Of a stretch of 64,000 nucleotides of DNA, positions 1-64,000 are shown one piece after another; the first letter of the stretch is position 1, and every line of letters starts with the position of its first letter. A program made the position numbers and the translations under genes. Under the pieces are notes generated by a model that worked only from the letters and a program-made list of their open reading frames with translations, searched no databases and had not been told where the DNA came from. The DNA is from an uncultured Prevotellaceae bacterium (GTDB taxonomy: Bacteria > Bacteroidota > Bacteroidia > Bacteroidales > Muribaculaceae), in assembly GCA_947306175.1 (NCBI GenBank), contig CAMZFV010000007.1, positions 1-64,000 of the forward strand, written 5' to 3'.

Positions 1-115
1 GCAAGTCGAGCACAATAACAAGAAAAAAGACATTTTTTCTTGGATTGTCGAGACGCAGCCTACCTTCGCCAACGGCAGCGGTAGTGCAAGTCAAGCACAA
101 TGGCAAGAAAAATAC
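1..115 (-). repeat. Dispersed promoter-bearing repeat, two units, truncated at window edge
   Basis: Reverse complement reads TTGCCATTGTGCTTGACTTGCACTACCGCTGCCGTTGGCGAAGGTAGGCTGCGTCTCGACAATCC..TTGTTATTGTGCTCGACTTGC; same blocks recur at 7775-7945 upstream of prs. Confidence 0.7.
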
Positions 116-299
116 AACCCGTTTTTGAACTATAGATAATTAAACACTCAGAACAGAATATTTTTTATAAAAAAGTTGCAAGATTAGAAAAAAAGTGGTT
201 ATTTTGCACAACCTTAAATCAAACTTTTATTCATACTATTTTTTCCTAGGCATCTTCGTTGTGAAACGGGATGCTTATTTGTTTTCAGACAATTATAAA

Positions 300-390
300 C
301 TACGAATTACACGAATTATACTAATTTGACTGACGCGTTCTTTCTACTGCCTACGAATTACGCGAATTTATCTAATTGGGCTGACGCGTT
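300..390. repeat. Two direct copies of a ~41-bp block, 51 bp apart (CTACGAATTACRCGAATT...CTGACGCGTT)
   Basis: Copies begin at 300 and 351; both end in TGACGCGTT. Confidence 0.75.
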
Positions 391-403
391 TTTAATAAAA
401 TAA

Positions 404-485
404 AAGGAAAACAATAAATACAATAAACACAATTTATTGCTAATCAAGCAACTAGATTGTAACTATTGTATTTATTGTTTTCCTT
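404..485. repeat. Inverted repeat with 22-bp perfect arms (AAGGAAAACAATAAATACAATA / TATTGTATTTATTGTTTTCCTT)
   Basis: Arms 404-425 and 464-485; related sequence at 25858-25886 and 29051-29226. Confidence 0.8.
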
Positions 486-530
486 ATTTAACGATGTTAT
501 TGTATCGTCGTTGCTGTCTGATAGACTGGA

Positions 531-2012
531 TTAGTAATTGCGGGCGAAGATTACGCGGCGATGGCTGGGCTTGCCTGTGTAGATGCACTTGCCTTCCTCA
601 TCCTCGGCGTCCAGGGGGATGCAACGGATGGTCGCCTTGGTCTCTTCTTTGATTTTCTCTTCGGTCTCGGTGGTACCGTCCCAATGGGCAAGGATAAAGC
701 CGCCCTTCTCGATCTGCTCCTTGAACTCGTCCCAGGTATCTACCTTATAGGTCATGCGCTCACGCTGGTTGAGGGCCTTGGTGAAGATGTTCTGCTGGAT
801 TTCCTCAAGGAGTTCCTTGACGCGGTTCTCGATGCCTGCCAGCTGCTCGCTGCTCTTCTCGAGGGTGTCGCGACGCATTACCTCGACGGTGCCTGCCTCG
901 ATGTCACGGGCTCCGAGCACGAGACGAACGGGCACGCCCTTAAGCTCATAGTCGGCAAACTTGAAGCCGGGACGCTTGTTGTCGGCGTTGTCATACTTCA
1001 CCGAGATGCCCATGCTGCGCAAGTTGTTGACGATAGGCTCAACGACCTTGTTGATTTGGTCGAGCTGTTCGTCGGTCTTATAGACGGGCACGATGACCAC
1101 TTGGATAGGAGCCAAATGCGGAGGCAGCACGAGGCCGTTGTCATCGCTGTGGGTCATGATGAGGGCACCCATCAGTCGGGTCGAAACGCCCCACGAGGTG
1201 GCCCATACGTCCTGCAGCTTGTTCTCCTTGTCGATGAACTTCACGTCAAATGCCTTAGCAAAGTTCTGACCCAGGAAGTGGCTGGTACCCGACTGCAGGG
1301 CCTTGCCGTCCTGCATCATCGCCTCGATGGTGTAAGTCTCGAGGGCGCCAGCAAAGCGCTCGTTGGCGGTCTTGATGCCCTTGATGACGGGCAGCGCCAT
1401 GTATTTCTCGGCAAAGTCGGCATAGACATTGAGCATCTCAATGGCCTTGGCCTCGGCCTCTTCCTTGCTGGCATGGGCGGTGTGACCCTCTTGCCACAGG
1501 AACTCGGCGGTGCGCAGGAACATGCGGGTGCGCATTTCCCAACGGAAGACATTGGCCCACTGGTTGATGAGAAGGGGTAGGTCACGGTAACTGTTGATCC
1601 AGTTGCGGTATGTGTTCCAAATGATTGTTTCGCTGGTGGGGCGGATGATGAGCTCCTCTTCCAGACGCGCGGCGGGATCGACGATGACACCCTTGCCGCC
1701 AGGATCATTCATCAGGCGGTAATGGGTGACCACGGCGCACTCCTTGGCGAAGCCTTCCACATGGCTGGCCTCACGGCTCAGGAAGGACTTGGGAATGAGG
1801 AGGGGGAAATAGGCGTTCTGCACGCCCGTGGCCTTGAACATGTCATCCAGCTGGCGCTGCATCTTTTCCCAGATGGCATAGCCATAGGGCTTGATGACCA
1901 TACATCCACGTACTGCCGACTGCTCAGCGAGGTCGGCTTTCACTACCAGTTCATTATACCATTGAGAGTAGTTGTCGGCTCTCTTGGTTAAATCTTTAAG
2001 CTCTTTTGCCAT
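531..2012 (-). CDS. proS: Prolyl-tRNA synthetase, archaeal/eukaryotic-type (ProS type 3)
   Basis: 493 aa; [34 protein letters not shown] class II synthetase motifs. Confidence 0.95.
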
Positions 2013-2019
2013 TGTTGTA

Positions 2020-2065
2020 TTTAGTTTTTAGTTTTTAGTTTTTAGTCCTTAGTTGTCAGTTTTTA
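2020..2065. repeat. Heptamer array (TTTTTAG / TCCTTAG / TTGTCAG units) upstream of proS
   Basis: Consecutive 7-mers ending in AG. Confidence 0.8.
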
Positions 2066-2141
2066 AACTACGAATTACACGAATTTAACTAATTTTTTAT
2101 TCTGCTAAGCCACTTAGTGTAATTGGCGTAATTAGTAGTTT
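2065..2141. repeat. Dispersed imperfect palindrome AAACTACGAATTACACGAATT...AATTGGCGTAATTAGTAGTTT
   Basis: Inverted arms visible; further copies at 7666, 21313, 31105, 61547. Confidence 0.7.
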
Positions 2142-2145
2142 GTTG

Positions 2146-2796
2146 TTAGTTTTTAGGGAGATTGCTGATGTTGATGTTGCCTTTCTTGGCTTGCTGGAGC
2201 ATGGTTTTCTCAGGGACGAGATAAATTTCCAGACGGCGGTTGCGCTTGCGGTTCTCTACAGAGTTATTGTCCACAACGGGATCAGTATCCCCTAACGCAT
2301 AGGGTACCACATAATCTACACTGGCATTCTCATCAAACCAGTCAAATATTGCGTTCACACGCTGTCGCGTGAGGTTAAGCGTGTATTCCGAACTGCCCGT
2401 GTTATCGCTGTGCATGACCAGCAACATTTTATAGAAGCCCGGATTCTTCAGCATTTTCAGGAATGGCTTGAGTTGAGTTTCACCCAACTTGGAAAGCGCC
2501 GTGTCGTTAGGTTCAAACAGCTGACTGGCAGGAATGGTGATGACGATCACCTCGTCATCTCGCATGATTTCCACCTCATAGTTGGAACGCTTGAAGGCGA
2601 CAGCCATTTCGTACTGGAAATCCTGGATCTTATCGGCCTGCTTGTCATTTTTGATTTCGGGGGTTTCCAGGTTTTCATCAAGTGACAATTCGTAAATGTC
2701 CACCTCGTGTTCCCTCGCCTGTGACTGTAGCGGCCACGTCATGAGAGACATCATGGTTAGTGAAAAAATCAATATATCTATAACACGTCGTTCCAT
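2146..2796 (-). CDS. OmpA family protein
   Basis: OmpA-C-like region: LVMHSDNTGSSEYTLNLTRQRVNAIFDWF...NRKRNRRLEIYLVP; N-terminal signal-like segment. Confidence 0.85.
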   Translation of the reverse strand: MERRVIDILIFSLTMMSLMTWPLQSQAREHEVDIYELSLDENLETPEIKNDKQADKIQDFQYEMAVAFKRSNYEVEIMRDDEVIVITIPASQLFEPNDTALSKLGETQLKPFLKMLKNPGFYKMLLVMHSDNTGSSEYTLNLTRQRVNAIFDWFDENASVDYVVPYALGDTDPVVDNNSVENRKRNRRLEIYLVPEKTMLQQAKKGNINISNLPKN

Positions 2797-2804
2797 GTCA
2801 TTTT

Positions 2805-3344
2805 CTATTTTTCGTTCAGGTCAAGAAGCCCTTGCGGGAGATCCATGACCATCACTTTATTGTCCAAATCAAATTCAACAATCAGGTCGTCGCAGGCAGG
2901 TACCATCAGTTCATCGTCGCCACGTGACACCATGAAGATGGCATTCTCGGTCTGCTCATCAACGTCGGTGATTTCCCCTACCCTGGTACCGTCACTGTCA
3001 TGCAGTTCAAAGCCGATGAAAAAGTCAAGAGGATAACCGTCGGCATCGGCGTCATCGCTCTCTTGACGGTAATCACGCTTGAGGGCATAAATGTCGTGAT
3101 TGACCAGCTTGGCCGCTTCCTGTTCACTGTCGATACCATCAATCGTGAGCAGCACGGTCTCAAGCGACTTGGGGCGGCAAGCATTGACAAAGAAGGGAAC
3201 AAAAATCCCATCAATATCGCTCACCAGGCAGGAAAGTCCCTTCAACACATCAACATCCACATCGACAGTTGCGGAGATTTCCCCGCTAACCCCGTGTGGC
3301 TTATTGTAGTGCCCTATCGCTATGAGTTCCTCACGCGTGATCAT
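2805..3344 (-). CDS. rimM: Ribosome maturation factor RimM
   Basis: IGHYNKPHGVSGEISATVDVD; VGEITDVDEQTENAIFMV...MVPACDDLIVEFDLDNKVMVMDLPQGLLDLN. Confidence 0.9.
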   Translation of the reverse strand: MITREELIAIGHYNKPHGVSGEISATVDVDVDVLKGLSCLVSDIDGIFVPFFVNACRPKSLETVLLTIDGIDSEQEAAKLVNHDIYALKRDYRQESDDADADGYPLDFFIGFELHDSDGTRVGEITDVDEQTENAIFMVSRGDDELMVPACDDLIVEFDLDNKVMVMDLPQGLLDLNEK

Positions 3345-3359
3345 ACTTTTGTATTATTT

Positions 3360-3427
3360 GTAGAGACGCAAAATCTTGCGTCTCATTTCATTCATTTGTT
3401 GAGAGACGCAAGATTTTGCGTCTCTAC
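3360..3427. repeat. Palindromic element with perfect 25-bp terminal inverted repeats (GTAGAGACGCAAAATCTTGCGTCTC)
   Basis: 3360-3384 and 3403-3427 are exact reverse complements; spacer 18 bp. Confidence 0.9.
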
Positions 3428-3431
3428 CGCA

Positions 3432-4037
3432 TTATTTCTTTTTCTTCTTTTTGCCAACTGGTTGGGTCGGTTTGATGATCTGGTACTCGTGCAGGTGATG
3501 TGTCTCCGGGTCAAGGCGGATCTTACCATGACTGTAATAGGCCAGATCCTTAAAAATCTTGGCATCGTCCACATCCTCGTTGTTGATTTGGAAGATGAGT
3601 TTCTTCATGTGGTTGGCCAGCAGCATGACCAATGCGTCACGCTCTTCGCCCTCGGGGTACTCTGCTGCACGTTCAATCATGCGCTCAATGTTCTTACCAT
3701 AGTGGCGCAACTTGATCGGTTCCAACTGATAAGGGATGGGGATCGGCTTGGTGTCCAGATTCTCTTCCTTGATAATGTCATCAAAGGGGAAGTCCACATC
3801 AAGCTGAAAACCGCTCATGATCATCAGGTGATCCCACAATTTATGCTGGTAGTCCGCTTCAGTGCGAAGCTGAGGGAACATATTAGCCATATTTTGAACG
3901 ATCGTGTAGGCACAATGGGTGCGCTCATCGCGGTCTTCAATCGTCAGGCAATGATCCACCATCTGCTGGATGTTGCGGCCATATTCGGGCAACACCAGTT
4001 TCTTTAGAAGTGAGTTATATGTCAACATAATCGGCAA
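3432..4037 (-). CDS. DUF4290 domain-containing protein with poly-Lys C-terminus
   Basis: LTYNSLLKKLVLPEYGRNIQQMVDHCLTIEDRDERTHCAYTIVQNMANMFPQLR; ends KPTQPVGKKKKKK. Confidence 0.8.
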   Translation of the reverse strand: MPIMLTYNSLLKKLVLPEYGRNIQQMVDHCLTIEDRDERTHCAYTIVQNMANMFPQLRTEADYQHKLWDHLMIMSGFQLDVDFPFDDIIKEENLDTKPIPIPYQLEPIKLRHYGKNIERMIERAAEYPEGEERDALVMLLANHMKKLIFQINNEDVDDAKIFKDLAYYSHGKIRLDPETHHLHEYQIIKPTQPVGKKKKKK

Positions 4038-4094
4038 AAATAATACTTTTTTTTGAACTGCGAAAATCCTTTTTCGCAGCCAAGCGCCCCACCC

Positions 4095-4799
4095 TTACAA
4101 GTTAAGGATGGGATTTTTAGGCTTAGTTGCCTGAAAATCTTTTAAATAGAGAGGTGTGCTATAGGCCACATCAATAAAGTCCTGTTCACGATAGGCCTTC
4201 TCGGATAGTGCCAGCATATCAACGGCGACAGGCTTGACGCCGTCAACAAAGCGGATGCGATCGTGCTTGAGCACCTGACGGGTCTTGTCACTGCCGTTAC
4301 CCATCACCACGAGTGTATAGCCCTGACCGAGGAGGTTACCGAATGAGTTCTCGTCAAGAATCATCGCCTGAGGCTCCAGAACAGGCTCCAACGCAGGGTT
4401 GTAGGCGGCGGTGTATACTTCCATACGGCGCGCGTCAATCATCGGTATATACAACACCTTTTCATCCTCAACAAAGTGATGAAACATGGTGCTCACCGTT
4501 AGCAGTTTCAATGTGTTTACCCCGATGAGAGGCACTTGCAAGCCGAAAGCCAACCCCTTGGCTTCGCTCAGCCCGATGCGCAGGCCCGTATATGACCCGG
4601 GACCAATGCTCACCGCGATAGCATCCAGTTTGATTTCCCGGCTTCGGGCATAGTCCAGCATCTCTTTCACATACTGGCTCAACAGTGTGGCATGTGTCTG
4701 ACCCTCGTAGTTCTCACGGTGGTCAAGCACCTGTCCCTCACTGGTCAAAGCCACCGAGCAAACATCAGTCGAAGTCTCTATGTTCAGGATTACAGCCAT
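4095..4799 (-). CDS. tsaB: tRNA threonylcarbamoyladenosine biosynthesis protein TsaB
   Basis: ILNIETSTDVCSVALTSEGQVL; VSIGPGSYTGLRIGLSEAKGLAFG. Confidence 0.92.
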   Translation of the reverse strand: MAVILNIETSTDVCSVALTSEGQVLDHRENYEGQTHATLLSQYVKEMLDYARSREIKLDAIAVSIGPGSYTGLRIGLSEAKGLAFGLQVPLIGVNTLKLLTVSTMFHHFVEDEKVLYIPMIDARRMEVYTAAYNPALEPVLEPQAMILDENSFGNLLGQGYTLVVMGNGSDKTRQVLKHDRIRFVDGVKPVAVDMLALSEKAYREQDFIDVAYSTPLYLKDFQATKPKNPILNL

Positions 4800-4870
4800 C
4801 TCTTATTTTAAAAACGCGCAAAGTTACTCAAAATTGTCGAAATAGCTGCTAAATCGGTGAAAAAGCACAT

Positions 4871-5899
4871 TTACAGGGCTGCGATAAGGGCATCGACGTC
4901 ACTGGGGAGTGTTGCCCAGCTGGTGACAAAGCGGCAATTCATCAGGTCTCCCACGGGATACCACTCCTCAAAAACAAATTCTTTTTTCAGGCGCTCAATG
5001 GTTTCCTGGTCCAACAGAACGAATTGCTGGTTTGTCGGGGAATTGCTGTACATCTTATATCCCTTGGATATGAATGCGTCACGCAAACGCATGGCCTGCT
5101 CAACGGCATGGCGGGCAATCTTGAAGTAGAGGTTGTCCTGCATCAAGGCGTCGAACTGGATACCCAACAGACGACCTTTGGCCAACAAGGCGCCATGCTG
5201 CTTGACAATGGTAAAGAAATGCGCTGGTGCCGGAGCATTAGGATTGGGAAAGACAACCGCCTCGCCGCATAGGGCGCCGCACTTAGTACCGCCAAGGTAA
5301 AACACGTCGCACAAGTCGGCCAACTGCGGCAAGGTCACATCCCCACCCTCTGCCATCAGGCCGTAACCCAGCCGGGCTCCATCGATGAACAACGGCAGGT
5401 TGTATTGCCTGCACACATCGCTTATGGCTGTAAGTTCAGCAAGAGTATAGATTGTGCCCATCTCGGTGGCGAAGGTGATATAGACCATGCCGGGGAAAAC
5501 CATGTGGTCATAGGTAGGGTCAGCGTAGAAGTCATGGAGCCACTGTGACAGCTCATGCACATCCATTTTCCCGTCATGGGAAGGCAGCGCCAGTACTTTG
5601 TGGCCGCCAAACTCAATGGCGCCACTCTCGTGGACGTTGATGTGACCCGTATCAACGGCCAACACACCTTGATAAGACAGCAACATGGCATCAATGACGG
5701 TAGCATTGGTCTGTGTGCCTCCCACGAGGAAAAACACATCGGCATCAGGCTTAGCGCATGCTTTGCGGATTCTTTCTCTGGCAGCCGTGCAGTAGTCGTC
5801 AAGACCGTAACCCGTGGCGCGCTCGTCATTGGTCTCTATCAGCCGCCTGAGGATGGCCTCGTGGCAGCCATTGTTGTAATCGCTTTCAAATGAAATCAT
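4871..5899 (-). CDS. Threonine aldolase / beta-eliminating lyase family (PLP)
   Basis: SFESDYNNGCHEAILRRLIETN; GGTQTNATVIDAML; PLFIDGARLGYGL; YLGGTKCGAL. Confidence 0.88.
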   Translation of the reverse strand: MISFESDYNNGCHEAILRRLIETNDERATGYGLDDYCTAARERIRKACAKPDADVFFLVGGTQTNATVIDAMLLSYQGVLAVDTGHINVHESGAIEFGGHKVLALPSHDGKMDVHELSQWLHDFYADPTYDHMVFPGMVYITFATEMGTIYTLAELTAISDVCRQYNLPLFIDGARLGYGLMAEGGDVTLPQLADLCDVFYLGGTKCGALCGEAVVFPNPNAPAPAHFFTIVKQHGALLAKGRLLGIQFDALMQDNLYFKIARHAVEQAMRLRDAFISKGYKMYSNSPTNQQFVLLDQETIERLKKEFVFEEWYPVGDLMNCRFVTSWATLPSDVDALIAAL

Positions 5900-5904
5900 T
5901 GTCT

Positions 5905-5970
5905 GTAAGTTTTAAGTTGTCAGTTTTAAGTTTTAAGTACGGATACTACCGCCTAAAACCTGACTACTGA
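5905..5970. repeat. Heptamer-armed element upstream of the aldolase gene
   Basis: TTTTAAG/TTGTCAG array, loop TACGGATACTACCGC, then CTAAAAC arm. Confidence 0.65.
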
Positions 5971-5980
5971 CGCATTAGTG

Positions 5981-6011
5981 TTGCAAAGGTAATGAAAATG
6001 AACTATCTTTG
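5981..6011 (+). promoter_or_regulatory. Bacteroidetes-type promoter TTG-N20-TATCTTTG
   Basis: TTG 5981-5983, TATCTTTG 6004-6011. Confidence 0.6.
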
Positions 6012-6015
6012 TGGC

Positions 6016-7665
6016 ATGAAAGGGAAGAAAAAAACGATTATCTACCAGTTGATGCCACGGTGGTTTACCAATCTCAATGACCATTGTGTGCCCAATGGCA
6101 GCATCCGTCAGAACGGCTGCGGCAAATTCAATGAAATTGACGAGTCAAAATTGCGTTCCATCAAGTCGCTGGGAGCGACTCACGTGTGGTACACGGGCAT
6201 TATTGAGCACGCCACAGCCACCAATTATGCCAAACAAGGGATTGTGCCATGTGACCCTCACGTTGTCAAGGGCATTGCAGGCTCTCCCTATGCCATCCGC
6301 GACTACTATGATGTGTGTCCTGATTTTGCTGTCAATGTAAAAAACCGCATGGCAGAGTTTGAGGACCTTGTCAAGCGCACTCATCACGTGGGGCTCAAGG
6401 TGATTATCGACTTTGTACCTAACCATGTGGCTCGCGAGTATGAGAGCGATGTCAAGCCCGCAGGCGTTCAAGACCTAGGCGAAGGAGACAATCCTATGAT
6501 GTTCTTTGACCCGAGGAACAATTTCTACTACATCACCGGGCAGGAATTCGCTCCTCATGGCATAGAATTAGGCACATATCATGAATTTCCTGCACGTGCG
6601 ACTGGCAATGACTGCTATACGGCATCTCCCAACTGTGATGATTGGTACGAGACCGTCAAACTCAACTACGGTATCGACCCATGGAATGGTAGCACCCACT
6701 TCGACCCCGTGCCAAACACCTGGAAAAAGATGCTCGACATCCTCAAGTTCTGGACTGCAAAAGGTGTCGATGGCTTCCGCTGCGACATGGCACATATGGT
6801 GCCCGTAGCCTTCTGGCAGTGGGCCATCAAGCAAATCAAGGAGATAAATCCCGATTTGATTTTCATTGCTGAGATTTATGACACGGCGCTTTACCGTAGT
6901 TACATCTTCGATGGCGGCTTTGATTACCTGTATGACAAGGTCACATTATACGATACCCTGCGCGGCATCATGTGTAACGGATGGTCCGCCAGTGACCTCA
7001 CCCGCTGCTGGCAGACGGTGGAAGGCATCAACGACCATATGCTTAATTTCCTCGAAAACCATGATGAGCAACGCATAGCATCTCAACAATTCTGCGGCAA
7101 CCCGTTAAAAGCCTTACCAGCCCTTGTGGTCAGTGCCACCATATCCAAGGGACCATTCATGATATATGCTGGGCAGGAATTAGGCGAGCCTGCGGTCGAT
7201 GCCGAGGGTTACAGTGGCCATGATGGACGCACTACTATTTTTGATTACTGGAGCGTCCCCACCCTGCGCCGATGGCACCAGGGCAAGCCCACTACTGAAG
7301 AGCGTCGATTGCGCTCCATATATCGCAAAGTCTTAGTGTTGTGTAATAGTGAGAAGACCCTTGCTTGCGGCCAATTCTTCGACTTAATGTACGTCAATCA
7401 AGAAACACTCAATCCCTATCGCCATTACGCATTCCTGCGCCATGTTGAAGGAGAAATGACGCTGGTGGTGGCCAGCTTTGATGACAATGAAGTGAAAACC
7501 GCCATCCGCATCCCTCAGCACGCTCTCGATTGTGCTCACATGCATCCCGGAAGGCATATTGCCAAGAATATATTTGAAAATCAGGAGGTAGAAGTCACAT
7601 TATCAGGCGACACGCTGTTTCCTGTTCATATCGAGGCTAATTCTTTCGTGATCTGGCATTTCTAA
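6016..7665 (+). CDS. Alpha-amylase family glycosyl hydrolase (GH13); start moved from ORF-track 5992 to 6016
   Basis: KKKTIIYQLMPRWF; GVDGFRCDMAHM, FIAEIYD, FLENHDEQR active-site regions; promoter -7 element overlaps the first codons of the longer ORF. Confidence 0.88.
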   Translation: MKGKKKTIIYQLMPRWFTNLNDHCVPNGSIRQNGCGKFNEIDESKLRSIKSLGATHVWYTGIIEHATATNYAKQGIVPCDPHVVKGIAGSPYAIRDYYDVCPDFAVNVKNRMAEFEDLVKRTHHVGLKVIIDFVPNHVAREYESDVKPAGVQDLGEGDNPMMFFDPRNNFYYITGQEFAPHGIELGTYHEFPARATGNDCYTASPNCDDWYETVKLNYGIDPWNGSTHFDPVPNTWKKMLDILKFWTAKGVDGFRCDMAHMVPVAFWQWAIKQIKEINPDLIFIAEIYDTALYRSYIFDGGFDYLYDKVTLYDTLRGIMCNGWSASDLTRCWQTVEGINDHMLNFLENHDEQRIASQQFCGNPLKALPALVVSATISKGPFMIYAGQELGEPAVDAEGYSGHDGRTTIFDYWSVPTLRRWHQGKPTTEERRLRSIYRKVLVLCNSEKTLACGQFFDLMYVNQETLNPYRHYAFLRHVEGEMTLVVASFDDNEVKTAIRIPQHALDCAHMHPGRHIAKNIFENQEVEVTLSGDTLFPVHIEANSFVIWHF

Positions 7666-7750
7666 AAACTACAAATTAGACAATTATATAAATGATTAAA
7701 TAATTTGTTTAATTTGCTTCGCCGAGCTAAAGGTTAGTGTAATTCGTAGT
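7666..7750. repeat. AAACTAC...GTAGT dispersed palindrome, degenerate copy
   Basis: AAACTACAAATTAGACAATT...TTAGTGTAATTCGTAGT. Confidence 0.5.
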
Positions 7751-7838
7751 GAGAAAATGAAAACAATTTATTACCGTTGACCTTCGGTCGAAGGTAGGCG
7801 GCGTCTTGGGAATGCCAATGAAAAAAATGATTTTTTCT

Positions 7839-7869
7839 TTGGCATTTCGCTCGACTTGCACTACCTTTG
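7839..7869 (+). promoter_or_regulatory. Bacteroidetes-type promoter TTG-N20-TACCTTTG (distal, prs)
   Basis: TTG 7839-7841; TACCTTTG 7862-7869. Confidence 0.6.
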
Positions 7870-7914
7870 CCTGTGGCTAAGGTAGGCTGCGCCTCAACAA
7901 AATCAAAGTATATT

Positions 7915-7945
7915 TTGCTTTTGTGTTCGACTTGCACTACCTTTG
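7915..7945 (+). promoter_or_regulatory. Bacteroidetes-type promoter TTG-N20-TACCTTTG (proximal, prs)
   Basis: TTG 7915-7917; TACCTTTG 7938-7945; 27 nt to ATG. Confidence 0.7.
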
Positions 7946-7972
7946 CAAAAAACAAATTAATGGAATACTGTT

Positions 7973-8908
7973 ATGGCTGAAATGAAGGTTTTCTCGGGCA
8001 CGAACTCACGTTACGTTGCCTTGAAGATAGCAGAACAACTGGGTGTGGAACTGGGAAGAGTCAATATCTCACACTTTGCCGACGGCGAGTATGAGGTATG
8101 CTATGAGGAACCCGTGCGTGGTGCTGAAGTCTATCTTGTGCAGTCCACATTTAATGCGAGCGAGAACTTAATGGAACTGTTGTTGATGATTGATGCAGCC
8201 AAAAGAGCGTCGGCCCATTCTGTCATAGCAGTCATCCCCTATTTCGGGTGGGCGCGCCAGGACCGCAAAGACAAGCCCCGTGTGTCCATTGCTGCCAAGT
8301 TGGTCGCCAACCTGTTGACTGCAGCTGGTATCGACCGCCTGATCACGATGGACTTGCATGCCGACCAAATTCAGGGTTTCTTTGACATCCCCGTCGATCA
8401 CCTGTATGCTTCCACGATGTTTGTTCCTGACATTGCTTCCCTCGGCCTTAAGGACATGGTCATTGCCTCGCCCGATGTGGGAGGTGCCAAGCGTGCCAAT
8501 TCCTATGCCAAATATTTCAACGCCCCCTTGGTGCTGTGTCACAAGCAGCGTTTGCGCGCCAACGTGGTAGAGAACATGACCATCATTGGCGATGTTAAGG
8601 ATAAGGACGTTATTTTGATCGATGACCTGGTGGACACTGCTGGCACTATCTGCAAAGCCGCCTCGCTGATGAAGGATAACGGTGCACGCAGTGTGCGTGC
8701 CTACATCTCCCATGCTGTGATGAGCGACCCTGCCAGCGAACGTGTCATGGCCAGCGGACTTGACGAGCTGATCATCAGCGACAGCATCCCCTATGACACC
8801 GACCGTTGTCCCAAGGTGAGGGTGCTGAGCTTGGATAAGATGTTTGCTCATGCCATCAAACATGTAAACATCAAGCAGTCCATCAACGATCTATTCCTAT
8901 TCAAATGA
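7973..8908 (+). CDS. prs: Ribose-phosphate pyrophosphokinase
   Basis: FSGTNSRYVALKIAEQLGV; ADGEYEVCYEEPVRGAEVYLVQST; DVILIDDLVDTAGTICKAA. Confidence 0.95.
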   Translation: MAEMKVFSGTNSRYVALKIAEQLGVELGRVNISHFADGEYEVCYEEPVRGAEVYLVQSTFNASENLMELLLMIDAAKRASAHSVIAVIPYFGWARQDRKDKPRVSIAAKLVANLLTAAGIDRLITMDLHADQIQGFFDIPVDHLYASTMFVPDIASLGLKDMVIASPDVGGAKRANSYAKYFNAPLVLCHKQRLRANVVENMTIIGDVKDKDVILIDDLVDTAGTICKAASLMKDNGARSVRAYISHAVMSDPASERVMASGLDELIISDSIPYDTDRCPKVRVLSLDKMFAHAIKHVNIKQSINDLFLFK

Positions 8909-8930
8909 GGTGGTATTAATAATGATTATT

Positions 8931-8963
8931 ATAGGGTCGGAGTGCGCTTCGTCCCTATTGTTT
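8931..8963 (+). terminator. Hairpin terminator after prs
   Basis: ATAGGGTCGGAG TGCG CTTCGTCCCTAT followed by T-rich tract. Confidence 0.55.
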
Positions 8964-9026
8964 TTATAGACCTAATCAAGAAAACCAAAAGTTATTATCA
9001 AATTAATGATTTTAAACACATTTTTC

Positions 9027-9057
9027 TTGTTTTTTACATTAGCTTGCATTAATTTTG
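9027..9057 (+). promoter_or_regulatory. Bacteroidetes-type promoter TTG-N20-TAATTTTG upstream of cassette copy 1
   Basis: TTG 9027-9029; TAATTTTG 9050-9057. Confidence 0.55.
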
Positions 9058-9109
9058 CTGCAATATATTACATTATATTTAATATTAATAACTTTAATTT
9101 TTTACCTTT

Positions 9110-10009
9110 ATGATGAGAAAACTACTATTTTTCGCATTGACGTTAGGTTTCTCGTTGTGTGCTTCTGCCCAGGTATTGAATGTGACCTCGATTGACAAGG
9201 TCAACCTGCCTGAGCAGGCAGCCGTGGCTGCCATCAGCCCGCAGGGCGACTACCTGCTGCTGACCAGCGCCACCAACCAGGGCCTGACTAAGCTGGACCT
9301 GGCCACGAGCCAGACCCAGGTGTTGAGTACCGCACCCAGTGCCGGTCACAACGTGAAGATCTCGCCCGACGGCCAGACCGTCGTGTATCGAGAGGGCTCG
9401 TTCAACGAGAAGCATCTGCGCATGTCTTCCCTCAAGAGCGTCAACCTCTCTACAGGCCAGAGCCAGGTGCTGGTAAAGCCCACGCGCGACCTGCAGGGTT
9501 ATGACATTAATGGCACCAGCGCAGGTGTTGTGAACAAGGGCAAGTTCAGCAAGAAGGCCATTGGCAATGCCAAGGCCCAGAATCTGCCTGTGCTGTCCAT
9601 TGACAAGGGCCAGCTGATGATCACCGTAAATGGCAAGACCCGCAACCTGTCGCCTAACGGCAGCGGTTTCAGCTACATGTGGCCCTCGCTGTCGCCTGAT
9701 GGCACCAAGGTGCTCTTCTATCAGGCAGCCCATGGCGCATACGTGTGCGACCTTGACGGCAAGAATGTCCGCAAGGTGGGCAAGATGCGCGCCCCGGTAT
9801 GGTATGACGACAATACCGTAGTGGGCATGATCGACCTCGACGACGGCGAGTTCATCTACGCCTCGACCATTGTTGCTGCCACGCTCGACGGCACGACCCA
9901 GACTTTGACGGGCGATGAAACCGTCGCCATGTATCCCCACGCTGCTGCCGGCAAGATTGTATTCAGCACACCCGCTGGCGAGGCATATATTATTAATGTA
10001 ACCGAATGA
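9110..10009 (+). CDS. Secreted TolB/PD40-like beta-propeller protein, cassette copy 1
   Basis: Signal peptide MMRKLLFFALTLGFSLCASAQ; SPDGQTVVYREG, LSPDGTKVLFYQA repeats; mature part identical to 14002-14898. Confidence 0.75.
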   Translation: MMRKLLFFALTLGFSLCASAQVLNVTSIDKVNLPEQAAVAAISPQGDYLLLTSATNQGLTKLDLATSQTQVLSTAPSAGHNVKISPDGQTVVYREGSFNEKHLRMSSLKSVNLSTGQSQVLVKPTRDLQGYDINGTSAGVVNKGKFSKKAIGNAKAQNLPVLSIDKGQLMITVNGKTRNLSPNGSGFSYMWPSLSPDGTKVLFYQAAHGAYVCDLDGKNVRKVGKMRAPVWYDDNTVVGMIDLDDGEFIYASTIVAATLDGTTQTLTGDETVAMYPHAAAGKIVFSTPAGEAYIINVTE

Positions 10010-13000
10010 TGACTGCTATGAAAAAGATATTATTACTTGCCGTAGCCGCCATCATGGCAGCAGGCGCAATGCAGGCCAAGACGGCCGACGAGATCCGCAT
10101 TTATCTGAATCCCGGTCACGGCAGCTGGGGACCCAATGACCGTCCGATGGCGACCATTCCCTACCCCATGCTTGCCGAGACGGGACGTCCCGACACCAAC
10201 GGTTTTTACGAGAGCAACACGAACCTGTGGAAATCCTTCCAGACGCGTGCAACCCTCATCAGGATGGGTATCAAGCCCGAGAACATCACCATGTCGAGGT
10301 ACTACAATGGTCCGTACCCTTATGTTGCGGGAGCACCCGATGCTGAGATGTATAACCGTCCCTTGTCAGAGATATGCGAGGAGGTGGAAGTGGGCAACTA
10401 CGATATGTTCCTGTCGCACCACTCCAACGCTTCAACCGACGGCACATCGACCAACTATCCGCTGATTCTGTATCGTGGCAAGGACGGAGCTGGTGGAGAT
10501 TATGCTCCTAGTAGCCGCGACATGGCATCAGTATGCTGGCCGCTGTTCTATACCAACGAGATTGACCCGATGAACTATTATGGTCCCAACAATCCCAACA
10601 TCCGTGGTGATATTGATTTCTACGGCAGTTCATCGACCCGTGTCGATCCCAATACAGGTCAAGCCTACACTGGTTATCTGGGCGTGCTTAAACATGGCGC
10701 CCCCGGTTTCCTGATTGAGGGTTATTTCCATACCTACCAGCCCGCTCGCCATCGTGCGTTGAATAGTGACTATTGTCACCAGGAAGGTATGCGCATCGCT
10801 CGCGGTATCGGTCAATATTTCGGTCTCACTCCCGATGACAAGGGCTATATCATGGGTACCGTCAAGAACGTGCATGAGCATTTGATTCACAACCTGTACA
10901 AGTACAATGCCACATCAATGGACCAGTGGGCTCCCGTCAATGGCGCCGTTGTCATCCTGTATAAGAATGGTGAGGAAGTGGCACGCTATACCACCGACCA
11001 AAACTACAATGGTGTGTTCGTGTTTGAGGATCTGAATCCCGGCACTTATACGCTGTCCGTTGAGGCAGAGGGTTACAAGCCCCTCGGTGAATATACTGAA
11101 GCCACGGTTGATAGCCAGTGGCAAGAACTCATCACTAAAGCCGCAGGAGACATCGTTGTTGAGGCCAACAAGACAAGTTATGCAGTTCCCCTGCTGGAGG
11201 CCGAAGACTATGAAATCCCCACTGACTTATACCAGAATTATCCTGAGCCCGAATTGCCCGGTTATGTGAAAGCTCCAGTTAAACTGGAACTCACCCGAGA
11301 CAATGGTACGGATTATGAGTTTGACGGCACCATCAAGCGTATGCTCGTTCGCGGCGACAGCACCGTTGTGCTGACCAATGCCGAGGACGGAACGCCTCAC
11401 GTTTACCTGATCAACAATATCAACAAGGTTATCGTTAAGGAACTGAGCATTGTCAATGTAGCTCCCGCCGAGCCCAACAATGCCGGTTACTACAGCCGCC
11501 TGAACGATATCGCCTTCACTGCTGACGGACAACTTGTGGGCGTCAACTGCTTACAGACCCAGTTTAGTGACGGTCAGGTGAATGAGGGCTTTGAGCGCGG
11601 CACGCTGCGCCTGTACAAGTGGGCAGACTTTGACAGTGATCCCATCGAATGGGTAACCACTCAGAACTCAGCCAACTTCTATTACTACCGCGCCCAGTCG
11701 ATCGCTATCGATGGTGAAGCCAATAACTGCGTTGTGACCTTGATGGGTACCAATGATGCGGCTTCCAGCGCAGGAGGCATGAGGTTCCTCAAACTGAATA
11801 TCACCGGTGGCCAGATTGCCAGCACGGTTTACACCGAGAAGACCATTGCGGCCAGCAGCAATTTCACCAAGACGAAAATCGGTGAGCCGCAGATCGTACT
11901 CTCGCCCCGCAACGATGATCAAGTGATGCTCGATGGCGAGAATACGCTGATCATGGAAGTTGCTACCGCCAATGCCAATGGCACCGACAGCGAAGTCGTT
12001 GGTCGATTTGCCGGAGAGGATCGCGACATTCCCGTTAAGGGCGCATCCTTCTTCAAGTATGCCCAGCACCAATTCATGGTAATGCCATACATTGCCGAAA
12101 GTAATGACAATGCTGTCAATGTCGGCGGTATCAAGTTGTATGACATCACGGCTGGTGTTGACCAGGCAGCACTTGTTGCCACCACCAACACCGACCTTGA
12201 GCCACTCGCTTGCCAGTTCATGTCAACGGGTGCCTATGTCAAGGGCGAGGACATCAACCTGTACCTGATGCAGGACAACAAGATGACCAAGTGGCAGGCC
12301 TTTGCAGAGCAGCAACCTGTTGAGCCTGGCGTATTTGCTTACGACTTGAGATTCACCAATGACAACAATATCTATACATTCTTCTTCAATGCCAATGCTG
12401 CAGCACAGACTGCCTATATCACATTCTATGATATTGACGGCAATGAGGTAACCACTATTGAGGTGCCTAATGTTGTTGCTGGAGAGAACAGTATCGAGAT
12501 TGATTGTAAGACGTTGCCCGAAGTTACCGATAACAAGTTGCACTGGACGGTTACCCTTGAGGGTAATCCCATTACGACCATCAGGCGCATCAATCCGCTT
12601 GAACAGAACTACAGCGGTCAGCTGTTTGTCGCTGTTGACAAGTCACCGTCGAGTCCTAAGATGGGTACCATCTACACCGGTAACCGTATTTCCAGTGGCA
12701 GTGCCAGCAACGGTGTTTATGTTTGTGACGTGATGGGTCAACGCGCTAGCGATGATCTTTACCGTGGTGCCCACAACTGGAGCGCCAACTACCGTATGGC
12801 TCTGGATGCACAAGGTAAACTTTACGTACCCGATTGGGGCGATGGCACTTCTGGTGTATTCATCGCTGATCCATTGAATATGGATGGTATCTGGACCGAG
12901 TTCTTTGTTGGAACGCGCAACAGCGATGGTTTGATCACCAACAATGGCGTGAACATCGGTTCGTCTACACCCGGTGTAGCCATTGGCGGAACCGGTGCCG

Positions 13001-13761
13001 ACACCAAGCTGTATGTATATCTTGAGGACTTCGGCAATGGTGTGGGCGTTTACAACATCGGCCAGCCCGACGGCAGTGTCGTTGATACATGGACAACCGC
13101 TCCTAACCAGTATTTTGATGTGGGTTACCTGCAGCTCAACACTAACGGTAACGTTATTGCCGATGCTCAAGGCCGTGGCGTCTGGATTGCACAGTACCGT
13201 GCTGCCGACAAGAATGACGCTAGTGTTCCCTCACTCATCTTCGTTGACAATGAGGGTAACCTGACCTTCAACTCGGGTCGCTCGCCTTACATTGACATGC
13301 TGAATGGTAGTGACCGTGCTGGATTTGCCGTGAATGACGCTTGTGACATGCTCGTTGTCAATGACGGTACCGGCATTCTCCAGTTCTATGACCTGACCTG
13401 GGAGGGCAACACGCCTGCTATCGCACCCAAGTACTCCTATAGGGCCGATGCCCGCAACTCAGCCGGATCCATCTTCCAGATGGCGTTTGACTATGCTGGC
13501 AACCTGGTTTGTGCTGGTGGCAACATCGGTATCTACTCGTTGCCGACGGAGGAGAACATCCACACCACGCCTGCATGTGGAGAATTTGAGGTAGTAGTCG
13601 TTCCCAGTGCTGTCAATGAAATCAATGTGAACAAGACCATTGTGAGTGAGCGTTACTTCGATATCCGTGGTATTGAATACCGTCAGCCCATTGATGGTGT
13701 GAACATTATTGTCCGCACTTACAGCGACGGAACCTCCGACGCCATTAAAGTCATCAAGTAA
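10006..13761 (+). CDS. Secreted N-acetylmuramoyl-L-alanine amidase-like protein with carboxypeptidase-regulatory-like domain, copy 1
   Basis: IRIYLNPGHGSWGPNDRPM...DTNGFYESNTNLWK; NGAVVILYKNGEEVARYTTDQNYNGVFVFEDLNPGTYTLSVEAEGYKP; C-terminus YFDIRGIEYRQPIDGVNIIVRTYSDGTSDAIKVIK. ATGA overlap with upstream ORF; MKK at 10018 is an alternative start. Confidence 0.7.
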   Translation: MMTAMKKILLLAVAAIMAAGAMQAKTADEIRIYLNPGHGSWGPNDRPMATIPYPMLAETGRPDTNGFYESNTNLWKSFQTRATLIRMGIKPENITMSRYYNGPYPYVAGAPDAEMYNRPLSEICEEVEVGNYDMFLSHHSNASTDGTSTNYPLILYRGKDGAGGDYAPSSRDMASVCWPLFYTNEIDPMNYYGPNNPNIRGDIDFYGSSSTRVDPNTGQAYTGYLGVLKHGAPGFLIEGYFHTYQPARHRALNSDYCHQEGMRIARGIGQYFGLTPDDKGYIMGTVKNVHEHLIHNLYKYNATSMDQWAPVNGAVVILYKNGEEVARYTTDQNYNGVFVFEDLNPGTYTLSVEAEGYKPLGEYTEATVDSQWQELITKAAGDIVVEANKTSYAVPLLEAEDYEIPTDLYQNYPEPELPGYVKAPVKLELTRDNGTDYEFDGTIKRMLVRGDSTVVLTNAEDGTPHVYLINNINKVIVKELSIVNVAPAEPNNAGYYSRLNDIAFTADGQLVGVNCLQTQFSDGQVNEGFERGTLRLYKWADFDSDPIEWVTTQNSANFYYYRAQSIAIDGEANNCVVTLMGTNDAASSAGGMRFLKLNITGGQIASTVYTEKTIAASSNFTKTKIGEPQIVLSPRNDDQVMLDGENTLIMEVATANANGTDSEVVGRFAGEDRDIPVKGASFFKYAQHQFMVMPYIAESNDNAVNVGGIKLYDITAGVDQAALVATTNTDLEPLACQFMSTGAYVKGEDINLYLMQDNKMTKWQAFAEQQPVEPGVFAYDLRFTNDNNIYTFFFNANAAAQTAYITFYDIDGNEVTTIEVPNVVAGENSIEIDCKTLPEVTDNKLHWTVTLEGNPITTIRRINPLEQNYSGQLFVAVDKSPSSPKMGTIYTGNRISSGSASNGVYVCDVMGQRASDDLYRGAHNWSANYRMALDAQGKLYVPDWGDGTSGVFIADPLNMDGIWTEFFVGTRNSDGLITNNGVNIGSSTPGVAIGGTGADTKLYVYLEDFGNGVGVYNIGQPDGSVVDTWTTAPNQYFDVGYLQLNTNGNVIADAQGRGVWIAQYRAADKNDASVPSLIFVDNEGNLTFNSGRSPYIDMLNGSDRAGFAVNDACDMLVVNDGTGILQFYDLTWEGNTPAIAPKYSYRADARNSAGSIFQMAFDYAGNLVCAGGNIGIYSLPTEENIHTTPACGEFEVVVVPSAVNEINVNKTIVSERYFDIRGIEYRQPIDGVNIIVRTYSDGTSDAIKVIK

Positions 13762-13789
13762 CCATAATACTGGTTTCAACCTCAAAAGA

Positions 13790-13823
13790 TCAAGCGGCCC
13801 ACTCAAAACGGGTCGCTTGTTTA
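13790..13823 (+). terminator. Hairpin terminator after cassette copy 1
   Basis: CAAGCGGCCC ACTCAAAA CGGGTCGCTTG then TTTATTT. Confidence 0.65.
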
Positions 13824-13896
13824 TTTGAAACAAGGATATATTCATGAGTTTGCAGGAATTATCATTTTTAACGGATTAATTATCATTGAATTTTAT

Positions 13897-13924
13897 TTGT
13901 TGTTTACATTTTTTAGTATCTTTG
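13897..13924 (+). promoter_or_regulatory. Putative promoter TTG-N17-TATCTTTG upstream of cassette copy 2
   Basis: TTG 13897-13899; TATCTTTG 13917-13924. Confidence 0.45.
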
Positions 13925-14001
13925 CTGCAATCATTATATTAAGCAAATATCGTATAGATAGTTTAATAACCATTTTGTTTAACTTTAAGTTTTTACCTTC
14001 T

Positions 14002-14898
14002 ATGATGAGAAAACTCCTTTTCGCATTGACGTTAGGTTTCTCGTTGTGTGCTTCTGCCCAGGTATTGAATGTGACCTCGATTGACAAGGTCAACCTGCCT
14101 GAGCAGGCAGCCGTGGCTGCCATCAGCCCGCAGGGCGACTACCTGCTGCTGACCAGCGCCACCAACCAGGGCCTGACTAAGCTGGACCTGGCCACGAGCC
14201 AGACCCAGGTGTTGAGTACCGCACCCAGTGCCGGTCACAACGTGAAGATCTCGCCCGACGGCCAGACCGTCGTGTATCGAGAGGGCTCGTTCAACGAGAA
14301 GCATCTGCGCATGTCTTCCCTCAAGAGCGTCAACCTCTCTACAGGCCAGAGCCAGGTGCTGGTAAAGCCCACGCGCGACCTGCAGGGTTATGACATTAAT
14401 GGCACCAGCGCAGGTGTTGTGAACAAGGGCAAGTTCAGCAAGAAGGCCATTGGCAATGCCAAGGCCCAGAATCTGCCTGTGCTGTCCATTGACAAGGGCC
14501 AGCTGATGATCACCGTAAATGGCAAGACCCGCAACCTGTCGCCTAACGGCAGCGGTTTCAGCTACATGTGGCCCTCGCTGTCGCCTGATGGCACCAAGGT
14601 GCTCTTCTATCAGGCAGCCCATGGCGCATACGTGTGCGACCTTGACGGCAAGAATGTCCGCAAGGTGGGCAAGATGCGCGCCCCGGTATGGTATGACGAC
14701 AATACCGTAGTGGGCATGATCGACCTCGACGACGGCGAGTTCATCTACGCCTCGACCATTGTTGCTGCCACGCTCGACGGCACGACCCAGACTTTGACGG
14801 GCGATGAAACCGTCGCCATGTATCCCCACGCTGCTGCCGGCAAGATTGTATTCAGCACACCCGCTGGCGAGGCATATATTATTAATGTAACCGAATGA
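14002..14898 (+). CDS. Secreted TolB/PD40-like beta-propeller protein, cassette copy 2; start moved from ORF-track 13825
   Basis: MMRKLLFALTLGFSLCASAQ signal peptide starts at 14002; remainder identical to copy 1. Confidence 0.75.
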   Translation: MMRKLLFALTLGFSLCASAQVLNVTSIDKVNLPEQAAVAAISPQGDYLLLTSATNQGLTKLDLATSQTQVLSTAPSAGHNVKISPDGQTVVYREGSFNEKHLRMSSLKSVNLSTGQSQVLVKPTRDLQGYDINGTSAGVVNKGKFSKKAIGNAKAQNLPVLSIDKGQLMITVNGKTRNLSPNGSGFSYMWPSLSPDGTKVLFYQAAHGAYVCDLDGKNVRKVGKMRAPVWYDDNTVVGMIDLDDGEFIYASTIVAATLDGTTQTLTGDETVAMYPHAAAGKIVFSTPAGEAYIINVTE

Positions 14899-17800
14899 TG
14901 ACTGCTATGAAAAAGATATTATTACTTGCCGTAGCCGCCATCATGGCAGCAGGCGCAATGCAGGCCAAGACGGCCGATGAGATCCGCATTTATCTGAATC
15001 CCGGTCACGGCAGCTGGGGACCCAATGACCGCCCAATGGCAACCATTCCCTACCCCAACCTGCCTGAGACGGGACGTCCCGACACCAACGGTTTCTACGA
15101 GAGCAACACGAACCTGTGGAAATCCTTCCAGACGCGTGCCACGCTGATTAAGATGGGCATCAAGCCAGAGAACATCACCATGTCGAGGTACTACAACGGC
15201 CCGTATCCCTATGTTGCGGGAGCAGCCGATGCTGAGATGTACAACCGTCCTCTGTCAGAGATTTGCGAGGAGGTGGAAATCGGTAACTATGACATGTTCC
15301 TGTCTCATCACTCCAATGCCTTAACAGACGGCACCTCGACCAACTATCCGCTGATACTTTATCGCGGTTATGATGGCTCTGGTCAAGATCTCTCTCCTGG
15401 CAGTCGTGATATGGGATTAACTTGTTGGCCTATATTCTATACTAACGAGATTGACCCGATGACAAACTACAGTCCTACTAGCAGTAATGTGCGTGGTGAT
15501 ATGAGTTTCTATAGCAGTTCGGGCACCCGTGTGGATCCCAACACCGGTATTTCTTACACTGGATCCCTGGTCGTGTTGAGGCATGGAGTTCCCGGTTTCC
15601 TGATTGAAGGCTACTTCCATACCTACCAACCTGCACGTCACCGTGCATTGAATATGGACTATTGCCATCAGGAAGGTGTTCGCATTGCCCGTGGTATTGC
15701 CCAGTACTTTGGCCTCACGCCAGAGAGCAAGGGATACATTATGGGTACGGTGAAAGATGTTCATGAGCATCTTGTTCATAACCTGTATAACTACAACCCC
15801 TCATCGATGGACCAGTGGGCACCCATTAACGGCGCCGTAGTTATCTTGTATAAGAATGGTCAAGAGGTGGCACGTTACACTACCGATCAGAATTACAACG
15901 GTGTGTTCGTATTTGAGGATCTCGATCCCGGCACCTATACACTGGCAGTACAGGCCGAAGGATACAAACCCCTGGGAGAATACACCGAGGGTACTGTTGA
16001 CAACGAGTGGACGGCACTGATTGCTAAGGCTGCTGGTAATCTTGTTGTCGAAGCCAACAAAACGACCTATGCTGTTCCCTTGCTCGAGGCTGCTGAATAT
16101 GAGCCTTCTACAGATCAGTATCCTAACTATCCTGAGCCCGAATTGCCCGGATATGTCACTGCACCAAGCAGCCTTGAACTCACGCATGATGCAGGTACCG
16201 AGTATGATATTGACGGAACCATCAAGCGTATGCTCGTTCGCGGCGACAGCACCGTTGTGCTGACTAACTCAGCCGATGGAACGCCTCACGTTTACCTGAT
16301 CAACAATATTGATAAGGTGATTGTGAAGGAACTGAGCATTGTCAATGTTGCTCCCGCCGAGCCTAATAATGCTGGTTTCTACAGCCGCTTGAATGACATC
16401 GCCTTCACTGCTGACGGACAACTCGTGGGTATCAACTGCGTGCAGACCCAGTATGGCCCGGATTATGTCAATTCAGGCTTTGAGCGTGGCACGCTGCGCC
16501 TGTACAAGTGGGCAGACTTTGACAGTGATCCCATCCAGTGGGTAACCACCCAGAGTTCAGCCAACTTCTTGTACTATCGCGCCCAGACGCTCGCCATCGA
16601 TGGAGCAGCCGACAACTGCCTGGTAAATATCATGGGTACCAATGATGGCGCTTCCAGCGCTGGTGGCATGAGATTCCTGAAACTGAGTATCATCAATAAT
16701 CAAATTGCCGGCTCGATCTATACCGAGAGTACAATTACTGCAGCCAGCAACTTCACTAGGGACAAGATCGGTGTGCCGCAGATTCTTATCTCACCGCGCA
16801 ACGATGACCAAGTGATGGTCGATGGCGAGAACACTCTGATTATGGAGGTAGATCCCGCTGATGTTGATAAAACCAACAGCGAAGTTGTTGGTCGCTTCAA
16901 CGGTGACGCCACCGATACTCCTGTAAAGGGTGCTTCATTCTTCAAGTATGCTCAGCATCAGTTCATGGTAACACCTTATGTTGCTGTAAGCAGGGATGAT
17001 GCAGTCAATGTGGGCGGTATCAAACTGTATGACATCACAGCAGGTTTGGACCAGGCCGCACTCGTTGCTACCACCAATACTGACCTTGACCCGCTCGCTT
17101 GCCAGTTCATGGGCACAGGTGCTAATGTTAAGGACGGTGACATCTACTTGTACTTGATGCAAGATAACAAGATGACCGAGTGGCAGGCCAACTCGGCAGC
17201 ACAGCCCGTAGTCAAGGGTATCTATGCTTATGGCCTGAAGATGGAGGGCGATCAGTTCACTTTCAATTCTAATGACGCTGCTAAGAATGCCTACATCACT
17301 TTCTATGATGAACAGGGCACACCTGTTGCTACCGTCAATGTACCTAATGTACAGGAAGGCGAGAACACTGTCACCATCAACGTCAGTGAACTTGAGGGCG
17401 TAGAACCTGGCAGCACATTGACTTGGGCTGTTACCGTTGAGGGTGATCCCATCACCACCATCCAACGCATCAACGAGGTTGGTCCCACCTACAGTGGCCA
17501 GCTTTATGTCGCTGTAGATAAATCACCGGCAAGTCCCAAGATGGGTACCATCTATGCAGGTAACCGTATCAACAGCACCAGCACTTCAAACGGTGTCTAT
17601 CTGTATGACGTCAACGGCACCCGCGTAAGTAGCCAGGTTTACAGGGGCGACCATGCATGGCGCAACAATTGCCGCATGGCGCTTGATGAGAACGGTAGGC
17701 TCTATGTTCCTGATTGGGGAGATCCCACCTCAGGAGTGTACATTGCAGATCCTGAGAATCTTGAAGGAACTTGGACTGAGTTCTTCAAAGGCATACGTGA

Positions 17801-18686
17801 CGGTAACGGTTTAATCACCAAAGACGGCGTGGCCGTTGGTTCTTCGACACCTGGTGTAGGCATCTATGGCACTGGCGCCGATACCAAGTTATATGTTTAT
17901 CTTGAGGACATGATTGGTGCAACGTCAAATAAGGGCAACATCGTTGGCGTTTACAACATTGGCCAACCTGATGGCAGTGTAGTAGATACCTGGTCAACAG
18001 CTCCCAGCCAAATCTTTGACATCGGTGCGTATGAAGCCAATGGTAATGGCAATGTTATTCCCGACGGTCAGGGCCGTGGCGTTTGGGTAGGCCAGTATCG
18101 TTCTGCCGGCCAGAACACTTCTTCCGTTCCTTCGCTGCTCTTCTTGGATAACAATGGAAACATTAAGTTTAACTCAGGTCTCTCACCCTATCCTGATATA
18201 CTCAATGGTAGCGAACGCTCATTTGCCATCAACGACGCTTGCGACATGCTTGTCGTTAATGACGGTAGCGGTATCTTGCAGTTCTTCGACTTGACTTGGG
18301 ATGGCGACACTCCTGACATCACGCCCAAGTACTCTTACAAGGCTGATGCCCGCACCAGCGCCGGCTCTATCTTCCAGATGGGATTTGACTATGCCGGAAA
18401 CCTGGTTTGCGCCGGTAGCAATATCGGTATCTATTCGATGCCTACCGATGAGAACATCCACACCACTCCTGGTATGGACGTGATCATCATTCCTGCCGAT
18501 CAGACTGGTTTTGACATCAACTGCGATGGCACCACGAGCATTGCCGATGTCACCACGCTCATTGACTACTTGTTAGGTGCTGATCCTCAGCCCATCAACC
18601 TGGATGCTGCCGATGTAAATGGCGATACTGTTGTATCGGTAGCTGATGCTACGACATTGATTGACCTGCTTCTTGAGGGTCTTTAA
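14895..18686 (+). CDS. Secreted N-acetylmuramoyl-L-alanine amidase-like protein, copy 2, with C-terminal dockerin type I
   Basis: Same N-terminal domains as copy 1; C-terminus DINCDGTTSIADVTTLIDYLLG...DVNGDTVVSVADATTLIDLLLEG (18513-18683). Confidence 0.72.
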   Translation: MMTAMKKILLLAVAAIMAAGAMQAKTADEIRIYLNPGHGSWGPNDRPMATIPYPNLPETGRPDTNGFYESNTNLWKSFQTRATLIKMGIKPENITMSRYYNGPYPYVAGAADAEMYNRPLSEICEEVEIGNYDMFLSHHSNALTDGTSTNYPLILYRGYDGSGQDLSPGSRDMGLTCWPIFYTNEIDPMTNYSPTSSNVRGDMSFYSSSGTRVDPNTGISYTGSLVVLRHGVPGFLIEGYFHTYQPARHRALNMDYCHQEGVRIARGIAQYFGLTPESKGYIMGTVKDVHEHLVHNLYNYNPSSMDQWAPINGAVVILYKNGQEVARYTTDQNYNGVFVFEDLDPGTYTLAVQAEGYKPLGEYTEGTVDNEWTALIAKAAGNLVVEANKTTYAVPLLEAAEYEPSTDQYPNYPEPELPGYVTAPSSLELTHDAGTEYDIDGTIKRMLVRGDSTVVLTNSADGTPHVYLINNIDKVIVKELSIVNVAPAEPNNAGFYSRLNDIAFTADGQLVGINCVQTQYGPDYVNSGFERGTLRLYKWADFDSDPIQWVTTQSSANFLYYRAQTLAIDGAADNCLVNIMGTNDGASSAGGMRFLKLSIINNQIAGSIYTESTITAASNFTRDKIGVPQILISPRNDDQVMVDGENTLIMEVDPADVDKTNSEVVGRFNGDATDTPVKGASFFKYAQHQFMVTPYVAVSRDDAVNVGGIKLYDITAGLDQAALVATTNTDLDPLACQFMGTGANVKDGDIYLYLMQDNKMTEWQANSAAQPVVKGIYAYGLKMEGDQFTFNSNDAAKNAYITFYDEQGTPVATVNVPNVQEGENTVTINVSELEGVEPGSTLTWAVTVEGDPITTIQRINEVGPTYSGQLYVAVDKSPASPKMGTIYAGNRINSTSTSNGVYLYDVNGTRVSSQVYRGDHAWRNNCRMALDENGRLYVPDWGDPTSGVYIADPENLEGTWTEFFKGIRDGNGLITKDGVAVGSSTPGVGIYGTGADTKLYVYLEDMIGATSNKGNIVGVYNIGQPDGSVVDTWSTAPSQIFDIGAYEANGNGNVIPDGQGRGVWVGQYRSAGQNTSSVPSLLFLDNNGNIKFNSGLSPYPDILNGSERSFAINDACDMLVVNDGSGILQFFDLTWDGDTPDITPKYSYKADARTSAGSIFQMGFDYAGNLVCAGSNIGIYSMPTDENIHTTPGMDVIIIPADQTGFDINCDGTTSIADVTTLIDYLLGADPQPINLDAADVNGDTVVSVADATTLIDLLLEGL

Positions 18687-18709
18687 TCAATAAAGTCTAA
18701 TCTTTAACT

Positions 18710-18745
18710 ACAAGCGGCCTTGTCTTTCAGGGCCGCTTGTTTTGT
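18710..18745 (+). terminator. Hairpin terminator after cassette copy 2
   Basis: ACAAGCGGCC TTGTCTTTCAG GGCCGCTTGT then TTTTG. Confidence 0.7.
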
Positions 18746-18855
18746 GAATTTTTTATAAATCAGTAGTTGGATGTGATGTCCGTTAAGTGGTTTTTTTGTA
18801 TTTTTGCGCGCTAAATGTGCCGACATGTCGGCAATAGGCTTAATATTGACTGTAT

Positions 18856-21300
18856 ATGATTGATTTATTCGATAATATTGATGCTGACTTTAATGATGGT
18901 GGAGCTCGTGTTGTTCCCATCATTACTGAGATTCACGAAGTGAATGACGGCACTGACATACAAGATAATAAGGCTGAGGACATCCCTATCTTGCCACTGC
19001 GCAACATGGTCTTGTTCCCTGCTATGACCATGCCTGTCAGCGTGGGACGCGAGAAATCGATGCGCCTCATCAAGGAGGCAGAGGAAAGGCACAATTCGAT
19101 TGCTGTAATCTGCCAACAGGACAACCGCATTGATGACCCCATGGAGCGCGACCTGTACCGATATGGCACCATCGCTACCATCGTCAAAATCCTGGAACTG
19201 CCTGATGGTTCTACCAATGTCATCCTGCAAGGACGTTCGGCATGTAAGCTGGACCATATTGCTCAGGTAGTGCCTTACCTGCGCGGTTCGGTCATGCTGG
19301 TCGAGGACAAGTTGCCGCTGGCTGGTGACAAGGAGTTTGAAATGTTGATGCAGTCAATCGCCGAGGTCACCTTGCGCATGTTGCGCAATATGGGCAATAA
19401 CGGGCGTGAATTGGCCTTTGCGATGAAGAACATCGATAATCCCATGTATCTGATGAACTTCCTGGCAACCAATATCGCCTTTGATCCCGACCAGAAACAG
19501 CACATGCTGGAAGAGCGTGACATCAAGAAACGCGCTTACCTGCTCTATTCGTTGCTGACCCGAGAAGAACAACTGGTGGAAATCAAGGCCAATATCCAGT
19601 CCCGCACCCGCGAAGACCTGTCACAGCAGCAACGCGAACATTTCCTGCAACAGCAGATCCGCACCATCCAGGAAGAACTTGGTACCGACATCGATGACAT
19701 CGAGGAGTTGCATGAGCGCAGCACCAAGATGAAATGGAGCGAAGAGATTCAGAAGCAATTTGACAAGGAATTGCGCAAACTGGAGCGCCTCAATCCTCAG
19801 ACGCCTGATTATTCAGTTCAATACGCCTATCTCGATGTCATGCTCAACCTGCCCTGGGAGACCTACACCGAGGACAATTTCGACCTCAAGAAGGTGGAGG
19901 AGAAACTCAACAATGACCATTATGGCCTGGAGAAGGTAAAAGACCGCATCCTTGAGCATCTGTCAGTGCTCAAGCTGCGTGGCGACCTCAAGGCGCCCAT
20001 CCTGTGCCTCTATGGCCCTCCCGGTGTCGGCAAGACCTCGTTAGGCAAATCCATTGCCGACGCCCTTCACCGTGAGTATGCCCGCATTTCGTTGGGTGGC
20101 TTGCATGATGAGGCCGAGATACGTGGACACCGTCGGACATACATCGGCGCCCTGCCTGGACGTATCATCGCCGCATTGGGTAAGTGCGGCAGCAACAACC
20201 CCGTCATCGTGCTCGATGAGATTGATAAGGTGGGTCAAGACTTCAAGGGCGACCCTTCATCGGCATTACTTGAGGTACTGGATCCCGAACAGAATGGCCA
20301 CTTCCATGACAATTACCTTGACGTGGATTATGACCTGTCAAAGATTTTGTTCATTGCTACGGCCAACAGTCTGGCGACCGTAAGCCGTCCCTTACTCGAC
20401 CGTATGGAGGTGATAGAAATCAACGGTTATATTCCCGAGGAGAAACTGGAGATTGCCAAGCGCCATCTCGTCCCCAAGGAATTGACCGAGAATGGTTTCA
20501 AGAAGAATGAAATCAAGTTTGGAAAACAAGTCATCTTAAAAATGATCGAGGATTATACCCGCGAGTCGGGCGTACGCCAGCTGGAGAAGAAAATCGCCAC
20601 GGTTCTGCGCCGTGTCGCCCGCCACAAGGCTAGTGGTGATCCCTACCCCACAAGCATCAAGGTGGAAGACCTGAAGGAATACTTGGGAGCTCCGGATTAC
20701 AGCCGCGACAAGTATGAGGGCAACGAATTTGCCGGCGTGGTGACTGGTCTTGCCTGGACCGCCGTAGGTGGCGAAATCCTGTTTGTGGAGTCTTCGCTGG
20801 CGCGAGGCAAAGGCGAAAAATTGACCTTGACGGGAAATCTGGGTGACGTGATGAAGGAATCGGCCGTGATTGCGTTACAATACCTGCGTTCGCATTGCTC
20901 GCTTCTAGGCATTGACCCAAACCTGTTTGACAAGTACAATATCCACATCCATGTGCCTGAGGGCGCCATCCCCAAGGACGGCCCGTCGGCAGGTGTGACA
21001 ATGGTGACCTCGCTGGCCTCATCGTTCACTCAGCGCAAAGTGAAAGACCATCTGGCCATGACAGGCGAAATCACCCTTCGCGGCAAGGTATTACCCGTTG
21101 GCGGTATCAAAGAAAAAATCCTTGCTGCCAAACGTGCCGGCATCAAGGACATTATCTTGTGTAAGGATAACCGCAAGGATATCGAGGAAATCAACGAGGT
21201 TTATCTGAAAGGATTGACCTTCCACTACGTCAACACCATTAAAGATGTGCTTGACTTTGCTCTCCTGCCCGAGAAGGTCAAAGACGCAATAGAGTTGTAA
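18856..21300 (+). CDS. lon: ATP-dependent protease Lon
   Basis: [36 protein letters not shown] catalytic Ser; [17 protein letters not shown]. Confidence 0.97.
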
Positions 21301-21312
21301 CACAACCTATAT

Positions 21313-21366
21313 AAACAACAAATTACGCCAATTATACAAATATGTAATTGGCGTAATTTATAGTTT
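21313..21366. repeat. AAACAACAAATTACGCCAATTA...TAATTGGCGTAATTTATAGTTT palindrome; may act as terminator between lon and luxS
   Basis: Long inverted repeat in convergent intergenic. Confidence 0.7.
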
Positions 21367-21375
21367 TATTATATC

Positions 21376-21861
21376 TCAATCTTCGGGATATACGAGGTTT
21401 TCGGGTTGGATGTTCTGGAGGACTTCGATGTAGTATTTGCGGGCTTCCCACTTGGCCATGGGCAGGTTGTTGAGCATGTAGTTGCCGCAGTCGTGGGCAT
21501 TGGCACCGGGAATTTCACCGTCAAATTCTGAGACCCAGTGGAACAATTCCTGCATCAGTGGCACGATGTCATGACTCTCTAGATCGCCCTTGAGCAGCAG
21601 ATAATTGCCTGTGCAGCAGCCCATGGGTCCCCAATAGATGATCTTGTCACCCCACTGCTTGTGGTTGCGCAGGTAGGTAGCTGCCAGATGCTCAATGGTG
21701 TGTAGGGCACTTTGGCTCACAGCGGGCTCACGATTGGGCAACTTCATGCGGATGTCAAACGTTGTCACCACATCACCACCCTCCAAGTAATCTTTGCGGG
21801 AAACATAGATGCCCCGCAGCAGACGCGTGTGGTCAATCTTGAAACTTGCGATTTTTTCCAT
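21376..21861 (-). CDS. luxS: S-ribosylhomocysteine lyase LuxS
   Basis: FKIDHTRLLRGIYVSRKD; SALHTIEHLAATYLRNH; GPMGCCTGNYLL; MLNNLPMAKWEARKYY. Confidence 0.95.
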   Translation of the reverse strand: MEKIASFKIDHTRLLRGIYVSRKDYLEGGDVVTTFDIRMKLPNREPAVSQSALHTIEHLAATYLRNHKQWGDKIIYWGPMGCCTGNYLLLKGDLESHDIVPLMQELFHWVSEFDGEIPGANAHDCGNYMLNNLPMAKWEARKYYIEVLQNIQPENLVYPED

Positions 21862-21864
21862 ATT

Positions 21865-21903
21865 GAGTTGTAAGTTTTTAGTCCTTAGTCCTTAGTTGAT
21901 AGC
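21865..21903. repeat. Heptamer array upstream of luxS
   Basis: TTTTTAG TCCTTAG TCCTTAG TTGATAG. Confidence 0.8.
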
Positions 21904-21909
21904 AGCTGG

Positions 21910-22587
21910 TTATAGTTCAGTTATGATGTCTTTTACAATGTTGAACGATTCGCGGGGGGCGTCATCCCAAAAGTCAAGGTATTGGCGTGTATTGTCGTGG
22001 CTGGCGCCTGGAGAATCACTGATGACACGCAGGGCCAAGAAGGGCACTTTGCACAAATGACACACCTGGGCGATAGCTCCCGACTCCATATCCACGGCCA
22101 AAGCATCGGGGAAATTGCCCTTGATGCGATCCACGTCCTCTTTCTTGTCGATAAACTGGTCGCCAGAGCAGATAAGGCCCTTGTGGATGTCATCACGGTC
22201 TGGAATAAGATCAAGCAAACGCTGGGCGCCCTCAAAGTATAGGGGCAAGCCCTGAACGCGTCCCAATTCGCTCTCTGGACCGCACCACACGTCATGATAG
22301 GCGACGCGAGCACCGGCCACCACGTCCATCACATTGACTGACGGGTCTGCGCCTCCGGCCACACCGCTGTTTATGACATAGTTTGGGGCAAAATGGTTGA
22401 CCAGCATCAATGCGCCCATAGCGGCATTCACCTTGCCGATGCCACATTGCATCACCATCACGTCATGCTTCCCCACCGTGCCGCGGTGGAACTCAAAGCC
22501 GCTCATGCAGCTCTCCTCACTGTTGTGCAGCAACGGCAGGAGCAAGTCCAGCTCTTTGCGCATCGCCACAATGATTCCAATTTTCAT
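21910..22587 (-). CDS. mtnN: 5'-methylthioadenosine/S-adenosylhomocysteine nucleosidase
   Basis: GIIVAMRKELDLLLP; VINSGVAGGADP; AVDMESGAIAQVCHL. Confidence 0.92.
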   Translation of the reverse strand: MKIGIIVAMRKELDLLLPLLHNSEESCMSGFEFHRGTVGKHDVMVMQCGIGKVNAAMGALMLVNHFAPNYVINSGVAGGADPSVNVMDVVAGARVAYHDVWCGPESELGRVQGLPLYFEGAQRLLDLIPDRDDIHKGLICSGDQFIDKKEDVDRIKGNFPDALAVDMESGAIAQVCHLCKVPFLALRVISDSPGASHDNTRQYLDFWDDAPRESFNIVKDIITEL

Positions 22588-22589
22588 TT

Positions 22590-22631
22590 ATTATAGTTGT
22601 TAGTTTTTAGTCCTTAGTCCTTAGTTGTTAG
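22590..22631. repeat. Heptamer array upstream of mtnN
   Basis: TTATAG TTGTTAG TTTTTAG TCCTTAG TCCTTAG TTGTTAG. Confidence 0.8.
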
Positions 22632-22652
22632 TACGATTACAATCGATAATGC

Positions 22653-23762
22653 CTATAGTTCGGCTTCCTTGAGTTTCTCGGCGTTTTCGGCCACGATGAG
22701 GTGGTCGATGCAGTCCTGGATGTCGCCGTCCATAAAGGCAGGCAGGTTGTAGATCGTGTAACCGATACGGTGGTCGGTGATACGGCCCTGCGGATAGTTG
22801 TAAGTGCGGATTTTGGCGGAACGGTCACCTGTCGAAACAAGGGTCTTGCGACGCGAGGCAATATCATCCACATACTTCTGATGCTCGTGGTCGTAGATGA
22901 AGGTGCGCAATCGTGCCAGTGCCCTCTCCTTGTTCTTGGGCTGGTCGCGGGTCTCGGTACACTCGATGAGGATTTCCTGTTGCTCGCCCGTGTTGGGGTT
23001 CGTCCACATGTAGCGCAGACGCACACCACTGTTTACCTTGTTCACGTTCTGACCACCGGCACCGCCGCTGCGGAAGGTGTCCCACTTGATTTCGCCCTCG
23101 TTGATGTGGACATCAAACGGCTCTGCCTCGGGCAACACAGCCACACTGGCGGCCGACGTATGAACACGTCCCTGGGTCTCGGTGACGGGAACACGCTGCA
23201 CGCGGTGAACACCCGACTCATATTTCAACGTGCCATACACATTATCGCCAGTGATACTGAAAACGACTTCCTTAAAGCCGCCCACAGCCCCCTCACTGCA
23301 AGATGACATCTGCACGTTCCAGCCCTTGGTCTCGCAATAGCGGGTGTACATACGGGCCAGGTCACCGGCAAACAGCGCCGCTTCATCGCCACCCGTGCCA
23401 CCACGTATCTCGAGCACCACGTTCTTACTATCCTCAGGATCCTCGGGAATGAGCAAGAGCTTGATTTCCTCTTCCAGCTTGGGCACTTCGGCCTGATTAG
23501 CATCGATTTCCTCGCGTGCCATCGCTCTCAAATCCTCATCGGTCTCATTGTCAAGCACGGCTTTGGCCTGCTCAATGTCCTCGAGCAGTTTGCGGTAGCG
23601 GTGAGTGGCATTAAGCAGGGTTTCCAGGCTCTTATATTCTTTGGTCAGTTTGACATAACGGCGTTGGTCAGCGATGACATTGGGGTCAGTAATCAGTGTC
23701 CCGATTTCCTCAAATCGGGCATCCAAGCCGTCAAGGCGTTGTAGTAATGCGTTTTCAGCCAT
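22653..23762 (-). CDS. prfA: Peptide chain release factor 1; start moved from ORF-track 23840 to 23762
   Basis: FRSGGAGGQNVNKVNSGVRL GGQ motif; MAENALLQRLDGL start. Confidence 0.93.
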   Translation of the reverse strand: MAENALLQRLDGLDARFEEIGTLITDPNVIADQRRYVKLTKEYKSLETLLNATHRYRKLLEDIEQAKAVLDNETDEDLRAMAREEIDANQAEVPKLEEEIKLLLIPEDPEDSKNVVLEIRGGTGGDEAALFAGDLARMYTRYCETKGWNVQMSSCSEGAVGGFKEVVFSITGDNVYGTLKYESGVHRVQRVPVTETQGRVHTSAASVAVLPEAEPFDVHINEGEIKWDTFRSGGAGGQNVNKVNSGVRLRYMWTNPNTGEQQEILIECTETRDQPKNKERALARLRTFIYDHEHQKYVDDIASRRKTLVSTGDRSAKIRTYNYPQGRITDHRIGYTIYNLPAFMDGDIQDCIDHLIVAENAEKLKEAEL

Positions 23763-23828
23763 TGTGAAGTATCTTATTTTGGCTGCAAAATTAATTAAAA
23801 TCTCGGAATTCTGCACTACCTTTGCACC

Positions 23829-25871
23829 ATGAAACGACATCTTCCCATATCATCGTCTCCAGTTTTGTGGCTGTTGTGGAACCTGCTGGTGGTCTATCTT
23901 GCCTACACGCTGTGCCGCGTTGTGTTCCTCGCTCTCAACTGGCCGCTCTATGCGGGCACCCTGACGCTGGGACATGGTTTGGAACTGTTTGGCGCCGGAT
24001 TGCTGTTTGACACGCCCGCTATCCTCTATACCAATGCCATCATTCTACTGATGTTCCTCTTGCCGTTGCACTGGAAGGAGCGGCCTGGCTTCTATCGGGT
24101 GGCAAGATGGATATACACGATTGTGAACAGCATCGCCGTGTATATGAATCTGATGGACTGCGTCTATTTCCCGTTTACGGGCAAGCGCACCACAGCATCG
24201 GTGTTTGCCGAGTTCAGTAACGAGGAAACAAGCGAAATGTTGAAAATCTTCGGCGGTCAGTTCCTGAGTCATTGGTATCTGGTACTGCTGGCAGCCCTGG
24301 TGACCTGGGCGTTCTGGAAATTGTTCAGGCCCTGTAGAGACACAAAATCTTGCGTCTCTGTCAACGCCCAAACGGGAGACGCAAAATTTTGCGTCTCTAC
24401 AGTAAGATATTACATCGTTCAAATTGTTGCCTTGCTGGTGGCTGTCCCGTTGTGCATTGGTGCGATACGTGGCGGATTTACCAAGGCGACCCGCCCCATC
24501 ACCATCAGCAATGCCAATCAATATGTCAACCGGCCGGCCGAGACGGGTATCGTGCTGAACACGCCATTTTCCATCTTCCGCACTTTGAAGAAAACGCCTT
24601 ATGTTGTACCTGACTACATGAGCGATGAGGAAGCCGCAGCCCTCTATACCCCACTCCACACGCCTACTGGCCAAACTGCATTCACACCCCGTAACGTGGT
24701 GGTGATAATTCTGGAGAGCTACAGCAAGCAGCACATCGGTTTCTATAACAAGACGCTGAGAGATGGCACTTACAAGGGCTTCACGCCTTTCCTGGATTCA
24801 CTTATCGAGGCGAGCGCTATGACCTATAGGTACTCTTACGCCAACGGCCGCAAGAGCATCGAGGGCATGCCCTCGGTACTGTCATCGCTGCCAAATTTTG
24901 TCGAGCCGCTGTTCCTCACGCCCGCCTCGCTGAACAGCATGTCGGGACTGGCCCGTGAACTGGGCGAGAACAAGGGGTACACCACTGCCTTCTTCCATGG
25001 AGCGCAGAACGGTTCGATGGGTTTCCAGGCCTTTGCACGCGCTACAGGGTTCCAGCGATATTATGGCCGTGACGAGTACAATGCCGACCCCAATTTCAAC
25101 GGGAATGAGGATTTTGACGGCACATGGGCCATTTGGGATGAGGAGTTTTTCCAGTTCTTCGCCGAGCAGTTGGGCAAGATGCAGGAGCCGTTCATGACCG
25201 CCTTGTTCAGCGCATCATCCCACGATCCCTTTGTTGTGCCCGAGAAGTACCAAGGTCGTTTCCCCCATGGTGAACGCCCCTTGCAGCAGTGCATCGCCTA
25301 TACCGACTATGCCTTGAAGCGCTTCTTTGAAACTGCTAGCCAGCAACCGTGGTTCAACAACACATTGTTTGTCATCACTGCCGATCACGTGAGCCAGCAG
25401 ATCGACCCCTTCTACTGCACTACATTGGGCCACTATTGTGTACCCATCATCCTCTATGCCCCAGGCGACCCGTCACTGCGCGGCTATGACGAAGAGCAGG
25501 TGGTACAACAGATTGATATCATGCCGACGGTGCTTGGCTATCTGAACTATGATCAGCCATATATCGCCTTTGGGCGCGACATGCTCCACCCCTCCGCCAA
25601 TGAGGGCTTTGCCCTTCACTGGCTGCCCGAGTCCAGCAGCTATGAGTATGTTTGGGGAGATTACGCCCTGCACTTCGACGGCAAGCAGGTCACCGCTGCC
25701 TACAAATACCGCACCGACTCCACCTTTAGCCATAACGTCCTCCCGATCATGCCTTCTGACACCCTCGACAGCATGCAGCGCCACATGAAATCCTTCATCC
25801 AGCAATACATGCAACGCATGACCACCGACAACCTCATCATCAAGCCACAACAGCTAAAAGGAAGACAATAA
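23829..25871 (+). CDS. LTA synthase family / sulfatase-domain membrane protein
   Basis: N-terminal hydrophobic helices; VVVIILESYSKQHIGFYN, GRKSIEGMPSVLSSLPN, FVITADHVSQQ. Confidence 0.85.
   Translation: MKRHLPISSSPVLWLLWNLLVVYLAYTLCRVVFLALNWPLYAGTLTLGHGLELFGAGLLFDTPAILYTNAIILLMFLLPLHWKERPGFYRVARWIYTIVNSIAVYMNLMDCVYFPFTGKRTTASVFAEFSNEETSEMLKIFGGQFLSHWYLVLLAALVTWAFWKLFRPCRDTKSCVSVNAQTGDAKFCVSTVRYYIVQIVALLVAVPLCIGAIRGGFTKATRPITISNANQYVNRPAETGIVLNTPFSIFRTLKKTPYVVPDYMSDEEAAALYTPLHTPTGQTAFTPRNVVVIILESYSKQHIGFYNKTLRDGTYKGFTPFLDSLIEASAMTYRYSYANGRKSIEGMPSVLSSLPNFVEPLFLTPASLNSMSGLARELGENKGYTTAFFHGAQNGSMGFQAFARATGFQRYYGRDEYNADPNFNGNEDFDGTWAIWDEEFFQFFAEQLGKMQEPFMTALFSASSHDPFVVPEKYQGRFPHGERPLQQCIAYTDYALKRFFETASQQPWFNNTLFVITADHVSQQIDPFYCTTLGHYCVPIILYAPGDPSLRGYDEEQVVQQIDIMPTVLGYLNYDQPYIAFGRDMLHPSANEGFALHWLPESSSYEYVWGDYALHFDGKQVTAAYKYRTDSTFSHNVLPIMPSDTLDSMQRHMKSFIQQYMQRMTTDNLIIKPQQLKGRQ
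24334..24400. repeat. Palindromic element (25-bp TIR family) inside a coding sequence
   Basis: GTAGAGACACAAAATCTTGCGTCTC (24334-24358) ... GAGACGCAAAATTTTGCGTCTCTAC (24376-24400); same family as 3360-3427; read as CRDTKSCVSVNAQTGDAKFCVS. Confidence 0.88.
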
Positions 25872-25887
25872 ACACAACAAATACAAC

Positions 25888-25918
25888 GGCATCCGCATTC
25901 TTTTTGAGTGCGGATGCC
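25888..25918. terminator. Bidirectional hairpin terminator
   Basis: GGCATCCGCA TTCTTTTTGAG TGCGGATGCC between convergent genes. Confidence 0.7.
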
Positions 25919-25941
25919 ATCTATCATATATTATCTATTAA

Positions 25942-28923
25942 CTAGTTAGCCCATGCTCCGCTCAGGAGGTAGTCGATCAGGGAGGTGACGTCGGAAATGG
26001 TCACGCCGCTATCCAAGTTGCAGTCGGCAGCGCTGAAATTGATCAGGCTGGCATCTCCACCAAGCAGATAGTCGATGAGTGATGTCACATCAGCAATGGT
26101 CACACCACCGTCATTGTTCACGTCGCCACGCAAATATTGAGGCTTCTCGCTGAAGTAGCCGGGGTTGCTGGATCCACCGTCGATGTGGGCATAGGCGGCA
26201 TTAACATGACTTGCATTATAAGTCGTGCCCATGCTACCGACAAGGCTAGTGCAGTTATAGAACATGTTTGATGAATTGGTCACGCCTGCCGTACTCCAGC
26301 CATCGCCCACATAAATGGTCTGCAGGCTGGTACAACTGGTGAACATGGTGCCCATATTCGTCACCTGCTGAGTGTTGAAGGAGGTCAGATCGAGTTCCGT
26401 CAAACTGCTGCAGTTAATAAACATACCCATCATCGTTGTCACACTTGACGTGTTCAAGCCAGTCATGTCAATACTTTCAAGTCCATTACAATAGCCAAAC
26501 AGCCAACTCATGTTTTCAACCTTGCTTGTGTTCAAGTTGCTCAAGTCAAGGCTTGTCAAGCTACCACATTGCCAGAACATGCGGCTCATATTTACAAGCT
26601 TATACGTATTGAAATGGCTGAGGTCTATACTCTCAAGGCTTGAACAGCCAGCAAACATCTGCGACATCGTTGTCACCCCACTTGTGTTCAAGTTTTCGAT
26701 GCCCGAGATGCTTTCCAAAAGGCTCATCCCGTTAAACCAGTTGGCGGTCGTTGTTGGACGTGCCGCTGCAAACGAGGAATCGAATACTACAGCCGTGACA
26801 TTTGAATAGCTGCCGTCACTATACCAATCAGGATTCTGTTCCGCCTCGTTCAAGTAGTATGTTGTCCCAGTGCGCATGTCCATCTCGGTATCATAATAGA
26901 AAGTTAACGTCTTACCATCATCCGAGAGCACAGCATATGGCTCAAAGTAGTAGGGGTCATATATCCACATAAAGTCTTTCCACACATCGGCTACCTTATA
27001 AATACCCTTAGTGCCATCGGGAACATACAGTCCCTGATTGGTTCGGTTGGGGAAGGCATCGGCAGGAACGAAAATTGGAGTAGCCCAATTGACAGTGACT
27101 GTCTCTAAATCGGGGCAATTAGCAAAAGCGTTGCTCTGAATGGAGGTCACAGTAGAAGGGATATTGATGCCTGTAAGCTCTGTGCCCTGAAAAGCGCTCT
27201 CGCCGATTAATAGCAAACCATTGGGAAGATTAATTTTGGTTAGCGAAGAGCAGTCCTTAAATGTGTTATTGATAATGTATTTCGTACCCGCCCTAAACGT
27301 AACTGACGACAACGATGTACAACCCTCAAAACCACCTATGCTAACGACATTTCCTGGAATGATAATGTTTGTCAGTGTTATACAATCCTTGAATGCACCT
27401 TCTTGAATGCCAGTCACCTTGTTCCCCAAAGTCACGGAGTTAAGGCTAGTGCAACCCATAAAAGTATTGTTTTTGATTGTGGTTGCATTATAGTTGACTG
27501 TCGTCACTCCCGTACAACCCTGGAAAGCGCTACTCTCGACTGTAGTATTATTCGTGATTTCAATGGATGTCAAGCTCGTACAGTTAGCAAAAGCCCTCTC
27601 TCCAATCGATGATATTGTAGAGAAATTATTGATGGAAGCCAAACTAGAGCATCCCTCGAATGCACTATTGCCGATGGTTTTCACTAATGTTGGGAAAACT
27701 ATGGAGGATAGACTTGAGCACTCTAGAAACGCATTGTTGCCGATGGCTTTCACACTTTCAGGCAAGGTGATGGCCGTCAGATTGCTGCAACCAGCAAAGG
27801 CATCATCAGGAATCTTACTTATTCCTGTGAAATGATTCAATTCATTGAAGGAAGTGATTTGCGTTAATCCTTGGAAGCTTAATCCTATGTCAGCCACCAT
27901 ATATGCCTCCAATTGGTCGAGATAGCCATTACCATCAGTATCCCAATTAGCTACACAGATAGCCTCTACCTGAGGGTCTGCAAATAATAATCTATTCGGT
28001 TCCCTGATTTCCTTGAACTCGTTCCACACTTCAGCGGAAGCATAATTGGATAACGAGCCAACAGGGACATAGAGAATCGCGTTGCTACGGAATGGGAAAG
28101 TACTTGAATCCACCTCTGGTGGTGCCACCATTTCAGCAACAACCGTTGTAATCTTAGTGACACCATCAAAAGCTCCCGTGCCAATGCTGTAGATGCCGCT
28201 TGGAAGAATAATCGATCTCAAACTATCACATTGCCTAAAGGCATATTCTCCAATACTTGTCACATTTGATGGGATGTGAATAGATTTTATCCAACTACTA
28301 CTGACAAAATGATCAGGTATATGCTCAACCTCATTGCCAATAATCACCTCACAATTGCTCCCAAGGTTAAAAGGACCATAGTAAAGTGGTTTATTAGGAT
28401 AAGGCCAATATGTGTGCCCACTACCTTCTGCATGCCTAGCATTATAATAGAGAGTCCTTAAACTAATACTTGGATTATTATAATCATTAGAAACAGCACC
28501 ATAATCGATTTGTTCTACACTCTCGGGTATAGTTAAACTTGTTATACCACAACCAGCAAATGCTTCTTGTCCAATGGATATAATTGTATTGGGCAGTGTA
28601 ACCGAAGTGACATTAGATCCATGATAAAAAGCCTTTTCGCCGATACGTGTTACAGTATAAGTGAACCCACCGTATTCCACTGTGCTTGGGATTACATAGT
28701 CGCCAGAAAAATACAGCGCATAGCTTAATGTACCATCATTTGTGACCTCCAAAGTATGAGTTCCTGTAATAATGTTATAATAGATTTTTTTACCATCTGC
28801 ATTCAAGGCATAAAAACTATAGGCTAATGCTGATGGGGTGCAAAGTAGTGCCATCAACAGTAGCATGAGGCAGCGGCCCGTTGTCTCACGAAGGAGACGA
28901 TTGAATAGTCTTGGATGTTTCAT
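25942..28923 (-). CDS. BspA-type leucine-rich repeat surface protein with DUF285-like repeats and C-terminal dockerin type I
   Basis: Many LRR_5 units (IGENAFxGCSSLxSI...); MSQMFAGCSSLESIDLSHFNT repeats; C-terminus GDVNNDGGVTIADVTSLIDYLLGG...DSGVTISDVTSLIDYLLSG (25945-26130). Confidence 0.88.
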   Translation of the reverse strand: MKHPRLFNRLLRETTGRCLMLLLMALLCTPSALAYSFYALNADGKKIYYNIITGTHTLEVTNDGTLSYALYFSGDYVIPSTVEYGGFTYTVTRIGEKAFYHGSNVTSVTLPNTIISIGQEAFAGCGITSLTIPESVEQIDYGAVSNDYNNPSISLRTLYYNARHAEGSGHTYWPYPNKPLYYGPFNLGSNCEVIIGNEVEHIPDHFVSSSWIKSIHIPSNVTSIGEYAFRQCDSLRSIILPSGIYSIGTGAFDGVTKITTVVAEMVAPPEVDSSTFPFRSNAILYVPVGSLSNYASAEVWNEFKEIREPNRLLFADPQVEAICVANWDTDGNGYLDQLEAYMVADIGLSFQGLTQITSFNELNHFTGISKIPDDAFAGCSNLTAITLPESVKAIGNNAFLECSSLSSIVFPTLVKTIGNSAFEGCSSLASINNFSTISSIGERAFANCTSLTSIEITNNTTVESSAFQGCTGVTTVNYNATTIKNNTFMGCTSLNSVTLGNKVTGIQEGAFKDCITLTNIIIPGNVVSIGGFEGCTSLSSVTFRAGTKYIINNTFKDCSSLTKINLPNGLLLIGESAFQGTELTGINIPSTVTSIQSNAFANCPDLETVTVNWATPIFVPADAFPNRTNQGLYVPDGTKGIYKVADVWKDFMWIYDPYYFEPYAVLSDDGKTLTFYYDTEMDMRTGTTYYLNEAEQNPDWYSDGSYSNVTAVVFDSSFAAARPTTTANWFNGMSLLESISGIENLNTSGVTTMSQMFAGCSSLESIDLSHFNTYKLVNMSRMFWQCGSLTSLDLSNLNTSKVENMSWLFGYCNGLESIDMTGLNTSSVTTMMGMFINCSSLTELDLTSFNTQQVTNMGTMFTSCTSLQTIYVGDGWSTAGVTNSSNMFYNCTSLVGSMGTTYNASHVNAAYAHIDGGSSNPGYFSEKPQYLRGDVNNDGGVTIADVTSLIDYLLGGDASLINFSAADCNLDSGVTISDVTSLIDYLLSGAWAN

Positions 28924-29050
28924 TGTTCATTGGTTTTAAAGGTTATTATTGCTCGATATTTGTTATTTTGTTGCAAATATAGCCATTATCTCGTCATAAA
29001 CCTAATAAATAGCCCACATTTCGTAAAAAACAACGTAATGAAACCATAAA

Positions 29051-29226
29051 AAAAAGAAGACAATAAATACAACAAATACAATGCTATCCATTGTGTAACG
29101 ATGATATAAAACAACGAAATGCAGCCCACATAAAGAAAAAGAAGACAATAAACACAACAAATACAATGCTATCCAGTGTGTAGAGGGGAGCAATTTTGTA
29201 TTTATTGTACTTATTGTTTTCCTTCT
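29051..29226. repeat. Two direct copies plus one inverted copy of an AAGAAGACAATAAAYACAACAAATACAA repeat
   Basis: 29051-29090 and 29136-29175 direct; 29194-29226 inverted. Confidence 0.75.
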
Positions 29227-29249
29227 ATAAAAAACGTTGTTGTAGTTGT

Positions 29250-30365
29250 TTACAGGACTCCGAGGATGGAATAGACTTGGTTGACCATGGCGAGGCGGTC
29301 GATGTCGGGGCGGGTTGAGAAGAAGAGGAAGATGAGGTCTCGCTCGGGGATCTTGCCTGCGTAAATCGTGAAACCGCCGTTGTCGCCCAAGTGATAGACG
29401 TGGGTGGGACGCTGCGGCAGGTCCTGCACGAAGAAGCCGTAGCCATAGCCCGTGTTAAGCTGGTAGCCGTACTCGGCATCCGCTGGAATCTGAATCCAGG
29501 GATTGTAAGCCAAGCGCTTGCTGGCCGCTGTCCACACCTTGTTGTCACGCAGGGCACGTTCCCAATTCACGAAGTCGTTGATGGAGCAGTACAGCGCGCC
29601 ATCGGCCTTGGTGCCAAAGAAACTCTCTTCGCCGTAGTCATACTCCTGCCACTGGGCCATATCATCACGCTCGTAGCCGTGTGCCATGCAGGTTATGTTG
29701 CGGTCAGGCTCAAAGTAACGGCAAGTCAGCATGCCCGCCTTATTGAAGACGTTCTCTTGCATATAGGTCTCGAAGGGGATGCCCGTGGCGCGTTCCACAA
29801 TCTGGTAAATCAACTGGAACGTGGGGTTGATGTACTCGTATTGCGTACCCGGCTGGAAATTCAGGTGATCAAGCGTCTTCATGTAACCCACCGAAGTGAC
29901 ATCGGTGCTATATAGGACGAAATTGCGGTCGTTGCGGGGACGCGCATCGGGGATGCCCGACGTATGGCTCATGATGTGATGCAAGGTGATATCCTTGAAA
30001 AATGGTGCCTGGAACTCAGGGAAGAACTTCGACAAGGGGTCATTAAGCGATAAGACACCCTGCTCGGCCAGTTGCAGCAATGCCACTGCTGAGAACTGCT
30101 TGGATACCGAGGCGATGCAGAAGTTGGTCGCAAAGGTCACGGGAGACTTGGTCTCCATGTCGGCCAGGCCAAAGCAATGGCTGTAAAGGGTGTCATTGCC
30201 CTGCATGATGAGCACGGCGGCGCCCGGCTCATCGGGGTTGTTATACACTGCACCGAAGACCTCGTCGATGCGTTTGGTTGTCTCTTCTGATAACATATTC
30301 TTTGCCTGCATGGTGGAGGCCACAGCCATCAACACCATAAATATTACTATTGCCTTTTTCATCAT
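29250..30365 (-). CDS. Beta-lactamase family serine hydrolase, secreted
   Basis: FCIASVSKQFSAVALLQLAEQGVLSL (SxxK); YEYINPTFQLI; signal peptide MMKKAIVIFMVLMAVASTMQA. Confidence 0.87.
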   Translation of the reverse strand: MMKKAIVIFMVLMAVASTMQAKNMLSEETTKRIDEVFGAVYNNPDEPGAAVLIMQGNDTLYSHCFGLADMETKSPVTFATNFCIASVSKQFSAVALLQLAEQGVLSLNDPLSKFFPEFQAPFFKDITLHHIMSHTSGIPDARPRNDRNFVLYSTDVTSVGYMKTLDHLNFQPGTQYEYINPTFQLIYQIVERATGIPFETYMQENVFNKAGMLTCRYFEPDRNITCMAHGYERDDMAQWQEYDYGEESFFGTKADGALYCSINDFVNWERALRDNKVWTAASKRLAYNPWIQIPADAEYGYQLNTGYGYGFFVQDLPQRPTHVYHLGDNGGFTIYAGKIPERDLIFLFFSTRPDIDRLAMVNQVYSILGVL

Positions 30366-30430
30366 AGGGACAAAATTAGTTTATTTTATCTAAAAGTAGT
30401 AACTTTGCGGCGAAAATTTGAACGATAGCA

Positions 30431-31102
30431 ATGATTCAAGTCAAAATTGATCCACGAATACTGGATGCGTGCCCTGCATGCCGCATCGGACTTATCAGCG
30501 CGGATGTGGTCAACGACCCCACCTGCGATGAACTGTGGGCCGAGATTGAGGCGGCTGCCAGCGAAATCAATGAGCGCTACGAATTGCTGGAAATCAACCA
30601 GCGACCTGCCATTGCAGGCACTCGACATTTGTATAAAACGTTGGGCAAAGATCCCAGCCGCTACCGCGTGTCGAGCGAAGCCCTGTGCCGCCGCATCATC
30701 CGAGGCTTGGGCATCTACCGCTTGACTACACTCATCGACGTGGTCAATCTGGTGTCCATCAAGAGCGGATATGCCATCAGCGGTCTGGATGGTGACCGCA
30801 TCGTGGGCGACACCTTGACCATGAGCGTGGGCACCGCCGAAGATGTGTATAACGGCATCGGGCGTGGCGTGCTCAACATCGAAGGGATGCCTGTCTATCG
30901 GGATGCGATGGGTCCCATTGCCACCCCGACGAGTGACGAGGAACGCACCAAGTTCACCGAGCAGACCGTCAAGGCGCAGATCAACATCAATGCCTTCGCT
31001 CCCGAGATGCCGCTTGAAGAGGCCGTGGACTGGATGGCAGCTCTGCTCAAGAAATATGCCCACGCGACCAATGTGGAAACTGGAATCATAGACTTTAGCT
31101 AA
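30431..31102 (+). CDS. B3/4 (tRNA-editing-like) domain protein
   Basis: GTRHLYKTLGKDPSRYRVSSEALCRRIIRGLGIYRLTTLIDVVNLVSI. Confidence 0.8.
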   Translation: MIQVKIDPRILDACPACRIGLISADVVNDPTCDELWAEIEAAASEINERYELLEINQRPAIAGTRHLYKTLGKDPSRYRVSSEALCRRIIRGLGIYRLTTLIDVVNLVSIKSGYAISGLDGDRIVGDTLTMSVGTAEDVYNGIGRGVLNIEGMPVYRDAMGPIATPTSDEERTKFTEQTVKAQININAFAPEMPLEEAVDWMAALLKKYAHATNVETGIIDFS

Positions 31103-31104
31103 GT

Positions 31105-31187
31105 AAACTACTAATTACACGAATTTTTACGAATTAATTGTTTTGTGTAACCAATTTAATTAGTTTAATTAGCGAAATTAGTAGTTT
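31105..31187. repeat. AAACTACTAATTACACGAATT...TTAGCGAAATTAGTAGTTT dispersed palindrome
   Basis: Inverted arms at both ends. Confidence 0.7.
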
Positions 31188-31205
31188 AATAACAGATAAC
31201 TGAAT

Positions 31206-31811
31206 ATGGAAATTTTACAGATTATTGAAAAGAACATCAACCAGCGCTACATCGATCAGGTGGTGGAGACCCTCAAGGATGGCGGCCTCATCATCTACCC
31301 GACCGATACCGTGTATGCGTTGGGCTGTGACGCACTCAACAACCAAGCCATCGAGCGCATCTGCTCCATGAAGGAGATGAAGTCGGCCAAGACCAATCTG
31401 TCCATCATCTGTGATGACATCTCACAAGTGGCTCAGTATGCCAAGTTTGACAACACCCAGTTCAGGATGATGAAGTCCAACCTGCCCGGCCCGTTTACCT
31501 TCATCTTCCCTGCTTTATCCAAGTTGCCAAAAGCCTTCAAAGGCCGCAGAACTGTGGGTATCCGTATCCCTGACAATGACATCGCCCTGTCGATTGTCCG
31601 CACGCTGGGAGGACCCATCCTCACGACTTCGGTGCCTGGGGACGACGAGGATTACCGCTGCGAGCCAGGACTGATGGCCGAAGCTTTTGAGTCACAAGTG
31701 GATATCGTCATTGATGCCGGACGTGGCCAACTCATGCCTTCGACCATTGTGGATTGCACTAGCGGCGAACCCACAATTACCCGTCAAGGAAAAGGGAAGC
31801 TGGTTAGTTAA
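31206..31811 (+). CDS. Sua5/YciO/YrdC family, L-threonylcarbamoyladenylate synthase-like
   Basis: LKDGGLIIYPTDTVYALGCDALN; PGPFTFIFPA; RIPDNDIALSIVRTLGGPILTTS. Confidence 0.9.
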   Translation: MEILQIIEKNINQRYIDQVVETLKDGGLIIYPTDTVYALGCDALNNQAIERICSMKEMKSAKTNLSIICDDISQVAQYAKFDNTQFRMMKSNLPGPFTFIFPALSKLPKAFKGRRTVGIRIPDNDIALSIVRTLGGPILTTSVPGDDEDYRCEPGLMAEAFESQVDIVIDAGRGQLMPSTIVDCTSGEPTITRQGKGKLVS

Positions 31812-31842
31812 TAGTTTATAGTTAACAGTTTATAGTTAATAG
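31803..31842. repeat. Heptamer array upstream of thioredoxin-like gene
   Basis: TTAATAG TTTATAG TTAACAG TTTATAG TTAATAG. Confidence 0.75.
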
Positions 31843-31850
31843 ATACAAGA

Positions 31851-32312
31851 ATGAAGAAGTTATTGATATGCTTGACGGCACTGCTTACACTTGCCGCATG
31901 CAACAACAAGACTGACAATCAGGACAATAACGCCTCTGACCAAGCTCAAGCCAACCAGAGTGAAATGATCGCCCCTGGTGAAGATGTTGAAAGCCAAGGC
32001 GAATGGGCCAAGCAGACCACCATCATGACCACTAAACCGATGGTCGTTGATTTCTATGCTACCTGGTGCGGTCCCTGCAAGCAGTTGGCACCCATCCTTG
32101 ACGAAATCGAGAAGAACCACAAGGGAGAGGTAATATTTAAGCGCGTGGATGTTGATCAGGAGCCTGATTTGGCACAGGAATTCCGTGTAGAGGCTATTCC
32201 CATGCTGATGTTCATCACGCCCAAGGGCGAATACCAGACCATCATGGGACTGCAGGAACCACAGGTCATCGAGGCCAAGATTGCAGACCTGCTCAAGCGC
32301 AGTGCAAAATAA
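31851..32312 (+). CDS. Thioredoxin-fold lipoprotein
   Basis: Lipobox LTLAAC; VDFYATWCGPCKQLAPILDEI; VEAIPMLMF. Confidence 0.9.
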   Translation: MKKLLICLTALLTLAACNNKTDNQDNNASDQAQANQSEMIAPGEDVESQGEWAKQTTIMTTKPMVVDFYATWCGPCKQLAPILDEIEKNHKGEVIFKRVDVDQEPDLAQEFRVEAIPMLMFITPKGEYQTIMGLQEPQVIEAKIADLLKRSAK

Positions 32313-32341
32313 AGCCCCAATCGCGGCCATTGCAAAGTACT

Positions 32342-32370
32342 AAAAGGACAATATATTGTCCTTTTTGGCT
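32342..32370 (+). terminator. Palindromic hairpin terminator
   Basis: AAAAGGACAATATATTGTCCTTTT perfect palindrome. Confidence 0.65.
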
Positions 32371-32461
32371 TTTTATTTAATAATGTATGGCTAACATCAT
32401 GATTTTTTCGTAATTTTGGCGCCGCCGAAATTACTTAGCACTCGGAAAAGCTCAAATTAAT

Positions 32462-32492
32462 TTGGCTTTCCCCTCATTTTTCAGTAATTTTG
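32462..32492 (+). promoter_or_regulatory. Bacteroidetes-type promoter TTG-N20-TAATTTTG upstream of lpxD
   Basis: TTG 32462-32464; TAATTTTG 32485-32492. Confidence 0.65.
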
Positions 32493-32536
32493 CGCCCGAT
32501 TTTGAAATATTAGACTAGTCAATATATAACTACATC

Positions 32537-33559
32537 ATGGAGATTACTGCACAACAACTTGCAGCGATGGTTAATGGCACGGTCGATGGCGATGCCTCTA
32601 CTGTGATTAACAACTATGCAAAAATCGAGGAAGCCACGCCAGGTTGCCTGACGTTCCTTGCTAATCCAAAATACACGCATTTCGTTTATACCACCCAGGC
32701 ATCGGCTATCCTGGTGAGAAAGGATTTTGTGGCTGAACAAGAGGTTAAGGCTACACTCATACGCGTGGACGACCCTTACAAGACGCTGGCCGACCTGCTG
32801 AACTTCGTCAACAGTCAGCGCCCCGAGAAACATGGTGTAGAGCAGCCCATTCACGTGGGACAGGGCACTACCCTGCCCGATGACGTTTATGTCGGCGCAT
32901 TTGCTTACATCGGAGAGGGTGTCACCATTGGCAAGAACGTGAAGATTTATCCGCAGGTCTATGTGGGTGACGGTGTGACCCTGGGTGACTATGTGATCCT
33001 CTATCCCGGCGTGAAGATTTATCATGGCTGTCGCATCGGCAACCGCTGCATTGTGCAGGGCGGTGCTATCATCGGTGGCGACGGCTTCGGCTTCGCTCCT
33101 AAGGAGGACGGCACATACGAGAAAATCTCTCAGGTGGGTATCGTCATCCTGGAGGACGATGTGGAAATCGGTGCCAACACGACTATCGACCGTGCCACCA
33201 TGGGTGCAACCGTGGTCAAGAGAGGCGCTAAACTTGATAACCTCATCCAGATTGCCCACAACGTCGAAGTCGGCGAAAGCACCGTCATGGCTGCCCAAGT
33301 GGGCGTTGCCGGCTCGACAAAGATCGGCAAATACAATATGGTGGGTGGTCAAGTGGGCTTTGCCGGACATATCACCGTTGGTGACAAGAACGGTATCGGT
33401 GCTCAGACCGGCGTTGACAACAGCATCGGCAGCAACGGCAAGTGGCTTGGTGCCCCCGTGCAGCCCGCGATGGAATTTGCCCGCCAGGTGGTTTACCTGA
33501 AGCGCTTGGGCGAGATGTACAGCGACATTAAAGACCTGAAAAAGAAAATCAACAATTAG
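32537..33559 (+). CDS. lpxD: UDP-3-O-acylglucosamine N-acyltransferase
   Basis: [17 protein letters not shown]; hexapeptide repeats; [25 protein letters not shown]. Confidence 0.95.
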
Positions 33560-33560
33560 A

Positions 33561-33670
33561 GTTTTTAGTTTTAAGTTTTTAGTTTTAAGTATAATTTGTT
33601 TCGCCTATAGCGGAATTGTCAATTCAAGTGATCATACTTAAAACTTACAACTTAAAACTTACAACTTAAA
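33561..33670. repeat. Heptamer-armed inverted element upstream of lpxC/fabZ
   Basis: Left TTTTTAG/TTTTAAG array 33561-33590; right CTTAAAA/CTTACAA array 33637-33670. Confidence 0.8.
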
Positions 33671-33676
33671 AAGATA

Positions 33677-35071
33677 ATGAAACAGACGACACTGAAGAAC
33701 GCCTTCACCGTGACTGGCAAGGGATTGCACACGGGCCAAATGTCAACGGCGACTTTTAAGCCTGCCGAAGTGAACACGGGCTATGTGTTCAAGCGCATCG
33801 ATATGGAGGGTCAACCTACCATTCAGGCGCTTGCCGAACACGTCATTGAGACTACCCGTGGTACCGTCATCGCCAGCAAGAGCAACAAGGAGGCCCGCGT
33901 GAGCACCATTGAGCACGCTATGGCTGCCCTGTATGCAGCTGGCATCGACAACTGCCTGATCGAGGTGAACTGTGGCGAGGTGCCTATCCTTGACGGCAGT
34001 GCCATCAAGTGGTGTGAGGAAATTGAGAAAGCCGGCATCGTCGAACAGGAAGCAGACAAGGAATACTATGTCGTGAAGCAGCGCATCAAAGTCGTTGACA
34101 AGGAAACCGGCTCTTCACTTATTGTGTTGCCAGATGATGATTTCTCCATCGACTGCATGGTTGAGTATGATTCTCCTGTGCTGGGCAATCAATTCGCCTC
34201 ATTGACTGACATCCGCCAGTTCAAGAGTCAGATAGCCGGCAGCCGCACCTTTGTGTTTGTGCGCGAGGTGCAGCCGCTTATCCAGTTGGGTCTCATCAAG
34301 GGCGGCGACTTGGATAACGCCATCGTGATCTATGACACGCCCATGAAACAGGACGATCTGGATCGCATGGCCGACGTGATGAACGTACCCCACAAGGACG
34401 CCAGTGAGTTGGGTTATCTCAACAACAAGCCCTTGGCTTTCAAGAACGAGCCTGCCCGCCACAAACTGCTTGATGTGATGGGCGACCTCGCATTGATCGG
34501 CCGTCCCTTGAAGGGCCGCATCGTTGCCACCCGTCCCGGTCACACCATCAACACCCAGTTGTCAAAGAAAATCCGTCAAGAGCTACGTTACCAGAACGTT
34601 CAGGCCCCTATCTATGACCCGAACAAGGAGCCGCTCTATGACGTCAACCAGATACGCCAGATGCTGCCCCACCGCTATCCCATGCTCCTCGTTGACAAGA
34701 TCATCGAGAAGGGTAAGAAGCACATCGTGGGCATCAAGAACGTGACCGCCAACGAGCCGTTCTTCCAGGGACACTTCCCGCATGAGCCCATCATGCCGGG
34801 CGTGCTCCAGGTCGAGGCCATGGCCCAAGTGGGCGGCATCCTCGTGCTGAGCGGCGTGGATGAGCCTGAGAAATACTCCACCTATTTCCTCAAGATAGAT
34901 AATGTGAAGTTCCGCAGCAAGGTCGTTCCAGGTGACACACTCATCTTCCACCTGTCGATGATGACACCCATCCGCCGCGGCACCGCCATCATGAAGGGCT
35001 ATGCCTTTGTGGGCGAAAAGATCGTCACCGAAGCCGAGTTCATGGCGCAAATCGTCAAAAATCCCGAATAA
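33677..35071 (+). CDS. lpxC/fabZ: Bifunctional UDP-3-O-acyl-GlcNAc deacetylase / 3-hydroxyacyl-ACP dehydratase (LpxC-FabZ fusion)
   Basis: LKNAFTVTGKGLHTGQMS, HAMAALYAAGIDNCLIEV; C-terminal LPHRYPMLLVDKI...GHFPHEPIMPGVLQVEAMAQ. Confidence 0.96.
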   Translation: MKQTTLKNAFTVTGKGLHTGQMSTATFKPAEVNTGYVFKRIDMEGQPTIQALAEHVIETTRGTVIASKSNKEARVSTIEHAMAALYAAGIDNCLIEVNCGEVPILDGSAIKWCEEIEKAGIVEQEADKEYYVVKQRIKVVDKETGSSLIVLPDDDFSIDCMVEYDSPVLGNQFASLTDIRQFKSQIAGSRTFVFVREVQPLIQLGLIKGGDLDNAIVIYDTPMKQDDLDRMADVMNVPHKDASELGYLNNKPLAFKNEPARHKLLDVMGDLALIGRPLKGRIVATRPGHTINTQLSKKIRQELRYQNVQAPIYDPNKEPLYDVNQIRQMLPHRYPMLLVDKIIEKGKKHIVGIKNVTANEPFFQGHFPHEPIMPGVLQVEAMAQVGGILVLSGVDEPEKYSTYFLKIDNVKFRSKVVPGDTLIFHLSMMTPIRRGTAIMKGYAFVGEKIVTEAEFMAQIVKNPE

Positions 35072-35102
35072 CTAATAGAGTTGTAAGTTTAATAAAGAGA
35101 AT

Positions 35103-35876
35103 ATGGACATTCATCAGTTTGCCGTCGTTCACCCTGACGCTAAAATTGGGGAAAATGTGAAAATCGGTCCTTTTGTGACCATCGACGCCAATGTAGAGAT
35201 TGGTGACGGCACTATCATCGATAGTGGAGCCGTTATCCGTAGTGGTGCACGCATCGGTAAGAATTGCCACATCCATGCCAATGCTGTGGTGTGCGACATC
35301 CCACAAGACCTTAAATTCCAGGGAGAAGACACAGTTGCCATCATCGGCGACAACACTGTTATCCGCGAGTTTGTCACCATTCACCGTGGCACAGCCTCTA
35401 AGGGTAAGACCGTGGTGGGTAACAACTGCCTCATCATGGCTTATTCCCACGTGGCTCATGACTGCGTGGTCGGAAACAACGTCATCATGTCTAATGCCGT
35501 ACAGCTTGCCGGTGAGGTTGTTGCCGACGATTTCGCCATCATCGGCGGCGGTGCACTGGTTCATCAGTTCACACACATCGGCAGCCACGTGATGATTCAA
35601 GGAGGCGCACTAGTGAACAAGGACGTACCGCCCTTCTGCATGGTGGCACGCTACCCCATCGTCTATGAGGGTGTGAACAAGATAGGTCTGCACCGCCGTG
35701 GCTACACCAGCGAGCAGATTGACGCCATCGCCGACGTTTACCGCACCATCTATGACTCGGGCATGAACATCACCCAATCCTTGCCCGAGGTGGAGAAACT
35801 TCCTGCCACCCCCGAACGCGACATGATTCTCGAATTTGTGCGTGGCAGCAAGCGCGGCATCGTCCGCAAGCCATAG
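35103..35876 (+). CDS. lpxA: UDP-N-acetylglucosamine O-acyltransferase
   Basis: IHQFAVVHPDAKIGENVKIGPFVTID; AYSHVAHDCVVGNNVIMSNAVQLAG; GLHRRGYT. Confidence 0.95.
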   Translation: MDIHQFAVVHPDAKIGENVKIGPFVTIDANVEIGDGTIIDSGAVIRSGARIGKNCHIHANAVVCDIPQDLKFQGEDTVAIIGDNTVIREFVTIHRGTASKGKTVVGNNCLIMAYSHVAHDCVVGNNVIMSNAVQLAGEVVADDFAIIGGGALVHQFTHIGSHVMIQGGALVNKDVPPFCMVARYPIVYEGVNKIGLHRRGYTSEQIDAIADVYRTIYDSGMNITQSLPEVEKLPATPERDMILEFVRGSKRGIVRKP

Positions 35877-35910
35877 TTTTCAGACAACTGAGAATACTTG
35901 ATAAAACAAA

Positions 35911-35946
35911 CTTGGACAACTATTATTTAATTAATTGTTGTCCAAG
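35911..35946. terminator. Hairpin terminator between convergent lpxA and TPR gene
   Basis: CTTGGACAAC ... GTTGTCCAAG. Confidence 0.65.
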
Positions 35947-35978
35947 TTGTTATTTTGTTGTCAGTGTTGTTTGATGAA

Positions 35979-37220
35979 TTACTGGGCAGATTCGATGGCT
36001 TGGAGTTTATCGGCTTCGCCCAGCTTGTAATAGATGTCGCGCAGGGCGTTGACGAGTTCCTTATTGCGAGGGTTGATAGCGTAGGATTTTTCCAGATAAG
36101 GTAAAGCCTCACGGTAAATCGGATTGACCAAGTCTGCCAACTTCTTGCCATAGAGGTGGCTGTTCTGGCGTGTCTCCATCGCCTTGTTGTAGAAGAAACG
36201 TCCCACATTGAACAAGCCACTGGCATTGCTGTCGTTCAGCTCGATACAGCGCTGGTAATAGGGGAAAGCCTCGTAGATGTCATCATAGTTCTCCACGACG
36301 AGTCCCTTGAGGTTGTATAACTCGTCGTCATTAGGACTGGCAGCCAGCGCCTCGTCAATCAGGTCATTGGCTCCCGAGAAATCCTCACGGGCGAGGAAAT
36401 TGTTGATCAGAATGCGGATGTATTGCGGGTCACTGGTACCGAACTTAACGAATGCGTCCCAAGCCAGTTTCACCACCTCTTTTTCATTGCCCAAGTCGCT
36501 CAGGCAAACGAGTGCATAGTCATAGGCCTCCTTACGGTTGTAACCCGAATGACGAGCGATGCTGAAAAGACGAACGGCATCGATGGTGTCGGCCTTCTGC
36601 CAAGCGGCAATACCCTGATAATAACGCACCTCGGCAACAATACTGTCGGGCTTCACCCAACGTGGGTCGTCGCTACGGGCTGCCATCTGGCAGTAATAGT
36701 CCCAAGCCTTGTAAGCGCCGTCCCAGTCCTTGATATTATAAAGTTCGCTTCCAGCGATGCGGTAATTGTCGTGGTGCTCCACAAGACGATTGACAACCTC
36801 TTTGCTATACTTAGTCTTCACACTGGGACGCTTAGTTTTCTTATCGATGACGGGTTGGCCCTTCTTGTCCAGCACATGGATGGTATCGAGCTTGAGCGCA
36901 ATCAAGCTGTAGTCGTAGGCATCAATTAGAGTGTGACCCATGGCCTTGATATCAATCTTCTTGCCCACTCGGCGGTTATCCATGTACTTATCGTACAGCT
37001 CCAACTTGATGCGGTTAGCCAGTGCCCAGGTCTCGGCACGATTACGGGTCTCGTCATCGGTGAGCGCGGGTTGCAGCTTGCTGAAGGCCTTGTTGTAACT
37101 GTCCACTGTCATGGTCAGCCCACTGATGGCTTTCTTGGCTTCGTTGACCCGCAATTGCTGACCTGAAGCCCCAAGAGCCAGTAGCATCACAATGGCTAAT
37201 ATAGTGGTTATCTTTTTCAC
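35979..37220 (-). CDS. Secreted TPR protein (GTG start suggested at 37220; ORF track gives 37250)
   Basis: VKKITTILAIVMLLALGASGQ signal peptide; TPR-like units; paralogue of 37360-38496. Confidence 0.7.
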   Translation of the reverse strand: MKKITTILAIVMLLALGASGQQLRVNEAKKAISGLTMTVDSYNKAFSKLQPALTDDETRNRAETWALANRIKLELYDKYMDNRRVGKKIDIKAMGHTLIDAYDYSLIALKLDTIHVLDKKGQPVIDKKTKRPSVKTKYSKEVVNRLVEHHDNYRIAGSELYNIKDWDGAYKAWDYYCQMAARSDDPRWVKPDSIVAEVRYYQGIAAWQKADTIDAVRLFSIARHSGYNRKEAYDYALVCLSDLGNEKEVVKLAWDAFVKFGTSDPQYIRILINNFLAREDFSGANDLIDEALAASPNDDELYNLKGLVVENYDDIYEAFPYYQRCIELNDSNASGLFNVGRFFYNKAMETRQNSHLYGKKLADLVNPIYREALPYLEKSYAINPRNKELVNALRDIYYKLGEADKLQAIESAQ

Positions 37221-37359
37221 AATTGTATTCCTTGAAAAATCACGCCGCAAAATTAGTGATTATTCCGCTTGTGTGCAAATGGAGACGGATTTATCAGAAA
37301 GTGAAGAGCGGCAAGGCCTAAAAGGTCTCACCGCTCAATTTACCATTAATATTAAACAA

Positions 37360-38496
37360 TTACTTAACGCCCATCACCTCAAACTTGTAGAGAATATCAT
37401 CAAGGACATTCTTGGCCTTGTTGTCATCGGGATTGAGGTCAGCAGCCTTCTGCAAGAAAGGAATAGCCCTGTCATAGATGGGTTTGAGCTTGGGAACGAG
37501 GTCCTTGTTGGTGGCAGTGGGATTATCATCGATAATCTTCTGAGCCTGCAGATAGAGGCAACGGCCAACATCAAAGAAAGCGTTAGCATAATTGGGATCA
37601 ACCTCGGTAGCCTTGATGTAGAAAGGCAGAGCAGCGTCAATACCATCTACCAGCTCGGTGGTGAAGCCCTTGATGTCATGCAGGGTACCGTTCATGGGAT
37701 CAGCCTTGAGCGCGTTGTCGATGAAATCGTTAGCCTTGTCGTATTCCTGCTTGTCGAGCATACCCTGAACCATGTTGGCCAGCGACGAAGTCTGGAAGTC
37801 AACGATGTTGTTGTCGGTGTAACCCAGCTTGCGGGCCTTAGTAAAGCTATCATAAGCATCAGCAAACTTCTGAATCTGATACTGCGAGTAGCCCTGGAAG
37901 AAACGCACCTGGCTAATCGTGCTGTCGGCAGCTGCCACACCATTCTTGATGGCGAAGTCTGACGATGCAAGGTCAGCATAAGTGCCAAAGGCATCAGCTG
38001 CATTCTCCCAATCGCTGTTCTGCAGATAAACATTACCGGCATTGGCAATGTCACCCATGTGGGCAGTGAGGACACCGATCATTTCCTTGCTGTATTTGGT
38101 CTTCACCTTCTTGGTGCCGTCGCTATTCAGTTTGGGCATACCGGTTTTCTTGTCCATCTCAACAATGGTGTCCAAGGGGAGAGCCTGGAAGAAGTATGAG
38201 TAACCTGCACTCAACAAATCGTTCATCAAGTTGTCATCAACAGGCTGACCGAGCGATTTAGCTCCAAACATGGTGTCATAAAGACTGAAAGCAGCCTTAC
38301 CAGCAGTGTACCAAGTGAGCACGTCTTTTGCACTCTCAGGGTTGGTGAAGGCGGGTTCAATCTTCTCCATCACCTCCATCAGTGCCTGAGGATTGCCAGA
38401 TCCGGCCTTCTTGGAGAGGTCTTTCACGAGGCTCATCTGAGCCGATGCGCCGAACGCCATGATGGCAGCTGCGGCGAAAAGAATCATCTTTTTCAT
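37360..38496 (-). CDS. Secreted TPR protein (start MKKMILF at 38496; ORF track 38508)
   Basis: MKKMILFAAAAIMAFGASAQ; TPR-like C-terminal half. Confidence 0.72.
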   Translation of the reverse strand: MKKMILFAAAAIMAFGASAQMSLVKDLSKKAGSGNPQALMEVMEKIEPAFTNPESAKDVLTWYTAGKAAFSLYDTMFGAKSLGQPVDDNLMNDLLSAGYSYFFQALPLDTIVEMDKKTGMPKLNSDGTKKVKTKYSKEMIGVLTAHMGDIANAGNVYLQNSDWENAADAFGTYADLASSDFAIKNGVAAADSTISQVRFFQGYSQYQIQKFADAYDSFTKARKLGYTDNNIVDFQTSSLANMVQGMLDKQEYDKANDFIDNALKADPMNGTLHDIKGFTTELVDGIDAALPFYIKATEVDPNYANAFFDVGRCLYLQAQKIIDDNPTATNKDLVPKLKPIYDRAIPFLQKAADLNPDDNKAKNVLDDILYKFEVMGVK

Positions 38497-38527
38497 TTTT
38501 GTTAACAATTAAGTTGGTTTATAATGT

Positions 38528-41098
38528 TTATTCGTTGTCGTTTTGTTGGTTCTCTGTATTCTCGGAGTTCTCTGAGATCTCGGAGTTCTCTGAGTTCTCT
38601 GGTTGCTCTGTGAGATTATCTGCAAAGGCGTCGCGTACGCTTTCCTCGTCAGTCGTCTCGGGCTCGGTATCCACCTTGCAAACGCTTGCTATCTCGTCGT
38701 TTTTCTTCTCTAGGTTGATGAGCCTTACACCCTGAGTGGCGCGTCCCATGACGCGGAGCGAGCTAACCCGTAGCCTGATGGCGATGCCGCTCTTGTTGAT
38801 GATGACAAGGTCGTTTTCGTCATTCACATTCTTGATTGCAATTAGCTTGCCAGTCTTGGGAGTAATGTTAATGGTTTTAACACCTTTACCGCCACGGTTG
38901 GTCACGCGATAGTCCTCAAGGGCACTGCGTTTACCCATACCCTGCTCCGAAACGACGAGCACGTTGTCACGGGTGCCGGCACGCATACAGATCATGCCGA
39001 TCACTTCGTCACCCTCACTCAGGGTCATGCCCTTAACGCCAGTAGCGGTACGACCCATAGCACGAACCTTGGTCTCGGCAAAGCGGATAGCATAACCCTT
39101 GCTGTTAGCCATAATCACCTCGCTGTTACCCTCGGTAAGGATAGCACCTACGAGCTGATCGTCCTCAGCGATATTGAGGGCACGCACACCATTGGCACGT
39201 GGACGGGAGTAAGCACTCAGACTCGTGCGCTTCACAATACCCTTCTTGGTGCCAAATACAATATAATGTGACTGGTTGTACTCGGGATCGGTCAAGGCCG
39301 TTGCGCGGACAAAGGCCATGATGCGGTTCTCACTATCCAGATTCAGCAGATTCTGGATGGCGCGACCCTTGCTGTTCTTGGTGCCTTCGGGAATCTCGAA
39401 CACACGCAGCCAGAAGCAGCGGCCCGTAGCCGTGAAGAACAGCATGTAATTGTGGTTGGTGGCTTCATAGACATACTCGATGAAGTCCTCATCGCGGGTG
39501 TCACTGCCCTTGGCGCCCACACCGCCGCGTGCCTGAGCACGGTATTCCTTGAGCGGGGTGCGCTTGATATAACCGAAGTGGGAGATGGTGATGATCATGG
39601 GATCGTCGCTGTAGAAGTCCTCTGCGTTCATCTCCTCGCTGGAATAAACAATCTGGGTACGGCGCTCGTCGCCGAATTTCTCCTTGACTTCGAGCAATTC
39701 CTCCTCAATCACCTTGCGGCACTCGGCGGGATCATCGAGGATAGCCTGCAGGTGCTCGATGGTCTTGCGCACCTCGGCCAACTCGTTGTGGAGCTTCTCC
39801 TGCTCCAATCCGGTGAGCTGGCGCAGACGCATTTCAACGATGGCGCGGGCCTGAATCTCGGTAAGGCTGAAACGCTCGCGCAAGCGCTGGATAGCGTGGT
39901 CGGTCGAGTCACTGCTCTTGATGATGGCGATCACCTCATCGATATTGTCGCTGGCAATAATCAGTCCTTCCAGGATGTGGGCACGCTCCTGCGCTTTCTT
40001 CAGGTCATAGCGGGTGCGGCGGATGACCACCTCGTGGCGGTGCTCCAGGAAGTAGTGGAGCAGCTGCTTGAGGTTAAGCAGCATGGGACGGCCATTGACC
40101 AGACATACGTTGTTCACGCTGAAGGAAGACTGCAACTCGGTCATCTTGTACAGCTTGTTGAGCAGCACGTTGGGGTTGAAGTCCTTCTTCACGTCGATGA
40201 CGATGCGCATACCGTGGCGGTCGCTCTCGTCGTTGATGTCGGCAATGCCTTCAATTCTCTTCTCCTCGACCAGGCGGGCGATGTTCTCAATGAGGTCTTT
40301 CTTGTTGACATTGTAAGGAATCTCATTGACCACGATGCGCTCATGGTTGTGCTCGGTCTCAATCTCGGCCTTGGCGCGCACGACGATGCGTCCGCGACCT
40401 GTCTCAAAGGCGTCTTTCACACCCTGGTAGCCGTAGATAATACCACCCGTGGGGAAGTCGGGCGCCTTGATGTAGTTCATCAGGTCGCTCACCTCCATCT
40501 CGGGGTCTTCGAGCAAAGCCAGGCAGGCATCGATACACTCGCCCAGGTTGTGGGGAGCCATATTGGTCGCCATACCGACGGCAATACCCGTGGCACCGTT
40601 TACCAACAGGTTAGGAATGCGAGTGGGCAGCACCGAGGGCTCTTCAAGCGTGTTATCGAAGTTGGGCACGAAATCAACGGTGTCCTTGTCCATGTCCTCC
40701 ATCATGCTCTCGCCCATCTTGTCGAGACGCACCTCGGTGTAACGCATGGCAGCGGGGCTGTCACCATCCACCGAACCGAAGTTACCCTGTCCGTCAACCA
40801 GCGGGTAGCGCATCGCCCATTCCTGAGCCAGACGGACCATGGCGAAGTAAACCGAAGAATCACCGTGGGGGTGGTACTTACCAAGCACATCACCCACGAT
40901 ACGTGCCGATTTCTTGTAGGGGGCATTGGAATAGTTGCGCAACTTGTCCATGCCGTAGAGTACCCTGCGGTGCACCGGCTTGAAGCCGTCGCGCACATCG
41001 GGTAGCGCACGCGAAACGATGACCGACATCGAATAATCGATGTAACTGGTCTTCATTTCGTTCTCAATGTTGATCTCTAGAATTCGATCGTTGTCCAT
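38528..41098 (-). CDS. gyrA: DNA gyrase subunit A
   Basis: [51 protein letters not shown]; acidic SEN/SEI-rich tail. Confidence 0.97.
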
Positions 41099-41339
41099 TT
41101 GTATGTTTACGTTTTAAATCTGTTCCGGGCACCGCACCGCAGGCAAAATTCCGCCCCAGGCTAGCACGCATGCCACGACATTAGGTTTAACCTACAAATT
41201 TACGCACTTTTTTTCAATCAACAATTCGATTTGCGCCACTTTTTGACTTAATATGGGGCAAAATGTTTAAAACTCATTCAAAATATTCTAAAATTACCAT
41301 TTTTCCTCGTTTTTCATATTTCCTGCACTCTTATAAAAC

Positions 41340-41372
41340 AAAAAATCGCCCGTTTAGGGGCGATTCTTTTTA
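41340..41372 (-). terminator. Hairpin terminator after dnaA
   Basis: AAAAATCGCCC GTTTAG GGGCGATTCTTTTT. Confidence 0.65.
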
Positions 41373-41392
41373 TCTCAAACGAGAGTGTTTCC

Positions 41393-42796
41393 TCATTGGG
41401 TCAGGCTGGCAGTAATAGCCTGTACTTCCCGTGAGAAATCCTTCTCGATTGACATGCGCTGCTCGATCTGGATGCAGGCATGGAGCACCGTGGCATGAGT
41501 GCGGTCGAGCTTGGCGCCGATGCTGGTCGATGACATCTGGGCCTCTTTCTTGGCCAGATACATTACCAACTGTCGGGCATCGCTGATCTCGCGCTTGCGG
41601 CTCTTGCCATAGAGTACGTCGGTGGGCAGGTTGTAGTAGTCGGCCACTGTCTCGGCGATGGACTCAAAGGTCACCTGCTTGTCGGCTACCTTGACAGTGT
41701 TGCCGATGATGCTACGGGCCAGATCGACAGTAATCTCCTGCCCCAACATTGTGGCATGGGCCAACAGAGCCACCATCACACCTTCGAGCTCACGCACGCT
41801 GTCTGCGACATGGGTAGCGATGAAGTCCAGTACCTCATCACTGATATTCAAGCCGTCCTGAGCGGCCCGCATGGCGAGGAACTTGCGCCTGAGCACAAAG
41901 TCGGGTTTCTCGAGTTCCACTGTCATTCCCCACTTGAAACGGGAAATCAGCCTGGGCACCATGCCGTCCAGATCGCTGGGGCGGCAATCGCTCGACATCA
42001 CCAGTTGGCGCTGGTGCTGATGGAGATGGTTGAAGATGTGGAAGAAGGTATTTTGAGTGCCCTGCTTGCCTGCAAACTCCTGAATGTCGTCCAGCAGGAG
42101 CACGTCGATGCTCTCATAGAAATTGATGAAGTCGTTGACTTTCTTCTGTACCACGGCAGTCGTATACTGGCTCTCAAATACGCGGGCGGTGACATACAAC
42201 ACCCTCATTCTGGGGAACTGCTCCTTGAGTTTGATACCGATGGCCTGCAACAAGTGGGTCTTGCCTACGCCCGTCGAGCCAAAGACAAATAAGGGGTTAT
42301 AAGTCTTCACTTCGGGGTGCTCGGCAATAGCCTGACCAATGCTCAAGGCCAGTTTGTTGCTCATGCTGCTGCAGTAGTTCTCAAAGGTGTATCGCGGATT
42401 GAGCTGCGGGTCGATATCCTCCAACGCGTCCTCATGATCAAAGGGGTTGGCGACGCGCGGCTTGCGGATCTTGAGTTCCTGTTTGAGTTTAACGCTTGAA
42501 TTGTCCTTTGTCTGCTCGACGGCGCTGGCATCGTCATTAGCCACTACATTATATTTATAAGAGAGCTTGACATTCTCGCCAAAGACCTTTTTCAAGGCTG
42601 CCGAGAGGATGCTGAGGTAGCGTTCCTCGATCTTTTCAACAAAGAACTGCGAAGGCGCCCAAAGCGTCACGTGGTTGTTTTTCTGGTCATAGTCAACGGC
42701 AACAATGGGAGCGAACCAAGCATTATACTGCTCGGCCGGGAGGTTAGCCTTGATGGCGGCAAGGCAACGGTTCCACTGTTGTGCAACGTCAAACAT
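41393..42796 (-). CDS. dnaA: Chromosomal replication initiator DnaA
   Basis: FVFGSTGVGKTHLLQAIG; VLLLDDIQEFAGK; KLDRTHATVLHACIQIE. Confidence 0.96.
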   Translation of the reverse strand: MFDVAQQWNRCLAAIKANLPAEQYNAWFAPIVAVDYDQKNNHVTLWAPSQFFVEKIEERYLSILSAALKKVFGENVKLSYKYNVVANDDASAVEQTKDNSSVKLKQELKIRKPRVANPFDHEDALEDIDPQLNPRYTFENYCSSMSNKLALSIGQAIAEHPEVKTYNPLFVFGSTGVGKTHLLQAIGIKLKEQFPRMRVLYVTARVFESQYTTAVVQKKVNDFINFYESIDVLLLDDIQEFAGKQGTQNTFFHIFNHLHQHQRQLVMSSDCRPSDLDGMVPRLISRFKWGMTVELEKPDFVLRRKFLAMRAAQDGLNISDEVLDFIATHVADSVRELEGVMVALLAHATMLGQEITVDLARSIIGNTVKVADKQVTFESIAETVADYYNLPTDVLYGKSRKREISDARQLVMYLAKKEAQMSSTSIGAKLDRTHATVLHACIQIEQRMSIEKDFSREVQAITASLTQ

Positions 42797-42997
42797 TCTG
42801 TAATATTTTTCTTAGTAATGGTTGGTTTAAAATCGTGCTTCTAGCAGTACAAATTTCGGTCAATATTTTCTTATAAAAAAGTGCTCAAAAAATTTGGAAA
42901 AATCATTTTAAGTGTAACGACATTGAAAAACAAAGGGTTACGACTCCTTTTTATTTTCTTTACAATTTACGTCATTTGTTTTTTATTACTCCACTAG

Positions 42998-43024
42998 TTA
43001 TCAGCATATTATCTATTATCGGCA
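42998..43024 (+). promoter_or_regulatory. Cluster of three TTATC-containing 9-mers (possible degenerate DnaA boxes) upstream of dnaA
   Basis: TTATCAGCA, TTATCTATT, TTATCGGCA at 42998, 43009, 43016. Confidence 0.25.
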
Positions 43025-43110
43025 TTTTGACTGTTCCATTTTTCAAACTCGCAAATGGCTGTTATTACTAGGGTTTGATTTTGCAAATCCCAAAAACAGT
43101 AATTTTCAAA

Positions 43111-43147
43111 AAAATCTCTATTTGGACTCATTCCAAATAGAGATTTT
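43111..43147. terminator. Perfect hairpin terminator downstream of mlaD-like gene
   Basis: AAAATCTCTATTTGG ACTCATT CCAAATAGAGATTTT. Confidence 0.75.
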
Positions 43148-43219
43148 AGCATGTTTCATTGAGGGATTTTTCTGCCCCGAATTTGATGTTTCTTTGTTAT
43201 TTCTAACCCAGTCAGCACC

Positions 43220-44122
43220 TTAGAATACTTTTACATTAATGTAACGTTTGGGATGGGCCTTGATGTCGGTCAACAACGAGTCAAGGCTGGCGATGGCATG
43301 ATTGGCGTTGTCATAGAGTTCGCGGTCGTTCATGACCTTGCCAAGCGTTGAATTCTTGTCATTGAGCTGCTCGCTCAACTTCTCCAGATTGGCCAGCGTG
43401 GCATTGAGCTTGCCCATTGTCTCGTCCAGCGGCAGTTCCTTCAGCGAGGTGGACAGGTCAGTCAGGTTACCCGTCGCACCAGTCAGATTGTTGGTGATGC
43501 CATTCACATTGTTCATCACTCCAGGCACACTGCGGTTAAGATTGTTCATCAGCACCGTTAGTTGCTGAGCGCTAATCTGCAACTGACGCGTAATTGCATC
43601 AAGCCTGGTCAGCGATGCGGCAAGTGCAGGATCGGCTGTCAACCCGTTCACGTTGTTGAGAATGGAATCCACCACAGGCAACATACCATTGACCACAGGC
43701 ATCACATTATCGGTCACGTTATCCATCAGTCCTGGCACTTTGGTCGTGGGGATGAAACTACCCGTCTTCATCGCGGGACCTTCACCCAGATTGAGCACCA
43801 ACGATGTGCCACCCAGCAAACCAGACACCAAATTCACCGTCGTACCCTCGGGGATGGTCATATCCTTCTCCATCGCCATCATCACAGTGATTTTATGCTT
43901 GCTGTAGTCATAGGTAATTTCCCTCACCTGCCCTACTTGGAAGCCGCTCACTGTCACCGGTGCTGCCTCCAGCAGACCATCGGTATTCTCCACCTCGGTA
44001 TAGAAGTGATTAGCGGGGGTCAGCAAGTTAATGCCTTTCAAGTAATTAACGCCCCAGTACAGGAGCACGAGGCCCAAGAGCACTGTCAGCGCAATCTTCA
44101 CGTTTTTATTCAAAAATTTCAT
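43220..44122 (-). CDS. MCE/MlaD family protein
   Basis: Single N-terminal TM; GLLEAAPVTVSGFQVGQVREI; IPEGTTVNLVSGLLGGTSLVL. Confidence 0.88.
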   Translation of the reverse strand: MKFLNKNVKIALTVLLGLVLLYWGVNYLKGINLLTPANHFYTEVENTDGLLEAAPVTVSGFQVGQVREITYDYSKHKITVMMAMEKDMTIPEGTTVNLVSGLLGGTSLVLNLGEGPAMKTGSFIPTTKVPGLMDNVTDNVMPVVNGMLPVVDSILNNVNGLTADPALAASLTRLDAITRQLQISAQQLTVLMNNLNRSVPGVMNNVNGITNNLTGATGNLTDLSTSLKELPLDETMGKLNATLANLEKLSEQLNDKNSTLGKVMNDRELYDNANHAIASLDSLLTDIKAHPKRYINVKVF

Positions 44123-44281
44123 ATCTTTGATCCGTTATTCTCTCATTTAAACGGCAAAGGTATAAAAAAAATTACCCACAATGCTCCATTTTACAACTTT
44201 TGTAACTACATTTGCAAAAATTTATACTTTAGGCATTAGTAATGTATAGGCTCAGAATCATACTATAGACTGAGAAATAAT

Positions 44282-44301
44282 GCAAGATTTTGTGTCTCTA
44301 C
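44282..44301. repeat. Solo degenerate half of the GAGACGCAAAATCTTGCGTCTC palindrome family
   Basis: GCAAGATTTTGTGTCTCTAC. Confidence 0.55.
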
Positions 44302-44318
44302 AAAACAAATAAGAAGTT

Positions 44319-45092
44319 ATGAAATCTCCACACCAATACGCATGCCTGTACGGACTCATCGGTTATCCGCTGGTCCATTCCTTCTCGCGCGACTTCTTTA
44401 ACCGCAAGTTTGAGGCTGAGGGCATCGACGCCTATTACCTCAATTTTGAGATTCAGGACATCGGCCAACTCATGGAGGTCATCGCCCGTTACCCCAACCT
44501 GCGCGGACTGAATGTCACCGCCCCTTATAAGCAAGTTGTCATCCCCTGGCTCGATTCCCTTGACGAGGACGCCACCGCTGTGGGTGCTGTCAACGTTATC
44601 CGCCTTCACCGTGACCCGATGACGGGCAGTCTCATCGCCTTGAGTGGCCACAATACCGATGTCACGGGTTTTGCCCGCACCGTCCCTGCCATCCTCACTC
44701 CGCAGCGTACCCGTGCGATGGTGCTGGGCACTGGAGGAGCGGCATTGGCCGTTAGTGCTGCGTTGCAGCGCCATGGTGTCGCTGTCCAGTTGGTTTCGCG
44801 TCACAAACGAGAACACATCCTCGTCTATGAAGAGATCACACGGGCAATGGTTGCCGACCACGGCATCATCGTCAATGCCACACCGCTGGGCAAGTTCCCC
44901 GATGTGGACCAATGCCCCGACTTCCCCTTCCGCTTCTTGACGCCTCACCACATCTGCTACGACTTAATCTATAATCCCGAGGAAACCCTTTTCATCAAAC
45001 GTGCTGCCCAGCAGGGAGCAGAGACCAAGAACGGCATCGAAATGCTGCTGCTACAAGCTTTTGACGCCTACGACATCTGGACAAGAGAATAG
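44319..45092 (+). CDS. aroE: Shikimate dehydrogenase
   Basis: YGLIGYPLVHSFSRDFFN; LNVTAPYKQVVIPWLDSLDEDATAVGAVNVI; VLGTGGAALAVSAAL. Confidence 0.93.
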   Translation: MKSPHQYACLYGLIGYPLVHSFSRDFFNRKFEAEGIDAYYLNFEIQDIGQLMEVIARYPNLRGLNVTAPYKQVVIPWLDSLDEDATAVGAVNVIRLHRDPMTGSLIALSGHNTDVTGFARTVPAILTPQRTRAMVLGTGGAALAVSAALQRHGVAVQLVSRHKREHILVYEEITRAMVADHGIIVNATPLGKFPDVDQCPDFPFRFLTPHHICYDLIYNPEETLFIKRAAQQGAETKNGIEMLLLQAFDAYDIWTRE

Positions 45093-45150
45093 ACATTTGA
45101 TTATAGGCAGTAGGTGACGCACCATTAAGCTAAAAGCATTAGATCCTGAA

Positions 45151-47187
45151 ATGACTTCACCGCTCTCGCGTTTTCCAGTATTCCGCATCCTTGTGCCGTT
45201 TGGCGTGGGAATTCTGGTTCAGGCGGTATTGCCATACTGGTGGATGCCATTGCTGCTTATTGCCGTTGCGGTTGCCATCTATTTTTTCTTGAGCCTACAA
45301 TCCCGCACTCCTGAAGGCCGACTGAGTTGGCGTTCCCATTATATCCTACCAATTGCGATGGGTGCCCTCGCATTGGGATGGTTATCGGCAATCATTCATG
45401 ACCCACCCCGCATAGGCACCGACAAACTAGAAGATCAAATTCTCACAGGCCGTGTAGTCAATCTTGAATACACCGACTTCTCGATGCGTCTAACCGTTGA
45501 AGTGCTCGACAACGACCTTCCGCCATGCAAGGTGCTGGTTTCGACACGGGGCTGTGACTACACCATGCAGGCAGGTGACCTGGTGGCTTGGCCGGCCGAT
45601 CTCCATGAGGTGGGCAATCTGGGCAACCCCGACGAAATGGATTATGCTGCCTATTTGCTTCACAGCGATGGCATCCGTTATCAACAACACCTGCCTGTCG
45701 GCATTGTCAAGAAGATAGGACACTCTCCCACCCTGTTTACCCGCTTGGCGAACGTCAGGCGAGATTTGCAGCTCAAGGTATTCAATACGACTCTCTCTCC
45801 TGCTGCCCAACAATTTGTTGCCGCCCTGTTATTGGGAAATAACAGCTTTATCGACAAGGCGACACGTCAAGAATTCTCAGCGGCGGGTGTGGCACACGTT
45901 TTGGCACTGAGCGGCTTGCATGTAGGCTTTATCGCCCTGATTATCTGGTGGATGCTGTTCCCGCTTGATTACTTGGGCAAGAAGCGATGGCGGCTGCTCA
46001 TCACCCTTGCCGCAATAGCCCTGTTTGCTGTGTTCACGGGACTTTCTTCTAGCGTGGTTCGTGCTACAGTGATGGTTGGCTTTGTATTCGCCTCGCTTAT
46101 TTTCCATAGGCGTTCTGTTTCGCTCAATGCCCTAGGGATGGCAGCATTACTTATTCTTGTGTTCAATCCATCGGCCATCTATGGCGTGGGATTCCAACTG
46201 AGCTTCATCACCGTTGGGGCCATATTGCTATTTGCTCGTTTGCCCCAATCTCTCGAGAGCCGTTACAAATGGGTCAACCGCCTAACCTCAATGGTAATTA
46301 CATCACTGGTGGCGATGCTGTCAACTATTGCGCTGACCGCCCACTATTTTCACACGATTTCCCTGGTATCGGTGCTTTCCAACCTGCTCATTCTGCCAGT
46401 AATGCCCGTTTTCATGGTGCTTGGTGCCCTTTTCCTGCTGGTCACAGCGGCAGGGATGCAATGGCCACTCATTAACTGGGCGTTGGATGGAATCTGCCGT
46501 TATATCCATTGGGCTGCAAAAGCAGCAATTGCGATTCCCGGGTCTCATTTTGGCGGTATCTATGTGAGTGTGTTCGGGGTCATCGCTTGGTTTATAGTCA
46601 TGGTTTTCCTTGTCCTGTGGCTCTACCGCCGTTCTTTCCGCTATCTGTTGGCGGCGGGCGCTGCCCTTGCGGTACTGCTGGCCCACTCGCTGTGGGTGGA
46701 TGCCAACACATCTCGTCAGGGTCTCGTCGTCTTCAGCTCTTTCACCTCAACTCCAATCATATATTATAATGGTGATATCGCCTATGCATGGGTTCCAGAT
46801 GATGAGGATCCCGATTCAGCGGCATTTGCGCGCTTCTACTTGGGCTTTATGGCTCGACAAGGCATTCACGATCTGCATTTCATTGCCAATGGAGACAGCC
46901 TGCGGGAAAGGGATGCCATGATTCGCCCTCCGTTTGCCCACCTCATGGGAAACCGCATCCTTGCTGCGGGAAGCGGCAGATGGAAAAGCATGACGGCATC
47001 GGGGCAGCTGTCGCTCGATGCGGTCATCATCACCAAGCGATTTCACGGCACGATCGCAAAACTCAAGGAACTGTACCAATTCAAGCGACTAATCATTTCG
47101 CCAGCCCATCATGAAAGCGCCAGGCTGCAGCAAGAATGCGACAGCCTGGGCTTAGAAGTCATCAAAGGATATTATCGTTTCAAATAA
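45151..47187 (+). CDS. ComEC/Rec2 family competence protein
   Basis: AALLLGNNSFIDKATRQEFSAAGVAHVLALSGLHVGFIA; multiple TM helices. Confidence 0.9.
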   Translation: MTSPLSRFPVFRILVPFGVGILVQAVLPYWWMPLLLIAVAVAIYFFLSLQSRTPEGRLSWRSHYILPIAMGALALGWLSAIIHDPPRIGTDKLEDQILTGRVVNLEYTDFSMRLTVEVLDNDLPPCKVLVSTRGCDYTMQAGDLVAWPADLHEVGNLGNPDEMDYAAYLLHSDGIRYQQHLPVGIVKKIGHSPTLFTRLANVRRDLQLKVFNTTLSPAAQQFVAALLLGNNSFIDKATRQEFSAAGVAHVLALSGLHVGFIALIIWWMLFPLDYLGKKRWRLLITLAAIALFAVFTGLSSSVVRATVMVGFVFASLIFHRRSVSLNALGMAALLILVFNPSAIYGVGFQLSFITVGAILLFARLPQSLESRYKWVNRLTSMVITSLVAMLSTIALTAHYFHTISLVSVLSNLLILPVMPVFMVLGALFLLVTAAGMQWPLINWALDGICRYIHWAAKAAIAIPGSHFGGIYVSVFGVIAWFIVMVFLVLWLYRRSFRYLLAAGAALAVLLAHSLWVDANTSRQGLVVFSSFTSTPIIYYNGDIAYAWVPDDEDPDSAAFARFYLGFMARQGIHDLHFIANGDSLRERDAMIRPPFAHLMGNRILAAGSGRWKSMTASGQLSLDAVIITKRFHGTIAKLKELYQFKRLIISPAHHESARLQQECDSLGLEVIKGYYRFK

Positions 47188-48565
47188 GCGATTGGACGAT
47201 TTTCTTGACGTCACTGCCCAACCGTTGTGCTTCCGGCATGGTGTGGGCCTCGCTGTAGATGCGAATGATGGGCTCTGTGTTGCTCTTGCGCAGGTGAACC
47301 CAGCCATCTTCAAAATCAATCTTCACCCCGTCGATGGTCGTCACCTTTTCTCCCTGGTAGTGCTGCTCAACGGCACGCAGGATGGCATCAACGTCCATAC
47401 CAGGCTGCAACTGCAGCTTATCCTTAGCGATGCTGTACTGCGGATAGGTCTGTTTCAACTGGCTTACGGTTTTGCCGCTATGTGCCAGCAGCGACAGGAA
47501 AAGGGCTACCCCCACAAGGGCATCACGCCCGTAGTGGCTGGCAGGATAAATCACACCACCGTTGCCCTCACCACCTATGACGGCACCAGTGCGGCGCATC
47601 TCGGTGGTCACGTTAACTTCTCCAACCGCAGCTGCGGTATAGGAGCAGCCGTGCTTAAGGGTAACATCGCGCAGGGCACGTGACGAAGAGAGATTGCTCA
47701 CCGTCGCCCCGGGAGTGTGGTTGAGGACGTAGTCGGCAACCGCCACCAGGGTGTATTCCTCGACAAAGAACTCGCCGTTTTCCATCACAATGGCCAGGCG
47801 GTCCACATCGGGATCCACGACAAAGCCCACATCGGCTTTACCCTGGCGCATGAAGTCGCTGATGGCAGTGAGGTTTTCAGGAATAGGCTCGGGCGTGTGG
47901 CCGAAGTTACCTGTCGGGTCACAGTAGAGCTTCTCTACCCGCTTTACACCTAACGCCTCCAGCAGTTGAGGAATGGCGACGCCTCCCACACTGTTTACGG
48001 CATCGACTGCCACGGTGAAGTCGGCACGGCGGATGGCCTCGACATCCACGAGGTCGAGCGCCAATACCTGATCGATGTGGCGGCGCAGCCACGTGTAATT
48101 CTTCTGTTCACGTCCCAAGTGGTCCACATCGACATAGTCAAAGGCCTCGGCCTCGGCGATGCGCAAGACTTCCTTGCCCTCCTCATCTGTGAGGAATTCG
48201 CCACGGTGGTTGAGCAGTTTAAGGGCATTCCACTGGCGTGGGTTGTGGCTGGCGGTAATGATGATGCCACCACAGGCACCCTCACCCACTACGGCCAGTT
48301 CAGTCGTAGGTGTGGTAGCCAAACCGATGTTCACCACGTCAAAGCCCATGCCCGTAAGTGTGCCAACGACATTATTGAGGACCATGCGTCCTGACAAACG
48401 TGCGTCACGACCCACGACAATGACATTACTCTTGACAGGTGATCTATGGCGCATCAGCATGGCAAAAGCCGATGTGAACTTGACGATATCCAGCGGCGTG
48501 AGCCCATCGCCAGCCTTGCCGCCGATGGTGCCGCGTATTCCAGAAATTGATTTAATCAGTGACAT
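47180..48565 (-). CDS. glmM: Phosphoglucosamine mutase / phosphohexomutase
   Basis: ISGIRGTIGGKAGDGLTPLDIVKF; ITASHNPRQWNALKLLN; VDPDVDRLAIV; RKSNTEPIIRIYSEA. Confidence 0.9.
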   Translation of the reverse strand: MSLIKSISGIRGTIGGKAGDGLTPLDIVKFTSAFAMLMRHRSPVKSNVIVVGRDARLSGRMVLNNVVGTLTGMGFDVVNIGLATTPTTELAVVGEGACGGIIITASHNPRQWNALKLLNHRGEFLTDEEGKEVLRIAEAEAFDYVDVDHLGREQKNYTWLRRHIDQVLALDLVDVEAIRRADFTVAVDAVNSVGGVAIPQLLEALGVKRVEKLYCDPTGNFGHTPEPIPENLTAISDFMRQGKADVGFVVDPDVDRLAIVMENGEFFVEEYTLVAVADYVLNHTPGATVSNLSSSRALRDVTLKHGCSYTAAAVGEVNVTTEMRRTGAVIGGEGNGGVIYPASHYGRDALVGVALFLSLLAHSGKTVSQLKQTYPQYSIAKDKLQLQPGMDVDAILRAVEQHYQGEKVTTIDGVKIDFEDGWVHLRKSNTEPIIRIYSEAHTMPEAQRLGSDVKKIVQSLI

Positions 48566-48580
48566 AATTTATTTCTTAAA

Positions 48581-48647
48581 TAGGCTTTAGGCTTTAGGTT
48601 TTAGGAAACGGATGCTACCTAATGCCTAACACCTAAAGCCTAATAAC
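48581..48647. repeat. Heptamer-armed inverted element upstream of glmM
   Basis: GGCTTTA GGCTTTA GGTTTTA ... GCCTAAC ACCTAAA GCCTAAT around a GGATGCTACC loop. Confidence 0.8.
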
Positions 48648-49228
48648 TAGATTTTGCTGTGGTAGTAGCGCACGTGGTAGAAGAACGGCATCACGTAGGA
48701 AATCTCGCCCGTGAAGCCATATTGAGACTTGATGACCAGGTTCACCTCGCATTCGACGCCAAGGAACAGTAGCGGGAACTGCAGGCCGTAGCCCCACTGT
48801 GAAGAGGACGGCAGCGTGTAATCACCATAGTTGAAGCAGCACGGCGTCTGGTCCATCGATGTTTCGTTGCCGCTATAAATTGTCCAAGTCCCGTTGGCAT
48901 ACCACGTCGAAAGATTGTAACGGCTGTAGCGGAAGTAGATGGGCTCGCCCTGCTTTACCTTGTCGTTGGCACGGTCACCTGCATCCAGCACCTGCATATA
49001 AACGTTACCATCCACATCCACGCGATAGAACGGCGCGTCGGGACCCACCTCAAAGACGGAGTCAGCGGGGACATTCATCACCACACGGTGGTTGGCCAAA
49101 AAGGCGTTCACAGAGTTTCGCTCATCGTTGAGGCGATCGGCATAACTCTGGTCGTTATCACAAGCCGCCAGCATCAATACCATTGCCAGCAACCCCATGA
49201 AAAGGCTCTTATTCATTATTTCCTTCAT
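48647..49228 (-). CDS. DUF4827-like lipoprotein
   Basis: Lipobox LMLAAC; DNDQSYADRLNDERNSVNAFLANHRVV. Confidence 0.65.
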   Translation of the reverse strand: MKEIMNKSLFMGLLAMVLMLAACDNDQSYADRLNDERNSVNAFLANHRVVMNVPADSVFEVGPDAPFYRVDVDGNVYMQVLDAGDRANDKVKQGEPIYFRYSRYNLSTWYANGTWTIYSGNETSMDQTPCCFNYGDYTLPSSSQWGYGLQFPLLFLGVECEVNLVIKSQYGFTGEISYVMPFFYHVRYYHSKI

Positions 49229-49231
49229 ATT

Positions 49232-49270
49232 TCTTTTAGTTGTTAGTTGTCAGTCCTTAGTCCTTAGTTG
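49232..49270. repeat. Heptamer array upstream of DUF4827-like gene (overlaps 3' end of next gene)
   Basis: CTTTTAG TTGTTAG TTGTCAG TCCTTAG TCCTTAG TTG. Confidence 0.8.
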
Positions 49271-50288
49271 CAATGCCTAATTCGTCGAGTACCTGATGAA
49301 TCAGCGCTACAGCTTCCTCCATCGTGCACGTCAGTTCCCCGCCTGCCGCATTCTGGTGGCCTCCGCCGTGGAAGTAGCGGGTGCAGATGTCGCTTACCGA
49401 GAAATCACCCTGAGAACGGCATGACACCTTAATCCGGTCAACATCCTCACGCAGGAAGACGCTCCAATACACCTCGGGTATGGCCAACGGCTTGTTCACC
49501 AGCGTTTCGGTGTCACCACGGCAATACTTGAAGCGGGTGAGCTCCTCCTGGTCCAGCGTGATCAATGCGCAGCCATGTTCGGGGAAAATCTGCATCTTCT
49601 CGTTGATGGCATAGCCCTGCAGGCGCAGGCTGTTCTCGCTAAAGGTGTTCAGCGCCTTGTTGTAAAGCCCGATGCGGTCAAAACGACGGCGCATGAGCGC
49701 TGCCAACACCTCATAGAATTCCGGGTTGTCACAGCTGTAGGCGAAGCCACCTGTGTCGGTTAGCATTCCCACATACAGGCAACTTGCCGCGTGGCGGTCC
49801 ACAAGCCTCAACAGCCCCATCTGCATCAGTACTCTGAATACCAACTCGCACGTCGATGAAGCCTCAGGAACCGAGATAGCAACGTCAAAAACGCTCTCAT
49901 CGGGATCCAAGTGATGGTCGATAAGGACTAACTTAGTGGCTAGAGGCGCGATGATTTCACCCAGGCGGTCAATGCGATGCAGTGAGTTATAGTCCAGGCA
50001 GAATATCAGTTGAGCATCTGTCAATTCGCGACGGGCACGTGCCTCATGCTTGGTCAGCACCACCAGCTCACGCACCCCAGGGATAAACTCCAGCGATTTG
50101 GGCGCCATGTCAGGCGTAACGACTACGGCCTGCTTGCCCAGCCTCCTGAGCACATGACACAAGGCCAACGACGAGCCCAGTGCGTCACCGTCGGGAGACT
50201 TGTGACAGGTGATGGCAATGCGTTGCACCCCGTTAATCAGGACACGCAACCGCTCAATCGTATTTTCGTCTATTATTGCGCTGATCAT
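49257..50288 (-). CDS. DHH family phosphoesterase (NrnA-like oligoribonuclease/pAp phosphatase)
   Basis: ITCHKSPDGDALGSSLAL; LVLIDHHLDPDESVFD; YFHGGGHQNAAGGEL. Confidence 0.9.
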   Translation of the reverse strand: MISAIIDENTIERLRVLINGVQRIAITCHKSPDGDALGSSLALCHVLRRLGKQAVVVTPDMAPKSLEFIPGVRELVVLTKHEARARRELTDAQLIFCLDYNSLHRIDRLGEIIAPLATKLVLIDHHLDPDESVFDVAISVPEASSTCELVFRVLMQMGLLRLVDRHAASCLYVGMLTDTGGFAYSCDNPEFYEVLAALMRRRFDRIGLYNKALNTFSENSLRLQGYAINEKMQIFPEHGCALITLDQEELTRFKYCRGDTETLVNKPLAIPEVYWSVFLREDVDRIKVSCRSQGDFSVSDICTRYFHGGGHQNAAGGELTCTMEEAVALIHQVLDELGIATKD

Positions 50289-50291
50289 GCT

Positions 50292-50333
50292 CGTTTTAGT
50301 CCTCAGTCCTTAGTCCTTAGTTTTCAGTTTTTC
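50292..50333. repeat. Heptamer array upstream of DHH gene
   Basis: GTTTTAG TCCTCAG TCCTTAG TCCTTAG TTTTCAG. Confidence 0.8.
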
Positions 50334-50451
50334 GTTTATTTCGTCCATTTCGTTTAATGCGTATGAAGCTGATAACCGAAAACTAAGTTGCAAAGATAGT
50401 GCTTTTTTGTCACACTACGGCAAGTATGCAAGTTTAATTAAAGTTAATCTA

Positions 50452-51372
50452 TCAAGGTAATGTCAAGCGTACAAAGACCGGGTAATGGTCAGAGGGTTGA
50501 CGACGTATGTAGTGGCTGAAATCGATCTGTTGTGGCGCGTCATTACCCTTAACCGTTGTATTAGATTCCACATTGGGCACCCAGTAGCTGTTAGTTAATA
50601 TGGCGTAGGCTTCGACCTGGGTTTCAGGCGAAACGAAAACGTGGTCGATACGGCTATCGGAGTATAGGTTGATGTCAAACGAGTTGAATGTACCATTCTC
50701 GGCAAAGCGGAGGCGTGCAGCCTCGAAGGAGTCCTTCAACAGTCCCGATTGGGTGAAAATGCTGTAAATTTCGTCTTTTTGGTCCACATTGAAGTCACCC
50801 GTAACAATCACTGGAGCGCCCTTGGCAATCTCACGGATTTTGCTCACGATCAGCTTTGCCGCCTCACGTCGGGCAACGACTCCCACGTGGTCCATGTGCA
50901 GGTTGAAATAATAGAAGGCCTCGTCGTTGGTGGCCGTCTGACGTGCAAATTTTCCCCAGGTGCAGATGCGGATGCATGCGGCATCCCATCCCAGAGCAGG
51001 CCTGTCGGGCGTCTCGTTAAGCCAGAAGTTACCATAGTCAAGCAGCCTCAATTCGTTGGTCTTGTAAAAGATGGCTGAATATTCACCGCCCGTGACACCG
51101 TCATCGCGGCCAACGCCGATGTAGTCGTAGCCATCCAACCTGTCGAGCATATCGAGTAGCTGCACATGCAAAACCTCCTGGGCACCAAAGATGGCAGGTG
51201 CCATGAAATTGACCTGGTCACACATGACCTGGCAACGCTTGTTCCACACCTCACCCTTGAGGCTGTCGCTGGCGACCTTCAATCGGATGTTATAGGTGCC
51301 CACCAGCATCTGGGCCGATAATAACTGCGATGCAACTAAAACAAGCAACGCGGTAAAATAGATTTTTTTCAT
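50452..51372 (-). CDS. Secreted endonuclease/exonuclease/phosphatase family protein
   Basis: LVGTYNIRLK; FGAQEVLHVQLLDML; VIVTGDFNVDQKDEIY; IDHVFVS; SDHYPVFVRLTLP. Confidence 0.9.
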   Translation of the reverse strand: MKKIYFTALLVLVASQLLSAQMLVGTYNIRLKVASDSLKGEVWNKRCQVMCDQVNFMAPAIFGAQEVLHVQLLDMLDRLDGYDYIGVGRDDGVTGGEYSAIFYKTNELRLLDYGNFWLNETPDRPALGWDAACIRICTWGKFARQTATNDEAFYYFNLHMDHVGVVARREAAKLIVSKIREIAKGAPVIVTGDFNVDQKDEIYSIFTQSGLLKDSFEAARLRFAENGTFNSFDINLYSDSRIDHVFVSPETQVEAYAILTNSYWVPNVESNTTVKGNDAPQQIDFSHYIRRQPSDHYPVFVRLTLP

Positions 51373-51410
51373 ATTCAGTTTTCAGTTTTTAGTCCTTAGT
51401 CCTTAGTTGG
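51372..51410. repeat. Heptamer array upstream of EEP gene
   Basis: TATTCAG TTTTCAG TTTTTAG TCCTTAG TCCTTAG TTGG. Confidence 0.8.
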
Positions 51411-51444
51411 CGGATGCCACTCTAAACTGCGGGCGCAGCTCACA

Positions 51445-53760
51445 TCAGAAGGGATAGCCGATGGCCAGGTGGAAGGTCAAACCGTCCTTGAAACTGGGAA
51501 TGTTGTAGTAACCGCTCTTCTCTGTTTTGTAGGGTGCATGTATGCCGATTCCCAGATCAGCCCTCACCACCAGCATTGACATGTCGAAGCGAAGTCCAAA
51601 CCCCGTTCCCAGTGCCAACTCATCAAAGAAATTCTTCATCTTCAATTTTCCGCCAGGGCGACTCTCATCATCCTCGAGCAGCCAGATGTTGCCAGCGTCA
51701 AGGAAGACGGCACCGTGGAAATAGCCCAATATGGGGAAACGGTACTCCACATTGGCCTCAAACTTGAACGTACCCGTCTGGTCAAAATAGGAATTACCTG
51801 TAGTGTCGTTAGAATGGTAACTGCCGGGGCCTATAGAGCGCACGGGAAACGCCCTCACCGAATTGGAGCCGCCCACATAGAACTGCTCCCTATAAGGCAA
51901 CTCGGTACTGTTGCCATAGGCATGGGCCATACCCAGCAGCAGTCTCGTCGCCAAGGCACTCTTGTAGCCCACATATCGCGTCCACACCACCTGACCCTGT
52001 CCTTTAACGAACTGCGAGAACGGCGTGCCCAATACTTCCTTGGTGCCTTTAGCCCCAAATAATGACCACAGTCCTGAAGCGATATTGCCCGCCTCGGATA
52101 CAGTTCCGACAAAGGTGATGTGGTCACGGTAGGTAATGTCGCGGTCAAAGGTATAGGTATATTCAATCTTGGGAATAAAGACGTCCTTGAAACTCTCCCT
52201 CAAGTATAAATTGCGCTGCATCACCGAGTCAAATCTCTCGTTCGTGCTCAGCAAGCGGTTATAGGTCAGCTTGAAGGGCGTGAGCACATGGCTGGAATAA
52301 CGGTCAGCATGCCATTCCCACGTGGCGGCAAACGCAAGCTGCGACATCTTGAAGTATTTTGGACGGTTCATCAGGTCGGCACTGAGCGAGAAGCGGGTCC
52401 AATTGGTGTAACGGCGAGAGGGGTACAGGAATTTCGGTGCCAACAAGCGGGGAAAATCCAGCTTGGACTCTATACCGAACTCGTAGGAATTGAAATCCGC
52501 CCCTTTATAGTCGCCTGCTCCACCCGTCTGCCACTCATAGTCGCCATAGACGTCCACCGAGAATTTCTCCCCTGCCCCAAATGCGTTCTTGTGGGTTGCT
52601 CCGATCTCCACACCGGGGCCAATGTAGCTGCTGCTCTTGGAGGCACCATGCATCTCAAATGTCACCTCCCAGGGTTTATCCAAGATACAGTTGATGGCCA
52701 GGTCAAGCAGGCCTTTGCCATCGGGCGTCACGCTGTCGAGCGGATTTACCTGGATATCCACCGTGCTGAAGATGCCCAGGCGTGACAATGCCGCTTGGGT
52801 ACGGTCGATGCTGTTGACTCGGAACAGACGACCCTTGCGGGTGCGGATGCAGTTGGGAATCACATGGTCCTTGATATAGACGGGTTCATACTTGATGAGG
52901 GTGCAGCGGTCGTTCTTGACGGTGTCGGGCTCACCACGCACATCATCATTGAACACCGATGCCACAATATCGTGGGTGAGATACTGCATTCGGGCATTGT
53001 TGGGAATATCGTTGGATTCCACCAGCCGCAGGTGAATAATGCCTTTGTCCTGCACGCTATCGGCCAGAAACTGGATGTGCTCGGGTTGGAAGTAATAGTA
53101 GCCGTGGTTGCGCACGTAATTGGTGATGTCGATTCTAACGGCACTCAGCGAGTCCAGGCAATAGCGGCTGCCCGGCTGCAGGTAATGGTTCTCGCTGGCC
53201 AGCGAGTCCACCATCATCATGAGGGGGTCTTTGCCACCCGTATAATGCACTTCGCCAATCGTGTAAGGCGGCTTGACATACACGTCGTAGGATATTTTGG
53301 CCTTCTTGGGGTTCTTCTTGGGGTGAATCGTGTAGGTGGCGTTGGAGGTGAAATAACCGTTGTTGGCGAGAATGGTGTTAATCATATCCACTCGTGCCTG
53401 AGGATTCACGCGCTTGACGAGAACAGGCTTGGCGGCAAAATGCTTGTACAGCCAACCCTTGAAGCCCGTGGCATCCTCGTCGATGTTATTGTAGAGCATC
53501 AGGCCAATGGGGAACGGCGTGCGGTAATAAGGAGAATACAGCGGGTTGTTGGGGCGGACGTTGATAGCGGTGAAAATGTCTTCTTTCACTCCAGCGTCCA
53601 GCTTGGTGTCTTCCTCGTGGTATTTGAGGTGTTTCACTCCCGTATATAGCACATCGTTCTCGCCCAGTTTTTTGGTCGTCGAGCAAGACGAGGCCATCAT
53701 GAGCAATAGCCCCACAATAGCCAGCAGCGGGAAAATATGTCGTTTACTCTTCATTATCAT
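51445..53760 (-). CDS. BamA/TamA-like outer membrane protein (surface antigen/POTRA)
   Basis: Lipobox MMASSCSTTKKLGENDVLYTGVKHLKY; C-terminal beta-barrel, EQFYVGGSNSVRAFPVRSIGPGSY; terminal F. Confidence 0.88.
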   Translation of the reverse strand: MIMKSKRHIFPLLAIVGLLLMMASSCSTTKKLGENDVLYTGVKHLKYHEEDTKLDAGVKEDIFTAINVRPNNPLYSPYYRTPFPIGLMLYNNIDEDATGFKGWLYKHFAAKPVLVKRVNPQARVDMINTILANNGYFTSNATYTIHPKKNPKKAKISYDVYVKPPYTIGEVHYTGGKDPLMMMVDSLASENHYLQPGSRYCLDSLSAVRIDITNYVRNHGYYYFQPEHIQFLADSVQDKGIIHLRLVESNDIPNNARMQYLTHDIVASVFNDDVRGEPDTVKNDRCTLIKYEPVYIKDHVIPNCIRTRKGRLFRVNSIDRTQAALSRLGIFSTVDIQVNPLDSVTPDGKGLLDLAINCILDKPWEVTFEMHGASKSSSYIGPGVEIGATHKNAFGAGEKFSVDVYGDYEWQTGGAGDYKGADFNSYEFGIESKLDFPRLLAPKFLYPSRRYTNWTRFSLSADLMNRPKYFKMSQLAFAATWEWHADRYSSHVLTPFKLTYNRLLSTNERFDSVMQRNLYLRESFKDVFIPKIEYTYTFDRDITYRDHITFVGTVSEAGNIASGLWSLFGAKGTKEVLGTPFSQFVKGQGQVVWTRYVGYKSALATRLLLGMAHAYGNSTELPYREQFYVGGSNSVRAFPVRSIGPGSYHSNDTTGNSYFDQTGTFKFEANVEYRFPILGYFHGAVFLDAGNIWLLEDDESRPGGKLKMKNFFDELALGTGFGLRFDMSMLVVRADLGIGIHAPYKTEKSGYYNIPSFKDGLTFHLAIGYPF

Positions 53761-56700
53761 CTTTCTTGCGGGTTACGGTGGGTTTGTCAATGGCCGGACT
53801 GTCATCGAGGGGAACAACGTATGTCTCGTCGTTGGCAATGGCATCGAGAGCCTCTTCCTGCAACTTCAAGGCTGCCTTGCGGGCTTTCTCCAGCGAGTCA
53901 CGTATGAGGTATTCACGCGAGTGCTTGAAGGTGAAGAGGTTCTTCAGGTTAGTGAGTTTGCGCTTGAGCACATAGGCCACACCTGTCTCGACCACCTGGC
54001 CTTCCACCACATTCTCATAGCCCGAATGGCGGAAGAGTTTCAGATATCGGCTGCCGTTGTCGTTGAGGTAATACTCCAGCGAAATGTCGTTAAACAGATT
54101 GTTGGTGATATCCTCATCATTCTTGGCATCGGTGCTGTATTCACCACCCACGACAATCTTGAAGCGGTCGTTGAACAGGGTCTTGGCCAGGCGATAACTG
54201 TAGCTGGTCTCGGTGCCACCGCTGCGGGTGCCCTCATACTGGTTAATGCCAAACGAGAGGTCGATGCCCGGCAAGGTCTCGGCAGCCCAGGCGTTGAGCT
54301 TGGATTGCAGGAAGGAGAACAGGGCCGTGGTGGCCGAGAGATTCTTGAATTGAGTGAGTCCCGCAATGTTACTTAGGTCATTCTTGCCAATATAGGTGTT
54401 ACTGAGCAACAGGTTGATGGCCGCCTGGGAACGTTCGTTGTCGGTCATCGACTGCAATTCATTCTCCACCGAACTTACTTCACCCTCACAGCTCAGGTCA
54501 AATTTCAGGTCGATGTTACTGAGGGTTCCTCCCACGTGGGCATCAATGATGAACTCCACTGGCTTATCCTCACCCTTCACACTGGTCTTGGTGCGCTCGG
54601 TACCGTTGAGGTTCAATTGGGGATTGAGCATTTCTCCCGTCCAGGTGATTGTGCTGCCGTTGGTGATCGAGAAGTTCTTTTGCGACATCAGCGGCGGTGT
54701 GTAGCGCAGGTTGCCGCTGGTAATCGTGTAGCTGCCCGTGAGGTTGTCCTTGCCGGCAAAGTCGAGGCTGTATTTCAGGCGGCCACTGCCATCGACGGTC
54801 GCACGGTTCTGGCCGTCCTCCGACAGGAAAACATTCACCTTGGCACCCTTCTCCACATCAATATTGGCAAGAATATTGGTCGCGCTGCTACCCTTGCCCG
54901 TCACCAGGATGGTGGAGGCTGCAGGCTGATTGAAGTCGATAAAGGTCACCATATTCTCGTCAACAGCGGTTTTGAGCTGGGAGATGTCGTTTTTCATCAC
55001 ATAGGTGATGTTAGACCCTGACAACAGCGTGGCATCGGCCCTCACCGTCATAATGCCGCCATTACTCTTAACAGTCGCGTTGATGTCGGCCAAACCCTTA
55101 CCGAAAATCTCTGTCACATCGTCCTGCTGGCTGTTCATGAACTGCACCTCACGGCCCCTGGCATTCAGGTCAATCACCATGTTATCCAGGTCTCGCAGGT
55201 CAACGGTGCCATTCAGATAAACGGGGCTGCGGTTAGCTCCGGTGAGTTTGTAATTCTCAAAGGTAATCACATTGTCCTCGACGGGAATACGGTCGGAGGC
55301 GAATTTGAGCGAACTGCCGTAGCGGGGCAGGTTCACCGTGGCCGAGTCGGCAATGAGGTAACCGCTCACACGGGGATTGTCGCTGGAACCGCTCACCTGA
55401 AGGTCGCCTATGGCATAACCCTCCAGCCAGATGTAATTGCCGGGGATGAAGGCATTGGCACGTTCCAGCGGGAAGCGGTTGAAGTGGGCTTCCATGTTGA
55501 ACGGTGAGTCGGCATCGGCATCGTTCAGCGAGCCCCGCAGCGTGATGGCGTTCTTGCCGTCAAGGATAAGGTCGGCGGTCAGGCGGGTCGATGCCGTGGC
55601 AGGATCCAGGTCAAAGTCGGCGTTGAGGGTCACATCGCCCTCTGGCTTGCCGTTATAGACAAAGTCCTTGATGTCGATGGTCCCGTCACCGTCGGCGTTG
55701 GTGCCATCCCAGTTGACGTCAATATTGGCATTGACGGTGCCGCTGGTCTTATCGAGCATGGGCACGATGCGGGTCCATTCCTCCAGCTTGAGGTTGTCGA
55801 TGGTGAGCTGCACATTCTCGGTGCTGTCACCCGGCAGGCGGTGGGTCAGCAATTCCACGCTGCTGCTGTCGCTGCGCAGCTGCAGGTTGGCGTCAATCAT
55901 GCGGGTGCGGTAATCCACGTTCACATAATTGTCATCGTTGACGGTCCAGTGCCTGTAGCCGATGACGGGGTCCTTGCCAAAGAGGCGTGCCCTCACCTCG
56001 TTCTCGGTAAGGCAGGCATTGCAGCCCAGGCGGTAACCCGTCTCGCCCTTGATGTTCTGCTGTTGTAGCATGAAATCCACTGCGGGCCCCTTGATGCCAC
56101 CCTCGATGTCAACCTGGGCAAACTCGTCCCAAGTGCCCGGGCGGTTCCCCATGTGGGCGTTGAAGGCGAGGTATTTGTTGTTCAACTCGTTGGCGTGAAT
56201 GGTGATGGTGTCGATGTTGGTCTCGCCATAGCTGATGCCATGTGCCCTACCGTCGAGGAAGAGGCTCGTGTCACGGCTCATTTCGCAGCTGACGTCGCGG
56301 AAGTCGATTTCGTGCTGTTGCAGATAGCGCTGCACCAGTCCGTCGGTGCCCATGTGCATGTCAAAGTCGAAATAAGGCATCGGCTCTTTCAGCTTCTCAA
56401 CGTCTATCCACTTGTCCTTGTACTGGCGCTGGAACTCGCTGGCGGTATTCTTGAAGTCCTCGATAAGCGGCGTCAGGGCGCTGGGCGAGTTCAGGTGGGC
56501 GTAGAAGTCCTCGTTCTCGACCATGATGCAGGTGCTCGACGGCGTGCTGTGCAGCGTGCAGTGTACATCGTCGGCAACGAGGTAGCTGCTGTCGAGTTTC
56601 CAGTTCAGGTCGGTAAGCGTCAGGTCGGCGTCGCACTCCTGGGTGCGCAGGTTGATGTCACCCTCGGCATGGACCTTGGTGGTGCCGTCACACACGCCGT

Positions 56701-58666
56701 CATACATGCCCAGGTAGTTCAAATCCAAATCCCGCACATTGCCATCGGCGGTGAACACATAGTGGTCGTTACAGATGGTGCCGTGGGCATTGGCATCAAA
56801 GTCACAGCCCTTGTTGGCACTCGAAGCATAGACGTCGGCATAGCCGCCACGCAGCTTGCCACGGGCCTTGAGGTTGCCATAGTGCGTGCCGTTATAGCGC
56901 ACGCTGGCCAGGTTGACGGTGGCGTCGGTCCAGGTGGAGCCGCAGTCGGTAAAGTCAAAGCCGTGGCCACGGGCGTTGATGCTGCCCGTGAGGTTATTCA
57001 CATCATATTTTGGCAGGAACGACTTGACGGGGAAGTTGTTGAAGGCGGCATCCACGTCATAGTTCTCGTTGCACACGTCGTAGTAGCCATCGCCACGCAT
57101 CGAGCCGCCACCCGTCGTGACGCGCAGGTTGCGGGCTACCCACTTGCAGCCTTCCTTGTTGATTTTTCCGCTCATCTTCATGGGCGGCAGCTTCACGTCG
57201 TCCAGGCCGAGCATCTTGTTCAGCACGCTGGGGTCACGCAGGTCCACCTCGGTGTCGAGGTCGGCCTTCATGCGGTCCATGTCGGTGGGATTGTAGATGG
57301 TGCCCTTGCCCTTGATGCGGCCTATGCCGGGCACGTCGGCATCGAGCGACTGAACGTCAACGCGCTTGTCGTTGCCACGGGCTTTGGCCTTGACGCGCAC
57401 GGGCTTGTTATGAGGAATATCCTTCAAGGCTTTGCGGGCTTCGGGCACGAGTTTCTCCACCTCGTTGAGGTCGATTTTGCTGTCGGTGTCGATGGTGGCT
57501 TTGCCGTTGGGCTTGCCGTCGAGCATGTCCTGATCCACGTGGGCATCCATCTTGATGTCGCTGCCCTTGGTCTTGAGTTTCACGTCGTTGAGGTCAAGGC
57601 CGTTCTTGTTCTTGTTGACGGTGCCGCTGGCGTCCTTGACCTGCAAGCCGCTGCGTTCCTTGCCACTGAGGTGCTTGACGGGCACCTTGAGGTTATCGCC
57701 GTCATACTCAAAGTTGTCGATGGCGGCGTTCACATCCTCCACCTCGATATTGTCGGGATCCAGCGTGGTGCCGGGCTTGTTGGGCTTCTTGCCCGTCTGC
57801 CCGTATTTGCCCTTGCTGTTGGTCACGCGCACCTTGTCGGCTTTCACCTTCCACGGCTTATCGTCGCCCTTATCCTGGTTGGCATCCTTGGGCATGGGAT
57901 GGTCCTTGCGGTATTGCTTGGCGTCCTTCTCGCTGGGATGCTCATATTTCACGTCAGCCTTATCGACATTGAGTTCGCCCACATCGACGGTCTGTTTGTC
58001 GGTATCGACCTTCACGTCCTTGGCCTCGGCATGGCCCACGTGGGCATCCAGGTTATCGACTGTGGGTTTCATGTCCATCTTGTAGTCCACATCATCGGCC
58101 GTGACCTTGTCGGCGTTGACTTTCCAGGGCTTGCTGGGTTCTTTCTTCGGGTCGGGCTTTTTCTTCTCGGGCTTATAGCTCATCTTGGCCTTGCCGCCCT
58201 TGAGTGCCGCATTGCCCACATCCACCTGGTTGTTGTTCAGGTCCACCTTGGCCTTGTCGATTTTGGCATCATCCACATCCACGTCAAGGTCCATCGAGCC
58301 GTCTTCGGTCTTGATTTGGCTCTTGGCACCCTTCAGGGAGACGTTATCAGCTTCCACCTTCTTATCAATCAATGGTTTGGGCTTGATGTCGGCTTTGACT
58401 TCATCGGCCTTAAACAGGGTGTCGCCATTCTCGTCGATGACCTGCACATCGGTAGCGGTGACGTCGAGCGGGAACCTCACCCTCACGTCGCCCACGCTGA
58501 TGTCCTTGCCGGTCTTCTCGCTGGCATATTCGGCAGCCATGTCGGCCACCTTGTTCTGCACCCACGGGATATACAGGGCAAACGGCAGGGCCGCTACCAT
58601 ACCCAAGACACCTGCCGACACCCAGCCAGCCACCTTGGAGAACATATTTCCCTTCTTCCCGAACAT
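53744..58666 (-). CDS. TamB-like translocation/assembly module protein
   Basis: 1640 aa; N-terminal TM anchor; C-terminal LNLNGTERTKTSVKG...NDLSNIAGLTQFKNLSATTALFSFLQSKLNAWAAETLPGIDLSFGINQYEG. Confidence 0.85.
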   Translation of the reverse strand: MFGKKGNMFSKVAGWVSAGVLGMVAALPFALYIPWVQNKVADMAAEYASEKTGKDISVGDVRVRFPLDVTATDVQVIDENGDTLFKADEVKADIKPKPLIDKKVEADNVSLKGAKSQIKTEDGSMDLDVDVDDAKIDKAKVDLNNNQVDVGNAALKGGKAKMSYKPEKKKPDPKKEPSKPWKVNADKVTADDVDYKMDMKPTVDNLDAHVGHAEAKDVKVDTDKQTVDVGELNVDKADVKYEHPSEKDAKQYRKDHPMPKDANQDKGDDKPWKVKADKVRVTNSKGKYGQTGKKPNKPGTTLDPDNIEVEDVNAAIDNFEYDGDNLKVPVKHLSGKERSGLQVKDASGTVNKNKNGLDLNDVKLKTKGSDIKMDAHVDQDMLDGKPNGKATIDTDSKIDLNEVEKLVPEARKALKDIPHNKPVRVKAKARGNDKRVDVQSLDADVPGIGRIKGKGTIYNPTDMDRMKADLDTEVDLRDPSVLNKMLGLDDVKLPPMKMSGKINKEGCKWVARNLRVTTGGGSMRGDGYYDVCNENYDVDAAFNNFPVKSFLPKYDVNNLTGSINARGHGFDFTDCGSTWTDATVNLASVRYNGTHYGNLKARGKLRGGYADVYASSANKGCDFDANAHGTICNDHYVFTADGNVRDLDLNYLGMYDGVCDGTTKVHAEGDINLRTQECDADLTLTDLNWKLDSSYLVADDVHCTLHSTPSSTCIMVENEDFYAHLNSPSALTPLIEDFKNTASEFQRQYKDKWIDVEKLKEPMPYFDFDMHMGTDGLVQRYLQQHEIDFRDVSCEMSRDTSLFLDGRAHGISYGETNIDTITIHANELNNKYLAFNAHMGNRPGTWDEFAQVDIEGGIKGPAVDFMLQQQNIKGETGYRLGCNACLTENEVRARLFGKDPVIGYRHWTVNDDNYVNVDYRTRMIDANLQLRSDSSSVELLTHRLPGDSTENVQLTIDNLKLEEWTRIVPMLDKTSGTVNANIDVNWDGTNADGDGTIDIKDFVYNGKPEGDVTLNADFDLDPATASTRLTADLILDGKNAITLRGSLNDADADSPFNMEAHFNRFPLERANAFIPGNYIWLEGYAIGDLQVSGSSDNPRVSGYLIADSATVNLPRYGSSLKFASDRIPVEDNVITFENYKLTGANRSPVYLNGTVDLRDLDNMVIDLNARGREVQFMNSQQDDVTEIFGKGLADINATVKSNGGIMTVRADATLLSGSNITYVMKNDISQLKTAVDENMVTFIDFNQPAASTILVTGKGSSATNILANIDVEKGAKVNVFLSEDGQNRATVDGSGRLKYSLDFAGKDNLTGSYTITSGNLRYTPPLMSQKNFSITNGSTITWTGEMLNPQLNLNGTERTKTSVKGEDKPVEFIIDAHVGGTLSNIDLKFDLSCEGEVSSVENELQSMTDNERSQAAINLLLSNTYIGKNDLSNIAGLTQFKNLSATTALFSFLQSKLNAWAAETLPGIDLSFGINQYEGTRSGGTETSYSYRLAKTLFNDRFKIVVGGEYSTDAKNDEDITNNLFNDISLEYYLNDNGSRYLKLFRHSGYENVVEGQVVETGVAYVLKRKLTNLKNLFTFKHSREYLIRDSLEKARKAALKLQEEALDAIANDETYVVPLDDSPAIDKPTVTRKKDDNEE

Positions 58667-58700
58667 ATCTTTCGCAAGATATTAACTTGCTCACTGTTGA

Positions 58701-58785
58701 TAGTTTAAAGGTTAAAGTTTAAAGACTTGGGGCGCGAATGCCCCTCTAAACTCTAAACTCTAAACCCTAAACTCTAAACTTCAAG
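58701..58785. repeat. Heptamer-armed hairpin upstream of tamB-like gene
   Basis: GTTTAAA GGTTAAA GTTTAAA ... GGGGC GCGAAT GCCCC ... TCTAAAC x4 including CCCTAAA. Confidence 0.8.
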
Positions 58786-58975
58786 TTTTTTAAGAGGCGC
58801 AGCCACTTTAAAAACTTGACTTTATCTAGGCTTTAACCTGCAAATTTACAAAACAATTATCGAAAACGGCAAGTTTTTCCCCCAGTTTTTCCATTTTGTC
58901 ATTGCCAAAACGTGAATTCACACGCAATCAGTGAAATTAGCGCAATTCGCATTAGCCCCGCAGGGGGGGCAGGTT

Positions 58976-59006
58976 TTGTGTTTTTCAGGAATTTGAGTTA
59001 CCTTTG
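58976..59006 (+). promoter_or_regulatory. Bacteroidetes-type promoter TTG-N20-TACCTTTG
   Basis: TTG 58976-58978; TACCTTTG 58999-59006; 27 nt to ATG 59034. Confidence 0.65.
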
Positions 59007-59033
59007 TCATCTAAATCTTAACGTGACAAAGCG

Positions 59034-61430
59034 ATGGAAGAGAAATGGGTAAAAAAATTCAGGGTTTTCTTGGCATCGTCCAATGAATTGAGCAATGACC
59101 GAAAAGATTTCGAGAGATTGATCTCCCGATTAAATAATCATTATGAAAGTCGAGGCATCCATTTTATTTTAGATATTTGGGAATACCTTGACCCAACCTT
59201 AATGAACAAACGCAAGCAGGATGAATACAACGGGTACATAAGGAATTGTGACGTTTTTGTGGCGCTCTTCTATCTCAAGGCTGGTGGATTTACACTTGAG
59301 GAGTTTACTGTAGCGGAACAGGAAAACAAGAAGCGCAAACTGCCCTTATTTATCTATTTCAAGGAAGGCGTGAATGGCTCAGATGAAAAAGAGTCATTGG
59401 AATTGACGAAGTTCAAGAATCATATCGAACTCCAATTAAAGCACTTCTGGGGAAGGTATGCCACCACTCCTGAGCTGCACTTGGATTTTGCCTTATGGTT
59501 AGACAATTATCTGTATGGCTCAAGGGGTAATACCAAGATTGAAAATGGCAGTGTGATGTTGGATGACGTCATCATCACTAAGATGTTGCAACTGCCCTTT
59601 GCATCAAACAACGAGGACTTCAAGCGAATGTATCAGGCAGCTCAAGAATTCCCTGCGAAAATCGAGAAATTGCGAAAACGAACGGAGAAATATCCAGATG
59701 ATCAGGAAATTCGTGACGAACTACAAGAGGCTTTAAATGAATACAATGACTTGATAAAGAAGTTTGAGGGGTATCAACAGAATTTGCTGGATACTGCAAA
59801 ACTCATCGCTGACAAAAGCCAGGAGCAAACCAGTGAAAAACTCCAAAGAGCGATTGAAGCTTTTAAGGCTGGTGATATGGCTGGAGCCAATGCCCTACTT
59901 CGTGAAATCGCCATTGACGCCGATAATCACATGGCGCAATTTGACAAATATAAAACACTCATTCTTCAGGATATTGATGCATTTCAACTGCAAGCCAAGA
60001 CTGAAATGACGGACTTGGAAACGCCCATCGAAGAGCGTATCGCCCGTGTTGCAGAAATCTATGCCAAGGCCGACGATTGGGCAAGCCGTAGCGCCTACGA
60101 CAAAGAGAAATACGCAATCCTTCTTTATGATTACGTTAAATTTCTTTTTGACTATGCCTTCTACAATGAAGCAGAGAAGATTTATCTTCGTCAAATTACC
60201 ATTTCCGAAGAAATCTACGGCAAAGAACACCCCTCTACCGCCACCTCCTACAACAACATCGGCTTGGTTTACAGTGAACAGGGCGACTATGACAAGGCGT
60301 TGGAGTACTACTTCAAGGCGTTAGATATCGACAAGAAAGTCTTGGGCAAAAAACACCCCTCTACCGCATCATCATACAACAATATCGGTTTGGTTTATGA
60401 TGAACAGGGCGACTATGACAAGGCATTGGAGTACTATTTTAAGGCGCTAGAAATCTGGGAGAATATCTTGGGTACAGAACACCCCTACACCGCCACGTCC
60501 TACAACAACATCGGTGCGATTTACTATAGCAAAGGCGACTATGACAAGGCGTTGGAGTACTACTTCAAGGCGTTGGATATCCGTGAGAAAGTCTTGGGCA
60601 AAGAGCACCCTGACACAGCCCAATCATACAACAACATCGGCGCAATTTACAATCAGAAGAGCGACTATGACAAGGCGTTGGAGTACTATTCTATGGCATT
60701 GGATATCGTCAGAAAATTTCTTGGTGAGATGCACCCATATACAGCAGCACCCTACAGCAACATCGGTAGGGTTTACGATAGCCAAGGTGACTATGACAAG
60801 GCATTGGAGTACTACTTCATGGCATTAGCTATCAATGAGAAGGTCTTGGGTGCTGATCACCCCTCTACCGCCACTGACTACAACAGCATCGCCACGGTTT
60901 GCTATAGCAAAGGCGACTATGACAAGGCATTAGAATACCATTTTAAAGCGTTAGCTATTCGTGAGGAAGTCTTGGGCACAGAACACCCCGACACAGCGCA
61001 ATCTTACAACAACATCGGCGCAATTTACTGGGAACAGGGCGACTATGACAAAGCATTGGAGTACTATTTAAAGGTGTTGGAAGTATTTGAGAAGGTATTG
61101 GGCACAGAACATCCATCTACCGCTACTGACTACAACAACATCGGCGCGGTTTACGAACGCAAGGGCGACTATGACAAGGCATTAAAGTACCATTTTAAAG
61201 CGTTAGCCATCCGTGAAGAAGTCTTGGGCACATTACACCCAGACACAGCTCAATCCTACAACAACATCGGCACGGTTTACTATAGCAAAGGTGATTATGA
61301 CAAGGCATTAGAGTATTTTAAGAAGGCGCTAGTCATATTTGAGAAAGTCTTGGGTGCTGAGCACCCCACTACACAAACTGTTCTGAGTAATATCGATTTT
61401 TTGAAAATCATAAAGGAATCGGAGGAGTAA
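59034..61430 (+). CDS. TIR/DUF4062-like N-terminal domain plus kinesin-light-chain-type TPR array
   Basis: FRVFLASSNELSNDRKDFERLISRLNN...GYIRNCDVFVALFYLKAGGFTLEEFTVAEQENKKRKLPLFIYFKE; nine 42-aa units HPxTAxSYNNIGxVYxxxGDYDKALEYYxKALxIxEKVLG. Confidence 0.8.
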   Translation: MEEKWVKKFRVFLASSNELSNDRKDFERLISRLNNHYESRGIHFILDIWEYLDPTLMNKRKQDEYNGYIRNCDVFVALFYLKAGGFTLEEFTVAEQENKKRKLPLFIYFKEGVNGSDEKESLELTKFKNHIELQLKHFWGRYATTPELHLDFALWLDNYLYGSRGNTKIENGSVMLDDVIITKMLQLPFASNNEDFKRMYQAAQEFPAKIEKLRKRTEKYPDDQEIRDELQEALNEYNDLIKKFEGYQQNLLDTAKLIADKSQEQTSEKLQRAIEAFKAGDMAGANALLREIAIDADNHMAQFDKYKTLILQDIDAFQLQAKTEMTDLETPIEERIARVAEIYAKADDWASRSAYDKEKYAILLYDYVKFLFDYAFYNEAEKIYLRQITISEEIYGKEHPSTATSYNNIGLVYSEQGDYDKALEYYFKALDIDKKVLGKKHPSTASSYNNIGLVYDEQGDYDKALEYYFKALEIWENILGTEHPYTATSYNNIGAIYYSKGDYDKALEYYFKALDIREKVLGKEHPDTAQSYNNIGAIYNQKSDYDKALEYYSMALDIVRKFLGEMHPYTAAPYSNIGRVYDSQGDYDKALEYYFMALAINEKVLGADHPSTATDYNSIATVCYSKGDYDKALEYHFKALAIREEVLGTEHPDTAQSYNNIGAIYWEQGDYDKALEYYLKVLEVFEKVLGTEHPSTATDYNNIGAVYERKGDYDKALKYHFKALAIREEVLGTLHPDTAQSYNNIGTVYYSKGDYDKALEYFKKALVIFEKVLGAEHPTTQTVLSNIDFLKIIKESEE
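60219..61352 (+). repeat. Nine tandem 126-bp coding repeats (TPR)
   Basis: GGC-AAA-GAA-CAC phase restarts every 126 bp; no indels between units. Confidence 0.9.
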
Positions 61431-61546
61431 CGGGCTGGAGTGAAGGCTTGGTCCCTGACGGGAGCGGTTGGTGTATTTGTTAATAAACCGTTTAATCGGG
61501 TAAATCTGCCGATGGTTGTCCTCTTGAACGAAATGAACGAAAAAAA

Positions 61547-61592
61547 ATACGCGAATTACACTGATTAGCATAATTCGCGTAATTTGTAGTTT
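61547..61592. repeat. Dispersed palindrome AATACGCGAATTACA...TAATTCGCGTAATTTGTAGTTT
   Basis: Same family as 2065, 21313 and 31105. Confidence 0.65.
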
Positions 61593-61604
61593 AGAAACAA
61601 TGCC

Positions 61605-64000
61605 TTAGAACCACTTGAGGTAGGCGAAGTCCTGACGGTGCGGCAGCTTGTCGTTCCAGGGGAAGGCACGGTAAGCGTAGCGGAAAATGCCGTTCTCGCG
61701 GAAAGGTATCTTCACGTTGTAGGTGAGCACGTCGCCGTCCTCGCCGATCACGTCGAACAGGGCTTTGCGGAAGAACTTGGTCTGGCCGTCTTCCTCCTTA
61801 TAGACAACGAGTTCGAGCTGCACGTCACGTCCCAGGCCTGCGGTGTCGAGGCGCATGGTCACGTTGATGTCCTCCTTACCAGCGGCGATGGCGTCACGGT
61901 TACCCATGATCTCGCCCACCAGGTGCACGTCATTCCAGCGCGATGCGACAAGCTCTTTCCACTTCACGATGTCACGGGCAAGGGCATAGCCATTGGCACG
62001 AAGGCTGTTGGCACGCTCGGTCTGCGGGGTGTAGAACTTCTGGAAGTAGTCCTTCATCATGCGCGACATGGTGTAGTTGGGGGCGATGTGAACCATCGAA
62101 TTCTTGATGTACTGGATCCACTCGGGGGAATAGCCCTTGCTGTTCTTGGCGAAGTACAGGGGGATGATCTCGTTCTCGAGCATCGAGTAGATGGTGGCCG
62201 AGTCGAGCTTGTCCTGCTGGGCCTGCTCGGTGTAGGTGCGCTTGCTGGTCAATGCCCAGCCGGCACCCTCGCGGTAACCCTCATACCACCAGCCGTCGAG
62301 CACCGAGAAGTTGAGCAGACCGTTCATCTCGGCCTTCTCGCCCGATGTACCCGAAGCCTCGAGGGGACGCGTCGGGGTGTTCAACCACACGTCAACACCG
62401 GTGATGAGTCGCTTGGAGAGCGTCATGTCGTAGTTCTCGAGGAAGATGATCTTGCCCAGGAACTCGGGCATCTTGCTGATCTCGATGATGCGCTTGATCA
62501 GGCCCTGGCCTGCACCGTCGGCGGGATGGGCCTTACCGGCAAAGATGAACTGCACGGGGTAACGCTCGTCGTTGACAATCTTCTTCAGGCGGTCCAGGTC
62601 GTTAAAGATGAGGTGGGCACGCTTGTAGGTGGCAAAGCGGCGGGCAAAGCCGATGAGCAGTGCATCGGGGTTGATCTTGTCAACAATGTTGGCGATGCGG
62701 GTGGGATCGCCCTGGTTCTTGAGCCAGTTCTCCTTGAAGTCGCGCTTAACGAAGCGGATGAACTTCTGCTTCAAGGTCATGCGCATCTTCCAGATTTCCT
62801 CATCAGGCACGCTCATCAGGGGTGCCCATGCCGATTCCAGCTCCTGGTTATCCATGAAGTTCTCGCCCAGCACCTGATTGTAGAACACCTTCCACTCGCT
62901 GGCGGCCCAGGTGGGCATGTGAACGCCGTTGGTGACATAGCCCACGTGGGATTCCTCGGGGGCATAGCCCTTCCACAGGCCTGCGAACATCTTCTTGCTT
63001 ACCTCGCCATGGAGCCAGCTCACGCCGTTGCTCTCCTGGGTGGTGTTCAGGGCAAAGGAGCTCATGCTGAAGCGCTCGTCGCTGCCGGGGTTCTCGCGGC
63101 CCATGTCCATGAGGTCCTGCCAGGAGATGCCCAGGCGCTTGGGATACTCGCCCATGTACTTGCCGAAGAGCTCCTCGTCAAAGTAGTCGTGGCCTGCGGG
63201 CACGGGGGTGTGAACAGTGTAGAGCGAAGTGGCACGCACGATTTCCATCGCCTCGTTGAAGCTCAGGCCATCCTCCTGCACGTAGTCCACCAGGCGCTGC
63301 AGGTTGAGCAGTGCGGCATGACCCTCGTTGCAGTGATAGATGTCGGCCTTAATGCCCAGGCGCTTGAGCAGCAGCACGCCGCCGATGCCCAGCATATATT
63401 CCTGCTTGATGCGGTTCTCCCAGTCGCCACCGTAGAGCTTGTGGGTGATTTCGCGGTCATAGCCGCTGTTCTGGTCGATATCGGTGTCGAGCAAATAGAG
63501 CTTGACGCGGCCCACGTTGGCCTGCCATACGTTGGCATAGATGGTGCGTCCGGGGAAAGGCACCTCATGCACCAGCTGATGGCCGTTCTCGTCGAGAACA
63601 GGCTCGATGGGCAGCTGGTTGAAGTTCTGGGCCTCATAGTTGGCAATCTGCTGGCCATCCATCGACAAGGTCTGGGTGAAGTAGCCATAACGGTACAGGA
63701 AACCCACGGCAGTCATATTCACGCAACGGTCACTGGCCTCCTTGACGTAGTCACCGGCAAGGATACCCAAGCCGCCCGAATAGATCTTGAGGGCGTTGCA
63801 CAGGCCATACTCCATGCAGAAGTAGGCAACCGACGGGAGGTCGCTGCGCAAGGGCTTCTTCATATATTCCTTGTATAGTTCGTAGGTGCTGTCGATGCGC
63901 GCCAGCATGGCGGTATCGTTCTGGATGGCCTCGATCTTCTCGTTAGAGAGGCGCTGCAGCATCTTCACGGGGTTCTCGCTGGTAGCACGCCAGGTGTCGC
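61605..64000 (-). CDS. Alpha-glucan (glycogen/starch) phosphorylase family, 5' end beyond window
   Basis: [63 protein letters not shown]; frame stays open as [12 protein letters not shown] upstream of the GTG used in the ORF track. Confidence 0.92.

Follow-up and report, generated by a model that had tools for sequence, protein, structure and literature searches.

The window analysed here, a 64,000-nucleotide stretch of contig CAMZFV010000007.1 from an uncultured Prevotellaceae bacterium (source genome, G000), contains an intact gene for an LtaS-like membrane protein with a C-terminal sulfatase domain. A domain search placed PF00884 at residues 288–573 (E 4e-34), and the nearest solved structures by sequence and fold belong to LtaS-type enzymes and to related proteins of the alkaline-phosphatase superfamily; PbgA/YejM, a full-length membrane protein, is also among the structural matches. 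Both arms of a palindrome lie in frame inside this ORF without interrupting it, as the first-pass annotation had reported. The left 25-nt arm (24334–24358) reads GTAGAGACACAAAATCTTGCGTCTC, with one mismatch to the repeat family described below, and the right arm (24376–24400), read on the minus strand, is GTAGAGACGCAAAATTTTGCGTCTC. That annotation had been left with the puzzle of how a 67-bp element could preserve the frame; when the conserved T preceding each GTAG is counted, the stretch at 24333–24401 (TGTAGAGACACAAAATCTTGCGTCTC-17 nt-GAGACGCAAAATTTTGCGTCTCTACA) comprises 69 nt, or exactly 23 codons, and encodes residues 169–191 (CRDTKSCVSVNAQTGDAKFCVST). The palindrome core has four matches in the window at ≤3 mismatches, versus none in 100 shuffles. 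The 69-nt strand folds at −20.6 kcal/mol using DNA parameters (z = −7.6), and an Rfam search of the insert region returned no match.

Table 1. Positions of the LtaS-like gene, its insert and other repeats in the window
Feature	Position	Strand	Remarks
LtaS-like membrane protein gene, C-terminal sulfatase domain	23829..25871	+	intact, 680 aa
REP1 unit, left	24333..24358	+	T + GTAG + 9-bp hairpin; one change, GACACA for GACGCA
Spacer of head-to-head REP1 dimer in LtaS-like gene	24359..24375		17 nt
REP1 unit, right, inverted	24376..24401	-	outermost GTAG tag at 24397-24400
Second head-to-head REP1 dimer	3359..3428		between minus-strand ORFs 2805-3344 and 3432-4037
Truncated REP1 unit	44282..44302	-	21 nt; GACACA change as in left LtaS unit
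AGTTTTTAGTCCTTAGTTG-type stretches	2012-2064, 5897-5935, 21862-21914, 22591-22629, 33556-33666, 49220-49272, 50294-50332, 51373-51411	both	intergenic, AT-rich, tandem
Other dispersed intergenic repeats	45-112, 7833-7946, 293-378, 2061-2141, 21309-21366, 31101-31187, 61565-61592		some inverted
ORF with direct repeats	59034-61430		798 aa; repeats at 60099-61406, spacing exactly 126 nt (42 codons)
Duplicated stretch	9113-9412 and 14002-14301		300 nt, 98% identical; neighbouring similar gene sets ~4.9 kb apart

The window also has repeats of other kinds. The AGTTTTTAGTCCTTAGTTG-type stretches lie between many genes, and the other dispersed intergenic repeats include copies containing ACGAATTACACGAATTATACTAATTT and TGCACTACCTTTGC.

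In an AlphaFold model of the LtaS-like protein (38 sequences, mean pLDDT 81), insert residues 172–188 have pLDDT values below 50 and lie between helices 149–165 and 191–213. The insert is thus modelled as a disordered loop between the last two transmembrane helices, ahead of the sulfatase domain, in agreement with the tolerant loop that had been proposed from the sequence. Arginine and lysine residues border the loop, which by the positive-inside rule and the topology of LtaS is probably cytoplasmic; the cysteine residues of the insert would then be unlikely to form disulphides, and they are missing in several sister species. The insert probably has little functional effect, and its peptide is probably neutral.

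The repeat itself, which we call REP1, is a 25-nt unit consisting of GTAG and a 9-bp hairpin (GTAGAGACGCAAAATCTTGCGTCTC); it folds as TGTA followed by a 9-bp stem and a 4-nt loop (z = −6.3), the loop being AATC or AATT. The source genome holds 76 and 74 matches on its two strands at ≤3 mismatches, and a reversed control gave none. A census of fetched stretches around these matches resolved them into 77 distinct sites, comprising 61 single units and 16 dimers. Ten of the 16 dimers are head-to-head, with GTAG on the outside and spacers of 12–38 nt (seven of them 17–19 nt) whose sequences are unrelated between most dimers. About 85 units carry GTAG at one end, an outcome favoured by the presence of GTAG in the search pattern; core-only matches at the same loci revealed few untagged units. 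A T precedes the tag in 76 of 85 tagged units, and some copies are of the ‘double foot’ form, with GTAG and CTAC as their two ends. The initial description of the LtaS insert as a single 67-bp element bounded by a family of 25-bp terminal inverted repeats does not hold, since each arm is a complete GTAG-tagged hairpin and most sites carry just one. REP1 fits the description of a GTAG-tagged REP in its sequence features (a terminal GTAG, a hairpin within the 20–40 bp length and 6–13 bp stem range of such repeats, high copy number mostly between genes, and dimers). A full-text literature search with the REP1 sequence found no relevant paper.

REP1 is mostly intergenic: about 8 of the 77 sites are inside supported genes, in each case in frame. 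Besides the LtaS-like gene, the hosts are genes for chorismate synthase AroC (PF01264), an AlkD-like DNA alkylation repair protein (PF08713), an FAD-linked oxidase with Fe-S domains (PF02913), UvrD/PcrA (PF13361), a GHL10 glycosidase (PF02638) and a DNA/RNA endonuclease (PF01223), as well as an ORF of unknown family. The element is read in two frames, as RDAKSCVS or ETQNLAS. Such a low genic count in a mostly coding bacterial genome points to strong selection against genic copies. Long antisense ORFs crossing REP1 sites (L025, L148, L152 and L172) were set aside as unsupported.

The LtaS linker was compared across 30 genomes of the genus, with a REP call counted at a score of 16 or more; empty AlkD and GHL10 loops score up to about 10, well below this cut, and scores of 9–11 also arise in empty AlkD linkers. 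Five species (G000, G048, G023, G024 and G055) carry REP1 in this linker, with scores of 18–24 of 26, and in four of the five it is partly decayed; the G040 linker retains a fainter trace (score 13). The hairpin has decayed in G023, G024, G040 and G055. G023, G024 and G040 have 23-aa linkers in which the dimer palindrome is largely gone, and REP1 nonetheless scores 22, 22 and 13 there. Three of the 30 linkers have another, inverted palindrome (GGCCACGCCAAGGCGAGGCCCTAC and variants), which corresponds to a second GTAG family, REP2 (GTAGGGCCTCGCCTTGGCGTGGCC), on the opposite strand. Most of the remaining orthologues have an unrelated 13-aa linker. The gap of about 22 aa anticipated in orthologues is only partly borne out: the insert is absent from most of them, but a 13-aa linker takes its place. 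The net gain at the site is about 12 codons rather than 23, and REP1 insertion thus replaced part of the linker.

The GACACA change common to the LtaS-like gene and G048 was considered as proof of one insertion; that argument is weakened by the same change in the partial copy at 44282. Six relatives (L038, L039, L065, L129, L132 and L053) have glycine/asparagine-rich linkers, several of them built of 9-nt GGAxxxAAC repeats, which match REP1 and REP2 poorly and may represent another repeat type. The G055 linker (L047, L126) contains half a REP1 and, after it, a AGTTGTCAG-type stretch similar to the AGTTTTTAG/AGTCCTTAG repeats found between genes in the window.

Orthologue comparisons covered six of the eight genes with in-frame REP1 (the LtaS-like gene, AroC, AlkD, the oxidase, UvrD and GHL10). 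The AlkD insert provides the cleanest case, being present in G000 only, with an uninterrupted loop in all relatives aligned. REP1 was found in 4 of 27 genomes at the AroC site (REP2 in 8), in 8 of 29 at the oxidase site (REP2 in 2), in 2 of 26 in UvrD and in 2 of 28 in GHL10. The AlkD-like insert (L147) also contains a palindrome, GCAGCGACGGAGTCGCTGC, and a stretch resembling a repeat of contig C96 (see below) between its two REP1 units, and is thus a composite of REP families.

Both families are dispersed well beyond these genes. REP1 is present in 40 of the 91 genus members searched (0 to 139 matches per genome), and a sample of 247 genomes from the order included 25 that have it; the hosts of the dispersed hairpin are rumen bacteria. 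REP2 was found in 29 of 34 genomes, with up to 119 matches, and only 2 in G000. Their copy numbers vary independently, with 2 REP1 and 76 REP2 matches in G069, and 74 and 0, respectively, in G048.

The LtaS, AroC and oxidase loops carry REP1 in some species and REP2 in others. The LtaS gene tree alone resolves too poorly for origins to be counted, although the scatter of REP-bearing sequences on it forces at least two changes; a five-gene protein tree, with many weak branches, gives minimum numbers of state changes of 8 for AroC and 7 for the oxidase. In GHL10, REP1 occupies the same place in G000 and G058, whereas a plain KGKKG-type sequence is retained by 25 other relatives and by G057, which groups as sister to G058 with 99% support, and the 3′ flank of G058 follows G057 rather than G000. 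This pattern favours two separate insertions, and may alternatively have arisen by a very short DNA exchange. REP2 in AroC starts exactly at the GTAGGG of conserved QVG codons. We make no claim for a pre-existing GTAG at the GHL10 site, where only one empty allele has that tetranucleotide in place. In the oxidase, four lineages share an identical 26-nt REP while differing at ~29–40% of their four-fold sites, and the remainder of the linker could not be aligned; of 2151 windows of the gene, 10 are as conserved as the REP. The identity may reflect recent or repeated insertion, or constraint. It is possible, and on balance somewhat doubtful, that REPs are an active source of protein indels in the genus, with the LtaS-like, AroC and oxidase loops hit recurrently and independently by different families, perhaps guided by a pre-existing GTAG-like tetranucleotide.

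TnpA-REP/RAYT-type enzymes recognise GTAG and a hairpin in single-stranded DNA (PMC8266576), and Y1_Tnp genes are present in these genomes, four of them in the source genome. No intact REP1 was found within ~1.5 kb of these four genes or of the best 29 loci in relatives; one poor match adjoins L265. The filters used likewise detected no GTAG-tagged hairpin of any kind in the Y1_Tnp flanks of the source genome and the relatives examined, so that no REP1-flanked transposase gene (a REPtron) was observed. G057 has 34 REP1 matches and no Y1_Tnp match. Together, these observations point to no particular mobilising enzyme. The Y1 genes present resemble subclass 1.2 (several of them, by a YIxNQKEHH-type motif), an NHVH type of ~270 aa, or a type of 324–386 aa; TnpA-REP proteins of subclass 1.2 are generally without hairpins (Quentin et al. 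2018, PMC6006769). On contig C96 of G000 (L033, L179), three copies of a palindrome, GCCGTGGCTCCTGCCACGGC, come after a 386-aa ORF that resembles a Y1 transposase and has an additional C-terminal domain; the palindrome probably belongs to a separate, third REP family.

The LtaS insert is, very probably, a head-to-head dimer of a dispersed, non-autonomous GTAG-tagged REP, whose genic copies survive only in frame and in dispensable loops. REP1 would insert at many places, moved, as its anatomy suggests, by a TnpA-REP/RAYT-type HuH enzyme; genic copies would persist only in loops that the protein can spare, the others being selected out. In the LtaS-like gene the element would have taken the place of most of the linker that joins the last two transmembrane helices, and the DNA hairpin would later decay without loss of the reading frame. 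In related species, one family or the other would have repeatedly hit the loops of LtaS, AroC and the oxidase. Some observations sit less easily with this account: no clean-ended simple insertion was seen, host bases having been lost at the sites we looked at, and the identity of the oxidase REP in diverged lineages is not predicted by plain neutral decay.

That identity, set within a linker otherwise beyond alignment, is an argument that genic copies are more than tolerated, and that selection retains them for the sake of a DNA or RNA hairpin or of the peptide. We consider this unlikely, given that the LtaS hairpin has decayed in four species, that REP1 is absent from most species in every gene, and that the equally conserved windows elsewhere in the oxidase gene reduce the excess to a modest one. 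A MITE whose terminal inverted repeats are recognised by a DDE transposase would also suit the pair of inverted 25-nt arms and the short spacer separating them; such an element is improbable, given that 61 sites have one arm only, complete with hairpin and tag, and that the spacers of most dimers are unrelated. The target duplication that the first-pass annotation had offered as one option was seen at none of the sites compared.

In the reverse history, which the annotation had named as fatal to its proposal, the peptide would be ancestral and its palindromic DNA a coincidence; the three species with a 23-aa linker and little dimer palindrome might speak for it. Those linkers still match REP1 DNA, most relatives have an unrelated linker, and REP1 DNA occurs at 77 sites, in two reading frames in unrelated genes and also outside genes; an ancestral origin is accordingly very hard to credit, and the annotation's proposal stands in this respect. 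Equally far-fetched is a misjoining of REP copies within genes of metagenome-assembled genomes. These are draft genomes and repeats do break assemblies, but sequencing reads are longer than the 25 nt of the repeat, and the same insert, with open frames, is found in up to eight separately assembled genomes.

In-frame REPs have earlier been listed mostly genome by genome, without the state of the gene before and after insertion. In the dozens of related species compared here, loops of several housekeeping genes can be seen without an insert, with one, and with a decayed one, for two unrelated REP families. Such a series makes measurable the rate of protein change by a mobile hairpin, its target preference, and the rate at which the hairpin decays while the frame is kept.

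The nearest named kind of element is the intragenic GTAG REP, known since 2013 in other phyla. The survey of GTAG REPs by Di Nocera et al. (2013, PMC3733652) described single units and head-to-head dimers, mostly intergenic and some in frame, with intragenic copies in UvrD/REP helicase and other repair genes and many inserts encoding 20–30 aa. REP1 resembles these in its terminal GTAG, short hairpin, single and head-to-head dimeric forms and in-frame copies, UvrD included. That survey reported GTAG repeats from Proteobacteria, Cyanobacteria, Chloroflexi and the PVC group, and only CGTC repeats from Bacteroidetes (PMC3733652); REP1 differs in being a GTAG family in Bacteroidales, with invaded loops traced across ~30 species. 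The REPs of TnpA-REP subclass 2.4 (RAYT group 4) occur in Bacteroidetes and Cyanobacteria, have ‘double foot’ GTAG/CTAC ends (Quentin et al. 2018, PMC6006769) and insert in frame inside tnpA-REP genes themselves (PMC6006769). Several REP1 sites share the ‘double foot’ form, but no subclass 2.4 gene was found beside REP1, and its inserts are in housekeeping genes. As in E. coli REP/BIME and TnpA-REP (PMC8266576), REP1 combines GTAG with a hairpin and forms inverted pairs; unlike E. coli REP, it has a perfect 9-bp stem without a bulge, and no flanking transposase gene was found. The original comparison with Rickettsia palindromic elements was apt as to outcome, a mobile palindromic repeat in frame in protein-coding genes, and holds as an analogy in mode of insertion alone: the phylum is different, RPE-4 and RPE-6 are classed with CGTC repeats (PMC3733652), and the tag and hairpin of REP1 fit GTAG REPs. 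What is new relative to these systems is a GTAG family in Bacteroidales, outside the list of the 2013 survey, the record across many species of the same loops in empty, filled and decayed states, and the sharing of those loops by two REP families.
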